NCBI GenBank assembly: GCA_014905825.1
Contig: JACGCN010000009.1
Location: forward strand, 1-64,000
DNA: 64,000 nucleotides
Direction of reading: 5' to 3'
Source of the DNA: Lyophyllum atratum
Taxonomy: Eukaryota; Basidiomycota; Agaricomycetes; Agaricales; Lyophyllaceae
This document shows positions 1 through 64,000 of this stretch, piece after piece. The notes beneath the pieces are model-generated. The model searched no databases, was not told the origin of the DNA, and saw only the letters and a program-made list of their open reading frames with translations. The position numbers and the translations under genes are program-made. Every line of letters begins with the position of its first letter. Within the stretch, counting starts at the first letter, position 1.

Positions 1-1077
1 TAGAAATGGTGTGCAGTGGGAGAGGTCGCGACGCGCCTTGATGACTAAGTGGCGAATAACTCGGCTTATGGCAGATAACTTTGGTGGTGGCAGATAACTG
101 TTTTGTATATTGCACACCTCGCTCCCCACTATACAGCAAGCGGCTAGACTACCTAGTTCTATTCATGTGTCGGTACGTACACACCGCTCTACAAGGCTTC
201 AGATGCACTGCAGCACAAGTCAGAACGAAAAGCCAGCAGGCTCGGATATTGCCGGGCAGATAACTGGCAAATAACTACCCACCAAAGTGATCGATGTTCC
301 GTGCCATCTATGAAGCGGCGAGTCGAGGTATTGCTTTATCATCAGTCTGTCGGTCGTTTTCAGGCTGAGTCGTTGCTGGACCAGGGAGTGCAACTGTTTT
401 AAATACAGTTTAATACACTAACCCTATGCTATGAATGGTTGAGTCACGGTTTCTTATGCTTCCAGGCAAAAAATCCTATCCATGACATGATAATGTCACC
501 CGAGGGAGTCGAACCCAGGCTGCGACATGCTGATATGATGATACCCGCAAGATACTACTGAGCAAGGGGCGCTTGTACACCACAACACAATCACGCTACA
601 GGAATGCCTGCGCCGGGATTCCGAGCATGAAAAATTAGAATTGATTGAGAATTGAATATGAACCGAATGTAGTCTCGATACCAGCCGTTACGGATATGGT
701 ACACTGTTGGTGTGTAATTACTACCGGATCTCAATTATAGCACTCACGTGGTATGATTTCTGCCTTTTATAGAAAATGTCGGTGTTTGAAACTTGGCCTG
801 TACTAGATTACGGTTATTCCCTACCAGTCGCCTTGGAAGTTATTACCCCCCTCACACAATCCCAAACGGAACACCTCATTTTTCTGATTAAACATTGCAC
901 GCTCTCATTGAGATAAAACATTACGATAACTGGCAAGGCGACTGGGATCGAGTCTAAACCGAATGGCTGATCTAAGGAATTGAACCCCTGCTGGCATAAC
1001 GCATGTATATTTGTGTGCAGTGATTGACAAACCTCTGCACTATGGGCTCTTCCTTAACCTAGGATTACACGCTGTCC
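1..1077. other. gene-free left edge with tRNA-like motifs
   Basis: I see no convincing coding exon here. Two stretches on the minus strand look like internal polymerase III promoters. One has a B-box-like core GGGTTCGACTCCC (complement of 504-516) with an A-box-like stretch upstream at about 551-569. The other has GGGGTTCAATTCC at about 965-980 with an A-box-like stretch near 1040. In neither can the T stem be fully paired, so these look like degenerate tRNAs or tRNA-derived SINE heads rather than working tRNA genes. Confidence 0.3.
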
Positions 1078-1799
1078 TGTTGTAGGCAGGTTACATCACC
1101 CAAACAGGTGGGTAAACATGCATTTTGAAACCTTTCTGCAGCGTTGAGGGGGCAGTTTTGGTCAGATTGGCGAGATTTTTGATTTGTCATATAGCTATGG
1201 CATAGGAGAAGTGGGCAAAACTCGTATATGCACCAGCAGGGTCAGGGGGCGGGTCTCTGTGGCTGAATTACTCCAAATTTCTGACTCAGATTGATCCCTT
1301 AGTTGATTCTGCTGTAAAATAGGCTATGTATACAAAATGCTCAAACGGACACTTGTGCCCACTTCATATGATGTAAATGGTCCAGAATGTACCTTGGTAC
1401 AAAAAAAAATGGCCAGACGCGGACCCTCCACATCGCAGGAAAGTTTCGCTACCCAAGCGGGTCGGTAACGATCGATTTTTAAACTTTCCTGCGGCATTGA
1501 AGGGGCAGTTTTGGTCAGATTGGCGAGATTTTTGATTTGTCATATAGCTATGGCATAGGAAAAGTGGGCACAACTGGTATATAGTCCGGCAGAGTCAGGG
1601 AACAGTGCCCTGTGGCTGAATTACTCCAAATTTCTGACTCGGAATGATCCCTTACTTGATTCTGCTGTAAAATAGGGTATGTATACAAAATGCTCAAACG
1701 GACACTTGTGCCCACTTTATATGATGTAAATGGTCCAGAATGCACCTTGGTACAAAAAGATTTGCGCAGAAATGGACCCTCCACATGGCAGGAAAGTTG
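1078..1799. repeat. tandem direct repeat, two copies of about 354 bases
   Basis: Two units, about 1078-1431 and 1432-1786, are very similar over their whole length, followed by a short start of a third (to 1799). Each unit contains an inverted pair built on GCAGGAAAGTTT and its complement AAACTTTCCTGC, for example about 1435-1447 against 1481-1493, and again at 1786-1798. The segments 1124-1447 and 1480-1799 therefore look like two roughly 320-base MITE-like elements with short terminal inverted repeats, head to tail. The array abuts the broken end of the NACHT gene. Confidence 0.7.
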
Positions 1800-1801
1800 C
1801 A

Positions 1802-1825
1802 CGGGGTCTTCGCGCGAAGACCCCG
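1802..1825. repeat. perfect 24-base palindrome
   Basis: The 24 bases are identical to their own reverse complement (half-site CGGGGTCTTCGC). It sits exactly between the tandem repeat array and the truncated NACHT coding sequence, so it marks the rearrangement junction. It could form a cruciform or be the fused end of a lost element. Confidence 0.85.
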
Positions 1826-2369
1826 GGGAAGTATACTAGGCCCGGGAACGTGATGGTATCGCGACGGTATGACCCTCGGGAAAAGAAAAAGCTCGCCGCC
1901 AACTGTCCACGTTCAGCGCATGTCTCTGCGACCGTTTGTGCGATAGCTGATTTTCCGGCACCGGCAGGTCCGTGAAGCCACATAAGACTCCCGACCTTGG
2001 TCATTACACTGTTTTCTATCCATTCATAGACCTCTTTCAAGATCGGTTCACGAGTCCCAGGGTGACATTTCGGTGGTGGATATCGGTCCTGGGAATTGTA
2101 CGCCGCGCCAGGGACATAGGCCTTCAGTAAAGTATTGAGACCTTCAGTTCCAACGTCGTAAGCCGTTGGTCATATCCGAGCTTGAAAAAGAGGTACACAC
2201 CAGTTTCGTTGTACTGAATAGACATGCTTCCGCTTGAGTTATAGGTATTGAAGTCTCCTTGAACGTCGTTGAAACTGCTGTGGCTGATATGCATGTTACG
2301 AGCTTCGGTGAGATCTATGCTTGCTCTAGGGCCGACAAGACGTTGATTCAAGTCGGGATAGTCTGACAT
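1826..2369 (-). pseudogene. NACHT-domain (NLR-like) NTPase gene, truncated after the Walker A region
   Basis: Reading leftwards from the ATG at 2369, exon 1 encodes a short fungal NLR-type leader (MSDYPDLNQRL...) with the phrase HISHSSFNDVQGDFNTYN, typical of basidiomycete NACHT proteins. A GT-AG intron (about 2208-2149) joins it to exon 2, which carries YPPPKCHPGTREPIL, then the Walker A motif WLHGPAGAGKSAIAQT and ASFFFSRG. After that the homology stops at the palindrome at 1825. The open frame runs on to 1717 only through repeat DNA. Walker B, the rest of NACHT and any sensor repeats are missing. In the family these proteins are STAND NTPases implicated in fungal nonself recognition. The promoter and first exons look intact, so a short P-loop-only peptide could still be made; I consider it a dead gene fragment. 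Confidence 0.8.
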
Positions 2370-2442
2370 GTTAGGACAGTGCTATCCCAGAGCCGATAGC
2401 CCTTGTCGAGGGAGAGATGACGTGTCTGCAGAGTTCTGAATT

Positions 2443-2879
2443 GTGTTTGAGTGCTGGCACGCACGTGGATGGCATCTGTCAGAACAAGCGCTCAAATCAC
2501 GAGAAGATAGAAACATCCCCCATGTTACTACCCGCAGTCCAATTCAGAGGTCTGCTATCCCTCCCATCGTCCGGAGAGAATTTTGGACCTCAGTGATATT
2601 GACAAGGGTGCGATCAGTTCAAGTAGGACAGAGCGGGCGAGTATGATACGACGTGAAAAGGGTCAATAACATGCAGAACCAAGGAGTACTCACTGTGCCG
2701 CGCGCATGGTGCGACAGCGCGGGACCAAGAAGATGCACATGTGGATAGGCTTGATCATGAATGGAACGGTGACGGAGTTCAAGCCAGGACCGTTATCTTA
2801 TCTAATCCAATGTCCATCAGTGCGCTCAGTGCATTCGAGCCTCGAGGGGGCACTTTCAAAACAGATAACGCGTACGTAG
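2443..2879. other. intergenic
   Basis: Between the start of the NACHT remnant and the GH47 relic. Short open frames exist but show no recognisable motif; I see no gene. Confidence 0.4.
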
Positions 2880-4062
2880 CTCAAGCTTTGGCACTGTCAC
2901 CAAGATTAAACGAAGGGAAACGACTGTGAGCGACGCATTAATTCGATAACCGTTTGCCACCAGCGTACCCTCAGCAGAATATAAGCATAAACCCCTATGA
3001 TTGCCAACGAAATATACGGCTCCAGGACATATCCCGATCACAGATGGGACATGTCATCAATTGCGCCGTGAACCTACCGTCCACCGATTACACGGCGACG
3101 GTATCTATCCATCCATAGATACTAAGCCCTCATCAGCGATCCATTCCCAAAAACATGAACACCAGAGGGCGTGCAGTAACCACGAACAAAACCATTGGTT
3201 GACATCATAAGTATCGCTCCCCTCCCGTTTCACATACCCCTGCGGCCTCGACCCTCCTCTCTCCTCCTTCTCGCAATCCTCCAACACCTCAACCCACCCT
3301 CATCCAGGCTTCATCCGGCCCCCGCCCCGAACGTTGGTCCACATACGCGGTGCAGGATGTATACACGAGGCCATCCGCACCCCAGTGATGGCGCTCCCGT
3401 GTCTTGTTATCCAGAATATATGACCGAATGGCGTGCGCGTCAAGGGCGAGGACACGAAGCAAAAACAGGCGAGATGATGTTGTGGGAGACGACGTTGCGG
3501 TTGGTGGAGGCGACGTAGAGCACTGAGCAGGTAGGCGGTTAAGTGTCGAGTTTGTCGATGATGCCGTCTATTGACTCGAGGTTTGATTCAAGTCTGGTTT
3601 CCAGAGGTCTGTTAGCTGGGACAGGAATGGGAGGAGGGGGTCACGGACCTTGGGTTAAGGCTCTGATGTCGTTGCTGAGGACGTATTGCTGGAGGTGGTA
3701 CTCCTACCCGCCATCAGCGGAGGCGCCGACAGAAAAGTGTTCTGATCGGTCTACGTAGCAGGATCTAGCACGATGAGCAAAGGTTGAGCTAGGTATACTT
3801 AGAATCATTTACAATCGAAAGGCCGCCCATTCCGCGACACAGGCCATCCTCGATGTTCGCGTCGTACATCCTATTCAAACGCATGTCAGACATGCAACAG
3901 AAAGCCGCGACGGCCAGGCATACCGTGACTTCCGCCCGTCCCCTTCGCGAGGTACCTAAACCCAAGCTAACGACTCGTCGCCTCCGAAGAAAGCAGATGG
4001 GCAGGGCACAGGGTCACGAGTCGGTGTTGATGGAATAGACCGGGAAGTCAGAGGACGTCGCC
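2880..4062 (-). pseudogene. degenerate genomic duplicate of the GH47 alpha-mannosidase gene
   Basis: Read on the minus strand this matches the intact gene at 20404-22577 piece by piece. 4062-3760 matches the exon around SVNTDS, the next exon and the NRMYDAN exon, with their introns. 3756-3200 matches [16 protein letters not shown], the following intron, [35 protein letters not shown] and [12 protein letters not shown] sequence. 3190-2880 matches the last coding bases and about 250 bases of 3' flank. It has stop codons, frameshifts and an internal deletion of roughly 0.5 kb, corresponding to about 22095-22575. Because introns and 3' flank are retained, it is a segmental DNA duplicate, not a processed copy. 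One end (4058-4080) falls in a CGT microsatellite. Confidence 0.85.
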
Positions 4063-4282
4063 GTCGTCGTCGTCGTCGCCTGTCCCTGTCCCTTTCCCTC
4101 TCCCTTTCCCAGACGATTCGGCCCGCGCGATGCTCGGGGGAACCATCACATCTCCCCGCGCCCCTGCCGTTCTTTCCCAAATCCCGACGCGTCTGAGTCC
4201 CGTGACATATGCCTTGCGACGAGAAACCCAGTCCGTATCCACGATACAACGCTGGAAGCATGAACGAGCCTCGAACCGACCT

Positions 4283-4867
4283 CTATCCTTGATCCCCGCA
4301 GGCATCCCGATCATACGGCCCTGACTGAATACCACCGCTGAACATCTTTTGACTGAGGGCGGCTCTGTGGGCGGCGGGGCTAAGTAGGGTAGGGTAGGAA
4401 ATTGTGCGTTCGTGAGGGGTGAGGGTGAAGGGCGGGCATGGAGGGGCTTGAAGCCTGACGAGAGAATGACTGAGGGAGAGGGCGGGGTGCGAGAGTGGTT
4501 TGTAGCCGTGGTGTACGGTTTCATGGTGCTCGTGGAAACGCAGGTGGTATGGGCGGGGGGTGGGTTCGGGTTGGGACAGAGGTGGCGCGCTGGGATAGGG
4601 CGGGAGAAGGTCGAGCTGAGTACGTCGTGACTGACGAAGGTGAAGGGCTGAGGCGATGGAGGCGCGGTTACTCAGAGTTGTTGGTGGAACTGTGTCTAGG
4701 GGTGGAGGGAGCGGCGGAGGGCTCATTTCAGAGGCAACTGATGGGCTTGGGCGGGATGTCGACATGTCGACATCCTGTCTGGTGTCCTCGTCTAGCTCCG
4801 AGGCGTTGGAATGTGCTATCCCCGCTCGTGTCTTCAGGTGACGATGTCGTAGTAGTTTATGACACAT
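4283..4867 (-). CDS. hypothetical Pro/Ser-rich protein
   Basis: An open frame of about 194 codons with composition typical of a fungal disordered protein (runs such as PSVASEMSPPPLPPP and SPAAHRAALSQKMF). A plausible splice acceptor lies upstream of RAGIAHSNASELDEDT, with further possible exons to about 5300. A second long frame (4048-4524) ends in an Asp-rich tail, GTGDDDDDGDVL, beside the GH47 relic. No domain is recognisable, and the opposite strand is also open over part of it. Boundaries and even reality are uncertain. Confidence 0.25.
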   Translation of the reverse strand: MCHKLLRHRHLKTRAGIAHSNASELDEDTRQDVDMSTSRPSPSVASEMSPPPLPPPLDTVPPTTLSNRASIASALHLRQSRRTQLDLLPPYPSAPPLSQPEPTPRPYHLRFHEHHETVHHGYKPLSHPALSLSHSLVRLQAPPCPPFTLTPHERTISYPTLLSPAAHRAALSQKMFSGGIQSGPYDRDACGDQG

Positions 4868-5632
4868 GAGATACTGGTTGAGATGACATGGTTGGATGGA
4901 CTTTGCAAAGGAAGGGGATTGGACATACGATAGCCGGTTTCGGTTTCGTAGGGTCGATAAAGATCCCCGGCGACGTGTTGACGCTTACTCCAGGTGAGGC
5001 AGGCATGAAGTATCAGGTTTCGAGTATTTGTGGACGTGCTATCCCGTCGTCCTGTCTGTAGGTGTTGTTAGAGCCACGGCTGCTGCGGTATCCTGAATTA
5101 AAGGCCATGAGATACTATTCGAACCAAAGACGTTGAGGTTGTACCGACGAGGATGATCGTGGGCTGCCATGATACGGCTATGAGGCGCCCAGCGATTTTG
5201 TGGATTCCGCAGTAGGACACGAGGTGTCTGAAGTGCATGAGGCTGTGCGAGTGAGACGTACGGCGGGGATCACGAGGGATGGCCGAGTCGGGTTCGTGTG
5301 AGGCTCTCACGGGGGCCAAGGAACCGCACTGGAAACAGGTCTGAGAAAAGAAGAAGAGAAGCCGTGGTGTGTGAGTCGAAGTGATGCGTGGACATACGGC
5401 GTGGGTCCATGTGTGTTGTTGAGCCTAGGCGTTGAATGAAAGACATGAGGAGGATAGCGAGTAGGTGAGGTGGGACCGCAGAGGATCGTCGTTATGCGTC
5501 ATGGATCTGCACGAGTGTGAGAAGATGAATCTCGATGACGGGTTAATGATTACGTAAATAGCTGTCGGTGTTTTTCGACACTCGCACCGCAGACCACCTT
5601 CCCTTGCAACTCCTTTCTCTCTCCCGCGTGCG
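4868..5632. other. intergenic, promoter side of the KRE6-like gene
   Basis: No supported gene. It probably holds the divergent promoters of the doubtful minus-strand gene and of the KRE6-like gene. A pyrimidine-rich stretch ending in CTCTCTCCCGCGTGCG lies just before the ATG at 5633. Confidence 0.35.
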
Positions 5633-8600
5633 ATGGCGGCTGTCGCACCAGACGACTACTCAGATCCGCCTAGTCCCAGCCCGCAGACTACAGAGTTCGC
5701 CCGTCTCCTGCCCTCCACCTCCATGCCCGCACACCACCCCGACACCAGCGTCATCGCTGGCTCCACCAGTCTCGCCCAGCCCTCCTCACCGACGTCCCCG
5801 ACCAATGGAGCCCAACATCCCTCCTCCTCACTGTCCGCCTCCACCCGGCCCACCCGCGCCGTCTCCTCAGCATCCTTCATCTCGTCGCCCCTAAACCCCT
5901 CACCCGCCTCCCCCCCACCCCACGTCACCAACCCCTTCTCCTCCTCCCGCTCCCGCCCCACCTCCCGCGCCTCCCACCTCGACCTCGCTGCCCACACCCA
6001 CTCCACCCTCGGGCCCCCCTCCTCCTCGTTCCCCTCCGGCACCGGCCTGGGCATGGCAGGCATGGGCGGCGGCCACAGGGGCTCCATGCTCCTCTACCGC
6101 CTCGCCTCCGACGACGACACCGCCTCGTCCTCGCACCGCGACTCGCACCTTCTCCCCCCGCCCCCCAAGTTCCCAGGCGGCGCCAACAGAGCCAGCACCA
6201 TCTCCTCCTCTGGCTCCTCCTTCATTTCCCTGGACTCCAAGTACCCCTTGGGTGCAGGTGCAGGCGGAGGTGGGGCAGGCTCGAATCGGGACTCGGCGTT
6301 CCCGACGGTGCCGAGGGGGCTAGTGCCGTACGAGTACGATCCGGCGCTGGACGAGATGGAGCCGCCGGACGAGGAGGATTTCTTGCACGATCCGGAGGCG
6401 AAGGGGCATCGCAAGACGAGGTTCCCGTGGCGGGGCTTGTTGAACGTGGCGGTGCTGGTGGGGCTGATAGCGGCGCTGTTGTGTCTGTTCGTGTTTTATC
6501 CCGTCCTGACTTTCTATCGGAATGCGGCGAGGAATAATAAGATTGATGGGAATATTCGGATTAATGCTACTGGTGCGTCTCCCTCTCTCCCTCTTTTTCA
6601 CCAAGCCGTGAAACTGATGATGCGCACAGGCCAAGCACCCGTCCTCTTCCAAATGCCCGACCTCATTGACACCGAAACCCCCGACGCCGCCAAAACCCGC
6701 GCAGGGTACGACGGTCACGAGTACGAGCTCGTCTTCTCCGACGAATTCAACACCGACGGGCGCACCTTCTACCCGGGCGACGACCCCTTCTGGGAAGCCG
6801 CCGACCTCTGGTACGGCGCCACCGCCGACATGGAGTGGTACGACCCCTCCCAGGTCATAACGCGGAACGGGAGCCTGGTGATCACGATGGACAGCGCGGA
6901 TACGTTGAAGGCGGGGATAACGCCGGGGTCGACGGCGCCGTTTACGGCGGCGGAGAATCATTTGTTGAATTATAGGTCGGGGATGCTGCAGAGTTGGAAT
7001 AAGTTTTGTTTTACGAGTGGGTATATTGAGGTGTCGGTGGTGTTGCCTGGGCCGGATCAGAATACGCAGGGATATGTGAGTTTATCCTTTTGTTGGGTTC
7101 GTGAGGGGGGGATGTATGCGTCCTCCCTTCTCGTATACTCTTCCTGTTTATCTTCCTCTTATCCCTCCCCCCTTGATGAAGTTTCCTTCCTCATACCTCG
7201 AAGAACACGTGACTCACCCCTCCCTTCCATATAGTGGCCTGGCGCGTGGACCATGGGCAACCTCGCGCGCCCCGGATACCCCGCGACGACAGACGGCATG
7301 TGGCCCTACACGTACGTCGTTCATCCTTTCCTGGGTCCTCCTCGAAATCTGACATTTCGCGTAGGTACGACTCGTGCGATGTAGGGACGTTCCCGAACCA
7401 GACGAATAAGGATAAGCTGGGGCCGGCGGCTGCGCTGCATTCGGATGCATCGAGGGATAAGTATAATTTTGAGCTGAGTTGGTTGAGTGGGCAACGACTA
7501 TCGTGAGTCCCTTTCCCCCTCCCCCTTCCCCTCCCCCCTGTCTCCCTCCCTTGCTAACTACGCCCCCCTCCCCCCCTTCCCACCCACCCACCCACAGCGC
7601 CTGCTCCTGCCCAAACTCGGACCACCCCGGCCCCATCACCAACGGCGCGTACAAAGGCCGGGGCGCACCTGAGATCGACATCTTCGAAGCGGAGAAGAAC
7701 AAGGAGGGGGGTGTGGGGCAGGTGGTGTCGCAGAGCGCGCAGTTTGCGCCGTTCACGCATGATTATTTGTATGGGAATGGGACGAAGGAGGAGTGGGAGG
7801 TGTTTTCGCCGGATGTGACGCGTGCGAATACGTATCATGGGAGTGCTGTGTGCGTTTCTTTTTCTCTTCTTCTTTTCAAGGGGGGGTTGCTAATAGGTGA
7901 TTGGGGGGGTAGGCAGCAGGCGGTGTCGGGGATTGTAGAGTTGAGACCGGATATGTTCCAGGGTTCGGGGAGGCGGTATACCACCCTCGGTACGTCCTAG
8001 TCCTTTCCCCCCTCCCTCCCCACCTCAGCTTTCCTTACTCACCCACCCGTAGGCTTCGAGTACTGGGCGAACCCGAAAAACGCGCAGGAGGGGTACATCA
8101 CGTGGCAGGTGGATGGGAGGCAGAGTCACCGGATTGGGGCGGGGGCGGTGGGGCCTGATCAGGGGGTGGGGGGGAGTGGGGTTGGGCAGAGGTTGGTGCC
8201 GGAGGAGCCGATGAGTTTGGTTTTGAATTTGGGGATGTCGCGTGAGTGACTTGGCTTTTTGTGGTTTCGGGCTTTGGCGTTTTGGCGTATCGGCTACGTG
8301 GGGTGTGGGCCTTGTTACGAACGGTCTCCCCTTTCCGGGTTTTTTCTGTCCTTCTTGGGTTGGCTCTCGTGCCTCGTCTTCGTCTTCGCCAACGCCAACG
8401 ATGTTGGTGTGACCATAGCATACCTTTCATGACCCCAACTTTTTGTCCTTCTCCGCGTCGGCCCTCCTGCCTCCACTTCGTCTTCGCCAACATCGTGGAT
8501 GTCGGTGTGATCATACATACCATACCTTTCATGACCCCAACTTTCTATCCTTCTCGCGTCGGCCCTCGTGCCTCCACTTCGTCTTCGCCAACACCAACGA

Positions 8601-9050
8601 TGTTGGTGTGACGTTGTACATTATACATGCCTTTCATAATCCCAACTCCCCGCTCCTTCTGCTCCCTCTTTGGGGTATGCTGATGCTTATGTATCTAGAA
8701 AACTGGCAGCAGATCGACTTGTCGACGATGATTTTCCCGGCTGAGTTTTTGATCGACTATGTTCGCGTGTACCAGCGCAAGGGCGCAACGAACGTCGGCT
8801 GCAACCCGAAGGATTACCCCACGGCGGATTATATCAATCAACACGCTGATGCATACCAAAGTAAGTTATTGCTTCCCTCTGTCGTCGTCGTCCGCTGCTG
8901 ATTATGACCGGTACTAGATGTCAACACGACGACATGGAATTGGGTGAAGCCCAAGAACAGCCTCGTACGTTCCTTTCTCCGTCCCTGTCTCGTCGCTGTC
9001 GTCGTGTTGACCTTATGCTTGTCGTCGATTCGCAGTACGATGGTTGTTGA
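5633..9050 (+). CDS. KRE6: beta-1,6-glucan synthesis-associated protein, KRE6/SKN1 family (GH16-like)
   Basis: Type II membrane protein required in yeasts for cell-wall beta-1,6-glucan. A long Ser/Pro-rich cytosolic tail (about 270 residues) precedes a single membrane segment, [20 protein letters not shown], near residue 285. The luminal GH16-fold domain follows: [20 protein letters not shown], then [38 protein letters not shown], the GH16 acidic motif [11 protein letters not shown], and [24 protein letters not shown]. Exons are separated by about nine introns. The one at 8242-8698 is unusually long and contains a tandem repeat. The last exon is tiny (YDGC, stop 9048-9050). The start is the first ATG of a frame open through the tail. 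All expected family blocks are present, so I take it as functional. Acts in the ER/Golgi and at the plasma membrane. Confidence 0.92.
8366..8665 (+). repeat. three tandem copies of a 100-base unit inside a KRE6 intron
   Basis: The phrase CGTCTTCGCCAAC recurs at about 8381, 8479 and 8580. Each is followed by a GATGTTGGTGTGAC-like word, then CCTTTCATGACCCCAACT and CGTCGGCCCTC. The repeats account for the exceptional length of this intron, in a gene whose other introns are mostly 50-160 bases. Confidence 0.8.
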
Positions 9051-9731
9051 CCGATCATCTCGATACCTCGCATGATCATCTGTATATACTTCAGGCAACG
9101 CTCAACAACAACACCAAAAAATACCTCAAGACCAAGACCATCATTCTTTGCTTGCTCCCTCGCACGAACCTCTCGGAAAATCATCATGTGGACTCTTTTT
9201 ATTTTTCCTCCACTCATACCTTACGTTTACATGTAATTTACGCTCCTTATTCGCAACCCCGCCCACCCGGCCCCGACCCCCGTATTATGTATGCTGGGAC
9301 TTGATCTTTTGCTCGCGCATCCCCACCAGAAACGATTATCGTTGCGCCTGCTCCCATATACGCTGCCTGTCTCACCCTGTCTCACGCGCCCATGTCGATG
9401 CGCTTTTTATTTCTTTTTGGTAGATATACCTATCTATTTCGCTGGGTCTCTCGTTCGTTCCTTACAATGTATCTATCGCACGCATTCTTTGCCTCTCATC
9501 ATCGCATTCCCATCCACCATCCAAGTCTCTCGTTTGACCAGCACACTCATTTTAGGTTCCGTCTTTCCGTCTGCATCCACCCCCGCCCTCGCCGTGCTTA
9601 GATACACCCCGCTCGGACCCGGTCATACACCATACACCCGTACACCATACATACATATACTCCGCTGCGTTTATCGTTTTATATCAAAATACATACATGG
9701 CGCCGTCCCCTCCCCCACCACCTTTCGTTTG

Positions 9732-9974
9732 TCAGTGGTCATGTTTTGAAGGGGGGGACGACGTCTTGGACTTTGAGACGTCTTTTCCATACCGTTTTTC
9801 GATTATTGTTTCTTTTGGGTAGGGGCCCGAATTGTCGGTAATGCAAACTTGCTTTTTCTCGGGTTTGAATTCGTATTGGGTGTTTTGCGTCTTGTGAGGG
9901 TTGGTTGCGACGTGGGACGTGGGAAGTGGGAGTTGAGGTTTGGGTGGGGGAAGATGGATGGCGGCTAGGGTCAT
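9732..9974 (-). CDS. small hypothetical basic protein (80 residues)
   Basis: Open frame from an ATG at 9974 preceded by a CA-rich leader (CAACACAAGACGAGACAACACG) that resembles fungal 5' UTRs. The protein is Pro- and Lys-rich with no signal peptide or membrane segment; its last third contains DNSGPYPKETIIEKRYGKDV. It would converge with the KRE6-like gene. No family recognised. It may equally be 3' UTR sequence of KRE6 read backwards. Confidence 0.25.
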   Translation of the reverse strand: MTLAAIHLPPPKPQLPLPTSHVATNPHKTQNTQYEFKPEKKQVCITDNSGPYPKETIIEKRYGKDVSKSKTSSPPSKHDH

Positions 9975-11113
9975 CGTGTTGTCTCGTCTTGTGTTGGCTG
10001 TTGTGTGGTGTGAAAGGGAGGTTTGGCCGTGGATGGGATTGATGAATCCGATGTTGCTATTGCGGGGAGTCACCTAGTTTATGGGAAAGACTTCGTTTGA
10101 TATCAAGAGTAGATCTCATATTGGGCGAGCAGAATCCAATAATACTTCCTTCATGCCATCCAATACCGTAGTCGTTCTGTCAGAGAGATTGACCGAAGTA
10201 AATCTGATGGACGGGCTGAGATTCTCGCATTCCCAGCTTTTGGAACGGCACGAAGAAGGTACACGATGACGCGGGTTATTCTCCTTTGTTACCTTAGAAC
10301 GACACGTTCAACTGCTCGGATTTAGGAAAGGTGGGAAGGATAACGTCCGGCGTGATCGGCTTTTCTGAAGATCCTCGACGCTCCTGATATAGTGATTCAC
10401 GTCAGGGCTCGACGGCTCACGAGCCAGCGTTTTTATCCGCAGAAAAGAAATTCATCATGCTCCAATCTCCAGAACTCCCCTTCGACGCGATGGGGTGTGT
10501 TTTCGGTGGGCTGGTACACGATAAATCACCAAATTGCAGTGAATTTCAGGACCAATCCAATGACGTCGCTTTGCCTATCAAGTCATAATCATACATTAGA
10601 TCTAGCGGCGTAACGAGGATGTTGAACGATGGGACATGGAAGTACGAGAAGAGAAGGCTACGGAACAGATTGACGGTTATTGAAATTAGAAGCGGGGTTG
10701 ATCTGGTAGCGGCCCGAGGACGTGGGGTATCCCCGCTATCTTGACTTGATCTTGACCTCTTCGATCACAACGATTCCACAATCTGGTTTCATTCTCACAG
10801 GTTCTCAACCCCATGGATACAGATTGGACATGTCTGACCGTGGTGAGATTGAAAGGCTGGTATGCATATACCATCCCTCATATCCCGGACAATTGGTCGT
10901 GGATTGAGCGTCTCCATAGCCCTTGAGATATCCGATTCCAGCGCTATAAGACCTGCCGAAGATCCTATTCGAAGGGTATGATGTAGCGAGCAGAGAACGA
11001 CGTTGCGGCGGTTGGAGCTTCTGTGGCACTCAGAAACTCAGACGCGAGACCAGCTGACCGCGCTGACTGTTAGACCCCCTAAACAGTGATCCCACTTTCC
11101 CACCCGGAACTCA
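9975..11113. other. intergenic, upstream of aldehyde dehydrogenase
   Basis: Several frames of 60-75 codons are open but none shows family features or fungal codon preference. I see no gene. The last 60 bases form the core promoter of the aldehyde dehydrogenase. Confidence 0.4.
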
Positions 11114-11120
11114 TATATAA
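11114..11120 (+). promoter_or_regulatory. TATA box of the aldehyde dehydrogenase gene
   Basis: TATATAA lies 48 bases upstream of the ATG at 11168, within CTCATATATAAGACAG. The spacing fits a TATA-driven, probably inducible or highly expressed gene. Inferred from sequence only. Confidence 0.55.
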
Positions 11121-11167
11121 GACAGCAGGGAACTAATCCGGATCTCCACTCTCTGCCCTCATTAAAC

Positions 11168-13394
11168 ATGCCCGCCACCTTTACTCACGAATGGAACACT
11201 GCCGCCTTCAAGGGCAAGGCCTCGTTCTCCACTGGTCTGTATATCAATGGTCAGTTCGTCGATGGCGCGAATAAGACTGATATCGAGTAAGCCTGCTCCA
11301 TTGAGGTCGCGATGAGCGCATCTAACCGTGTCTTCATCGTTATCTTATCAGAGTAATCAACCCGAGTGCGTGTCAAGTTTGTTTTGCAAACCGCTTGACC
11401 CTGAACTGATTCGTTGTTCCTGACCACCAGCAAACGGCAAAGTCATCACGAAGGTCTCTGAGGCCACCGAGAAGGATGTCGACGTTGCTGTGGCAGCCGC
11501 CCAGAACGCTTTCGATACTACTTGGGGACTTAACGCGTCGGGAGCATCACGCGGAGAGCTGTTGAACAAACTAGCCGCGCTCATGGTGGAACACAAAGGG
11601 GAGCTCGCTGCCCTCGAGGCATTGGATAATGGTGCGTCTCGCTAGCTTCATCTGGAATTCCTTTACTGATGCCTCGTCTAGGTAAAACGTTCGAGTGGGC
11701 CCATGGTACCGATGTGACTTTCGCTATCGACGTCATCAAATATTACGCTGGCTGGGCCGACAAGATCACGGGCCAGACTATCGAGGTCTGTACAAACAGA
11801 ATCTTCAAAGGAAGCGCGCTAAGGAGCCTTTCGTGACAGACCGACGAAAAGAAACTGATCTACACCCGTCACGAGCCAATTGGAGTCGTCGTGAGTATTC
11901 GGTCACCGTCATCATTTCTATTATATCACTGATCGTCGATGTAGGGACAAATTCTGCCATGTATGTTTGGACTATTGCGAATATTCTCGAGACTAACATG
12001 AGTTTCCGAACCCGTAGGGAACTTCCCTCGTACGTCCTCTTTCCGCCTTCGTGAATTACAGAACTAATACCAGAAACAGTCCTCCTCTTCACCTGGAAGA
12101 TCGGCCCTGGTATGCGTCCCAGCAATCACGAACATACTCGTATCTAATACCTTTGACAGCATTGGCTACTGGAAACGTTATCGTTCTCAAGGTGAGCCAT
12201 CCCCGTTTCTTTCGGACGTTTTTTCAAACCCACATCCCCAGTCGTCCGAATTCACCCCCCTCACGGCCCTCCGCATGGCAGGCCTCATCCAAGAAGCTGG
12301 CTTCCCGCCCGGCGTCGTCAACATCCTCACCGGCTACGGCAACACCGTCGGCGCCGCGATTAGTTCTCACCAGCTCATCGAAAAGGTCTCTTTCACCGGC
12401 AGCACGCTCGTCGGGCGCAAGATCATGGAAGCTGCGGCGAAGAGCAATCTCAAGCAGGTGACGCTGGAGCTCGGTGGGAAGAGCCCGAACATCATCTTCA
12501 ACGACGCGAACTTGGAGCAGGCGGTTAACTGGGCTGCGCATGGGATCTTGTACGTTGCTCTTCTCTTTCGTATCTTCGGTCACGCTGACGGTAGAGGTGG
12601 GGGTGATATAGCTGGAACCACGGCCAGGCATGCTGCGCTGGCTCGCGTATCTTCGTGCAGTCTGGAATCTACGACGAGTTCCTCAAGAAGTTCACGGCCA
12701 AGGCTCAGTCTATCAGAGTCGGGGACCCCTTCGCGACGGATATTGATCAAGGCCCCCAGGTCTCCCAGATCCAATACGACGTTCGTCCTCCCTTCCTCCA
12801 CGTGTCGCCCTAAAAGTCGATCTTCATCTTTTCATCTAGCGCATCATGAACTACATCGACTCCGGAAAGCAGGAAGGCGCGACCGTCCACCTCGGCGGCG
12901 ACCGTTTCGGCTCGGAGGGATACTTCATCAACCCGACCATCTTCACCGACACGAAGCCGGAGATGAAGATTGTCCAGGAGGAGATCTTCGGGCCCGTCGG
13001 TGTGGTGATCAAGTTCGACAACGAGGAAGACGTGATCAAGCAGGCGAACGATACCAGTGCGTATTCTCCGTTGTATTGAGGCGAGAATGGGGGTTGATGT
13101 GATGTGTGCAGTGTATGGACTTGCGGCCGCCGTGTTCAGCCAGGACCTTGATCGTGCGCTGCAGACGGCGCACAAGCTGCGCGCGGGTACGGCGTGGGTT
13201 AACTGTGTGAACCAGCTGCACCCGAACGTTCCGTTCGGTGGGTACAAGCAGTCTGGTATCGGACGTGAGCTTGGCGAGTACGCCCTCCACAAGTAAGTGG
13301 TTTTGCCTTTTGTTATGATTGGGACGAACGCTGACTGTCGTATAGCTACACGAACGTCAAGGCCGTCCACGTCAACTTCGGCCATAGGAAGTGA
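11168..13394 (+). CDS. NAD(P)+-dependent aldehyde dehydrogenase, ALDH1/2-like
   Basis: Oxidises aldehydes to carboxylic acids. About 500 residues in at least a dozen exons, starting [20 protein letters not shown] without an obvious presequence, so probably cytosolic. Family blocks appear in order: [30 protein letters not shown] assembled across four introns with very short exons; the cofactor region [15 protein letters not shown]; the general-base Glu block [14 protein letters not shown]; the catalytic Cys block [30 protein letters not shown]; and the C-terminal [19 protein letters not shown]. The N and WNFP residues and the catalytic Cys and Glu are all present. Stop at 13392-13394. A TATA box lies 48 bases upstream. 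Substrate cannot be told from sequence; acetaldehyde or retinaldehyde-type enzymes share this pattern. Confidence 0.93.
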
Positions 13395-13793
13395 GGTGTG
13401 CTGGGGTCGCTGTAGACGGATGACCTTGTCTTGTTCACGCATGAATGTATAAGGGATGAACGAAAGCATTGTATTACTATTCCCCGTGGCTCTCTTCGAA
13501 TATGAACATTTCGTGATGTCATTCCTTCAGCTGCTGCGGGACTCAGTCATGTTGGATGGGGTGGTATGAGATCTTGAGTTGGTGCAGTGATTGGGAACGG
13601 TCGCCCGTACAGCCACTTGCAGTGGAGGCGTCGTTCATGTACATAGAGGGCTCGTTTGCGTCCCCTGTGACCTTGGGTACTAAACCCTAAACCATAACCC
13701 TTGCGCTTGACCTATTCATTGAACAAGTTGGGCGAGTAATTCTCCCAAAATTCTCCAGGTTTGCTCTTGGCTTCGAAGTTGGCGAAAGTCTCG
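13395..13793. other. intergenic, 3' side of aldehyde dehydrogenase
   Basis: No gene seen. It presumably holds the 3' UTR and terminator of the aldehyde dehydrogenase. Confidence 0.4.
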
Positions 13794-14290
13794 CCGCATC
13801 ACGTGCCATATGTCTCGTTGTTTTTGACCACCATCACCCTGGTTTTCTGTGCCTGGAACTGCAATGTTGCGAGCCTAAGGAGCACAACGGATTTACACGG
13901 TCTTTAAACTGCTGAGTGTACGCTTCTACCTCGATGACCGACTGCGATGCCAGCCACGCTGGGTCCTGACACACCTTCTCGCGCAGTCGCTCTCATGATG
14001 GATCATGACTTGGACAACCTGTGCTTGCGCATAAACGGATATGCTCCTCGCTTTCCGGAATCTAAGCTCTGACCTTTGAAGCATCCTCTTACGCAGTCTT
14101 CTTCACGAGCCATCTTCCAAGCATCAACGGACGCATCGGACACATTCTCAGTTGGTGTATTTCCAATGGCTCTAAATCACGCAGCGGCTTTCGGAGCGCT
14201 GCTACGAACTATACCCAAGGAAGAGCAGATTCCATGCAAAATCATGCTGCCGAACGCTGATTTCGCGCGCATTCGTATCCCGGTGGCTAT
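13794..14290 (+). repeat. 500-base direct repeat, left copy
   Basis: Matches 15306-15797 over nearly its full length, from CATCACGTG...CATTGTTTTTGACCACCA-like sequence to CTGCCGAACGCTG. Divergence of roughly 15-20 percent by eye, with small indels. A frame reading SDTFSVGVFPMALNH occurs in both copies but is broken in the right one, so I do not call a gene. The left copy ends 26 bases before the stop of the phosphotransferase gene. Confidence 0.8.
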
Positions 14291-14316
14291 CGAAAGCCGC
14301 GTAACTATTGACGAGA

Positions 14317-15232
14317 CTAGAAAGGACAGATGGTCTTCCACAGCTCCATTTCCACCTCCAGCTCTTCTGTATACTGTGGAAGCGCTCGCGTAAAAGCATT
14401 GACCCACCCCCCATAGCGCTGGCGACGCCACAACGCCGTCGTGAGCTCCCAGTATTCGGGCATCCATGCCGCACATTGCCAATCAACCAGCCCTGTCGGC
14501 TTGAAATGCTCGTTCACGAGAATATTGTTCGGCGATAAATCCCCGTGAGTGAGGCATATGCGGTAGTTCTTTTGGCGGATGGAGGACGCGAGAGCACGGA
14601 TCGCTGGGTCGCTGCTGGGCGGGAGCGTACAGAACGGCTGCGCGTGAAATACCTCCTGGGATTCGAAAGGGCCCGCGCTACCGTTGAAGCTGATTCGATA
14701 GCTGTCTAACGATCCTCCCAGAAATCCGCAAATTGAGCCGTCGTCGGCAGGCGGCGTTAGGCTACGGAGCTGGGTGAGCCAGTCACGCATGGTATCGGTG
14801 AATACGGAAAGCTGTTGCGCAGGCAAGGTGTTGAGATTTCCTTGCATGTCAGGGAGCGGCCGACCTGGTACTCGTGTCATAAGAAACAGGGCGCCTCGCC
14901 TCTGGTCCGGGACGACGTCGAGGATAGTTGGGACGGGGATAGTGGTATGCGTGGACACGTATTGGGTGGCGAGTGCTTCGCCAATGTCGCCGAATTTGGC
15001 GTAGAGGCGAAAAGGGAGGCGAGAAACGCAAGGAGATCCGGTCTCGTCGCCGACGCGTATCATAAGTCGATAGACGGATGTCCTAAGCGCCAGAGGCATG
15101 CGAAGCCACAAGGCCCAGATAAAACTGGACACAGTAGGTTGTCTGCCTCGGCGTCAGAGATTTTGTCGAACAGAAAATTACACAATCCACCAACCTGCGA
15201 TAAACGAACTTGCTGTAGTCGATATCTTCCAT
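14317..15232 (-). CDS. aminoglycoside phosphotransferase (APH)-fold small-molecule kinase
   Basis: Two exons. The first is MEDIDYSKFVYR (ATG at 15232); after a 57-base intron the second begins QPTVSSFIWALWL. Visible blocks: YAKFGDIGEALATQYVSTHT and PTILDV (N-lobe), LFLMTRVPGRPL (hinge), the catalytic loop CLTHGDLSPNNILVN with the H-G-D and downstream N of APH kinases, and GLVDWQCAAWMPEYWE, the D-W motif that replaces DFG in this fold. About 288 residues, usual for the fungal family. Such proteins are numerous in basidiomycetes; their substrates are mostly unknown and resistance to aminoglycosides should not be assumed. It is bracketed by direct repeats. Confidence 0.88.
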
Positions 15233-15305
15233 GGTCTAGCTTAAAGTCAATGTTGAGGAAGGAATGATGATCCTCATTCTTTCAACTCTCTCAGTCTGCT
15301 GTTAC

Positions 15306-15797
15306 CGCGGCATCACGTGGCACATGTCTCATTGTTTTTGACCACCACCACACCCTGGCTTTCTTCGCCTGGAACCGCATATTGCGAGCTTAAGGAGCGC
15401 AACGGATTGCCAATCTTTATACTGCTGAGTCTATGCTACTACCTCGATGACCGACTGCGCTTCCAGCTGGCAGCCAGACTGGGTCCTGAGACACCTTCTC
15501 ATGCCGTCGCGCTTTTACTGGATCAGGACTTGCAGAGCCTGTACCTCGCGTACGGAAGGATATGCTCCTCGCTTTCAGAATCTAAGCTCTGACCTCTGTA
15601 GCATCCCCTTACACAGTCTCCCTCACCAGTCATCGACGTACGCATCGGACACGATCTCAGTCGACGTATTCCCAATGGCTGTATATCATACATAGCGGGT
15701 CTTCGGAGTGCCGCTGCGGACTATACCCAAGAAAGTGCAGACTACAGGCAAAATCACGGTGCCGAACGCTGGGTTCGCGTGCGTTCCAGTCGCCGTT
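15306..15797 (+). repeat. 500-base direct repeat, right copy
   Basis: Second copy of 13794-14290. It starts about 75 bases upstream of the phosphotransferase ATG, so it overlaps that gene's probable promoter. Same orientation as the left copy. Confidence 0.8.
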
Positions 15798-16811
15798 CTA
15801 TTACGACCGATCTTTGTCCGATTTGCGATCCCGAGGCTAGGACATTCCGCGCTATCAGCATTGGCACGCTTCCGTCCTTCTATGCGGACCTACCGATCCA
15901 ATACTCTCTCCCTCTTACGGTCTTTCTCCCTCTGCACCTCGCAAGTTCTTCAGCCCTTCAGTCCCCCCGTCGATCAAAGCCGTCCTCGGACTCTTAATCC
16001 GTCCTAGAATCACTTAGAGTCTGTCCTGGACCCAGTCCGTGCTTGGACTTCTCTGCATCCAGCGATTTCATAACAAGGTCGAAGATCGAGGTCCCGTGCT
16101 ATGAACGGTTCTGGAGAAACGCTGATGGATAAATCTCGTGACGAACGTGGGACGGGAGAACATGGCGAGTGGCGGGTAGAGTAAAGTCTTATGGGGGTCC
16201 CGGAGGAAAGGTTCGTGAACAACGTTTCCTACGTTGATGAATGTAGAAAAGCGGGATGACGATTATCAGCGCGTGGGAAGCCATGGGTGCTGGTGATGAG
16301 AGCAGCGGAACGGTTTTGCGTGAGTGCAACATCACCTGAGTAAGCTGAACATCCGAGTCAGCAGCAACGTATGTGGGTATCGCTTTTTCCCAACCCCGTT
16401 CACGTACTACACCCTTGTCTCAGGAACGGCGTTCATATCTTCTCTTCGCCGCTGATCGTGCACGCCCTCAGCGAGACCGACGGCTTATCGCGATCCGCTC
16501 TGTACCATCTCATATGTTCATCCTCGCAACCCCTACCCTCGATCGCCGCCCGTCGCAAGACACGATCGACGTTCCGCTCACTTACCCGCTCTTCGTACAA
16601 GTTGCGTCGCCCCGTCGAGTGAATCGAGTCTCTTGGACTAGACGGCGGCTGAGGCGCGTATATCTCAGTATCATTTCCTAGCGGGGTACTCACGGCAACT
16701 GTACATATCTTGCCAATCATGACAATTCGCGAACTTCAAGTATGTTGTTACACGATCAATTCATTCCGTTTCCATACTACGAGTCGTGACAGTAGAAGTG
16801 ATACATGCTTC
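15798..16811. other. intergenic, between phosphotransferase promoter and SOD 3' end
   Basis: Frames of up to 100 codons on the plus strand (about 15708-16007, 16373-16681) show Arg/Ser-rich, unordered composition and no motif. No supported gene. Confidence 0.4.
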
Positions 16812-17582
16812 CTACTTGGATGCCTCGAGAAGACGCTTTTCGGCCTCCTCAAAGTTGATGACGGACCAGATGGCCTTGAGGTACTGCACAAGGACATGCA
16901 TCGTCAGATTCGAGCATGATAACCGAGAGGAAATACGTACGTCGGCCTTGACATTCAGATATTGCAGGTAAAACGCATGCTCCCAGATATCGACGCCGAC
17001 GATGGGCACAAGCGAGAGCAGCGGGTCCTGGTTCGGGGTCGTCGCGATCTCCAGGCGCTTCGTGCTCGGGTTGAATCCCTGCGCATATACTTAAGCATCC
17101 TAGACAAACAGACAGGAGAGAAAGCACGCACGAGCCAGCCCCAGCCAGATCCCTGGATACCGAGTGTCGCGGTGTTGAACTCCTTCTTTAGGTTCTCAAG
17201 GTCACCAAACGCCGCTACGATCGCGTTCTTGAGGGGTCCATCCTTAAGCAGACCGCCTGAGCCCTTGCCCTCGTCGGAAGGGGGAGCGAGGTTGTTCCAG
17301 AAGAGCGAGTGGTTGATGTGACCTGGCGGGATAAGATCGCGATAAGATAAGGATCGGACAAGAGGAACACTCGAACGTACCACCGCCGTTGAACTTGAGT
17401 GCCGCCTGGAGTGCGATACGCTCCTTGGGTGTGGAGGCCTTTGCATATGCAGCCTCGGCGGCATTGAGCGCGTTCACGTAGGTCTGATGGTGCTTCTTGT
17501 GGTGCAGCTCCATGATCTGCTGGGAGATGTACGGCTGGAGGCCATCGTAGGCGTAGGGGAGATCAGGGAGGGTGTGTGCCAT
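16812..17582 (-). CDS. manganese superoxide dismutase, cytosolic type
   Basis: Converts superoxide to hydrogen peroxide and oxygen. Four exons read leftwards from the ATG at 17582: [20 protein letters not shown] with the first metal His in [14 protein letters not shown]; the second His in [30 protein letters not shown] and [10 protein letters not shown]; and the last two ligands, Asp and His, in [13 protein letters not shown]. The PNQDPLL and GSGWGWL signatures favour Mn over Fe. Length about 200 residues. The mature-type sequence begins at residue 3, so there is no mitochondrial targeting sequence. Presequence-less MnSODs are known in basidiomycetes, and this one is predicted to be cytosolic or peroxisomal. 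An AT-rich stretch near 17633-17641 may serve as its promoter. Stop at 16812-16814. Confidence 0.93.
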
Positions 17583-18529
17583 TGCGATGGGAGGTGGGGC
17601 AGGAAGTGGGCGGAGATTGGGAGGATGGGAAGACTATTTATGTGTTGTTGGGCTGACGCTTTGGATTAGTGAGCCATGGGAGCACGTGGGCGTGATGGGG
17701 TGATTTCAAGTTGCAAATCTGTCACTGCCTCTGACATTCATCTTCTTCGAATCTCCACAAGCTTTCGCGAACTATAGCAGTGGTGTCGCTCGCAAGTATT
17801 GACGATTGCAATGGCGCTTCTTCACGCTGCTTTAGTTATCGTAATATTCCTGTCTTCGGCATCTCCGCTTCTTTTTTTCTGCTCCTTGTCCTCGATGTAT
17901 CACCGGGTGAACCAATACTTCTCCATGTGCATCTTCTTCAATATATCTCCTCCTTGTCCTCTGTAATTTGACGGCACTTTTGTTGCTCCACCTGGCCGGG
18001 ATACATCATTTCCGTCGCTGTCGCACCGACCGACTTCTCAGGACGAACTCTACCTTTGTTGGCCTTCGACTCCGGACTACTCGTGCGGCTGCCGCCCGCT
18101 CGAGATTCGACATGTTCTGCACGCCGAGGATATTAATTTGGTTAGATACATATGCGATCTTTCTCGATTTTGTTTGTAGTGCCATGGATTTTCGACGATA
18201 CCTGCCGAAATACAGGCCTGGGCGTACTAGACGCGACCGACGTTAATTGGATGCTCGCTACGCTCAGTAACTGCCACCTGACTTGACCCTGTCGAACAGC
18301 AACAACCGCGATGTCTTGGCTATCCTACGCCGGCTGCTCGATTGTTTCAGGACTACGGTGTGTGCCAAATTCTTCTTCACTGGGCTCCGTGCGTGATAGA
18401 CCGCGTTCCCTGTTGCTGTGTCCTTTGGACTTCATCTCGAACTCTCGGAGGGATACAGGCTGGACCTTCCATATGCCAGAATAGCGCGTCAAAATGTACA
18501 AACAAAAATACTCAGCAAGGTGGCTTTCA
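17583..18529. other. intergenic
   Basis: Upstream of the SOD gene. No frame with family features; pyrimidine-rich in the middle. It presumably contains the SOD promoter. Confidence 0.4.
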
Positions 18530-18634
18530 TGATGAGAGGGGGATTCGAACCCCCGCCTCCGGAGAGACCAGATAACAGGTTTCTGCATTCGCGCTACCTT
18601 AGTCTGGCGCCTTGGACCGCTCGGCCATCTCACC
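18530..18634 (-). tRNA. tRNA-Leu(AAG) with a 23-base intron
   Basis: On the minus strand GGTGAGATGGCC starts the acceptor and D arm. The 7-bp acceptor stem GGTGAGA/TCTCATC pairs fully (one G-U) with discriminator A. The D arm has GGCCGAGCGGTC. The anticodon stem CCAGA/TCTGG encloses C-T-A-A-G-G-A, giving anticodon AAG at 18600-18598. The intron occupies 18596-18574, one base after the anticodon, at the canonical position. The long variable arm (CTCC/GGAG) marks a class II tRNA, and the T arm GGGGG-TTCGAAC-CCCCC pairs perfectly. Confidence 0.95.
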
Positions 18635-20403
18635 ATGTAGTCCCGGACATCGAGAGTAAAATCGGCATTCTGTTCGACCACGTCCCCAGTGGAAGGTACA
18701 GGGGCGATAGGACTCGACGGGAAGCGATGTTGACTTCTCCACGAACCTCAGACTGGACAGTAGGTATTCGTCGCGGTAGGGGTCATCGATATCGAAGAGC
18801 CCGACTCCTGGTGATGATCAGGCAGAAAATAGATGGAGAAATAGTCGAGCCAGTTAGACGGGTGATTTTGTGAAGTTTATCGTCCGTCATGCTGCCCTAT
18901 CCCCGCGCACCAAACGACCCACCGGGGAATATCGCCCAACGGTTCTCTTCGTACTGTCCATCACACCTTTGTTCCAAGCCGAGGCCACACCTCATCCCAT
19001 CTGCATTTGCCAGAGCATCCTAGAACCGTGCATGATTACGACGTACTCCGAAGCAAAGGAGAGAGATACCATCGTCTCCTGCCCGCCATTCTCTTCAGAC
19101 CCCTCCATTTCGATTCCTCCTCCTCGCCCGCCCTACACCCTTCACCCTTCACGAGAATTCCATCCAGGGCCGCTGACAAACGCACGACTTCCATGACTCA
19201 CTGGGGCCGACGCCGCGCACACACGCCGGTCTGGACCGGAAGCTGCTGTTAAGTATTGTATTGGGGAAGGAAGAGGAAATAATACTTCGTTCAGGATCAA
19301 GGATAGACAGCAGCGGGGATCAGTGCGATAGGAGCCAGGCTTTACGCTCCTTCACGTTCTACACATCTACATCGTGGATACGGAGTGGGTTTCTCGGTGT
19401 CGCAAGGCATGCGTAACAGGACCAGGCGTGTCGGAATTTTAAAGGGAATAGCAGTGCGCGGAAAGAGACGAGAATTCGGCTGCACTATACGTGTCGTCAT
19501 TCCTGCTCCAGGTGATGTGAGTGATCTTCAATTGCCAGGGAGTTCGCGACCTGGTCATGCATCGAGTCCACAAATCTTTGTGGCTTTCCAGGGGAATTCT
19601 AAGGAGTGATTCATACGATATAACGTGTCAAAGTGAGGTCAGGAAATTGATTGTCGTCGTTGAAGTTCAAAAGACGTTGTTTGTGATTGCTTGTTCCCCA
19701 AGCCCACGGCAATGCTCTCAACGATGACGAGCACGAATCGTCCACTTTTCTTGGGAAGCAACCATCTTCGCCACCTTCGAGCACACGATCGTGGTGGGCT
19801 CAATCGTACGAAACTCCCTCTGAACTGACAGGAGTTGGCATCGTTCAATATTCTGGCAGGCCTTTGCGCTCCATCTCGGGAAATCCAATATTGGCTTCAC
19901 GACGACAGAGCCTCCTGTCTGGTGAATCCACCTCTTGCCACTTCAAAGCAAGATCCTTCACTGAACGGAAGAGCGGCGATGAGACGGCCGGCGTCAAACG
20001 TTAGATAGTGACTTCATGATTCCACGGGGTTTCAATCAAAACATAGACCCAAAAGGTAAGTTGATCTCAGCCGTTTTTTGCGTCGATCACTGAACAAGTG
20101 GTACCTAGGCAGTAGATCGCGCTCATGATTCCTTCCTTCATCTATTATCATCGTTCCGGACGGTACTTGTAACTTCAATCAATACCGACATCCATCCATA
20201 CCAGCCCACGATGTCACCATGGCCAGATATCTGAACCTCTCTCGTCAGCGAATGGCTTGGCATCACATCATTTCAAAGATCTGCTGGCATCCTCCTCTGC
20301 CGGCCTGTCCTGCCCGGGCCCTTCTACCTCTCACCGCTTGTTCCAGAGTCAACGCCGACCACCGCTGAGCTGCCCCTCGCTGGGCCCAGCCCAATTCTTC
20401 ACC
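18635..20403. other. intergenic, 1.8 kb
   Basis: Open frames (for example 18870-19196 and 19687-20004) lack recognisable motifs and consistent codon bias. I see no gene. The right end contains the leader of the GH47 gene. An in-frame upstream ATG at 20257 would add 49 residues to that protein. Confidence 0.4.
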
Positions 20404-22577
20404 ATGCTCCCCATGCATACCACCGACCCCCCCAGCACGCCCCGCCACCTCGGCCGGATCCCGTTCCGACGCATCTCAGGGCGCTGGATCGCCTTCCTAT
20501 GTCTTTTCGCCACCGTAACACTCTTCTGGCTCGCAGCCCCGCTTTCCTACCACCTCCCTCTACCACATGGACTTGGACCTGGGCCTACGGACCCAGAACC
20601 GCCCTCGCGGCCGGGAACGGGACAGGACGCGACGATCTGGGATGAACGGAAGGACGAGGTTCGGAGGGCGTACCTCCATGCACTGGTGGGGTATAAACAG
20701 CATGCCTTTCCGGCAGATGAGCTGCTCGCGCTTTCGGGCGGAAAATCGAACAAGTAAGCCCTATGTTCCTGATCACGATTCATGGGCGCCGTCGTTCTCA
20801 CCTTGAGCTACCAGGTTTAACGGCTGGAGCGTCACGCTGCTGGACTCGATGGATACGATGTGGATAATGGGGCTGTACGATGAGTTTGCGGATGCGGTTG
20901 AGGTAGTAGCAGGCCAGAATTTCACAACGGGGCAGGTATGTAACGTTGTTTTCTCATGTGTTCGAAGATGAGCTGACAGAGCCGCGAAGGGATATGCCCC
21001 GTTTTTCGAGACTGTGATCCGCTATCTGGGGGGTCTTCTCTCCGCATACGCCCTTTCCGGGGAGCCGATCCTCCTCGCTCGTGCAGACGATCTTGGGACA
21101 CTTCTGCTCCCCGTGTTCGCGGCGACGTCCTCTGGATTACCTGCATATTCCGTCAACACCGACTCGTGAGCCTGCATCCTCCCCCTCTGAATGGCACCGG
21201 CTTATAATTCATAGAGGGAGCACGGCGGGTGGGTGGATGGGCAACATCGTCCTTTTTTCGGAGGCCACGAGCTGTCAGCCTGAATTCAAGTACCTCGCGA
21301 AGCTGACGGGGCGGAAGGACTACTACGCCGCGGTATGCCTGGTCCTCGTAGCCTATGCTTTTATGTTTCTGACATACATACAGGTGGACAACATCATGAA
21401 CAGGATGTACGATGCGAACGTCGAGGATGGCCTGTTCCCGCTTACATGGTCGCAGAATGGGCGACCTCTCGATGGTACACGATTTCAGTTATATCTAGCC
21501 CAACTTTCGCTCATCGCAGCCCGATCAGAACACTTTTCCGTCGGCGCCTCTGCTGATAGCGGGTACGAGTACCTCCTCAAGCAATACCTTCTCAGCAACG
21601 ACACCAAAGCCCTAACTCAATGTTCGTAAACTCCTCCTCCCATTCCTCCTCCTCCTGTTCCCGCTAACATACCCATGGAAAACAGACCTCAAGTCAATGG
21701 ACGGCATAATCAACAAACTCCTCCACGTGACACCGAACCGCCACCTGCTCTACGTCGCCTCCACCAACCGCGGGGTCGTCTCCCACAACCTCGAGCATCT
21801 CGCCTGCTTCCTCCCTGGTGTCCTCGCCCTCGGCGCGCATGCCATTCCGCCATCCCTCCTGGATAAGAAGACACGGGAGCGCCATCAATGGGCTGCGGAG
21901 GGTCTCGCCTATACATGCTACACCTCGTATGTGGACCAGCGTTCGGGGCTGGGGCCGGATGGGCTGAGGATGAAGCCCGGGAGACGGTGGGTTGAGGTAC
22001 TGGAGGAGTGGGAGAAGGAGGGGAGAGGAGGGTCGGGGCCGCCGGGGTATGTGGAGAGGGAGGGCAGGGGTGCGGATGGGGATGGGTTGGACTATGAGCT
22101 GGCGTCGGCTGTATACCTGTTGAGGCCCGAGGTTCGTTCTTTTATCCTGGTATGATGTGATGGTACCCGAGGCTGACGGCGGATTTCGTTTGATAGACCG
22201 TGGAGAGTCTTTATGTGTTGTGGAAGACGACAGGAGATGCGAAGTGGCGCGAACGGGGGTATGAGATCTTCACTGCGATCGAACGGAACGCGAAGACGGC
22301 GTTTGGCTATGCTTCCGTCGATCAGGTTGATCGTGAGGTGGTGCGGAAGATCGACGATATGCCGAGGTATATATCATCCCCTCTTTGCATATTTTGCCCC
22401 GCTCATATAGCCCCCTATAGCTTCTTCCTGGCCGAGACGCTCAAGTACCTTTACCTACTGTTTGAGGATGGCGACCCTTACCCGTTCTCGAAATGGGTGT
22501 TCAACACTGAGGCACATCCGCTGCCGGTGTTCGAGTGGACGGAGTGGGAGAAGAATACATATAATATTACGGGATAA
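20404..22577 (+). CDS. class I alpha-1,2-mannosidase, glycosyl hydrolase family 47
   Basis: Trims alpha-1,2-linked mannose from N-glycans in the ER/Golgi. Start chosen at 20404 (CACCATGCTC), which puts the signal anchor [18 protein letters not shown] about 25 residues from the N-terminus. After a stem, GH47 blocks follow through about eight introns: [126 protein letters not shown]; and the calcium-binding Thr block [11 protein letters not shown] just before the C-terminus. The E and D positions of the family are in place. A linker rich in Gly, Glu and Arg (about 22015-22085) is a lineage-type insertion. Stop at 22575-22577. A decayed duplicate lies at 2880-4062 on the other strand. Confidence 0.93.
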
Positions 22578-24325
22578 TCGTATTCGTGGTTACTGTAAGT
22601 CCTCTGGTGTCCATGTTTTCGGGAATGGATCGCTGATGGGGGTTTAGAATCTAGGGATGGATGGGTCACTGTCACCGTCTAATCGGATGACAATCTAGGT
22701 GGCGAAGTATCACGCCGCGACGGGCGGCGCGTCGCAATCGCGATCGGAATGCGTTATGGGGCCGTAGATTTCGTTGGGTATCATAGGGGTTCATGTTTAT
22801 ATTCTGCTGGGGGTACATTGGTGGCACATGGTTGTCGAATTGATTGGTCTATCTCGTTTTCCTTTTTGTCATCTGGGGGCTACTACCGAAACTCGACACG
22901 CATGGATCAATCCGAAACCATATGTGGTTCGGATGTCTTTGTGACGGTTTTTGCAGAGAGGCGGGACGAGCTGGACGACAAATCCCGGATGGCGGGACGT
23001 TCATGTCGGAGTCACGTCACGGGTTGTGATTATTTGAAATTGTATCGAGATTCGACTCTTCGAATTTCGAAAGCTTCATCCACCACCACCTGCCGCCTCA
23101 GTGACCTCTGACCTCCATCCATAATGTGAAGTATCATGCGAGGGTGAGTAGCCACTTCTACAAAATGCTTTTAGACCGTTCCTCATGAGCAGAGCGTTGT
23201 CATGATAAAGCACATAATATAGGCGAACGAAGGGCTGGGCTACTAGGAATCAACAGACAAGGATCGAGGGCGCAGGTACGCATACCTCTTTCTCTCTCCC
23301 TAGTTCCACTAACCCAGTCGTTCTAGCACAGATTCCCATGCCTCCCCATCGCCTCTAAGCCCGCCAGGCCTCAACGCCCAATCCGGTGACCCCCCTCCCA
23401 CTCCTATTCTTCCACAACCAAGACAGATCCAATCCAGGACGACATTCTACTACTCATTTCAGCTTCCAAGCCGTTCGGGATTGTCATTCCCGCCTATGTC
23501 ACTCTGCAGCTCGTTGGACCCCGCCCGAACGGACATCATGTCGGCGCGTAGTCCACTGCTCCTCGGCAGGTGTGCCGCGCACTTCCTCCCGCTTCTCGCC
23601 CCTAACGATTTTCGGCGGCAGCGACCGCACAAGTGCTCGTTTTCAGGTATGGCGAATGCGAATCAGCGCAACAACAGGTATAGGAGGAGAAGCTTGAGGA
23701 ACACGTCGTGCTGCTATTGAATAGGTCGCGAGGGTGGTCGCACATTGTATTTGGAAGGAACCGGCCGTGCCGCGTTTCAGCTCTTAGTATCCAAACATCT
23801 TTGTGTTCTCTTTCGGATACGATGCGACGAGCCCTAGTGGAATCGTTGATGTTCTACAGTCATTCAAATCTGGAGTTTTGACGTGTTACGATCAGGTGTT
23901 TATCCACATTTGACAGTTTTATACTTACCATTCTTCTTTTCGCGACTTCATATTGATATCAAGCGACTTTCTTACTCGCGAAGAACAGTTCCCCCGAGAA
24001 GCCACAATTCAGTTGCCGGCATCACTCGGACTCATCTATTAAGACACCACCATCATGATCAAGTGTTCGGACGCGATGGCGTGCACAAATCTGTCAATGT
24101 CATCGCACCACAGCAGTCTTACTTTTCGAAGTGTTGACAAAGATCATGGGTTACACATATCAGCACCCGAGTTTGCTAAGCAAATCCAAGCTTCCCTTGT
24201 TCCCATGCTGTGGATCGTAGCTGTGGTCAAGCCGCGTCTCGCTTGCCTGCCAGTTTCGCTCTTATTACACATTCTGGTCTTGCAATCCTCGCAGCATACG
24301 CATCGTTATCCCTCCTTTGCATAAA
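22578..24325. other. 3' flank of GH47 and intergenic DNA
   Basis: 22578-22890 is shared, inverted, with 2880-3190, so it belonged to the duplicated GH47 unit. From 22890 to 24325 no frame carries recognisable features. AT-rich towards the right end, which probably holds the kinase promoter. Confidence 0.5.
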
Positions 24326-27300
24326 ATGGAATACACTGGACCTACGAAGGAGCATGTTCGGTCATCGTCGTCTTCGTCCTCCCTCATGTCGACTGTTGGG
24401 CAGCGGATCGCTTCGGCAATACCAGGAGGGCATTCGAAGAGCGACAAATCCGGCCCTCCCTCCGCGAAGTCAAGTCCTCATCAAAGTCCACAGTCTACGC
24501 CTGTCCTATCTTATAGTAAACCAAAGAAAGCCATTTCTCGAACATCTTCCTTAGAGCGGATACTCGGGGCTCCACACAGCTCTGAATCTCGTTCGAGTTC
24601 GCCCATGGGGGAACATCTGAACTCGCTAGCTCACAAAATCAAAAGGAGTCCCAGGCCGTGGACGAGTTCCCCCAAGAAGCTAATTCCCGCGAAGGAGCAG
24701 ACTGAGGGATGGCATCATACTCGTTTGGTCAGTCTCCCTAAAGTCTTCATTCCTGGCGTGTATCTCAATGCCTCACCTCCACTTCGAAACACAGCGAGTT
24801 GCTCGCGCTGTCAGTCCTATGATCGATATCGCGGTGGATGTAGCCTATGAAGTGCTTGCCCATGGAGCAGAGCTGTTGAAGTTTTCCCCAATTCCTGGGC
24901 TCGAAGGTGTCGCTAAGCTTTTGTTGGGTATCTGGAATACTTTGCAGCAAGTCGAGGTGGGTCATCCTCTTTACTTGGGTATGAAACCACAACCTTCTCG
25001 TTGCAGGCGAATTGGTTGGCTTGCCTGCGGCTCGCAGAACGATGCGCTGATATTCTTAGTGCGATCTATGAAGAGGTTTCTCGTGCCGGAAGGACAGTGG
25101 CGAGAGTTCTGAGTGAACCGTTGGAAAATCTCGAACAGTATGCAAATCAACCATCTGATGAGATCCCTTCTAAACGAGGAAATCATTTTCCAGTGCCTTT
25201 GAACAAGTCCAGAAACTACTCCAAAGCCAGATGCACCGACCGTTTGTTAAGCGGCTCTTGAAAAGGGACGAGGACCTTGCGAATATCGCAGACTGTAATA
25301 CAAGCCTCCAAGACGCTCTTGGTCACTTCGATGTGCGTCTTTGTCAATGAGTATCTAATGGATCCTCTGATACATTTCTGGCAGCGATCTATCCAGCTTA
25401 AGATCCTCGATGTTGTCACCGGGGTCCATGAGAGCCCGAGCGCCGGAAAGGTACGTGTCTTTGATCAGAGTTGAACGCTATCGAGCTCACCATGAAACGA
25501 ATCCTGTAGTCGACGGACGAGATACATAAGAGGATTCGAGAGATACAAGAGCGACAGAACGAGCGTGATAGGTCGGGCGACATTGCAGACTTGGAGTACA
25601 TCTATGTGAAAGCGCAGACGGCGGAAACAGATGCAGAGGCGCTGGAGATTTTGGGAATCGAGAAGCCAGATATACCAGACGCCGTGAAAACGCTTCTTCG
25701 AATCCTCGAGCAACTCAGATCACATCACGTCTTCAAAAGGCTTTCAACTTCGCTTCCTTCGCCACCCAGGTCCTCCACCTGGCCAGTCGATGGGCCTGAA
25801 GCAAAAGAGCTTGGCCTCCTGGACCGCGCATTCATTGAGAGGGAACTTCGAGCGCTGCAAAGCGCCTACAAGGGAGTGCTACCTGTCCTTCCCAGTTGGA
25901 CAATTACGAAGTAAGCTCTCTATCCGGCGGCATAGTGATTTGATCTAAAGTTTACAGATTCGAAGTCGACCTCTATGAGCTGATCGGCCGCGGTTTTTTC
26001 TCTACTGTTTATCGCGGCTCTTGGCATGGGCGTTCTGTGGCGGTCAAGGTCCTCGAAGTTCATACCTCTAACGAGTCGTTTGTGAACGAGATTAACGTTT
26101 GGAAGATGCTGACCCACAGACACGTGTTGGAGATGTACGGTGCTAGCAGCGCAGAGGGCCCCATGCCATGGTTCCTGGTCAGCCCTCTCATGAGACATGG
26201 GAGTGTGACTGACTACCTGAAGCGGGTTGATTGGGAAGTGCAACGCTATAGGGAAGCAGGGGATGGGGTCGCTGCGGCCATGTCGATGAAGGACAAGGTG
26301 AACCATCTTAGGATGATTCATGATATCGCTGAGGGGATGAATTACCTCCACGAATGCGGTGTATATCACGGAGACCTCAAGGTGACGGTTTCTCTTCGTT
26401 CTATCTATATGATCTCGAATTGATATCGACGTGCTTACAGGGAGCAAATGTCCTCGTAGGTGAGAATCTGCGATGTGTCGTTTCAGATTTTGGCCAAAGC
26501 AAGTGGAAGGCCGATATAAGGCAAGGGAATCCGCTCCCCAATCGTTCGTGTTTGTTTCCAACATCATTGCAAGATTTTTCCGTTGACGGAGATATTTAAG
26601 ACGCGGTGAGATGGCAGGCTCCAGAGTTAATGGGCGGCCGCTCTCTACTATCCAAGAAAAGCGATGTTTATGCCTTCGCAATGTGCTGTGTCGAGATATT
26701 GACTATGGGTAGTATTCCCTGGCCAACGATGAATGATGATGCCGTGAAAGAACACGTTATAAGTGAGAATCGAGGCAGTCTTCTTACAACATTCAACTCA
26801 GCCTTCTTTGTAGATGAGCAAGGTCGGCCCCCTTATCCGGCAAGTCTGGTCCACTCGCTCGGGCTTGAGGAGTTTCTACCATCGATATGGCACCAGGCGC
26901 CGTCTGAGAGACCATCTTTCAAGAAACTAGTCGTATCATTGGAGGTAATCAGGGCCCAAGTCCGTGTCTTGACAACTCCGGCCCTCGCATCGCCTCGCAT
27001 AACCGTTTCTGAACCAAACACCTACATCGACCATCTCGCTTCATCACTGCAATTCAGCCCCGGTTTGTCTACATCCAAATTGAAGCTACAAATACCTTAT
27101 CTTCGTCTTAGATAGTGAAGGCCTCTCGGAGTCTCCTTCATCCCCCCAAGCACAATACTCCACTCCGTCTATCACTGTGCTCCCAAAGCATGACTCTCTT
27201 CCAGACGTCGTTTTCGACGACGAAAGTGACACAACATCACCCTTGGATAATTCCCTGCTCCTGTTTGATACAGTGGACGACGATACGCAACCACCTCCAA

Positions 27301-28339
27301 GCATGATGAATGACGCCGAGACTATTAAAGTCCGTCAGGAGATCCTAGACAACGGATTCGAATTTACATACCGTGTATGTCTTTCTCATGAATTTCCTCG
27401 TTCGGGTAAGTCCAGACTGCGTGAAGCTAGATTCGAGAGCTGATACCACATCATAGTTAACGTCCCTCTCTGGACACCAGGGGACGTAGCGTTGGGAGAT
27501 ATCGGCTATCTTACTCGTGACGGCCACTTCGTCAAATTGTTCAACTCGATCAATCCAGGATCATCCTCTGGTGGTAGGTTGAAGGAGATGCATGGGATAT
27601 CTCACTTCGGACGTGTTTCGATCGCCCGTCGTCAGGAGCGTGACACGAACCTCGTTCGTAAGGGACTCGAAGCTTTTTCGAAGTTCATGTCTCCGGGAGA
27701 CGGACGGCCATTGTAGTACAATTCAATCAAACTTAAACACTCGATTGCTGATCTCCTCATCTTTTTTATGCCAGAGATCGCGTCAAGCGAAGGCATACTT
27801 TTTCGCTGTCCGGGGCGCGCACGGCCTTTCTATGTGCAGAGAAAACTACCCATAATTATATCGAAGATTCCAAGGCTTGCAAGCAGTGGTTAAAGGACCA
27901 TTGGCAGTGGATCCTACGCGAGTTCGGGAGTGAAAATGCACTACAAAAGGAGGACCTTATGTTAAGTTAGTTGTTTTTCAGATGATCACGGTTGGAAGAA
28001 AATCTCAAAACCATTTGAATGCAGTTGTTGAAACCCTGACAGCGCAGAACTATGCTCTACTTGTCAACCACGGCCACTTAGACGACCAGGTTTCGCTTTC
28101 CCTTCACCCTCTCCGCTGGTGTTCTTAACAGACTCGCTACGTAGGGCTATTTCGACGTATTTTCTACTCCTGGTACTGAAGAACCGTGGGGATCTTTCAC
28201 GATCCCCTCGGAAGAAGATGACATGCCAGGATAGCATTACGCGTGCAAAGTCTCGACAGGAAGGAACGAAAGCAAGACAATATTGGTGGCGAGACTTCGA
28301 TTCCAACCTGAGGTCGAGGAGCCTACGCTACTAGCTTGA
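24326..28339 (+). CDS. protein kinase with MLKL-type helical N-terminal domain
   Basis: About 134 Ser-rich disordered residues come first. Residues about 135-310 form a helical region with the MLKL N-terminal/HeLo-like pattern: VAYEVLAHGAELLKFSPIPG, LEGVAKLLLGIWNTLQQVEA, LAERCADILSAIYEEV, SQMHRPFVKRLLKRDEDLAN and NTSLQDALGHFDRSIQ. A coiled-coil linker (about 310-445) leads to a TKL-type kinase domain: Gly loop IGRGFFSTVYRG, VAVKVLE (ATP-binding Lys), catalytic loop YHGDLKGANVLV (HGD instead of HRD), DFGQSK, and activation segment VRWQAPELMGG. All catalytic residues are present. A C-terminal region (about 27440-28320: PLWTPGDVALGDIGYLTRDG..., GYFDVFSTPGTEEPWGSFTI) appears to continue the gene, but a TAG at 28232-28234 interrupts the last exon before the TGA at 28339. 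The end is therefore uncertain. Confidence 0.8.
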
Positions 28340-29031
28340 ATATCTCTCCGGCGTCCGCGGGAGAGGATTATCATTTGAACCAAGCCATGTGCGTATTAAT
28401 TATGATACCATATGTTGCAAAGGACATGTCGCATTGATCGATTCAGAGTAGTCCTCTATAATAGCAGAGGCAAGCGAAATTACAGTAGAGGGAGAATAAA
28501 ACCGGATATTTACTCCACATGACATGGTCGCTTCTAGCAATACTTGATGATTATTGCTGGATCAACGAAACTGAGTAAACCCATAATCGAAACCGAAGGT
28601 TACATTCTTGAGCTTGGTTTCGAAGTACCCAATGAGCATACACCACCAGGATGAGAATTATATTTAGTTGCCGACCCTCTCTCAAATGAATGTGCATGCG
28701 ATTTCGAGTACCACGTACCGCATAGCAGCGCAAGCCCATGCACGGACATCGTACTACATACAGCGCTTTCTACCTGCCCGCGTGCCCGCTTCCCCTTCCC
28801 CGAGTGCAGACAACACGTGAAAAACGTTCCACCTTCGTAACGCGCCCAACCCGGTTTGCGAGGGCAGCATTTATATCGGCGTTAACCCTCTTCGCCGTGG
28901 GTGGATCGCCTACCATAAGGGTCCAACTGTCCAGGAACCTAGAAGATCCTCTCCTTAGGGTGTGATTCGCGGCGAAGAAGTCGAAATAAACGCACTCTAC
29001 CCTCCTCCAAAAATTCAAACCCTATCAGCCT
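28340..29031. other. intergenic
   Basis: Between the kinase and the convergent membrane-protein gene. Nothing recognisable. Confidence 0.4.
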
Positions 29032-30542
29032 TCACACAGCGCTTCTCCCCGTGCTATCCTTCTCTGTTTCATCCGAATCTCGACCGCAGCCGATTGGGGT
29101 ATCCCGCGAATCCTGGCTAAGTGTGCTCTCGTCTCGAGAGGCGCGCACGAAAGAGAGATGTCCCAGAGTGGCCGGCCGATCGCGTACCCTCTCCGTGCGA
29201 GCCACGCTGTGTTTCCGGGTGGATGTACCCAGCCCAAACGTCTCTACCATTGAGCGTTGCTGGGCAACGAGGTACACGACCATGGACGGGTATACTCCCT
29301 ACCCCGGAGCGGGTCAGGGTGTAGTAACAATGCAAAAAGGCTGGGACGGGGCACATACCGCGAACGCCGTGTATATCACGAAAATGGCGGTTTGGAAAAA
29401 GTCCGCGGGTGAGTAGCGCTCGAATGGTGCGAAGTTCGAGATGAGGTTGGCTAGCTGTCGTGGAATGAGATGGGCGTGAGTTAGGATTATTGGTATGTAT
29501 GCGCACCTGAAGCGCTAGGAACACGAGGCCCGATTCGACGATTATGATCAGGATTTTCTGGACTGAAGACTGCGTGTTGTGGAGTTCGAGTATGTTGCGG
29601 GACTTTTGATGGGCCCTGTGCGAAGACGAAGAAGAAGAAGGGACCGATCAGGGAATGTGGACATGATCCGAATAAGGGAACGAACCAGAGTTTGTAAACA
29701 ATCAACATCGTGGCGATAGCATTCGTCGCGAACGACAGCGCCATAAACGAGTTGAACACGAGGGTGACAGGGCTCGCTTTGTAGATGGAGCTGACGATCA
29801 ATACCCAGATATCCGTCGATATCAGAGCAATGAATGCGAAGTTGGCGCCTGGGCCCAGGAGAGGTTAAGGCGCTTGATCGCATTCGGGGGATACGAGGCC
29901 GGAGGACTTACCGCTTGCGCCGAGTAATAGAAGACTGAGACCCATCTGAACCCATATGTTGTCTTGGAAAAGCGCCCACGCTCTCCATACAACGACACTG
30001 TCACTCAGTATGAGCTTGGGAGCGCGACGTTAGGTGAGTCTTCCCAGGACGCCTCGGTGAAGCACATACCAGCAGCTGCTGTGCCCAGACCTCGGCAACG
30101 CGGAAGGGATACATGTCCGTGTCGACTTGCGCCATGGTTGTGCCGTTGAATGTGTTCTCGTCGAGCTTGATGAGAGTGAGCCGTATCTCCGACACCACGA
30201 TGGACACGATGCAGATCCAGTTGGCTGTGAGAAGCAAGAAGCTGGTAAGGGTTGCCGTGAACATCATGATCGTCGGCCGCGACTTCAGGCCACGTTTCCT
30301 GGAGACGTTGGACACGATGATGAGACTCGAGTCTTCATAAGAAGAAGCGGGACGCACAAAAGAATCGATGTTGAGAATGCGAATAGTAACACAGCAGCGC
30401 CTGAATGAGGTCAGTAAGTCTAGAGCTCCGAGACAAGGCTGGAGCGCGTACCGTAGAGAAACGTTGTGGTCACCAGCCTCGTAGTGTTCTGCAGATAGTG
30501 GTACCCGACCATGTGGAGGAGGAAGGCGTCGGTAGGGTTCAT
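29032..30542 (-). CDS. seven-helix membrane protein, basidiomycete-specific family (copy 1)
   Basis: Assembled leftwards from the ATG at 30542 through about eight introns: MNPTDAFLLHMVGYHYL; AAVLLFAFSTSILLKRGLKS; FTATLTSFLLLTANWICIVS; LSDSVVVWRAWALFQDN; VQMGLSLLLLGASGANFAFI; VFNSFMALSFATNAIATMLI followed by VYKLW; KILIIIVESGLVFLALQLAN; then YPSMVVYLVAQQRSMVETFG and a hydrophilic tail ending at 29032. About seven hydrophobic segments. The order and the words SD.V..WRAW, ATN..AT.LI.YKLW, ILI.IVESG.VF..LQ and YP..VV..V.QQ..VVETFG recur in the protein at 58255-59748. Not a pheromone receptor by any motif I can see. Function unknown; the tail is probably cytosolic. Confidence 0.82.
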
Positions 30543-31370
30543 GGCGCTGTACTACCTGCAGGGTTTGTGACTGGAATCCATGCTTTCGAACATGTTTATG
30601 TATACAAGGCGGGGGATATCTTCCAGTCCGGAGATAACTTCAGAAGATCAGCAAAGATCGGCACGTGCGAAAAAAGACATAGGGCACACCGGATTGGGAA
30701 CAATGTCCAACCACGTCCACCAGCAATCCAGCAGCGTCCACCACAAGTCCATCCCTGCGCGTATCAGCGTCCTCCCCACAAGCCCCGAAGAACGCCGTTT
30801 GTCGCGACGTCATTGATCTTGGGTTCCGCACGATTTCCCAGACCCGGGAGGTCGATACCGGATACCTTCCGTGTGCGGGGCCGCCGGGACTGGTCCTTCG
30901 CGGCCTTAGATTTTGAACTGGGACACCGTGCGTCGTCGTGATAACTTGCGCTCATGCCACTCACGACGGGCTGGCACAGACGACGTCTTGGTGAGGGAGG
31001 GCTAGACAAGGACGTGATCATGAACTTTGGCCTCGGGGGCATTGGCAAACAAACGGTTCCGTTATCGGACCACGCTCGCATCACCCAGTGTCCCCCGATG
31101 AACCGTTCCTTGGCAACTCGAACGAGGAATACTCGCACTTGCACACGTTTCCGTTCCAGGGTGAGCCATGACTGTGTTGTTGTCTTCCTCGCACACTCAT
31201 CTACGCGTTTCCTCCCCCGCCAGCTTTCAACCCGTCAGACACTGGTTTCTGATCGCCTTTCTCTACCACTATCACTGCATCGTCTCAACTTAAGCTCCCT
31301 TCATTGGATGGCTCCACCTCTTTCCAACCAGGGATCTTTAAGAAGGTCCGAGGGCTTGGTTTAGCGTGTA
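30543..31370. other. intergenic
   Basis: Both strands contain Arg-rich open frames (30764-31144 minus, 30954-31364 plus) with no recognisable motif. No supported gene. Confidence 0.35.
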
Positions 31371-31910
31371 GTGAGCAAGATAGAGCGGGTCGGAAATGAA
31401 AGGATCTACTTGGTACCAGGTGCGTATCCTCGTTGTTCGTCTGGCGCATATACTCAATTATTCGGTTCTACAGCACGAGCCCCAGTTGAGACCTTTGAAT
31501 CATCGCGTCTCCCAACCATAACACCACGCGATTTCATCTCCAGGGAGAACCCCTACCGTGCTGCGACAGTTCCGCAAGTGTTCAGCATCGCTGATTTAAG
31601 GACGGGGAACGCGTCACGGCCACCTGCATGTAATAAACGTCGTCGACTGACCTCCACGGCGGAAGGCCATCAGGACGCCAGTCACCTCGCTCACCGATCA
31701 GCCCAGCCTCCTCGGCGTGGTCGTCAGGTGCCTGCGTTTGCGTCAGGGTTGACTCGGGGTACGTCAATTGGCCCTCTCCCTTTCATTATCATTCTGAACT
31801 AATCTTTACAGGCTCCTCGTCCAATGATCGAGATACCTGTGGATTACGGGGTCAAAGCCGGTATGAACACCTTTGACATGTCTTCTCAGGTCGTCCAGGT
31901 GTGATCTATT
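31371..31910 (+). CDS. hypothetical, possible multi-exon fragment
   Basis: An exon-like stretch (about 31474-31760) encodes ARAPVETFESSRLPTITPRD and a basic segment NKRRRLTSTAEG. Plausible acceptors lie before it (TTCTACAG) and a donor/acceptor pair after it (GTACGTCAATT ... TTTACAG) leads to APRPMIEIPVDYGVKA. No start could be fixed and no domain is recognisable. It could be the 5' part of an unannotated small gene or noise. Confidence 0.25.
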
Positions 31911-32655
31911 GGTGCCGATGGTTCTTTAGCGTCTTTCTCCATTCTTCGAGCTGGAGGGTTTGCGCTCTGTTGAGAATGGCGTTGATGGATGTAAGAGTGA
32001 TCTATTCGCCTTCGGGCCTATGCGTCGCCTGTCCTGCTTGCCCGCTTCTCGTATGGGTGACTCATGTTCCGAGGTTCTATCGCGGAGTTGTTGACGGGAG
32101 CCCTTCTCTGTCGATGCTTTGGTTCGCTTCTCCATTCACACTTCTTATGCTTATTATCGACTCCTACTCCTTTCAACCGTCCTTCCAATACTATTGCTCA
32201 ACTTCTTTACGCTTCCTCTCCATGACTAGCTCGTGAATTGGTCACCGTCACTTCATAGCGTTATATCACTGCACTGTATCTTTCCCTCTACTTCCCACCT
32301 GACCTTAGCCAACTTTCTCAGCTCACGACGATCATCGCCGATCCGGGCCTCCATGCATACGCGGCCGATTAGCCTAGTGTGATACGCTATCACGTAGCCA
32401 CTGAACATGGTCGTGGCAGTCCTCCTAAAGTCTTGTTCGTACTAGGGGCTGGGCTCTTCTCGTCAACCTGCCTGATGAAACCGACGCGTCAACGTCGACC
32501 CTCGAGGCTCGCGTCGCGGTCACATGATCTGTCACATGCTGATCAGACTCGGACAACGTTCCACTTTAAGTTTTAGCCTCTTTCCTCCTCATGGGGAGAG
32601 CGTGTTTCACGCCCTCAGTCCTGGAATCTTTCTTACCAGTCTCCATCTAGGATCC
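31911..32655. other. intergenic, pyrimidine-rich
   Basis: No gene seen; CT-rich tracts typical of fungal promoters precede the GLTP gene. Confidence 0.4.
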
Positions 32656-33974
32656 ATGGCGCCGTATTTCGAGACAGTGAAGGTAAGCATCTCTCGCAGG
32701 GAGTGTGATCTGCGATGGTGGGCTGATTCGCGATTGTTCATTGATCATGCAGTCTTTCGCAGATGTACCTATCACGGAGGAGGGCATCGACACTCAGGCG
32801 TTCTTGGAAGCATCTGATGGGCTTGTACAAATGTTCGGTGAGCAGTTTTCCTAAGTACTTGCACATCAGTAGCCAAAGCGGCGAAGACCAAACCGAGGAC
32901 GTGGGACCTCCGGCTGCGCTTCAACATCGACCTGATTCACTACCGCAATTGTTTCGTTATGCATTACTTGTCTTTCTTGAAGATCATTTCTCGAACCTAT
33001 ATTCTATTGGCGTGCGCCTACTCACCTTCAATCCATAGATCTCCTCGGATCCGGCGTCTTCGGCTTCGTGCAATCAGACATACGGAGCAACATTGCCGTC
33101 AGTCTTGTCCTCGCCTCATTCCATGAAGTCTCGTTTCGGCGGCTCATGAGGTATTTGGTCTACAGGGGGTACGCACCCGGTACGAAGCCACACGCGATGT
33201 GTCGGGCACGCTGGAAGGTCTCGTTAGAACGGAGGCTCAGGAGTCTCAGAAACACGGGATACCCTGCTTGGTTCGGCTGACGAGGTAGGTGATCCTGCTA
33301 CGCGCTGTCTTTGTTACGTCTTTCTACCTTTCTATTCCTATTTCTGTTCATTTTTGCGTGCCACATGCCGCGCCCGCTTCTCCCCGGGATTGGGTGAACG
33401 ACTACCAATGGATGGGGCATCGACCCATGGCACTACCATGATTTTCCATCTTGACTATTTCTGTGGCTATCCTCTTGGTCTCCTTCCGTCTCCTCCACGT
33501 CATATCACTTATGATATCTACTCAGGGGTCTCGCATTCACTTGCCAAGCGCTGCTGAATATGCAATCCGACACGTCTGCGGAGCTCCATGTCTGCTTCAG
33601 GCGGTCGTACGACACGGTGCTCAGACATCACCACACTTTCCTTATCCGATCCGTCGTTTCGGTAAGTGCTTCATTCTTCGTTATTTTGCTAGTCTGGTAT
33701 CCCTTCGTGGCGTCCTAGCATCATCACTACACCTGCCCGATATCCTTTCTCGTCCGATCGTTACTTTGTCTTTTCTGTCCTAACCACCATCCTCGCCGCA
33801 CCGCAGGTTGCCATACGTGCCGTACCCCATCGCGCCCAGTTCTATGCCCGCATCTCCCAAGGGGGGTCTATAGAGAAACTTGACGCGGAACTGGCGCGGT
33901 GGCTGGTCGGCCTTGATGGAATAGTCAAGCGCGTCAGTGCGTTCCTCGCAGATGGGGGTTATGGACGTGTCTGA
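32656..33974 (+). CDS. glycolipid transfer protein (GLTP/HET-C2 fold) with altered headgroup site
   Basis: Soluble protein that moves glycosphingolipids between membranes. Six exons: MAPYFETVK; SFADVPITEEGIDTQAFLEA; MFDLLGSGVFGFVQSDIRSN; GVRTRYEATRDVSGTLEGLV to CLVRLTR; GLAFTCQALLNMQSDTSAEL with SYDTVLRHHHTFLIRSVVS; and VAIRAVPHRAQFYARIS, ending ADGGYGRV (stop 33972-33974). About 205 residues, as expected. The Asp and Asn of the DxxxN headgroup motif (SDIRSN) and the His of RHHHTFLIR are present. The Lys after the Asn is Gly here, and the Trp normally found in the LxWLxRGL motif is Arg (LVRLTRGL). These residues bind the sugar in characterised GLTPs, so ligand choice may have changed. The intron before the GLAF exon is long (about 240 bases). 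Confidence 0.87.
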
Positions 33975-36239
33975 ACTGTATTCCCTTGATTCGGGAGACT
34001 TCGATTTCTAGATGCACGATTGAGATAGATAGTAGGGTTATGGAATGTGACCTGGTTTTCCCTTTCCGACTATCTTCTCGTCTTTCTGTCCATCTATGCT
34101 CACTGTGCTACACTTTCCTCTTGACATGCTACTGCTCGCCGGGAGCGGGGCTGACCACCATACTCATTATTAGCGATATCATCCCCGGAAGGTGAGCAGT
34201 CTCTGGAACATAGGTCCGTGCGTCACCTTCTCGCTCTCTTCTGTCTCCTGGGAGTACTTGACTGATTGACATGAAGGGTAATGGAACATAAATGCAAGGG
34301 CTGGATGCTTCCGAACTGCGAGAGCTAGAAATGTTCATCACCCTGCTGCTCGTCTCGTATAAAACAACTTCAATGTGGGAGCTCTTCTCTACGTATCAGG
34401 CCTCGGGGTACTACTGACTTGTATCCTTCCAGCAATGCTACGCCTGCCTGAGCTCAGGGTACGTGGGCGCGTTGGTTTCGTTATGCCCTCAGGCTGACAC
34501 TGCGTGGGGTCTTTGAGATGAAGATCTTGCACGCCTACAACATGAGCGATCTTTATACTAGACGCCTTACGGTTGACCGATCAATACGGCGAAAGCTGTG
34601 TATCTTCCAAGTCGTTACGGGGGTAACGATTGTTGTTGAGGGCGAGCTGCGGGCGGCGTCGGGGTCGATCAAGATTTGGCTAGCTATATTTGCTGTAGAG
34701 TGTCGTAAAGCTGATTCTTGGTATGTGTGTCCCAATTGATGCACGGAGACAGGCACTGATTTGCCATGGCCGAGATACAAGAAAACAACAGCACGTCACT
34801 GTTACGGTATCTGTATCGCTATGTTGTGGTGGATTCCGAACCGCCTGACGTTTCATGTCTTGCTCGAAGGAAGGTAACTTCTCTGACAGGGTGGACGGTT
34901 CAAAGCCAGTAATAGTGCATGTCTGTTCTTCAGCACCACGCATCTTGGGTAAGCATTCTCATTGAATATGAATTGAATTATCTAACATGGTCAACAGGGT
35001 GGGATCCGGCCAACCACTAGAAGATCCCATCAGGATTCAATCTAAAGATGTGTTCTCGAGATCTTCATGCTATAAAGTTCTGCCAACTTTCCGCGTGGGA
35101 CTTGAGCAGGGCTGTACTCCATCCCGCGTATTTATCCTTTTGTGCGCTCGAGAGTCATCAAAGACACTGATACTTCTTAAAATCAACCCCGATGTCCCCT
35201 TCTTCACTGGCACTAAGAAACATCGAGGCCTTCGATGGTCCATTCGGCGATCGTCTTCCTCAATAGTCTTAGTACTCTCGGGCTCACCAAATACTCCCGC
35301 TGAACCCAGAACTTAGTGCTTTCATCGAAACTGGGAAAATCCGCCTTCCTATGGCACGCAAACGCTTGATCTCGGGATTACAACACGACAGCGAGCAAAC
35401 AACGATCCTCCTACTAGGCGCGCTCCATCTACACCGCGATGCTGCCCACGTGTTCTTCCGTGCGATGATCACAACGGGGCGCAGTGGACTGAGTGGGTGA
35501 AGTACGCATAGCCCACACTGCCTTTCTGTGTTCGATAAACTCCGCCTCATCATGGAACTGATGAGACTCATGATCCCTGATTCGCAGCGCAGAAGGTTGT
35601 CCTTGCGATCATCAGTCTGGTATTCGGAATTTGCCTGAAATTCTTTCGTCGGCCACTTCGCGACGCCGCATCTTGTACCATCTCGCTAGATATTGCTCTT
35701 GAAAGATTTATTCCTGCGACAGACCCGAGATGCTAGATCGCGAAAACTTCACCTTTGAAGCGGGAAAATTACTACATACTCTGATTGGCATCATCTTTCT
35801 GAGCTTTTTGGCATCTCCGTAGATGTCCGCGAGAATGCTGATGGCGCTCGGCAGGGATCAAGAAGAGTGAAACGATTGGTCAGGCTCATAGCTTTCAGGA
35901 TGAATCGAAATATCAGAATGCCATGCTGTAAGTTGGGCCTTGGATTCTGTGAGTCCATCGACACATCTTTGATGAATTCCCAGCGGTGTTCCACCGCCTA
36001 ACACTACTACTCTCCAGAACCCCGACTTCACCGAGGGTCAAATGATTATCGACTCAGCGACATCACAAGAACGGAGGGCAAGATAACCCATGCTTTGCCA
36101 TTTTGTGACGGGATCTGTAACTATCCTCGCCATCAAGATGTCGAATACGGATATCTTAAGCTCATAAAAGGTGTCTCTGCACCTAGTTTCCTCCTGCTGC
36201 TGAAATCTCGTCTCTCCTCTCCACGTGGTGGGGAAAACC
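33975..36239. other. 2.3 kb without a recognisable gene
   Basis: Many short frames on both strands. The stretch 35290-35500 reads ELSAFIETGKIRLPMARKRL and LHLHRDAAHVFFRAMI in one frame and looks like former coding DNA, but stops surround it and I cannot name it. The rest shows nothing. Confidence 0.4.
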
Positions 36240-37880
36240 ATGGGCGCCACATTCCTTCCCTTCGCTATTGTTCTTTTAATTCATCTCCCATATTTCGCTG
36301 CTGCCTACACATGGAAACTGGAAACACCGCCAGTCCAATGTGCCAATTTCACCATTTCTGTGTCCGGCTCTGATGGAAAACCACCGTATCGTGTTTTACT
36401 TGTCCCAACGAGTCGCATACCCGATGGTCAGCAGAACGACCCACGGGATATTGTCGACCAGTCATTTTTTGGCGAAGCTAAAAGTGTCAGCCTTCAGCTC
36501 GAATATCCAGCTGGCTCCCGATTCGTAGCTGTGGTGAGTCCTTTGTATACATCACATTCCTCGGAACAGGGTTTCAATTGCATTGCTCCTCTGGATGGAA
36601 ATGCGAGCGGCTTCGCCCCAGTTCAATGCGTTACTCTTGCATGTAGCGCCTTCCCCCTTCCTTACCACTACATTCCATAGAACGAGCAGCTCATTCAGTC
36701 CATGATAGGTCAGCGATGCGACGGGGTTCAACTCCGGAGGAACAAGCACCACCATTGAGGTCGGCCCCTCGGCTGACAGCGCTTGTTTTGATGCAGGAGC
36801 AAAATCCCCCGCCGCGTTCTTCTTCAACACTGCACCTACAAATCAAATATTACAATGTACCCCTACCACAAGTCAATGGGTGAGTTCAGTCCGTTTTACA
36901 TCGTCACCATGCTTACACATCTCAGAACACCCGACTTCCTTGGGATCATACTCGGCGGCCAATCCTTCACAATTCCTCAATCTCAAATCACGGATGTGGA
37001 TTCCCAGGGTACAGGTTTCTCTTGGACGCCTTCTCTTCGTAGCACAACGGATCTCATCATCGTCGGCGGAGACAGCCGAGGAAACGGAACGGGGGGCAGA
37101 TCATTTTTCTCCATAAAACCTGGGCCTAATAACTGTATCAATGATCTCAGCCCCAGCTCTACCGCAGGGAGTCCCGCAGGCGCACCCTACACGACTGGCA
37201 CCTCGATCACCAGTACGAGCAGCAGCGCTAGCGTCGGTGGTTCAGTCCCGACTAACTCACTTGCTTCTTCTGTGGGAAGCCACCGCGGCGGCCCCAACAT
37301 TGGAGCAATAGTGGGTGGCGTTGTTGGCGGCGTCTCCTTGGTCATTATGGTTGTACTTCTTATCCTGTTAAATCGCCGTTCGCGCAACCACAAGAAACCA
37401 AAGATCGACCTCATCGATTCCGACATTGGACATGAAACGTACCGAGACGCCCAGGGAAAGATCGAAAGCACTTTCCCAGGACGCTACTTGCCCGTACCGT
37501 TCTCCTTACCACCCTCTACAGTCGCCTCAACGTACAGTGGAGAATTTAGCGATGTTGGCCCTGGATCAGATCGACCGTTTTCCGGCCATACTATGACCAG
37601 TCGGAGCGGAACTCTAGAGTATGCCAATACTGATGGAAGCTCGTCGTTATCAGGGACCGGGAGGAAGGGGCTCTTGAGACAAATGCGGTCGGTGAATGTC
37701 CTCCAGGATGATGAAGCGGGTCCGGGTGAACCGCATGACGCATTGGAGAAACTGCAAATAGTAGAGACCCCGGTTAACATCATTCAACACGATGATGCGG
37801 GGCCAAGTAAACGACCTACCGATCGAAGGGACGTCCAGACCATCGAACTTCCACCAGCGTACACCAATATCCAGCAGTGA
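36240..37880 (+). CDS. secreted/single-pass membrane protein with Ig-like ectodomain
   Basis: Common basidiomycete surface-protein plan of unknown function. The signal peptide MGATFLPFAIVLLIHLPYFA is followed by VQCANFTISVSGSDGKPPYR and a beta-rich domain, then a second related domain (QCTPTTSQW..., GTGFSWTPSLRSTTDLIIVG, GGDSRGNGTGGRSFF). A Ser/Thr/Gly stalk leads to one membrane segment, GAIVGGVVGGVSLVIMVVLL, with a basic stop-transfer RRSRNHKK and a cytosolic tail of about 150 residues ending ELPPAYTNIQQ. The tail repeats a short phrase (VNVLQDDEAGP and VNIIQHDDAGP). Two introns (36536 to about 36708, and about 36884-36926). The start is the first ATG of the signal peptide. Confidence 0.87.
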
Positions 37881-39619
37881 CGGTCGGGTTCGCGGTCTCT
37901 CCTTCGACGTATACTTGACAGGGCGGGCTTCCTTTTCATTGTTGTTTTCTGTCTTTCCCGTTGAGTGTGCACGTTCTCAGTTCATTCTATCTCACCCACG
38001 TCTTCGTTCCCTGAGTCATGGATTAAACCCTTCCCCTTTTCTCGCGTTATATATGATGAGAGTGGCCTTGCTTACGAATCCTGCGTTTGAGACACAGTAA
38101 ATCAATACGTCGGGCTTCGTCACATACCTTAGTTCCTAGAATCCATCACATATTGTAAAATTCTCCGTTCGGATAACATTTCGCACAAGGTCCTTGTCGA
38201 CGATGGCGCAGGAGAGCTCTTGGAGAAGGATATGGGGCATTTCTACTCGTTCAGAGAGATTAGACTCATCGTAAAATGTTCTGACTGTGATAAGTACTAG
38301 AGGCGGTTGCAACTTGCCTCAACTTGCTTGGGAGCCTTTGGGAGCTTGGTTGATTGGATCCGAGCGGCCGCCGGCGAAATCCCGGTAGTGTTTCGCAAGG
38401 CCCCGCTGTCCTCTTTTCTCTTACCTTGACTTTTTTCCTAGTCGTAGTGCATATCCATATCGGTGTCGTGATTTCTGGCGATGCTCGAGTTGAAGTAACG
38501 TGTTGGTGGAAAACTAACGGAAAACGGGACTTGCTGTGTGGCGATTCACATTGTTTGGCATCCAAGGGAACAACAAACGGCTGACCACCAACACACATCA
38601 TTATGTCAGTGGTCATAACCTTCATCTTACGGTTGTTTTCGCGAACCAGAGTTCAGGGCTTCCGACCTTACGCTTCTTCAAAGCCACTTCAAAGCTTCAT
38701 CATATATCCGGGCGATATCTAGACAATTGCGGGTTTAAGCTTGGATACGGTGCTCTTTTGATCCTTAGCGTACCACCGTTCAGGCGTCTGGTTTCAACGC
38801 GGTCTATACGCTTGTCATCGCAGTAAGTCGTCCGTTCTGACAGATATTGACACTTGTGATGTTCGATATCTTGTCTTAGTTCCGCACTCAGTCTCGACAT
38901 CGTCGGGTCCAGTGGACGGAAGCTATCCGTCGAAAGTTACCGAACTGGGACGCCCGATTCCACCCCAGTCATCGAAACGGTGGCTCTACAACCGGTCACG
39001 AACCTTTCTGGGCAATGTCAGTGCCCCCGTCATCGCGATTCATGTCAAGGCTGTCTGGGAGCGAAGGAATCTAGGCTCTACGTGGTCTAGAGCGACATTA
39101 TGGTTCAACGTCTGGATGTTGTCCTGAGGCTGATGTATAGTGGATTCGCCTTCCAGAATACACTCCGCACATATTTCTGTGTTCGAGTCTGACATACAAA
39201 ACTACTCCATTAGGTGGCTTCGATGTTTGACGCTTCGAAGGACTACAACATGGCCACTCAGATGCCGCTGCGCCGTCACCTATATATCCTTGCCCAGGTG
39301 ACATCCAGCCTACTTCTGCCAATGTGAGTCGTCACTTGATCAACATGAGGCGTCCATATGTTCTGTGACGTCACTCGACGTCAACAGCAAAACAATGCCA
39401 TTCAGCTGATCTGTTCGAAGTCAAGGTACTCCACTCATGATTTCATTATGTTTGATAGGCCACTATTTTTGTTTCCGGCCGTCGATACGCCGTTTCTGAC
39501 AGGGATGATTCTTCGCAATTTATCCATGTCGAGTGGACGGACAAGTTGCTCGCAGAACGACATACCACAATGAACCGAATAACGCGTTTCTTTTCCCACA
39601 CGGAGCATCTCGAAAAAGA
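37881..39619. other. 1.7 kb without a recognisable gene
   Basis: Short frames only. 38870-39090 reads VSTSSGPVDGSYPSKVTELG with neighbouring stops and could be a decayed exon. Otherwise nothing beyond the promoter of the first DUF2235 gene. Confidence 0.4.
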
Positions 39620-39626
39620 TATAAAT
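39620..39626 (+). promoter_or_regulatory. TATA box of DUF2235 gene A
   Basis: TATAAAT 47 bases upstream of the ATG at 39667. Gene B has a TATATAA at nearly the same distance. Confidence 0.5.
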
Positions 39627-39666
39627 CGACGAGCCCAAGTCTCTCCATGCTTTTTTGACCATAACC

Positions 39667-41811
39667 ATGTCGTCCCCTGGACAAAACAATGCGAATCACG
39701 TTCTGGAGAAATCAACCGGATCTTCCCAGAGTGACAACGCTACAGTCATCGACGATACAGATGGTGGATCGATTGAATTTCCCAAGTCGATCCCTAGCAC
39801 GCTGCCTACGGAAGAATCCCCGTCTCGTAATTTAGTACTGTGCTTCGACGGGACAGGCGACCAGTGGGTGATTTGATTACGCTCTACATTCTCGCTAACA
39901 AATGCTTGTAGATTCGATGCCGATGCAAGTGTTCCGTATCCACTTCACCGGAGGTTTCTCATACTGTAATTCACAGAACTCAAACATCGTCGAATTCTTC
40001 ACCATGCTCAAGAAAGATGACATGGAGGAGCAGTTGGTATATTATCAGGTACGTCGTTTTGCTATACCACTAGCTCGAGCAAGACCCTGTGTTTGAGACC
40101 CGTTTTGTAGGCCGGCATCGGTACCTACTTCTCTCCAGAGATCGCGACACCTCTGGCTGCTAAAATATCGAAGGTATGCTGTTCCGAAGCATTCTTTGGA
40201 TGTTTGGATCAATTAATGCCTGTCTAGGCGATGGACGAAGCTATTGCGTGGAATTTGTCCGCTCACGTTATGGGTAAGGCATTGTTAGCCTCGGGGATCT
40301 CTAAGTGCTAAGTCTGTCTAGATGGCTACGAGTTCCTTATGCAACATTGTGAGTTGATCGACAACTCGTCGCGCATCCTATAATAATTTCGCACAGACCA
40401 AGCAGGAGACCGCATCTGCATTTTCGGCTTCTCTCGAGGTGCCTATACGGCACGCGCCCTTGCTGGGATGATTCACAAAGTTTGTTCCCAAGGACCCAAC
40501 TACATGCGCGATCGTTCTCACACAGTCGTCGTTTAGGTCGGCTTGCTTCCTGCGAGCAACAAGCAGCAAGTACCTTTCGCCTATAAGATGTACGAAGACG
40601 GCACCAAGTGGGGTTGGAAGCAATCCGATCTGTTTAAGAAGGCATTCTCCGTCGACGTCCCTATTGAGTTTCTGGGTGTATGGTGCGTCTAGAATCCACA
40701 CAAGAACGAAAATCTTGATGCGGTACCGAAATGACCTTGGGTTACAGGGATTCGGTCAATTCCGTAGGCCTCGTCGCAGGCCGTCGCTTGCCGTTCACGA
40801 CATCGAATACTATCATCCGCAAATTCAGGCATGCGATCGCACTCGACGAGCGCCGTATCAAGTTCCAGACTAACGTGTGGAACCGTCCCGACGAAAAAGA
40901 GAAAATGAAAGGAGTCAAAGGACAGAAGCCCGATGTCGCCCGAAAGAAGAAGAAGAAAGACAGGATGTTGAAAAAGCTGCGTAAGTTTGAGAAGAAGCAT
41001 TCCGTGGATACGGATGAGCCGACGGACGTCAAGGAGGTGGGCAGAGCCTTGTCTGACCTGACTCGATTGTTACGACTTATCGTTCTTTCCCAGGTTTGGT
41101 TCACTGGATGTCATTGCGGTACGTCCCAAAAGTGTGCTCTGTGCTTAGACTGATAAGGTGAAACATCCAGATGTCGGTGGTGGCTCCGTCAAAAATGGTG
41201 TCCTGCACAGCCTCGCCCGCATCCCGCTTCGTTGGATGGTACGCGAGTGCTTCAAAGCCAAGACTGGGATAGTCTTCACCTGCGAAGGACTACGCGAAAT
41301 TGGGCTGGATCCGACGTCTCTCTACGACCCATCAGTGCCATTCGACGATCAAGAAGTACGAGATCGCCCACCTGCGCTCCCCATCGACGGCATGTACGTT
41401 CAGCGCATCCCGCCGAACCCTAAAAAGCTGCCCAAACCAGAGCGTAAGAAGGCGAAACAGGAGAGGAAGAAGCAGAGGATCGCTGAGCAGTCTTTCTCCG
41501 AGGAGGAGCATGAGAGGCTCGACGCCCTCTCTCCGATCTACGACCAGCTTAAGCTCTCGCCTATGTGGTGGCTACTCGAGTACCTCCCGTTGACACAGCG
41601 GTACCAACAAGACGACAACACGTGGGTGACACGCAGGCGTTTGAACCGCGGGAAACCCCGAGTCATTCCACACCAGGAGAAGAATGAGGTCCTGGTTCAT
41701 CGGAGCGTCAAGATGCGCATGGACGCACAGTATGAGGATGGGGAGAAGTACGTGCCTCAGGCGTCCTTCGAAGAGGCGCGAAAGCGCGGTTTGTTGAGAT
41801 TCGTTGATTGA
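39667..41811 (+). CDS. DUF2235 alpha/beta hydrolase (Tle1-like), copy A
   Basis: Starts MSSPGQNNANHVLEKSTGSS and reaches the first family block RNLVLCFDGTGDQ. A 13-base microexon (39912-39924, FDAD) follows, then NSNIVEFFTMLKKDD, AGIGTYFSPEIATPL, AIAWNLSAHVMDGYEFLMQH and the nucleophile elbow ICIFGFSRGAYTARALAGMI, with Ser in GFSRG. Next come VPFAYKMYEDGTKWGWKQSD, VPIEFLGVWDSVNSVGL (catalytic Asp region), FRHAIALDERRIKFQTNVW, WFTGCHCDVGGGSVKNG (His region) and LARIPLRWMVRECFKA. A long C-terminal extension ends RGLLRFVD. A Lys-rich insert (about 40940-41010) precedes the His block. The intron after the microexon has a GC donor (39925). Characterised bacterial relatives are phospholipases; here a lipid hydrolase role is only inferred. 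No signal peptide. Confidence 0.88.
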
Positions 41812-42358
41812 GTAGGTTGTTTTGTCGTCGACTATGCTTCATTATCGATCTGTAATTGTGTATCGGTCGTACTGTATATCGCCGTTTGCGTCTGTAGCTC
41901 TTTATTCTCAACTTCTCATGCTGAACGTCCCGGAACTGGCAGACCTGCCTAAACATAGCGATAAGATAAGATAAATGCTGAAACTACTTAGCACCGCCAC
42001 AATTGTAACTTGCGCGTCACCTTCAACGACTCAGCCGATCATTCACAACTCCCAGAACATCCTGGTTCTACTCATTTGGCAGGACTATGATATCTCCTCC
42101 CTCTCTCGTCAGCTGCGAATTCCTGGAAGATACTATCGTCACAGCTTTCGATCGACCGACTCCACTCGCAATTCTACCTTGCTCTTCCTCAACACGGAGA
42201 TTAATTGCTTCCGGACCTCCGATGTCTGACATGGAATATCATGATACCTTTCTCTTGTCAAGCGCATATACAGATCAAATGACCGTGGAGCACCATAAAA
42301 CGCGTTCCAGTTGAACCGAATAGCGCGCGTGAATTTCCCTCATGGAGCGCGTCGCGAG

Positions 42359-42365
42359 TATATAA
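42359..42365 (+). promoter_or_regulatory. TATA box of DUF2235 gene B
   Basis: TATATAA 57 bases upstream of the ATG at 42416, in GCGAGTATATAACTCC. This promoter region is repeated in inverted orientation at about 55500-55620. Confidence 0.5.
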
Positions 42366-42415
42366 CTCCACAGGCATTCTTTACCGCCTCCTCACTCACC
42401 CAATCGCATATAAAC

Positions 42416-44457
42416 ATGCCAAACTTACCCACAGGAACGAAGCATCTTCACGACGCATCCATCGGATCTATCCCGAGCGACAATGCGACAATGATCGATG
42501 ATAGGTCTGACGATTCTTGTAAATTTCCGAACTGTATCCCAACGCGCAGGCCTGGTCGCAACCTCATACTCTGCTTCGATGGGACGGGAGATCAGTAAGT
42601 CATTCCAAGTAAAGCTTTGTTACACCGATGCTAAGGAAGATTCAGGTTTGACTTCGATGTGGGTGGCTCGAATCCTGGCAGATCATGGTATCTCATACAT
42701 CCTTCACAGAATTCAAATATCGTGGAGTTCTTCGGGCTACTAAAAAAAGAAGACATCGATCAGCAAAGGGTTTATTACCAAGTACGTCGCCGTCGCCCGT
42801 AACAAGCTCACGAGCATCGAAATCGAGGTTTTCTCATCAGGCAGGAATTGGCACGTACTGCTCTCCCGCCATCGCCAGTCCTTTGAAAGCCAAGATAGCA
42901 AAAGTCCGCGATGTCGTCACCCACCCAGACCTGGAATACTGATATCCTCGATGCGCAGGTACTGGACCTAGCCATAGCATGGAACCTGTCGGCTCATGTC
43001 ATGGGTAACACGAACTTGTCCTTCCGCGATAAACCTCGTTGAAACCCCACCAGATGGATACGAGTTCCTGATGCAGAACTGTGAGTCCGCAAAGCCAAGC
43101 ATTCTATTCGCTAACGGCTGCCTTCAGATCGAGAAGGCGACCGTATCTGCATATTCGGTTTCTCCAGAGGCGCCTACACTGCTCGTTGCCTTGCTGGAAT
43201 GATATACAAGGTATTCATTTTCATGTCTAACTAGATATATGTCAAACCGACATGTCTCCGTCAGGTGGGCCTGCTCCCGGTGTCCAATCGCCAACAGGTC
43301 CCCTTCGCGTATAAGATGTACGAAGATATCACTCGCGGGGAACAATCCAGAGCCTTCAAGAAGACGTTCTCGATGGACGTTCCCATTGAATTCCTCGGCC
43401 TGTGGTGCGTCTATTTGGATATCTTGGACGATGTTAAGGCCCTAATCCTGACCCCTACCTCAACGCTACCTGTGAAACAGGGACACCGTCAACTCCGTCG
43501 GCCAATTTTCTAACGGTCGAGGTCAGCCAATCGAATCTTCCTACAGCATCATTCGGACCTTCAGGCATGCAGTTGCCCTCGACGAACGGCGGATCAAGTT
43601 TCAGACGAACCTATGGAACCGCGCGAAGGACGCGAAGCTACGTCCAACAACATCTGACGGTTCCGAGGAGAATCGTCACACGCGAAAGCCTGGTTCGGTC
43701 GATATCCAGGAGGTACATGGATCCCCACTGATTAATCAGAGCTCATCACTTATCATCTTCGCTCAGGTTTGGTTTGCTGGTTGCCACTGTGGTACGTTCC
43801 GCCTGGCACACCTCCTTTCTCCTTCGTTTCTTGACGTACCTCGTTTTCGAAGACGTCGGTGGGGGCTCCGTTAAAAATGGTACCCAGCACAGTCTCGCGC
43901 GCATCCCACTTCGGTGGATGGTCCGGGAATGTTTTAAGGCCGAGAGCGGTATCATCTTCATCTCGGAGGCGCTGCGCGCCATCGGGATGGATCTTGCCAC
44001 GCTGTACCCGGAGGTCAAGCCCCGTCGGCCGTCGCTCCCCGTGCTCACCGACATGCACATTCGGCGCGTCCCACCCGGCGCGAAGGGGCGCAAGCCGACC
44101 AAGGAGAACGCCTGTGCCGAGAAACACGCGGACATGGACAAGTCGGAGGAAGAGCACGAGCGGCTGGACGCGCTATCGCCAAAGTACGACCAGCTCAGGC
44201 TCGCGCCGGTGTGGTGGATCCTTGAGCTTGTGCCTGCGAAGCATAGGTATCAGAGGGAGGATGATATGTGGGCTTCGCATCGGTGCGTCCATATTGGAAG
44301 GGGCCGTTCGATTCCGAAGCAGGAGGCGACGCGGATCATGATCCATCGGAGCGTCAAGATGCGCATGGATGCGGAATATGCGGACGGGAAGAAGTATACG
44401 CCGAAGGCGTCGTTTGAAGTGGCAGCTGAACATGATAATGTCGAATGGGTCGACTGA
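42416..44457 (+). CDS. DUF2235 alpha/beta hydrolase (Tle1-like), copy B
   Basis: Closest relative of copy A, 600 bases downstream in the same orientation. Start MPNLPTGTKHLHDASIGSIP; then RNLILCFDGTGDQ, the 13-base microexon (42646-42658, FDFD, normal GT donor), SNIVEFFGLLKKEDIDQQRV, AGIGTYCSPAIASPLKAKIA, LAIAWNLSAHVMDGYEFLMQ, the Ser elbow ICIFGFSRGAYTARCLAGMI, VPFAYKMYEDITRGEQSRAF, IEFLGLWDTVNSVGQ, FRHAVALDERRIKFQTNLWN, VWFAGCHCDVGGGSVKNGTQ and MVRECFKAESGIIFISEALR. It ends EHDNVEWVD (stop 44455-44457). About ten exons. It lacks the Lys-rich insert of copy A. Catalytic Ser, Asp and His regions are all present, so it is probably active. A partial further copy lies immediately downstream. Confidence 0.88.
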
Positions 44458-44837
44458 GTTCGTAGTGATGAGGCGCGATCACTTGCGTCGAGCTCGGCTT
44501 CGTGTGTCAATCCATTTATTACCTGTATCTATATTGTGTCAACAGAGGAATACTCTGTATGGCCATTCGCCTGTGGATGACGTATGTCTTGAAGATTAAC
44601 AGAACCGTGACGCATTTCCGTAGCCTATTATTCTTCTTCGACAAACCCAAGTACTGGCATTGCACACGTCTCATAATAACCAACTTCTGCACCTAAGGAG
44701 CGTTGAAGGTGAGACAAGGACAGTTCACGCATGCCACATCTAAGTAGGGATCCAGATCACAAGAACGTACGTCGACATGCATATCCTGCGCGTCCCGCCC
44801 GGGGCGAAGGGGCTTAACCCGACCAAGGAGAACGCGT
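44458..44837 (+). pseudogene. 3' flank of gene B and first part of a truncated third DUF2235 copy
   Basis: 44458-44766 is gene B 3' flank, repeated at 50860-51104. At CACAAGAA (44762-44769) the sequence switches abruptly to mid-gene coding DNA: 44775-44837 reads DMHILRVPPGAKGLNPTKEN, matching gene B 44050-44110 (DMHIRRVPPGAKGRKPTKEN). It then breaks off. The rest of the fragment reappears beyond the transposon at 50572. About 128 bases (44838-44965) between fragment and target duplication match nothing in gene B and are unexplained. Confidence 0.75.
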
Positions 44838-44965
44838 TGGAACAGGGCATACTGCCCTCCACGAGGCATGGTCCGTGCTACGAACGAGTATATATACAGG
44901 CGTGTACGTACAGATACAGCATCCAATCCACAACCAGTCCGTCCTGTCGAGACTCACGTCTCCAG

Positions 44966-44976
44966 CGTGCGCTGAG
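44966..44976. repeat. 11-base target site duplication, left
   Basis: CGTGCGCTGAG, identical to 50572-50582. The two copies directly flank the inverted-repeat ends of the element. Confidence 0.85.
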
Positions 44977-45016
44977 GGCACAGGAAAATCGCCGTGGCAG
45001 TCGCACGCAAGCGTGC
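44977..45016 (+). repeat. left terminal inverted repeat
   Basis: Begins GGCACAGGAAAA, then GCCGTGGCA and, after ten bases, GCAAGCGTGC. Pairs with 50532-50571. Confidence 0.8.
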
Positions 45017-45202
45017 CACTAGCGTGCAAGCGTGGCACGCTAGTGTCTGTAGATGTAGGCGGGGATCCGGGTGTAGGGACATCTTATCACTTATATATGA
45101 CTCGGAGAGGGTGTATAGACTACCTACCACGATTATCAAAGCTAGATTTCTGTTCAGAAAGCTCGTCGAGGCTCCCGAATCGACGTCAAAAACTGGCTTG
45201 CA

Positions 45203-45400
45203 CGCTAGCACAGCCACATTCGCACGTTACCTGCACGGCACTGCACGTTACCTGCACGGCACTGCACGCTAGGTGCACGGCACTGCACGCTAGCTGCACG
45301 TCAATGCACGCAAGTGCACGTCAATGCACGCGAGTGCACGTCAATGCACGTCAATGCACGCGAGTGCACGCTGAGCACGTCAATGCACGCGAGTGCATGC
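45203..45400 (+). repeat. left subterminal array of GCACG words
   Basis: About fifteen GCACG copies, most in the form TGCACG, spaced roughly 10-19 bases (for example TGCACGGCAC, TGCACGTCAA, TGCACGCGAG). By analogy with other DNA transposons these are probable transposase binding sites. The GCM domain of the encoded protein makes this attractive because animal GCM proteins bind a GC-rich octamer, but the link is inference. Confidence 0.75.
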
Positions 45401-45533
45401 TGATGACAGTGAAGAGTTGCTTGTGAGGCCCGGGGTCGATCCAAGCCCTCGATCGTGTGGTCTGACCCAATGATCAGCGCTCAGCCACGTCAGGTTCAGG
45501 TTCGTTCGTTCCTGCATTCCCTTATCAACAGCC

Positions 45534-48500
45534 ATGGTCCTCGTAAGTCACCCACCATCAGCATCTGGATCATTATGTACTCACTGCCGCACCCACAGGG
45601 TTTCTTCCGTTATATATATCGTTACTTCAGTTCAACGGAGTCCGAGAAGGAAGCAGTGACGGGACAACTGCACGCACGCGAGACACAGGGCCCTCCCATT
45701 CACCTGAATGGGCTATTAAACGACTGTGTTCCGGTATATAATCAGACTGGTAAGCAGTTCACTCTCGGTTAGAATTCACTCGCTGATCAATTTGCATGGT
45801 AGGTGAAGTGATAGGCTATGTACACCGCGAACAGAATGTAACGTTGAAAATAGATCCTAAGCCAGTCCTAGGTAAGAGCGAGCCGTTGACAAACCCGCCT
45901 AAATAATTTTTGACTCTTGATAGACAACATCTCGCATGCAAGCATGCAAGCACCGAAGGCTATGGCGGTAATGAGCGAGGTTTTATATAGGCGTACAACG
46001 CATGGTCAATTTGTACCCATTGAACAGCCCGGAGAACAGGTTCCTAAGGGTTCAACCAGTGTACCAGAGCAATCGGCAAATGCAATGGATTGGGACGGCT
46101 GGCCCGATGGAGAGTTCGAGAAGGATTTTACGTTTCGAGACTTCGAGGAAAGTGACCATTTGAAAGTTCATTGGGCCGTGAGGGTTGGCGGTGGAGATCG
46201 AAGAGGCGACATCTTCGCTTCGGATTGGAAGGGTGGGAAGCGCTCTACCCGACAATGTTTGGGTGTCCTCGAGTGCGATAACCCCCGTTGTCAAGTCATA
46301 ACTCGCCCGAAGACCACACCCAAGGCCATCGACACTCAACTTCAGGGCCCATGCACCAGCTGTGGTGCGAAACTCATCCACGAACTCTGTGGCGTCAAAT
46401 CCCAGTTATGGACTTGGTCCGGCGGTGTTCACTATTCAAACGGAGGCTTCCATGCTCATCAGCGTCCTACACACATTCTCCACCTCCTTCCTGACGAAGA
46501 ACGGCGGTTTCGTGATCTCGTGAAGACGCATCCCAAACTTGGACCGCTTGGACTTATCATCGGGGTTCCTGGAATCAAGGGGCCAGGGGAATCAGTTGCA
46601 GATATATCTGATGTATTTCTGAATGCGGATCGGGTCAGCAAGGAGCGTTCGAAGCTCAAACGAGGGACAGAACTTGGTGGCGATGGATTCATTGCTGCGT
46701 TTTCAATCTTCTGCACCGAGCGCCCTAACTTCGTCATCAACCATATCTTTGGACCAGTCACCGTCATCTCTGTTCAAACACTGTTCATGCGTTCCCAGAT
46801 AGTGAAAGAAGAACTCCTCGATGGTCCGATTAACGGGACAGTAAACGATGCCGCCCATGGATGGTGGAAAGAACGTAATTCACTGCTAATGATCACGTCT
46901 ACCTACTGCCCGACACTCTTCTGCTGGGTCCCTGCACTGATCTCTTATACCAATGGAGCCAGTGCCGAACACTATCAACATCATTTTGACGGTGTCATGC
47001 AAAGCACAGCTCGGGAAGCTGAACGGCAGAAGATACCGATCACGGATCACATGTTTGCTGGCGTACGTTCCATAGTAACTGAGTGGGTCTTGACTTATTT
47101 ATTCTAAAACTTAATGTAGGTCATGGACTTCAGTGAAGCGGAGCGTAAAGGCTTTACCTTAGCATTCATCGCTTTTTGGATAGCACGGCCAGAAGACTCG
47201 CGTTCTCATGGAGAGCTCGAGGAGGCAGCAGGACGTCTGCTGAGAGGGTGTAGGGAGCATTTCCGAGCTGGTGTTACCCGTGTCAGTCGCATAAGCGGTG
47301 CGGTTCCTCCTCAAATGGTCGACGTATTTGTATCGCGCGCGTTAGGCTTACTGGATGCTTCTGACTCCGAGGAGTTTTTGTCCCTCGCATCACTCCTCAC
47401 TCGTGATTTCCCGAAACTCGAATCTTGGCTTGCGTGGTGGATGCGTCCGGCACATGCGGCTATGCTTTTCGAATCAGAGCGCCAGATGGATGTGGACATC
47501 TGGGAATCTCTGCCGAGTACCACGAACGCCGAAGAGGCCATGCATTGGAAACTTTACAGCGGGTGCGGTCGTGACCACGATTTCTTAGAAGGCATGCGGG
47601 CACTACATGCAGTAGCCATATATTATGAACGACTACACAGCGCAGCTTCCAGTAAGTACATCGTGTTATATTGCCTTCGCATTTGCTGATCATCACTTAG
47701 AGGGAGCTCTCATTCGCTATGGTCAACAGGAACCATGGAAGGTCGTGGCTAACAACCTTGGGCGGACAAAGCCGACTCGAGGGCAGAGGCCTGAGGTTAA
47801 GAAGAGAACAGCAAACGATGGGCGCCCTCCTGATACGGTAAAGGAGCTACTTAAGCCAAAGGGTCCGAAGAAGACGCCAAAACGCTCTGCAGTGATATCT
47901 GAAGCCCCTTCACTCGTCTTCGGCCCCATCAGCTATGCTTGGCATAACAACTCATGCTGGCTCGATACATCATTGCAACTTCTATACATCCTGACAGCTA
48001 AGGACTTCGATGAATTCGCCGGATTATTCAAAGGACTCCCTCCCGAGTCTGGACTACACACGCTATATACCATACTAGACCTCCAGCGGACCTTAGACGA
48101 GACTGACAAGTCATCATCTTCTGTACTGAAGAAACAACGCGAGAAACTACGGAAGATTTTGAGACGAAAGCGAATAATTTCTCGATTCACCAGGTGTTCT
48201 ATCGCCTGCGTGGTGGCCTCGAGGCTCAACAGAAATTCTTTTCGCTTCGAAAGAAGGCGTACCAAACTCGATTCCACCTCGTCCTTTCGGAACCAAGTCT
48301 TTCCCAACCATTCACGGTTTCCTATAACCACGCAGACTTCATAATCATGAGCAAAAAGGACAGATTCTGGACGACGAACCCGTTCAGAGCACATACCACC
48401 GAGTACCTTACGCAACCAGATACTACTACTGCCCCACCTTCCACTCCGCCTTCCTCCCCCTCATCAAACTCGCCCGAATCGGAGGACAGGAACGACTCGG

Positions 48501-50055
48501 GATCCGAGACGAAGGACCAAGAGGCTCCTCTGGCGCCACCCCCACGCTCTCAATCCTTCGTATCCTCGGCCCCGGACTCTCTGTTCTCTTTGAACTGTCG
48601 CTGTGGAATTCGTGGTGATGGTAACATACTCTATCGCCAAGAAGACGGTGTATCTATCCAATGCGATGAGTGTAAGGATTGGTCACATATTGCTTGTCAG
48701 CGGGGAGGAAGGGCGAGCGATCTGGGAAAGAACGCTCCGTTTGAGTGTGATTTCTGTGATATACAACACCTTCTACCTCAGAAAATACCTACTAGGACCT
48801 CAAAGCGAAAGTAAGCGGCATTTAGTTATCAATGCCATTTCACTATTAATCTGTTACGGCTCACGTAGGAAGATAGAAGCAGAGACTAGGCTACATAAAC
48901 CGTTGCAAGAACGTCTCAAGTAAGATACAAACGTTCATAATCGTGAAAACATGCTCACACCACATGTGTAGACCCGGCACAGGGGCTTTGGCCCGTCGAG
49001 GCGAGTTCTGGTACCCTGTTCGTGTCATCCAACGGCCAGTGGATTCGAAGAGCGGCTGGAAAGTACGATGGTGGAGGGAGTGCACGTTTGCGATGCCTGG
49101 TCTCGGTCCCGATTCCACTATTCCTCTGAGTGAAATCGTGGATTCGCTATGGATGGATCGCACAGGGCGAAGGAAAATTCGGGTACGCCCTAATCTTTAG
49201 ACATAACAATTAGTGCTAATCTTCATACAGCTCGGTAAATGGCGCCATGCCCACACGATACCAACATCCGAAGATATTCTGGCCGATCCTTCGACAGTCC
49301 CATTCACAACTGAGGTCGACGATGCACTGTCCTTACACAAAGACATTTTAAGGAAGCTCCTAGATGCACCTGCTACTGTGCCAAGTTCAAAAGTACCTGT
49401 GAAAGCTTACATCGACTCTGCAAAGAAGAATCCCTCCACCACCTTGATCCCATATGTTGGTAGCCTTTCCATCATCGAGAGAGCGCAAGTCGCCAACTGG
49501 TTTGAAAAGAACATCAGCCATGACAAAAAGCGCCGGCATGAATGGCTGGGGAGGCTCGCGATAGCCCATGCTCATACCTTACTCATTGCAAGTCGCCTGG
49601 AGCACGAGCCGAAGTTCGAGAACTGTGATGAGGATGCTCGGCTTGAAAAAGCGTGGGAGCTGCAGTTCACAGATGTTCCGTCCATTGACAAGTTGTTGAT
49701 TGATGTTGACGTTGACCGGGAGTCGTTGGAGAAGCTCGAGGCACAAATGTTCGAGCAATCGTCTGCGGCAGGAATAGCAGGTCACTTCCAATGGGGTTTG
49801 GATGCCGGTGATCACCAGGACGGCTGGGACCCATACGCAGGATTGCCAGAGGACTGGTGCCATGGAGACCGGATTGGTAGCGAGACCGAGCTTGAGGTAA
49901 GTGGTGATTGCTATCAGGGTCATGAGAATCTCGCGATTAACTCAGCCTGACAGCGTGGATTCAAATATGAGGAAATAACTCCTCCCATCGAGCCAGTCGT
50001 TCATCAACATGTCGAACGGCCGCGCCCAGTTCCCAGGAGAAAGAAACAGACGTAG
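45534..50055 (+). CDS. multidomain transposase: GCM zinc domain, Mutator-like core, ubiquitin-protease-like box, PHD finger
   Basis: Start MVLGFFRYIYRYF at 45534, joined through about eleven introns. (1) GCM-type DNA-binding domain: RQCLGVLECDNPRCQVITRP, GPCTSCGAKLIHELCG, GGVHYSNGGFHAHQRPTHIL, matching the Cys/His plan of GCM (CLGVVVC, CP.C, KGVHDHPRP). (2) Mutator-like transposase core: NGTVNDAAHGWWKERN (first Asp region), FCWVPALISYTNGASAEHYQ, and VMDFSEAERKGF (second Asp) after an intron at 47063. (3) FGPISYAWHNNSCWLDTSLQ, like the Cys box of ubiquitin-specific proteases. (4) PHD-type finger: CRCGIRGDGN, CDECKDWSHIAC, CDFC. (5) GEFWYPVRVIQRPVDSKSGW, reminiscent of Tudor/BAH-like readers, and an acidic-basic tail to the stop at 50053-50055. 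Between (3) and (4) the frame shifts; a 41-base intron (48123-48163) would repair it. Confidence 0.82.
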
Positions 50056-50385
50056 CCGTACCCTATTGTACCTCTAAATCATTTCAAGCACGTAGCCTAG
50101 TGTAGCAACCAAGTGTAGTAGTAGATTGTTGAAGATACCCCGGAATTGACACTTTTGAGATTCTGTAGCATTCTCATGCGGGACGTACAAGTTCAGTGCT
50201 TTAAGGGACTCAAATGGATCACATATCCGTGTTTTGATAGTTATTTGACCTTAGCTGTAGACCCCCCAGCCTGCGGAGACGAGTTTTTGCAAGTCGAAGT
50301 TTTGCCGAGCTCATGTGACACGGCAGGTTCCTCAGACGTCGCAAGCCATCATTCTTAATATTATCTCTGCGCACTACATAGGAGC

Positions 50386-50531
50386 ATGCACGCCAAAAAT
50401 CAAACCTGCACGGCAGAAATCAGACTTGCACGGCAGAAATCAGATCTGCACGCAGAAAGGTGACTTGCACGCAAATTAGAGTGTTTGCACGCTAATTATC
50501 GACTGCCGTGCCACGCTAAAAAAGGTGTTTC
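50386..50531 (+). repeat. right subterminal array of GCACG words
   Basis: Repeats of TGCACGGCAGAAATCAGA-like units at 50386-50460, then TGCACGCAAATT and TGCACGCTAATT. This is the counterpart of the left array, but the spacer sequence differs. Confidence 0.7.
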
Positions 50532-50571
50532 GCACGCTTGCACGGCAGTGCCACGGCAATTTCTATAGGCC
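50532..50571 (-). repeat. right terminal inverted repeat
   Basis: On the minus strand begins GGCCTATAGAAA, then GCCGTGGCA and GCAAGCGTGC at the same offsets as in the left end. Confidence 0.8.
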
Positions 50572-50582
50572 CGTGCGCTGAG
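50572..50582. repeat. 11-base target site duplication, right
   Basis: CGTGCGCTGAG, the second copy. It continues directly into DUF2235 sequence (AAACACGCAGACATGG). Confidence 0.85.
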
Positions 50583-51110
50583 AAACACGCAGACATGGAC
50601 AGGTCGGAGGATGAGCAGGAGCGCTGTCGCCGAAGTACGACCAGCTCGGTGTAGTGGATCCGTGAGCTTGTCATAGGTATCAGGGGGAGGACGATACGTG
50701 GGCAAATTCGCATCGGTGTGAAATCCATCTTGGTAGGGGCCGGCAGAATCTGGCGACGCGGATTATGATCCATCGGAGCGTCGAGATGCGAATGGATGCG
50801 GGGTTTAAGGACGGGAAGAGGTATTGGGTTTGAACTGGCAGCTGAACATGAGACGGATCTCGTAGTGATGAGTCGCGATCACTTGCGTCGAGCTCGAATT
50901 TGTGTTTTATCCATCTATTAGATGCTCGATATTGCCCGTTCGCCTGTGAATGTGAAAATTGGCAAAATCGGGACGCATCTTCATAGCCTATCCTTCGACG
51001 CGTCTCATAATAACCAAGTTTTGCACCTAAGGAGCGTCGAAAATCTGTAGACAAGGAAGGTCAACGCAGGCCGCATCTACGTAGGGATCCAGTTCACAAG
51101 AACGCCGATT
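50583..51110 (+). pseudogene. second part of the split, truncated DUF2235 copy with its 3' flank
   Basis: Matches gene B 44119-44766: EKHADMDRSEDEQER-like sequence, the HRSVEMRMDAGF block (50770-50810), then the 3' flank GTAGTGATGAGTCGCGATCA and the words CACCTAAGGAGCG and GGGATCCAGTTCACAAGAAC. Frameshifts and deletions are frequent, so it is dead. Together with 44775-44837 it is one partial copy that the transposon entered. Confidence 0.8.
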
Positions 51111-52008
51111 TTTGCTTTGGGCGCGAGCTACGTTACAGGGATAGGAAGCTCTCGAACCAGACCTTAGCGTAGAATGCGATCCTTGGACAAAAGCAGCGCT
51201 TCGGACGAGTTAGAGCCACTCTTTTCAGCATAAGAGATCCTAGAGTTATATTTGCGCACAGCCGAACGTCCTGGACCCTGTACTCCTAGCGGCACCCATC
51301 GCCGTGTTCGCCGCTGAAGAAGGAGTGAACCACGACTGACAGGTGTGCACACGCTGTCTCCGATTCTCATCCAAGTCTGTCTGACGCTCCACCTTCTCCA
51401 GTTGTCCTCCAGCCTGCCGATCGTGAAAGTCCTCGCTCATGAATTATTTTGGGCTCAGTAGGCGTGGAGGGCCGCCCTTGACGTCGAAAAGTGGAACGAG
51501 GGGCGATGAAGAACCATAGATGGCAAAGCGTCGTGGTAAGTACTCCAGAGCTCGAGGAGGCAGAGGATTCTCAGGATATCCAATTTTGCCTGTCCGTGTT
51601 TTTTTTATGGATTCAGCCATGTGCTCCCGCTCGGCCCGGCGGGTGCTGCCCGAATGTGCCTGAATTTGTTTCTATTTTTGTTTCCACCTCGAACTGCAAC
51701 CACGACCTATGTATATGAAGGGTCTCTCCGCTGAAGTTCCCAACACCTAGCGCGGTATCCTAGCCTGGCCATGACTCTCCTTCTACACTCACGCCCTCAA
51801 CCAAAGTATGTCCGATGACGACGGACGTGACCCGTCTCGAGATCTTTGCGCAATGATCAAAAGATTGCCAGTTTCGATCAAGAACCTAGCAACCGATATT
51901 ACCCTCCACACCAATCATTTGTTCGGCCAACCATCCCCTCTCACCGACGCTCTTTGCTGTCTTCCCGTTTCATCTCCTCCCTCCGCAGCCAAGAGTCCGC
52001 CTGGCGCA
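51111..52008. other. intergenic
   Basis: No recognisable gene. Frames at 51164-51440 (minus) and 51491-51718 (plus) have no motif. An open frame leads into the next gene from 51808 and would add 67 unremarkable residues if the upstream ATG were used. Confidence 0.4.
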
Positions 52009-53692
52009 ATGGGCCCTCCTCGGAAAGTTGTCATCGACGATACCGACAGTCGCATCCACTATTCGGGCCAAGGCTGGTTCCGCGACCAGGGCAGCCAGGA
52101 CGCCAATGGGAATTTCGGGCCCACGTACCTAAGGACGTCGCACGGGACGAACGGCAACGACAGCCTCTCATTCACCTTCAAAGGTCCGTACACCCATGTC
52201 TTTCTCACCTCGCGTCTTCGTCCTCCTAACCATAGCCACGATCCCTGTGTAGGGACGTCCATAGCTGTTGTGGGGACCACACACCTCGCGAGGATCAATG
52301 GAGAGTGGGACCCGGGCTGGGAGTGCTTCGTCGACAAGATCAGCATAGGCGGGCGCCCTGCCGATCCCTTCCCATTCGCCGAGAACAACTGGGGGCTGTG
52401 CTCCCAAGGCATCCTTGACGACGGCCCGCACGACCTCACCATCAACATCACCTCCACCGGCACCACCTTCTGGCTCGACTACCTCGTCTTCACCCCTTCC
52501 CCAGGTGCCTCATTCGATGAAGCCGTGCTGCAGGTGGATAATAGCGACCCGGGCGTTGTTCTCGATTCAAAGTGGCAAGCGTTGGGTGGGACGGCGAATA
52601 TGACGACGGTGAAGGGGTCTCAGGCGAAGTTCGACTTTGTCGGTGCGTCACTCACCCTCCCTACCTTGAATTCCCAAACGCATCCCCCTGAACATATCCC
52701 CCCCTCGTCCAGGCAAAAGCGTCACCTGGGTCGGCTTCGTCCCAACCGAACTCCCCCACCCCGCCGCATCCGCCACATTCTCCATCGACGGCGGCGCACC
52801 CACCACATTCAAGCTGCCCGGTCTCCCCCCGGCAGGCACAACGACCGCATACAACCAAGCCTTCTTCACTACCCCCGATCTCGTGCCCGGCCCGCACACG
52901 CTCCTCGTCACGTACAACGGCGCCGATGGAGGCCCAGCGACGCCGCTCACACTCGACTATCTGTTCGTCACTAACACCACCGCACCCGACACCCCGACGC
53001 ATACGGGCCCGTCCTCAGGAGGCTCCACCGCCGCGCCAGGCACAGGCTCGCACTCTCCCGACGCGGACGGCGGGTCCGGGATTGAACAAGGCAAAAAGCC
53101 GGGCACACCGGTTGGCGCGATCGTCGGCGGCGTCGTAGGGGGCCTCGCCCTCATCGCCCTGATCCTCCTTCTCGTGTTGTGGTGGCGGCGCAGGCGACAC
53201 CGCGCGCTGAGCGTCACGTCCGTGCCTGGCCCCAGCGTCCCGTACGAAGTAACGCCCTTCATGTCGACGTACCACTCCCCCAGCCCCGGCCCCGGGCCCG
53301 GTCCCCATCCCAATCCTCCCCATTCCTACTCCGCCTCCAACTCCACCTCGAACTTCAACTCCACCTCAAACTTCAACCCCACCCCGCCCCCCCTCGCCCC
53401 GCCCCCTATCCGCGCGCCAGGTTTCCCCACATCCTCCCCTGCCTCCTTACACTCCGAGCACCATGCATACTACACGAACCCAAGCCACACCCACCTCTCC
53501 TCCTCCCTCTCCCCCAGCAGCAACAACATCTCCCACCCCACGCACACGCACAACACCAACACGAGCATGGACGCGTCCGACGCGAGCGGGTACGCACTTG
53601 GGACGGTCGCGCAGACGCGGGCGATGCGGAAGGGGCAGGAGGCTGTGGGGGCGGGGAGGGGGGGTGGGGGGGGCGGTGGTGCATTTGGATAG
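52009..53692 (+). CDS. single-pass membrane protein with beta-rich ectodomain; tail probably frameshifted
   Basis: Starts MGPPRKVVIDDTDSRIHYSG at 52009. The ectodomain has the repeated family blocks GWFRDQGSQDANGNFGPTYL, SHGTNGNDSLSFTFKGTSIA, DPGWECFVDKISIGGRPADP and TTFWLDYLVFTPSPGASFDE. A second similar half follows (LQVDNSDPGVVLDSKWQALG, FDFVGKSVTWVGFVPTELPH, PGPHTLLVTYNG, LDYLFVTN). Then a Ser/Gly stalk, one membrane segment VGAIVGGVVGGLALIALILL with RRRRHR stop-transfer, and a Pro/Ser/Asn tail. The frame ends at 53692 after a run of Gly encoded by a poly-G tract (53656-53678). One frame over, it continues to 53780 with DSGIRMPQGRHEGE and EDVPPLYTAA, which looks like the genuine family C-terminus. 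Two introns (about 52183-52250, 52644-52713). No signal peptide is visible at this start, which is common in the family. Confidence 0.82.
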
Positions 53693-53763
53693 TGGGATTA
53701 GGATGCCGCAGGGGAGGCATGAGGGGGAGGGGGTGGTGGTGGAGGTGGAGGATGTGCCGCCGT

Positions 53764-53910
53764 TGTATACGGCTGCTTGATCTCTTGCGGCATTCCGTCC
53801 ACTGTTTAATGGACCCCTCCGAGGGATGTATCCCCGCTGTATACGGCGGCTCGATCTCTTGCGTCTCTCCGTCCACTGTTTGATGGACCCCTCCGTACGA
53901 GGTTCCAATT
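53764..53910 (+). repeat. 75-base tandem duplication in the 3' UTR
   Basis: GTATACGGC begins at 53764 and again at 53839. Each is followed by GATCTCTTGCG, TCCGTCCACTGTTT and ATGGACCCCTCCG. The duplicated unit starts inside the last codons of the probable true reading frame (LYTAA), so both copies could encode the same ending. Confidence 0.8.
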
Positions 53911-53936
53911 TGCAGCATCTCTTCCTCTCTCTGTCT

Positions 53937-55430
53937 AGCTTAATATATGTACGCTCGTTATATATGAGGAGTCGAGGGAGTGCGGGGTATCTTTATTGTA
54001 TGTAGTTCGTATGTAGTTATCCACGTGCTGACCGACGCCTTTCTTTGCTTCCTATGCTTCGCCGCTCAGCCGCCGCGTAGGCTTTGTATATAGTTTATCT
54101 CTGAATATTATTATTTAGGCGACTGCTCGCGGTGACGGCGACGTGCTTGGTAGTAAATCCTTTGCTGACTCTGGATGTTTTCTTTTTTCAGTAGCCCGAA
54201 TAAGTCGACGATATTTGAGTTCTGGGGAGGATGTATGAGACAGAATTGGAGCCACCCACATCGAAGTCAAACCTGAATCAGCATCGAGCTTTACTTGGAA
54301 TGACTTACTGGTCTCCCGTCCCATCGAAGCAGAGTACGAGGCTGCGACCAGGCCTGCGCGTCGGGATACATTTCGGACTCAATTTACAAAAGTCGTCAGA
54401 CCCACCATTGATCATCGTGGTTTCCGACCACTGTTGACTGTACCCCGACATACGGCGTTCGGCTTTGTAGTTCCTCTTGATCTTTAGCTTAATATACGTA
54501 CGCTCGTTATGATGAGAAGTCGAGGGACTGCTGGGTATCTTTATTGTATGTAGTTCTAAGTAAGTAAGTATGTAGTTATCCACACCCTGACCTCGCTCAG
54601 CCACCGCCTTTCTTTGCTTCCTATCCTTCGCCGCTCGGTGCTCGCTCGCCCGGTAGGCTTTGTACACAGTTTATCTCCGAATATTATTATTTAGGCGACT
54701 GCTCGCGAGCTTGTAACCGGCGACGGCGACGTGCTTGGTAGTAAATCCTTTGTTGATGGATGTCTTCTTTTTGGGGTAGCCCGAAAAAGTCGACGACATT
54801 TGAGTTCTGTGCAGGATGTATGAGATACCATGATCCCCCAGAATTCGAGCCACCCACATCGAACTTGTCAAACCTGATTCGTTCTTAGCATCGGTGTAAT
54901 AACAAAGCTTTACTTGGAATGACTTACTGGTCTCCCGTCCCATCGAAGCAGAGTACGAGCGCGCGTCGGGATCCATTTCGGACTCAATTTACAAGAGTCG
55001 TCAGACCCACCATTGATCATCGTGGCGTTGTCGCTCGGGACAGATCCGATGGAAGTTTATCTACGAATATTATTATTTAGGCGACTGCTCGCGGTGACCG
55101 CGACGTGCTTGGTAGTAACTCCTTTGCTGATCGATGTCTTCTTTTTTTGGGTAGCCCTAAAAAGTCGACGATATTTGAGTTCTGTGCAGGATGTATGTGA
55201 GATACCATGATCTGCCCGGATTCGAGCCATCCACATCGAACTTGTCAAATCTGAATCGTTCTGAGCATCGGTGTAATACCGAAGCGTTACTTGGAATGAC
55301 TTACTGGTCTCCCGTCCCATCGACGAGGTCGCGACCAGGCCTGCGCGTCGGGATCATTTCGGACTCAATTTACAAGAGTCGTCGGACCCACCATTAATCA
55401 TCGTGGCATTGTCGCTCGGGACAGATGCGT
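53937..55430 (-). repeat. tandem array of DUF2235 first exons
   Basis: Three copies on the minus strand of the gene B start region (leader, DGSC-type N-terminus, LVLCFDGTGDQ, first intron, microexon, NSNIVEFF-like exon up to YYQ). They lie at about 54420-54110, 55010-54690 and 55430-55070. Two of them are followed by an unrelated spacer of about 190 bases containing TATCTTTATTGTATGTAGTT (about 53937-54085 and 54485-54665), giving a period near 550-570. All copies stop after the third exon, so none can make the hydrolase. The microexon is 13 bases in one copy and 16 in the other two. Confidence 0.8.
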
Positions 55431-56145
55431 CGTGAACGTGCAAGTTCGTTCCTGTGTGTAAGTTTCGCATGTTTATATGCGATTGGGTGAGTGGGGAGGC
55501 GGTAAATAATGCCTGTGGAGTTATGTACCAATCAACACGTTACACCCTCCATGAGGGAAATTCACGCGCGCTACTCGGTTCCCCAGAAACGCGTTTTAGG
55601 GTGCGCCACGATCATTTGGTCTGTATACGAGCGTGACGAGAGAAAGGTATGATGATATTCCATGTCAGAAATCGTAAAATCTCCGTGTTGAGGAAGAGCA
55701 AGGGAATTGCGAGTGGAGTCGGTCGATTGAAAGCTGTGATGATAGCATCTTCCAGGAATCCGCAGCTGACGTGCGAGGGAGGAGGTATCATAGCGGTCCT
55801 AAATGGGTAGAACCAGGATGTTCTAGGATGAGTGAATGATCGGCTGAGTCGATGAAGGTGACGCGGAAAAGAGCAAGATACAATTGTGGCGGTGCTAGTT
55901 TCAGCATTTATCTTATCTTATCGCTATGTTTAGGCAGGTCTGCCAGTTCCGGGACGTTCAGCATGAGAAGTTGAAAATAAAGAGCTACAGACGCAAACGG
56001 CTACAAGTACGACCGATATACAATCACAAATTGATAATGAAGCATAGTCGACGATAAAAACAACCTAGTCAATCAACGAATCTCAACAAACCGCGCTTTC
56101 TTGTGAACTGAATCCCTACTTAGATGTGGCCTACGTGAACGTCGG
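55431..56145 (-). repeat. inverted duplicate of the gene A / gene B intergenic region
   Basis: The complement of 56105-55500 matches 41786-42430: last codons of gene A (GLLRFVD-like), its 3' flank, the words AACGTCCCGGAACTGGCAGA and GATAAGATAAGATAAATGCTG, and the gene B promoter. Beyond 56105 it switches at CACAAGAA to sequence resembling the gene B 3' flank (44720-44769). The array and this segment are therefore one inverted, rearranged copy of the DUF2235 tandem locus. Confidence 0.8.
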
Positions 56146-56209
56146 GACCGCCCGTGGGTAATACCACTATCGTTACTATCACTATTCAAGTCGAAAGCCT
56201 AATCAGGTC

Positions 56210-57964
56210 TCAGTGGTCACTTTCATCTGAATCATACCGTGGAACGGCGGTATTCAACCATGGATCGCAAATGACCCTGCCCACAAACTGACCAAGTTCT
56301 AGTAGCTGTTGTTCCTTCACGTCACACTCGTTGAGATAAAGCACGGCGATTCCGTGTCCGTGCCTATGTCGCCTCCTCAACACGGTCTGCAGCAATGTAA
56401 ATGTGGAGTCCGCGGTACGTCGACTCGAGTCTTGAGTGCATGAGATCATCTCCAACCTCGATAAAGCGTGGAACGGGAATGTAGGCAATGGCGCCGGACT
56501 TTCCTGTGCAAGCCACTCGAGGATGTTACTTCCATGTGCGATGTTCGCGATGCGGATGGTGTGGACATGCTCCAGCGACACGAGCGCCTGCAACCACTCC
56601 TGCGGTAAATCATGGTGGAACTTGATCTTCTGTAGTCCTCGCAGAGGAAGCGCGGCCATCACGCCCGATATCGATAGGTCTTGTGTATACCCCGGGAGCA
56701 GCAGGTTTACGACCGGCTTCCGGTATAGGTGGGGTATTGGCTCTACGTTGCTCCAGGCGGCAAACGTTAGATGATAAGCGTAATTGGAGATGAAAGATGC
56801 TGCGCGGAGGGGCCCGGGAGAAGCGTCCGCATCTACGCTATGCTGGAGGCATAGCATGTTGCGAATGGAGGAAAGCGAGTCGACAAATGATTGAACTGTC
56901 CAACTCTGAGACTTCTTGAACGAGCCGTCGAGGCGAATAAATGGTGTGGGTGTTAGGGAAAGCCTATCCAGCAGGTAGGTGCACTGGGGGAACGTGTCTG
57001 CAATGATAGCAAGATCTTCAAGGTATAGGAGGGGGATCTTCCGCCGCGGCAAAGCGCCAGGAGCGGTTGAGGCTTCTTCCATGGGGGCCAAGACATTGCA
57101 CAGGACAAGTTCCCGTAAGGCTGGTAGGTTTTCCAAAACGGCGGTGAGTTGGCTCATAGTCCATGTCGTCGCAGCTGCTTCGATAGGAAGCTCGAGTATG
57201 AGATGGGTCAGGGGACTCTTGAGCATCGGTGAATTCCAAGGCAAGGGGCAGTTGCGCAGGGTCAAGTCGCGCAGACGCGGGGTTCCCCCCGAGAATAAGC
57301 TTTCGTGCATGATGGACTTGTGGTCAGAATCGAATGAAATGTGCAAGGTCTCCAAGAGCGGGGCATGGCCTCCAAATATGCTACGGCAACGCGTCTCGAA
57401 TTCGAGAGGTGAGAATCCGCCAAAGTTGAGCTCCTGAAATCGTTTGTTCACCGCTTCTTGAAAAACCATCGGAATCATACTCTCATTGGCTTCAGCGTCC
57501 AAATCCACCCGGAGTGGGCCTGTCCCTGACCGAACCAGGAGCTCCTTCACCCACTCTAGCTTGTAGTTATAATGAACGAAATTCCACATGCCCTGGAAGT
57601 GCATCGCAGTTTCTCGCCACGCAGAACAGACTTGGGAGATAGATATACACATTTTCGGGCTGGTGTTATGCAGCTCATCCTCGTCGCGAGCGAGTTCGAA
57701 AATTCTACAGAGAATCTCAGCTGGTAGACGAGAGACGAGAGAAAGGGCATTGCGTCGTTGTCTCAGAATGCTGACCATGTCGAGGAGGGTTGCAAGTTGC
57801 TGATCGATCTGCTGCTGGGCGATATCGATGGCGTCTTGTGTACTGAATGAATCGTGATTAACCCACTTGGTCATCAGTTCTCGTTCGGTAGAATGGCATA
57901 TTGTATCGCACCGTTGAGTTCTGCCATGATCTTCTGGACGGCTTGAAGGGAAACTATGTGGCAT
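56210..57964 (-). CDS. F-box protein
   Basis: A single long exon from the ATG at 57964 (MPHSFPSSRPEDHG) to the stop at 56210-56212, about 584 residues. After a predicted helix (DAIDIAQQQIDQQLATLLDM) comes the F-box, LVSRLPAEILCRIFELARDE ... ISISQVCSAWRETAMHF, in the arrangement usual for basidiomycete F-box proteins. The rest is leucine-rich with irregular repeats (LRDLTLRNCPLPW, LPALRELVLCNVL, LYLEDLAIIADTFP), probably substrate binding. The F-box would recruit SKP1 in an SCF ubiquitin ligase; targets unknown. No intron. An upstream GTG-initiated extension has no support. Confidence 0.88.
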   Translation of the reverse strand: MPHSFPSSRPEDHGRTQRCDTICHSTERELMTKWVNHDSFSTQDAIDIAQQQIDQQLATLLDMVSILRQRRNALSLVSRLPAEILCRIFELARDEDELHNTSPKMCISISQVCSAWRETAMHFQGMWNFVHYNYKLEWVKELLVRSGTGPLRVDLDAEANESMIPMVFQEAVNKRFQELNFGGFSPLEFETRCRSIFGGHAPLLETLHISFDSDHKSIMHESLFSGGTPRLRDLTLRNCPLPWNSPMLKSPLTHLILELPIEAAATTWTMSQLTAVLENLPALRELVLCNVLAPMEEASTAPGALPRRKIPLLYLEDLAIIADTFPQCTYLLDRLSLTPTPFIRLDGSFKKSQSWTVQSFVDSLSSIRNMLCLQHSVDADASPGPLRAASFISNYAYHLTFAAWSNVEPIPHLYRKPVVNLLLPGYTQDLSISGVMAALPLRGLQKIKFHHDLPQEWLQALVSLEHVHTIRIANIAHGSNILEWLAQESPAPLPTFPFHALSRLEMISCTQDSSRRTADSTFTLLQTVLRRRHRHGHGIAVLYLNECDVKEQQLLELGQFVGRVICDPWLNTAVPRYDSDESDH

Positions 57965-58254
57965 AGTGGTCGAACAGATGAAGTCGGCCGGCGACCGCGC
58001 TCGGCTGCATCCAGTAGTCACATGGTTGTAAAGTCCGCGAAATGGGGTTCAATTTACGAAGGTCGGTTCGTCGCCGTTGAAGGTCATGTTCAAGTCTCAG
58101 ATACTTACGTCTAAGGCGCGTTTTATCGCGCCTGACATTCTCAATAAGTGAGAGGAGGCGATTGCCATGTAGGTATGCTATGTACCTTCAAAGATTTGTA
58201 TTGTCGAAAACCTGTTCGGGCCTCAGGGCCTCTTGAAACAACAGATACCTTGGA

Positions 58255-59748
58255 TTACGACGGTAAAGCCTGTAGGTGTGGCTCACTCTTTTCGTCGAGT
58301 GAATTCGCGTTCCTTTCGGAAGCATCCCCGTCAATCGACAGATAGGTACGAGTTTCTTGTGTTGGTAGTGAACCCGTCGGCGTCGTACCATACCGCGTTG
58401 AGGTGGAAGACGTGGAATTGGCCGAGGGAGGTTTTCCATCCTCGATGTTCCAGCCTCCGTCGCTCTGTAGTGCCGTGCTCAGCCCGAAGGTTTCCACAAC
58501 TGTACTTTGTTGATTAACCATCACCACGACGAGGGTGGGATACATAGGCTATCATTCCCCGTCAGATAAAATGTGAATACATTGATGAAGGGGGGAGGCT
58601 GACGGTGATGAACGTGTAAGCAGCCACGATGGTCGTCTCTACCATGTAGGACGGCGAATCGAGAGGGAATCTGAGGAAGTTGGGAATCAAGCTGAGTGCC
58701 TATATCACACCGTGGGTGAGCAGGGATGGATGTGTGAACGCGGGTTTGTGAGTACCTGGAGCAGACAGAAGACGATTCCTGATTCCACGATCACGATCAA
58801 GACCGTTTGCACCTGCGTCGGCTTCTGGCTCAATTCGAATCCATGCATTTCCTTCGGAGTATCCTATTCGGAAAATATCAGTGAATGAACATGGCGCGAG
58901 TAAGCAAACGTACCATAGCTTGTAGAGAATCAGTAGGGTGGCGCTCATATTCGTCGCTAGCGATAGGGCCAAGAATGCATTGTACAGGTTGACCGTGTGA
59001 TGATTGTGGCCTAGTTGGTCGGCAATTATCATCGAGTAACGTGAAGTGATGACCGCATATGCGAGGCTTGTTGCTGGATAGACTATATGTGACGTACTGT
59101 CCGTGGAAAGGCTCGAGGAAACGCACCTGTCGTTCCAACAAGAAGAGTCAACGGGCCGGCCATGAGCCATCTCTGCTGGCCGAAGATGACCCATGCTCGC
59201 CAGATAATCACACCGTCGCTGATAAGCGGCTACGGGAGATAACTTTTCAGAGTGTTACCCATATCGCCCTGCATAGTTGACATACGCACCGCGATCAGCA
59301 ACGTCCAGTACTGTGTTTCCTCAAGCGGGAAAAGCGCTCTATTGATCGCCTCCAATCCCGCTCCGTCTGGGAAGGCGTCGGCCACGAGTATCCTCCGGAT
59401 CTGAATCACAAATCCTGCGAGATATGCACCCCAGAAAAAGCTTGCGAGGATAAAGCAGATAATTGTTACGCCCAGCATCATTCTTTTCGGGAGAGACATT
59501 AGGCCTCCATGACTGTTGATCGTCAAATCACGGGTATATGAAGAATACAACGAGTACGCACGTAAATGTCTTGACGGAAATCCCGGTAAGTAAGATGAAA
59601 ACGCCTACGGGACCGCATCAGACTTTGCGATAAGAAAGGCAGGGCGATTGAGAGTACCATAGAGAAGAGTGTAGATGCTGAGCCTGGCTAGGTTGTTGAG
59701 AGTTATAGTGCCGACCTGCTGGAGAAGTGACCGCTCGGAGGGTGTCAT
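58255..59748 (-). CDS. seven-helix membrane protein, basidiomycete-specific family (copy 2)
   Basis: Starts MTPSERSLLQQVGTITLNNL at 59748. Exons give GVFILLTGISVKTFTHGGL; MMLGVTIICFILASFFWGAY; QYWTLLIAPLISDGVIIWRA; WLMAGPLTLLVGTTVYPATS; YNAFLALSLATNMSATLLIL followed by YKLW; QTVLIVIVESGIVFCLLQAL; MVETTIVAAYTFITPMYPTL; VVVMVNQQSTVVETFGLSTA; and a Ser/Thr-rich cytosolic tail ending ALPS at 58255. Seven hydrophobic segments and the words SDGV..WRAW, YKLW and QQ..VVETFG match the gene at 29032-30542, so the two are paralogues. Function unknown. Confidence 0.83.
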
Positions 59749-60183
59749 GGGATGGAAGGAAACGCGTCGCTGGATGGCTACGAGGCTGTTATCTCTGGGC
59801 TGGCATCTAGTCGAGCATGGGGCGTCGCGTCCTATCACAGGAATGTGAAACAGACCGGGTTAAAAACATCAAAACTAGGTAACTTAAACGAAGCATCATG
59901 CATCATGATGGGCACCGGTTGGCTGATCCTTGTGCGTCTTGCACGGTGATGGGTTGGTCATTGAAGAGATCTATGTATTAGCCAGAGCCAGCGCTCAGTA
60001 GCACTGGCAACATCGCGATTCATGACTCGGAGCGGAGAGTGTTGGCGGTCCGTTGGTTGGCACAGCCACTGAACATAACACCATGGTGACAGCCAGGATC
60101 AAATCCGCGTATCTCCGATCCCAACTGACAGGCTCCGCCTCCACCCACGCACTTGAAAAGTCGGCTCAAAACTACAAGCTGCC
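59749..60183. promoter_or_regulatory. divergent promoter region with an upstream open frame
   Basis: Shared by the minus-strand seven-helix gene and the plus-strand membrane gene. A 40-codon frame (ATG 60083, CACCATGG context, stop 60203-60205) overlaps the start codon of the downstream gene in another frame. No TATA box is clear. Confidence 0.4.
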
Positions 60184-61502
60184 ATGGGGTGGGAACACTC
60201 AGTAGCCCTAGGAATCTTTAGCTCCTACTTCCTTATCATACTCGGCCTCTTTACCCTCATTCTACGTTCAATAAATGGCTTGAAAGCATCCCATACGAAC
60301 CATCGTTCGAAGATACATTGGACCTTTGGATTCTTGGCCCTTGCGTCATTGGGGCATACATGGCTACGTAAGTCGTTACACCTTTCGTAGAATTTGCAGC
60401 TGCTATACCGCCATATACAGACATGTTTAGGTTTCTGGCTGTACGCCTATTTTACGCTCGAAGAACTCGTCTTAATTGACGAATAACACCCTTCCACAGT
60501 GGAGCTTCAATGCGTACGAGGCTACCCTAGAAATCTCAGCGATCGAGTCCACATCTGCGCTCAATCGACTCACTTTATGGCTCATCGACACGGCTCTCTT
60601 CGAGCAGGCTTGGGCTGCCGTGTGTTTTGGCCCCTTCAACTGGTGGTGGAGTCAGCAACTATGCTTGTATACGGTTGGTGCATGGACAGTCCTCCTTGCA
60701 ACGAAAGGTATGTTCTTATGTTGTATATTTCTTGCTTGCACATTAAGTGGATATCGGAGGCCGAGAACGCCGCGTCCCACATGTATGGGCGTACATGCTA
60801 CTAGGACAGCTCGTTGCTATCTCGGTCGCCTCCAATCTCTTCTATCTAGCCTTTCTCCTCGCCCCTGCCTCTACGTCGAGCGTCGGTCATTCAAAGAAGT
60901 CCAAGACAAAGCCGAAGCGGGCTGCTCTGGCCTCCCCGACTCTCTATATACCCGTCTTCCTCTCGCTTGCGACGATCGGATACTCCCCATATACCTCCGT
61001 GGCCAGCGGCACCTTCCTGCCCAACCTCCTGCTCATGCACACCCTTAGTGTTGTTCCGCTTATCGTACCCCCGTTATCCATCTCATTGCTACCCAGTGTA
61101 CCCATCAGCACCCTTGCTGCATTGGTTTCCGTCACGTCGATGCTCCTCCACTCACGCGCCACCCTCCTCGCCTTCCTCAGCCTTAACCATGGTACCCTCG
61201 CCTCCTTTCTAAATGATGTAGCTGATGTAGGAAAGTGGCGCTCATTCATCGACGTTGCTTGGATGACCCTTCAGGATCACCACCCAGCACAGTCGTCAAT
61301 CGGTTGGGACGTCGTGTGGACTACCGTGTCGCTCGCGGCTTGGTCACTTCTCAGCGGTTCAGGTGAAGATGATAAAGGGACAAACGGAGCGACGAGCAGG
61401 GCTTTCATGGCCCTCGCGACTCCGATGCTGTCAGCCGGTGCTGTTGCGCCATGGGTGTTGAGCGGAGAAGCTGAACAGTCGAAGGGTCGGAAGAAGGAGT
61501 AA
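60184..61502 (+). CDS. multi-spanning membrane protein of unknown function
   Basis: About 370 residues with eight or so hydrophobic stretches: SVALGIFSSYFLIILGLFTL; HWTFGFLALASLGHTWL; FWLYAYFTLEEL; FNWWWSQQLCLYTVGAWTVL; WAYMLLGQLVAISVASNLFY; FLPNLLLMHTLSVVPLIVPP; SIPTLAALVSV-type helices; and MALATPMLSAGAVAPWVL near the C-terminus (GEAEQSKGRKKE). At least three introns: about 60369-60429, a very short one near 60465-60498, and 60709-60745. I do not recognise the family. No enzymatic motif is visible. Confidence 0.75.
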
Positions 61503-62505
61503 AGTGGGATATACAGTATGTGCTGGGGTGAGAGCTCATCTGCGATCGATACCAAGTGGATTCACATGTCTTCCACACCACAGACTCGGGAAAAGTGTGA
61601 CGGACCATAGTGACTTGTCCCTGCATAGCGTAGCTGGCGTTCTCTAGCTTCAGACCTTGCCTGTGATGTGGCCTTGGGAATCTTGTAATTCAAATCCTGT
61701 CATCTAAAGCCCGAACTAACCCCAAGTCCTTCCTATGTCTTCCTGGACACTGGTACTTACGTTGTCCGGCCTTGATCTTATGGGAAGTGATGAGATCTTG
61801 AGTATGCGCGCTCGAAGCCGTTTTGGGTGAGCGACACCATCAAGCCACGCAAGGCAGCTGAAAGTCATATTTTGATCGTGGTCTACCGCACGACCTGTGT
61901 AAACGGATTTGATGAGTTCACCGAGGCCCATCCGCTCTCCCAGGGCCGTGAGAGGCGTGGTTCATGATACGTTGAGACGAAAAGGTTAGGGAATGATCGT
62001 CGTGTGAGGTTATGGTAAGTCTCCTCCTGCGCTATTTTAATAATATACCCTAACGGAGCCTCATCAGCCGCGAAGTTTTGCCTGTACTTAAGCCCTTTGA
62101 GGCTTGGGCGCCTGTCGCGTTGGTTCTCGTGAGATGCAGGGTTCCAACTTGAACAGATGGACAGGCTTATGCGATTGGTTTGATGGATTGAGAATCACGA
62201 GGTCTCGACCTACTATGCGGATGTCGAGAATGAAGTTGAGTCTTTCAGACATGTGAACAGCTCACGCGCCCCTGAGCATTGTACATATTAGAATTATAGT
62301 CCCGGACTACCAACGCATGAGGATAGCCAGAGATAGTCTCTGCTTCGCCACCAGTCGGAGTGGGTCTTCTTATCAGCGCAATCAAGGGACTTGAACCGAC
62401 GATGTCCATCAAGAGACTGGCAGGTTGTTCGGGGCGAGGTCGAACGAATACAATTCAGTGAGATGAAATAAAATTACACGTCAAGAGGTTAGGTACACGC
62501 GCCAA
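61503..62505. other. intergenic, 1 kb
   Basis: No supported gene. A B-box-like word GGTTCAAGTCC (complement of about 62391-62401) recalls the tRNA-like motifs at the left edge but does not fold into a tRNA. Confidence 0.35.
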
Positions 62506-64000
62506 TCAGTCGACCCATTCCACGTTCCCGAGGTCGAGCGCAGTCTGGAATGACGCCGCTGGCACATACTTTGCGCCGCCCGGGTACGCTGCAGCCATCC
62601 GCAGCTGCACGCTACGATGGACTTTGATCTTATGTCTAGTCCTCTTCTGCTTGGGGATGAAGCGGCCCCTGCCGAGATTCATGCCAAGGTACCACGCCCA
62701 TGAGTCGTCTTCGCTTTTCTGGAAATGCTGCTTCATCGGAATGAGCTCGAGGAGCCACCAGAACCATGCGAGGCTGAGCTGGTCGTAGATGGGGGACATG
62801 GCGTCGTGGAGTTCGTGATCCTCCTCAGACATGTGGATGTCGACGAGGTTGTCGACGTCTGCGAAGTGTTGCAGCTTCTGTGTCTTAGCGGAGGGGATCT
62901 GTTGGAGCTGCAAGCCCGTGACGGGGAGTGGGGGCGGACGCTTCTGAACGTATGGGTAGAGGCTGGCGGGATCGAGACCGGCGCCGCGCAGGCCCTCAGT
63001 GGTGAACATGATCCCGGTTTCGCTCTTGAAGCACTCGCGGATCATCCATCGGAGAGTGATGCGGGCGAGTGTGTGCGGGGTGCCGTTGTCAACTGAACCA
63101 CCGCCGACGTCTATAGGAGGTATCATTTAGTTCCATCTCTTCTAAATGCAATACACCGTTGTAGACATACCACAATGACATCCAGCAAACCAGACCTGAA
63201 CATCACGGAGGTCAGCTCTTCAGTAATACGTTTGTGATGGAAGATCATACCTCTTCGATATCAGTTGGGCGGTCCGACTTCCCGGCATATCTCTGCTCCA
63301 AGGCTTTCAGCGAGTTCTGCTTCACAGCGTGTTTCTTCTTATCTGCTAGGCCTGGTGTGGCGTTTGTTGCCTCTGCTAAATGGGACACATCAGGCTTTTG
63401 TCCATCGACACCGAGGGTCGACTCCTGGACGGTAGGACGATTCCACAGGTTCGCCTTGAACTTGGCGCGACGCTCGTCGAGGGCAACGGCATGTCTGAAA
63501 GTGCGGACGATAGTGTTGGACGTTGTGAACGGTAGGCGGCGGGGAATCAGTCCGACAGAGTTGACGGTATCCCTGATACATACTGTGATCGGCATGGCGA
63601 GGACTTGAAAGTACGTGGACACGCTTACCATACTCCAATGAACTCGATAGGTACATCAACAGAAAAAGCTTTCTTGAATGCGTTCGATTGCTTCCAGCCA
63701 AGATCATCGGCGCGAGTAAACATCTTGTAGGCAAATGGAACTTGTTGGTGATTACAAGCCGGTAATAAGCCCACCTGTGGCGTGATCAGAACACCAGAAA
63801 TGCAACGTGAAGATGGCCGCGAACGTACTTTGTGGATCATTCCAGCGAGACCTCGTGCAGTGTAAGCCCCTCGGGAAAAGCCAAAAATGCAAATACGATC
63901 TCCAGCTTTGTCTAAATTCATAGCGTAAGAAGTACGTGAGATGTATTTCTGGTGTGCTAGGAGCAAGACGTACAGTTCTGCATGAGGAACTCGTATCCGT
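62506..64000 (-). CDS. DUF2235 alpha/beta hydrolase (Tle1-like), copy C, 5' end beyond the window
   Basis: Reading leftwards from the edge: GYEFLMQN, the nucleophile elbow GDRICIFGFSRGAYTARGLA, VGLLPACNHQQVPFAYKMFT, AFKKAFSVDVPIEFIGVW, DTVNSVGLIPRRLPFTTSNT, FRHAVALDERRAKFKANLWN, a linker with KSDRPTDIEE, WFAGCHCDVGGGSVDNGTPH, LARITLRWMIRECFKSETGI, and a C-terminal region ending LGNVEWVD (stop 62506-62508). The first exons with the CFDGTGDQ block lie beyond 64000. It shares exon structure with copies A and B, but its linker and C-terminal region differ most, suggesting an older split. Catalytic Ser and the DVGGG His block are present. Confidence 0.87.

Follow-up and report, generated by a model that had tools for sequence, protein, structure and literature searches.

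Several unrelated transposons carry proteases of the ubiquitin/SUMO system. The Kaonashi elements, which are MULEs of plants, have a SUMO-protease-like (Ulp1-like) domain, a protease of another clan than USP. Ulp1 domains have also been described in Mutator transposons of hydra, lancelet and plants, and the transposase of Ginger1-9_HM combines Ulp1 with a PHD finger; the Ulp1 and PHD domains of Ginger1 and Mutator transposases are aligned in a figure of the same paper, which in 2010 proposed a role of the ubiquitin/SUMO pathway in transposition (Bao et al., 2010, PMC2836005). Transposons with ubiquitin- or SUMO-type proteases are thus a known kind (PMC2836005, PMC9741609), since Ulp1 and C19 transposase fusions and Helitron VTDs have been reported.

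The window that we analysed is a stretch of 64,000 nucleotides of Lyophyllum atratum (contig JACGCN010000009.1, positions 1 to 64,000, forward strand). We read its positions 44976-50572 as a DNA transposon that is probably Mutator-like and has a 9-bp target-site duplication. Its gene belongs to a family joining a GCM-type zinc domain, a predicted DDE core, a predicted USP-fold (peptidase C19) domain and a PHD finger, and the window copy is without the part of the protease that holds His and Asp. To this reading as a whole we assign a probability of about 0.78; the element itself is real.

The element and its copies

The edges, duplications and ends of the element are as follows.

44976..50572, + strand: whole transposon, 5,597 bp, edges corrected from 22 paired copies
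44967..44975, no strand: left 9-bp target-site duplication, GTGCGCTGA
50573..50581, no strand: right 9-bp target-site duplication, GTGCGCTGA
44976..45016, + strand: left inverted end, 29/40 matches with the right end in the register first drawn; 44977-45100 matched at 25 genome places
45177..45405, + strand: subterminal GCACG array, left, approximate limits
50380..50572, + strand: subterminal GCACG array and right inverted end

When the 124-base left end and the 132-base right end were searched against the genome, they were found at 25 and 24 places respectively, of which 22 form pairs, the window copy included; unpaired left ends lie on genome contigs C24, C14 and C119 (C-numbers denote contigs throughout) and unpaired right ends on C64 and C68. 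The reading as a DNA transposon with many copies holds, and the duplication is mostly 9 bp. Comparison of the 22 paired copies moves the edges one base outward on each side, giving the termini GGGCACAGG...CTATAGGCCC and a 9-bp duplication, which is exact in 16 of the 22 copies and agrees in at least 8 of 9 positions in 18; the edges first drawn give an exact 11-base duplication in 3 of 22. The 11-base flanks noted originally (44966-44976 and 50572-50582) are indeed identical, but as a target duplication they were rejected, the outer C and G being the element's own terminal letters, alike by chance. The 9-bp duplications differ in sequence among copies; two copies have no clear duplication (L038, 2/9; L042, 5/9), and a 10-base register suits L043 exactly and L032 with one mismatch.

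The inverted ends, matching at 29 of 40 positions without gaps, and the subterminal arrays both stand as first described. GCACG or its complement CGTGC occurs 22 times in 44976-45425 (mean 3.8 and maximum 11 in 500 first-order random sequences) and nine times in 50380-50572 (mean 1.0, maximum 7, again in 500), far above first-order random sequence.

All 21 other paired copies share both ends with the window element, and most of the gene is absent from them. Twenty of them measure 1.06-1.58 kb; copy L029 reaches 5.06 kb because of a nested insertion. Further inner stretches are common to the window element and 18 of the 21, at ~72-96% identity, and three (L048-L050) have the end type GGCG, as at the coding copy on C119. 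These gene-poor copies were likely mobilised in trans, the transposase coming from a relative or from the window element in an earlier, whole state. L029 (C78:284882-289944) consists of an interior-deleted copy of ~1.4 kb and an insertion of ~3.6 kb with a 706-codon open frame, for which no Pfam family was found at E 0.01. The closest coding relative, L030/L023 (C119:2124500-2139371), has the end type GGGCACAGGAAAATCGGCGTGG, as in L048-L050, with a ~6 kb split inside its transposase exon and the left end of another copy downstream. Around the C64 and C24 genes, for each of which 10 kb were examined, ends with duplications were not found.

With the joined flanks as query, a clean empty allele was not found; against the earlier tandem unit at 44.05-44.77 kb, a 63-base piece of the left flank matched at 87% and the right flank at 67% over 663 columns. 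A unit of host DNA is present as two tandem copies (44113-44767 and 50574-51104, 67% alike), and the element adjoins the second of them; an upstream frame (43732-44454) has a weak Pfam match to PF09994 (E 3.6e-4, below cut-off), and an inverted repeat of ~1 kb, 84% identical, flanks the region (41780-42797 and 55093-56100 of the window).

The gene family and the window copy

The gene of the window copy and the parts encoded by it can be laid out as follows, in part by comparison with its relatives.

45534..48344, + strand: gene up to the frame change, 847 residues, open across GT-AG introns; its start resembles annotated homolog P0001
45534-45542, 45599-45749, 45803-45871, 45924-47062, 47120-47651, 47701-48344 (stop), + strand: exons
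46256..46468, + strand: zinc-ligand core of the GCM-type zinc domain, from the family profile against mouse GCM1 1odh
46847..46849, + strand: D1 of the DDE triad (VNDAAH)
47126..47128, + strand: D2 of the DDE triad (VMDFS)
47249..47260, + strand: C-x2-H motif (GCREH)
47534..47536, + strand: E of the DDE triad (TTNAEEAM, second E)
47946..48179 (approximate), + strand: N-terminal piece of the predicted USP fold with Cys box NNSCWLD, Cys codon 47955-47957; fold taken from relatives
48179..48180, no strand: junction of the missing segment, where the frame changes; ~737 nt in the C119 copy, with His and Asp boxes
48181..48810, + strand: downstream open frame in another reading frame, with the end of the USP region, the post-protease segment and the PHD finger
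48596..48756, + strand: PHD finger, C4HC3 (Pfam PHD E 4.3e-4, 20.7 of 24 bits in the window frame; family profile against PDB)
48869..48919, + strand: short linker exon
48972..49182, + strand: GEFWYPVRV exon; the corresponding residues 660-708 of homolog P0024 have predicted strands
49231..50055, + strand: C-terminal region with predicted helices, exons 49231-49896 and 49954-50055 (stop)

Relatives are numerous. Protein searches scored 7,988, 7,992 and 7,548 candidates, and absences from them mean little because only a set number of candidates was scored; the first returned 38 proteins, from 14 genera of Agaricomycetes and, as P0038, from Opistho-2 (EukProt), a unicellular holozoan. These homologs (P-numbers) are annotated proteins, that is, gene predictions, which their sources label as hypothetical, predicted, uncharacterized or zinc-finger (PHD-, CCHC-type) proteins. 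Thirty-five of them (without P0033, P0035 and P0036) form alignment A1, ten the protease alignment A2, nine A5 and six A7 (P0017 unused), and all 38 enter A3 and A4. Thirteen of the 35 rows, which represent eight genera, combine four signatures in one annotated protein: the zinc ligands of GCM, the triads of DDE and protease, and the ligands of PHD. The first three of these occur together in 17 rows, P0038 included. Used as a query, P0038 matched itself alone among the candidates scored; three more fungal proteins, all without a Pfam label, came from a GCM-DDE profile search. Three proteins compared with NCBIfam gave no informative match, and a Pfam scan of six window frames, as single sequences, returned the PHD and chance matches.

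In the genome, four other loci carry whole-gene relatives, in order within ~5 kb on C64 and C24 and with the parts split by inserts of several kb on C119 and C65; a weaker fifth transposase match lies on C57 (27-28% identity). The C64 gene model has 1,517 residues and eight GT-AG introns (48-57 nt); the annotated L. atratum protein P0001 includes it without a single difference and begins with 178 additional residues. In the public gene model of another L. atratum protein, P0024 (L023), the stretch that codes for the PHD finger is left out; in the DNA this stretch is open.

The two zinc domains named originally are both found. The zinc-ligand pattern of the GCM-type domain is accompanied by matches of the family profile to mouse GCM1 1odh (E 1.3e-8 and 1.5e-6) and of Pfam GCM to 4 of 35 members (best 2.9e-5). 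All eight C4HC3 ligands of the PHD finger are present in 21 of 35 rows, and Pfam PHD matches 22 of 35, with P0002 and P0006 above the cut-off and the window frame below. For the GEFWYPVRV segment, which had been called reader-like, strands are predicted and the identity as a reader is not borne out; chromatin reading by the PHD and GEFWYPVRV parts, together with deubiquitination, may be envisaged.

The Cys box was likewise rightly recognised, and in the relatives it belongs to a full domain for which the predicted USP fold (thumb, palm and fingers) is firm. USP-fold chains make up all of the best 50 rows in both VIA structure lists, so that no transposase, barrel or PHD row could appear there. 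Pfam UCH matches 2 of 10 protease slices (best E 0.0012) and reaches E 0.013 on the P0001 slice (15.5 of 23.9 bits, below cut-off, profile positions 7-231 of 254). Against PDB sequences the protease profile has one match at E 10 or better, USP54 at 0.98, which is suggestive only. The triad of Cys, His and Asp/Asn is kept in 23 of the 25 covering relatives, and distant P0038 keeps it too; Cys is replaced by S in P0023 and by L in P0034. The position is empty in nine of 35 rows, in some perhaps through gene-model errors. Among viral structures the best match was an uncharacterised protein of 544 residues from a bracovirus, over 571 columns, which may be a polydnavirus MULE. P0038 has its divergent USP-like domain in the same place as the other members; in addition, its residues 1106-1203 match the beginning of a canonical USP domain, the second in this protein (Pfam UCH E 8.8e-10).

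It is in this domain that the window copy departs from its relatives. In the window, KRII (to ~48179) runs straight into SIHQVFY, in a different frame; the C119 copy has ~737 nt more between them, intron included, and its annotated protein has 229 residues from KRII to IHQVFY. A long segment with 'HF' and 'YDG' boxes before '..V.Y.LRGG' is found in all four translated relatives (C64, C119, C65, C24). The frame from 45534 stops at 48344, after 848 codons including the stop; its third intron was picked for GTAAGA..TAG among 12 in-frame options. Within set limits, 12 GT/GC-AG pairs could join the two frames (one is 71 nt, 48123-48193), and whether or not one of them does, the window copy is without the protease His and Asp. 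Its GCM ligands, DDE triad and CxxH are all intact. At most, the window product would be a GCM-DDE protein ending inside the protease; if a cryptic intron were used it would be longer, without protease activity. The copy had been described as complete, which does not hold, as the His/Asp part is gone and the frame changes. Of the single gene said to span the interior, the start at 45534 and the succession of exons agree with the homologs, and the frame is interrupted; a single polypeptide with all modules is not borne out for the window copy, because the segment is missing and the frames differ.

The DDE triad is present in 27 of 27 covering rows, and in the rows with a letter at CxxH the C is kept in 32 of 34 and the H in 33 of 34. 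The spacing of the triad is close to that of Muta1, and the order of predicted secondary-structure elements would fit an RNase H-like fold with a helical insertion. Pfam MULE (PF10551) matches none of the 35 members at E 0.5; in the same genome there are nine PF10551 matches (L051-L059), eight of them over the cut-off. Alignment by hhalign of the DDE alignment (9 rows) with five MULE proteins of the same genome gave a probability of 0.3%, from shallow alignments of low power; the set comprised L051, L052, L055, L056 and L057, with L054 (translated), L053, L058 and L059 left out, and an unrelated control, protease against MULE, scored similarly low. Against PDB, the DDE profile matched designed proteins and EB3. 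As Pfam MULE and profile-profile comparison gave no match, the assignment as a likely Mutator-like transposon is drawn from the spacing of the triad, the CxxH and the length of the duplication. The inverted ends, too, agree with the original label of a Mutator type.

Proposed mechanism and alternative readings

The domains allow a mechanism to be sketched. The GCM domain would bind the ends, probably at the subterminal GCACG arrays, and the DDE core would cut and join with a 9-base stagger. Tethering of the complex to histone tails might fall to the PHD finger together with a predicted beta-barrel at the C-terminal side, and the USP domain might strip ubiquitin, or a related modifier ending in Gly-Gly, from the transposase or from chromatin or repair proteins at the cut site. 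It is a tentative possibility that these parts make up a self-contained reader-eraser transposase, in which PHD and barrel find chromatin, an active USP strips ubiquitin (from chromatin, from itself or from repair factors) and GCM-DDE inserts. The fusion of GCM, DDE and USP would then be old, because the holozoan P0038 shares it.

Two other readings concern the protease. Instead of being a deubiquitinase, the USP-fold domain could act on SUMO, as an isopeptidase like USPL1 (C98); it would then have converged with the Ulp1 SUMO proteases found in other transposons, for instance in the Mutator and Ginger transposases (PMC2836005). USPL1-SUMO is at Foldseek rank 2 (E 2.3e-8), and although it falls outside the best 50 of one VIA list, absence there is no evidence; PF15499 (Peptidase_C98) matches 1 of 10 slices at E 0.052, but UCH matched better, at a best E of 0.0012, and an aromatic residue after His, common to the USP and USPL1 kinds, is not decisive (PMC7391069). 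We regard this as rather unlikely. It is unlikely, too, that the protease is inactive, with its fold alone retained, or that it is a passenger in decay. Its median pairwise identity (31-32%, with 29% for the segment after it, the two being the least conserved parts) is low against the DDE core (51%) and against GCM, PHD and barrel; two of 25 covering rows have another residue for the Cys, and the missing segment of the window copy shows that loss is possible; the triad, however, is kept in the other 23 and in so distant a protein as P0038.

As for the transposase, the absence of a MULE match by Pfam or hhalign would fit another RNase H-fold superfamily with a helical insertion (hAT-like or Rehavkus-like) or a new one, yet the 9-bp duplication, the Muta1-like triad spacing and CxxH, and the GCM-type finger speak for a Mutator-like element and make this quite unlikely. 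Finally, the modules might be separate host genes fused by gene prediction. The homologs are indeed predictions, and some skip exons (P0024 is without a PHD finger that the DNA encodes), but such an artefact is very improbable given the eight GT-AG introns that join the modules on C64, in a model found letter for letter inside P0001, the four signatures in one protein in 13 of 35 rows and eight genera, and relatives of the window exons that lie together in order on C64 and C24 and, split by inserts, on C119 and C65.

Comparison with described transposons

The preferred reading, a likely Mutator-like transposon of a family with GCM, DDE, predicted USP fold and PHD, would mean that in whole mushroom relatives a transposase is joined to a USP-shaped enzyme and to a finger of the histone-reader type, so that the element could act on proteins that surround the DNA it moves in. 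With its USP fold, PHD finger and many mobile short copies, this fungal family is a place to test whether transposases depend on the removal of ubiquitin-type marks, and whether chromatin reading guides insertion; the domain set also bears on the annotation of homologs now labelled hypothetical, uncharacterized or zinc-finger. Among the matches listed, no paper was titled for such a GCM-DDE-USP-PHD fusion; most subscription literature lay outside that scope, so absence from print is not established, and the available part of a fungal screen of host-TE fusions does not mention it (PMC10799480).

The described systems each share some of these features. The Ulp1 transposases of the Mutator and Ginger1 groups, like the present family, pair a DDE core with a protease for ubiquitin-like proteins, which there is of the Ulp1/OTU kind and here is predicted to have the USP (C19) fold; Ginger elements also have an integrase-type core and CCGG/CCGT target duplications, unlike the present element, whose 9-bp duplications vary in sequence (PMC2836005). 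In Trichomonas XP_001314237.1 a C19 protease stands beside a transposase, as here, with a transposase_11 core and no GCM or PHD mentioned in the part available (PMC2836005). The VTD/OTU proteins of Helitrons are transposon-encoded deubiquitinases to which the predicted USP may be likened, whereas Helitrons are rolling-circle elements and the VTD motif is Asp-x-His, with Asp after His here as in USPs (PMC9741609). Rehavkus has a 9-bp duplication, a transposase PHD finger and repeats before its 3' end, as here; it is listed from arthropods and annelids and has no protease mentioned in the accessible text (PMC6446971). Tm1, a Mutator/Foldback element of root-knot nematodes, resembles the present one in its mostly 9-bp duplications, short repeats inside the ends and short copies besides a coding one; its transposase has 496 residues, and the part of the paper at hand mentions neither protease nor PHD (PMC3169594). 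Phantom-family MULEs such as Muta1 share the 8-9 bp duplication, a DDE with CH motif, subterminal tandem repeats and non-autonomous derivatives, and the N-terminal zinc finger of Muta1 (FLYWCH) may be likened to that of the family; its transposase has 504 residues, again with no protease or PHD mentioned in the portions consulted (PMC5225508, PMC6446971). What seems new is the predicted USP fold together with GCM, DDE, PHD and a C-terminal barrel-like part across Agaricomycetes, with a GCM-DDE-USP relative in one holozoan.
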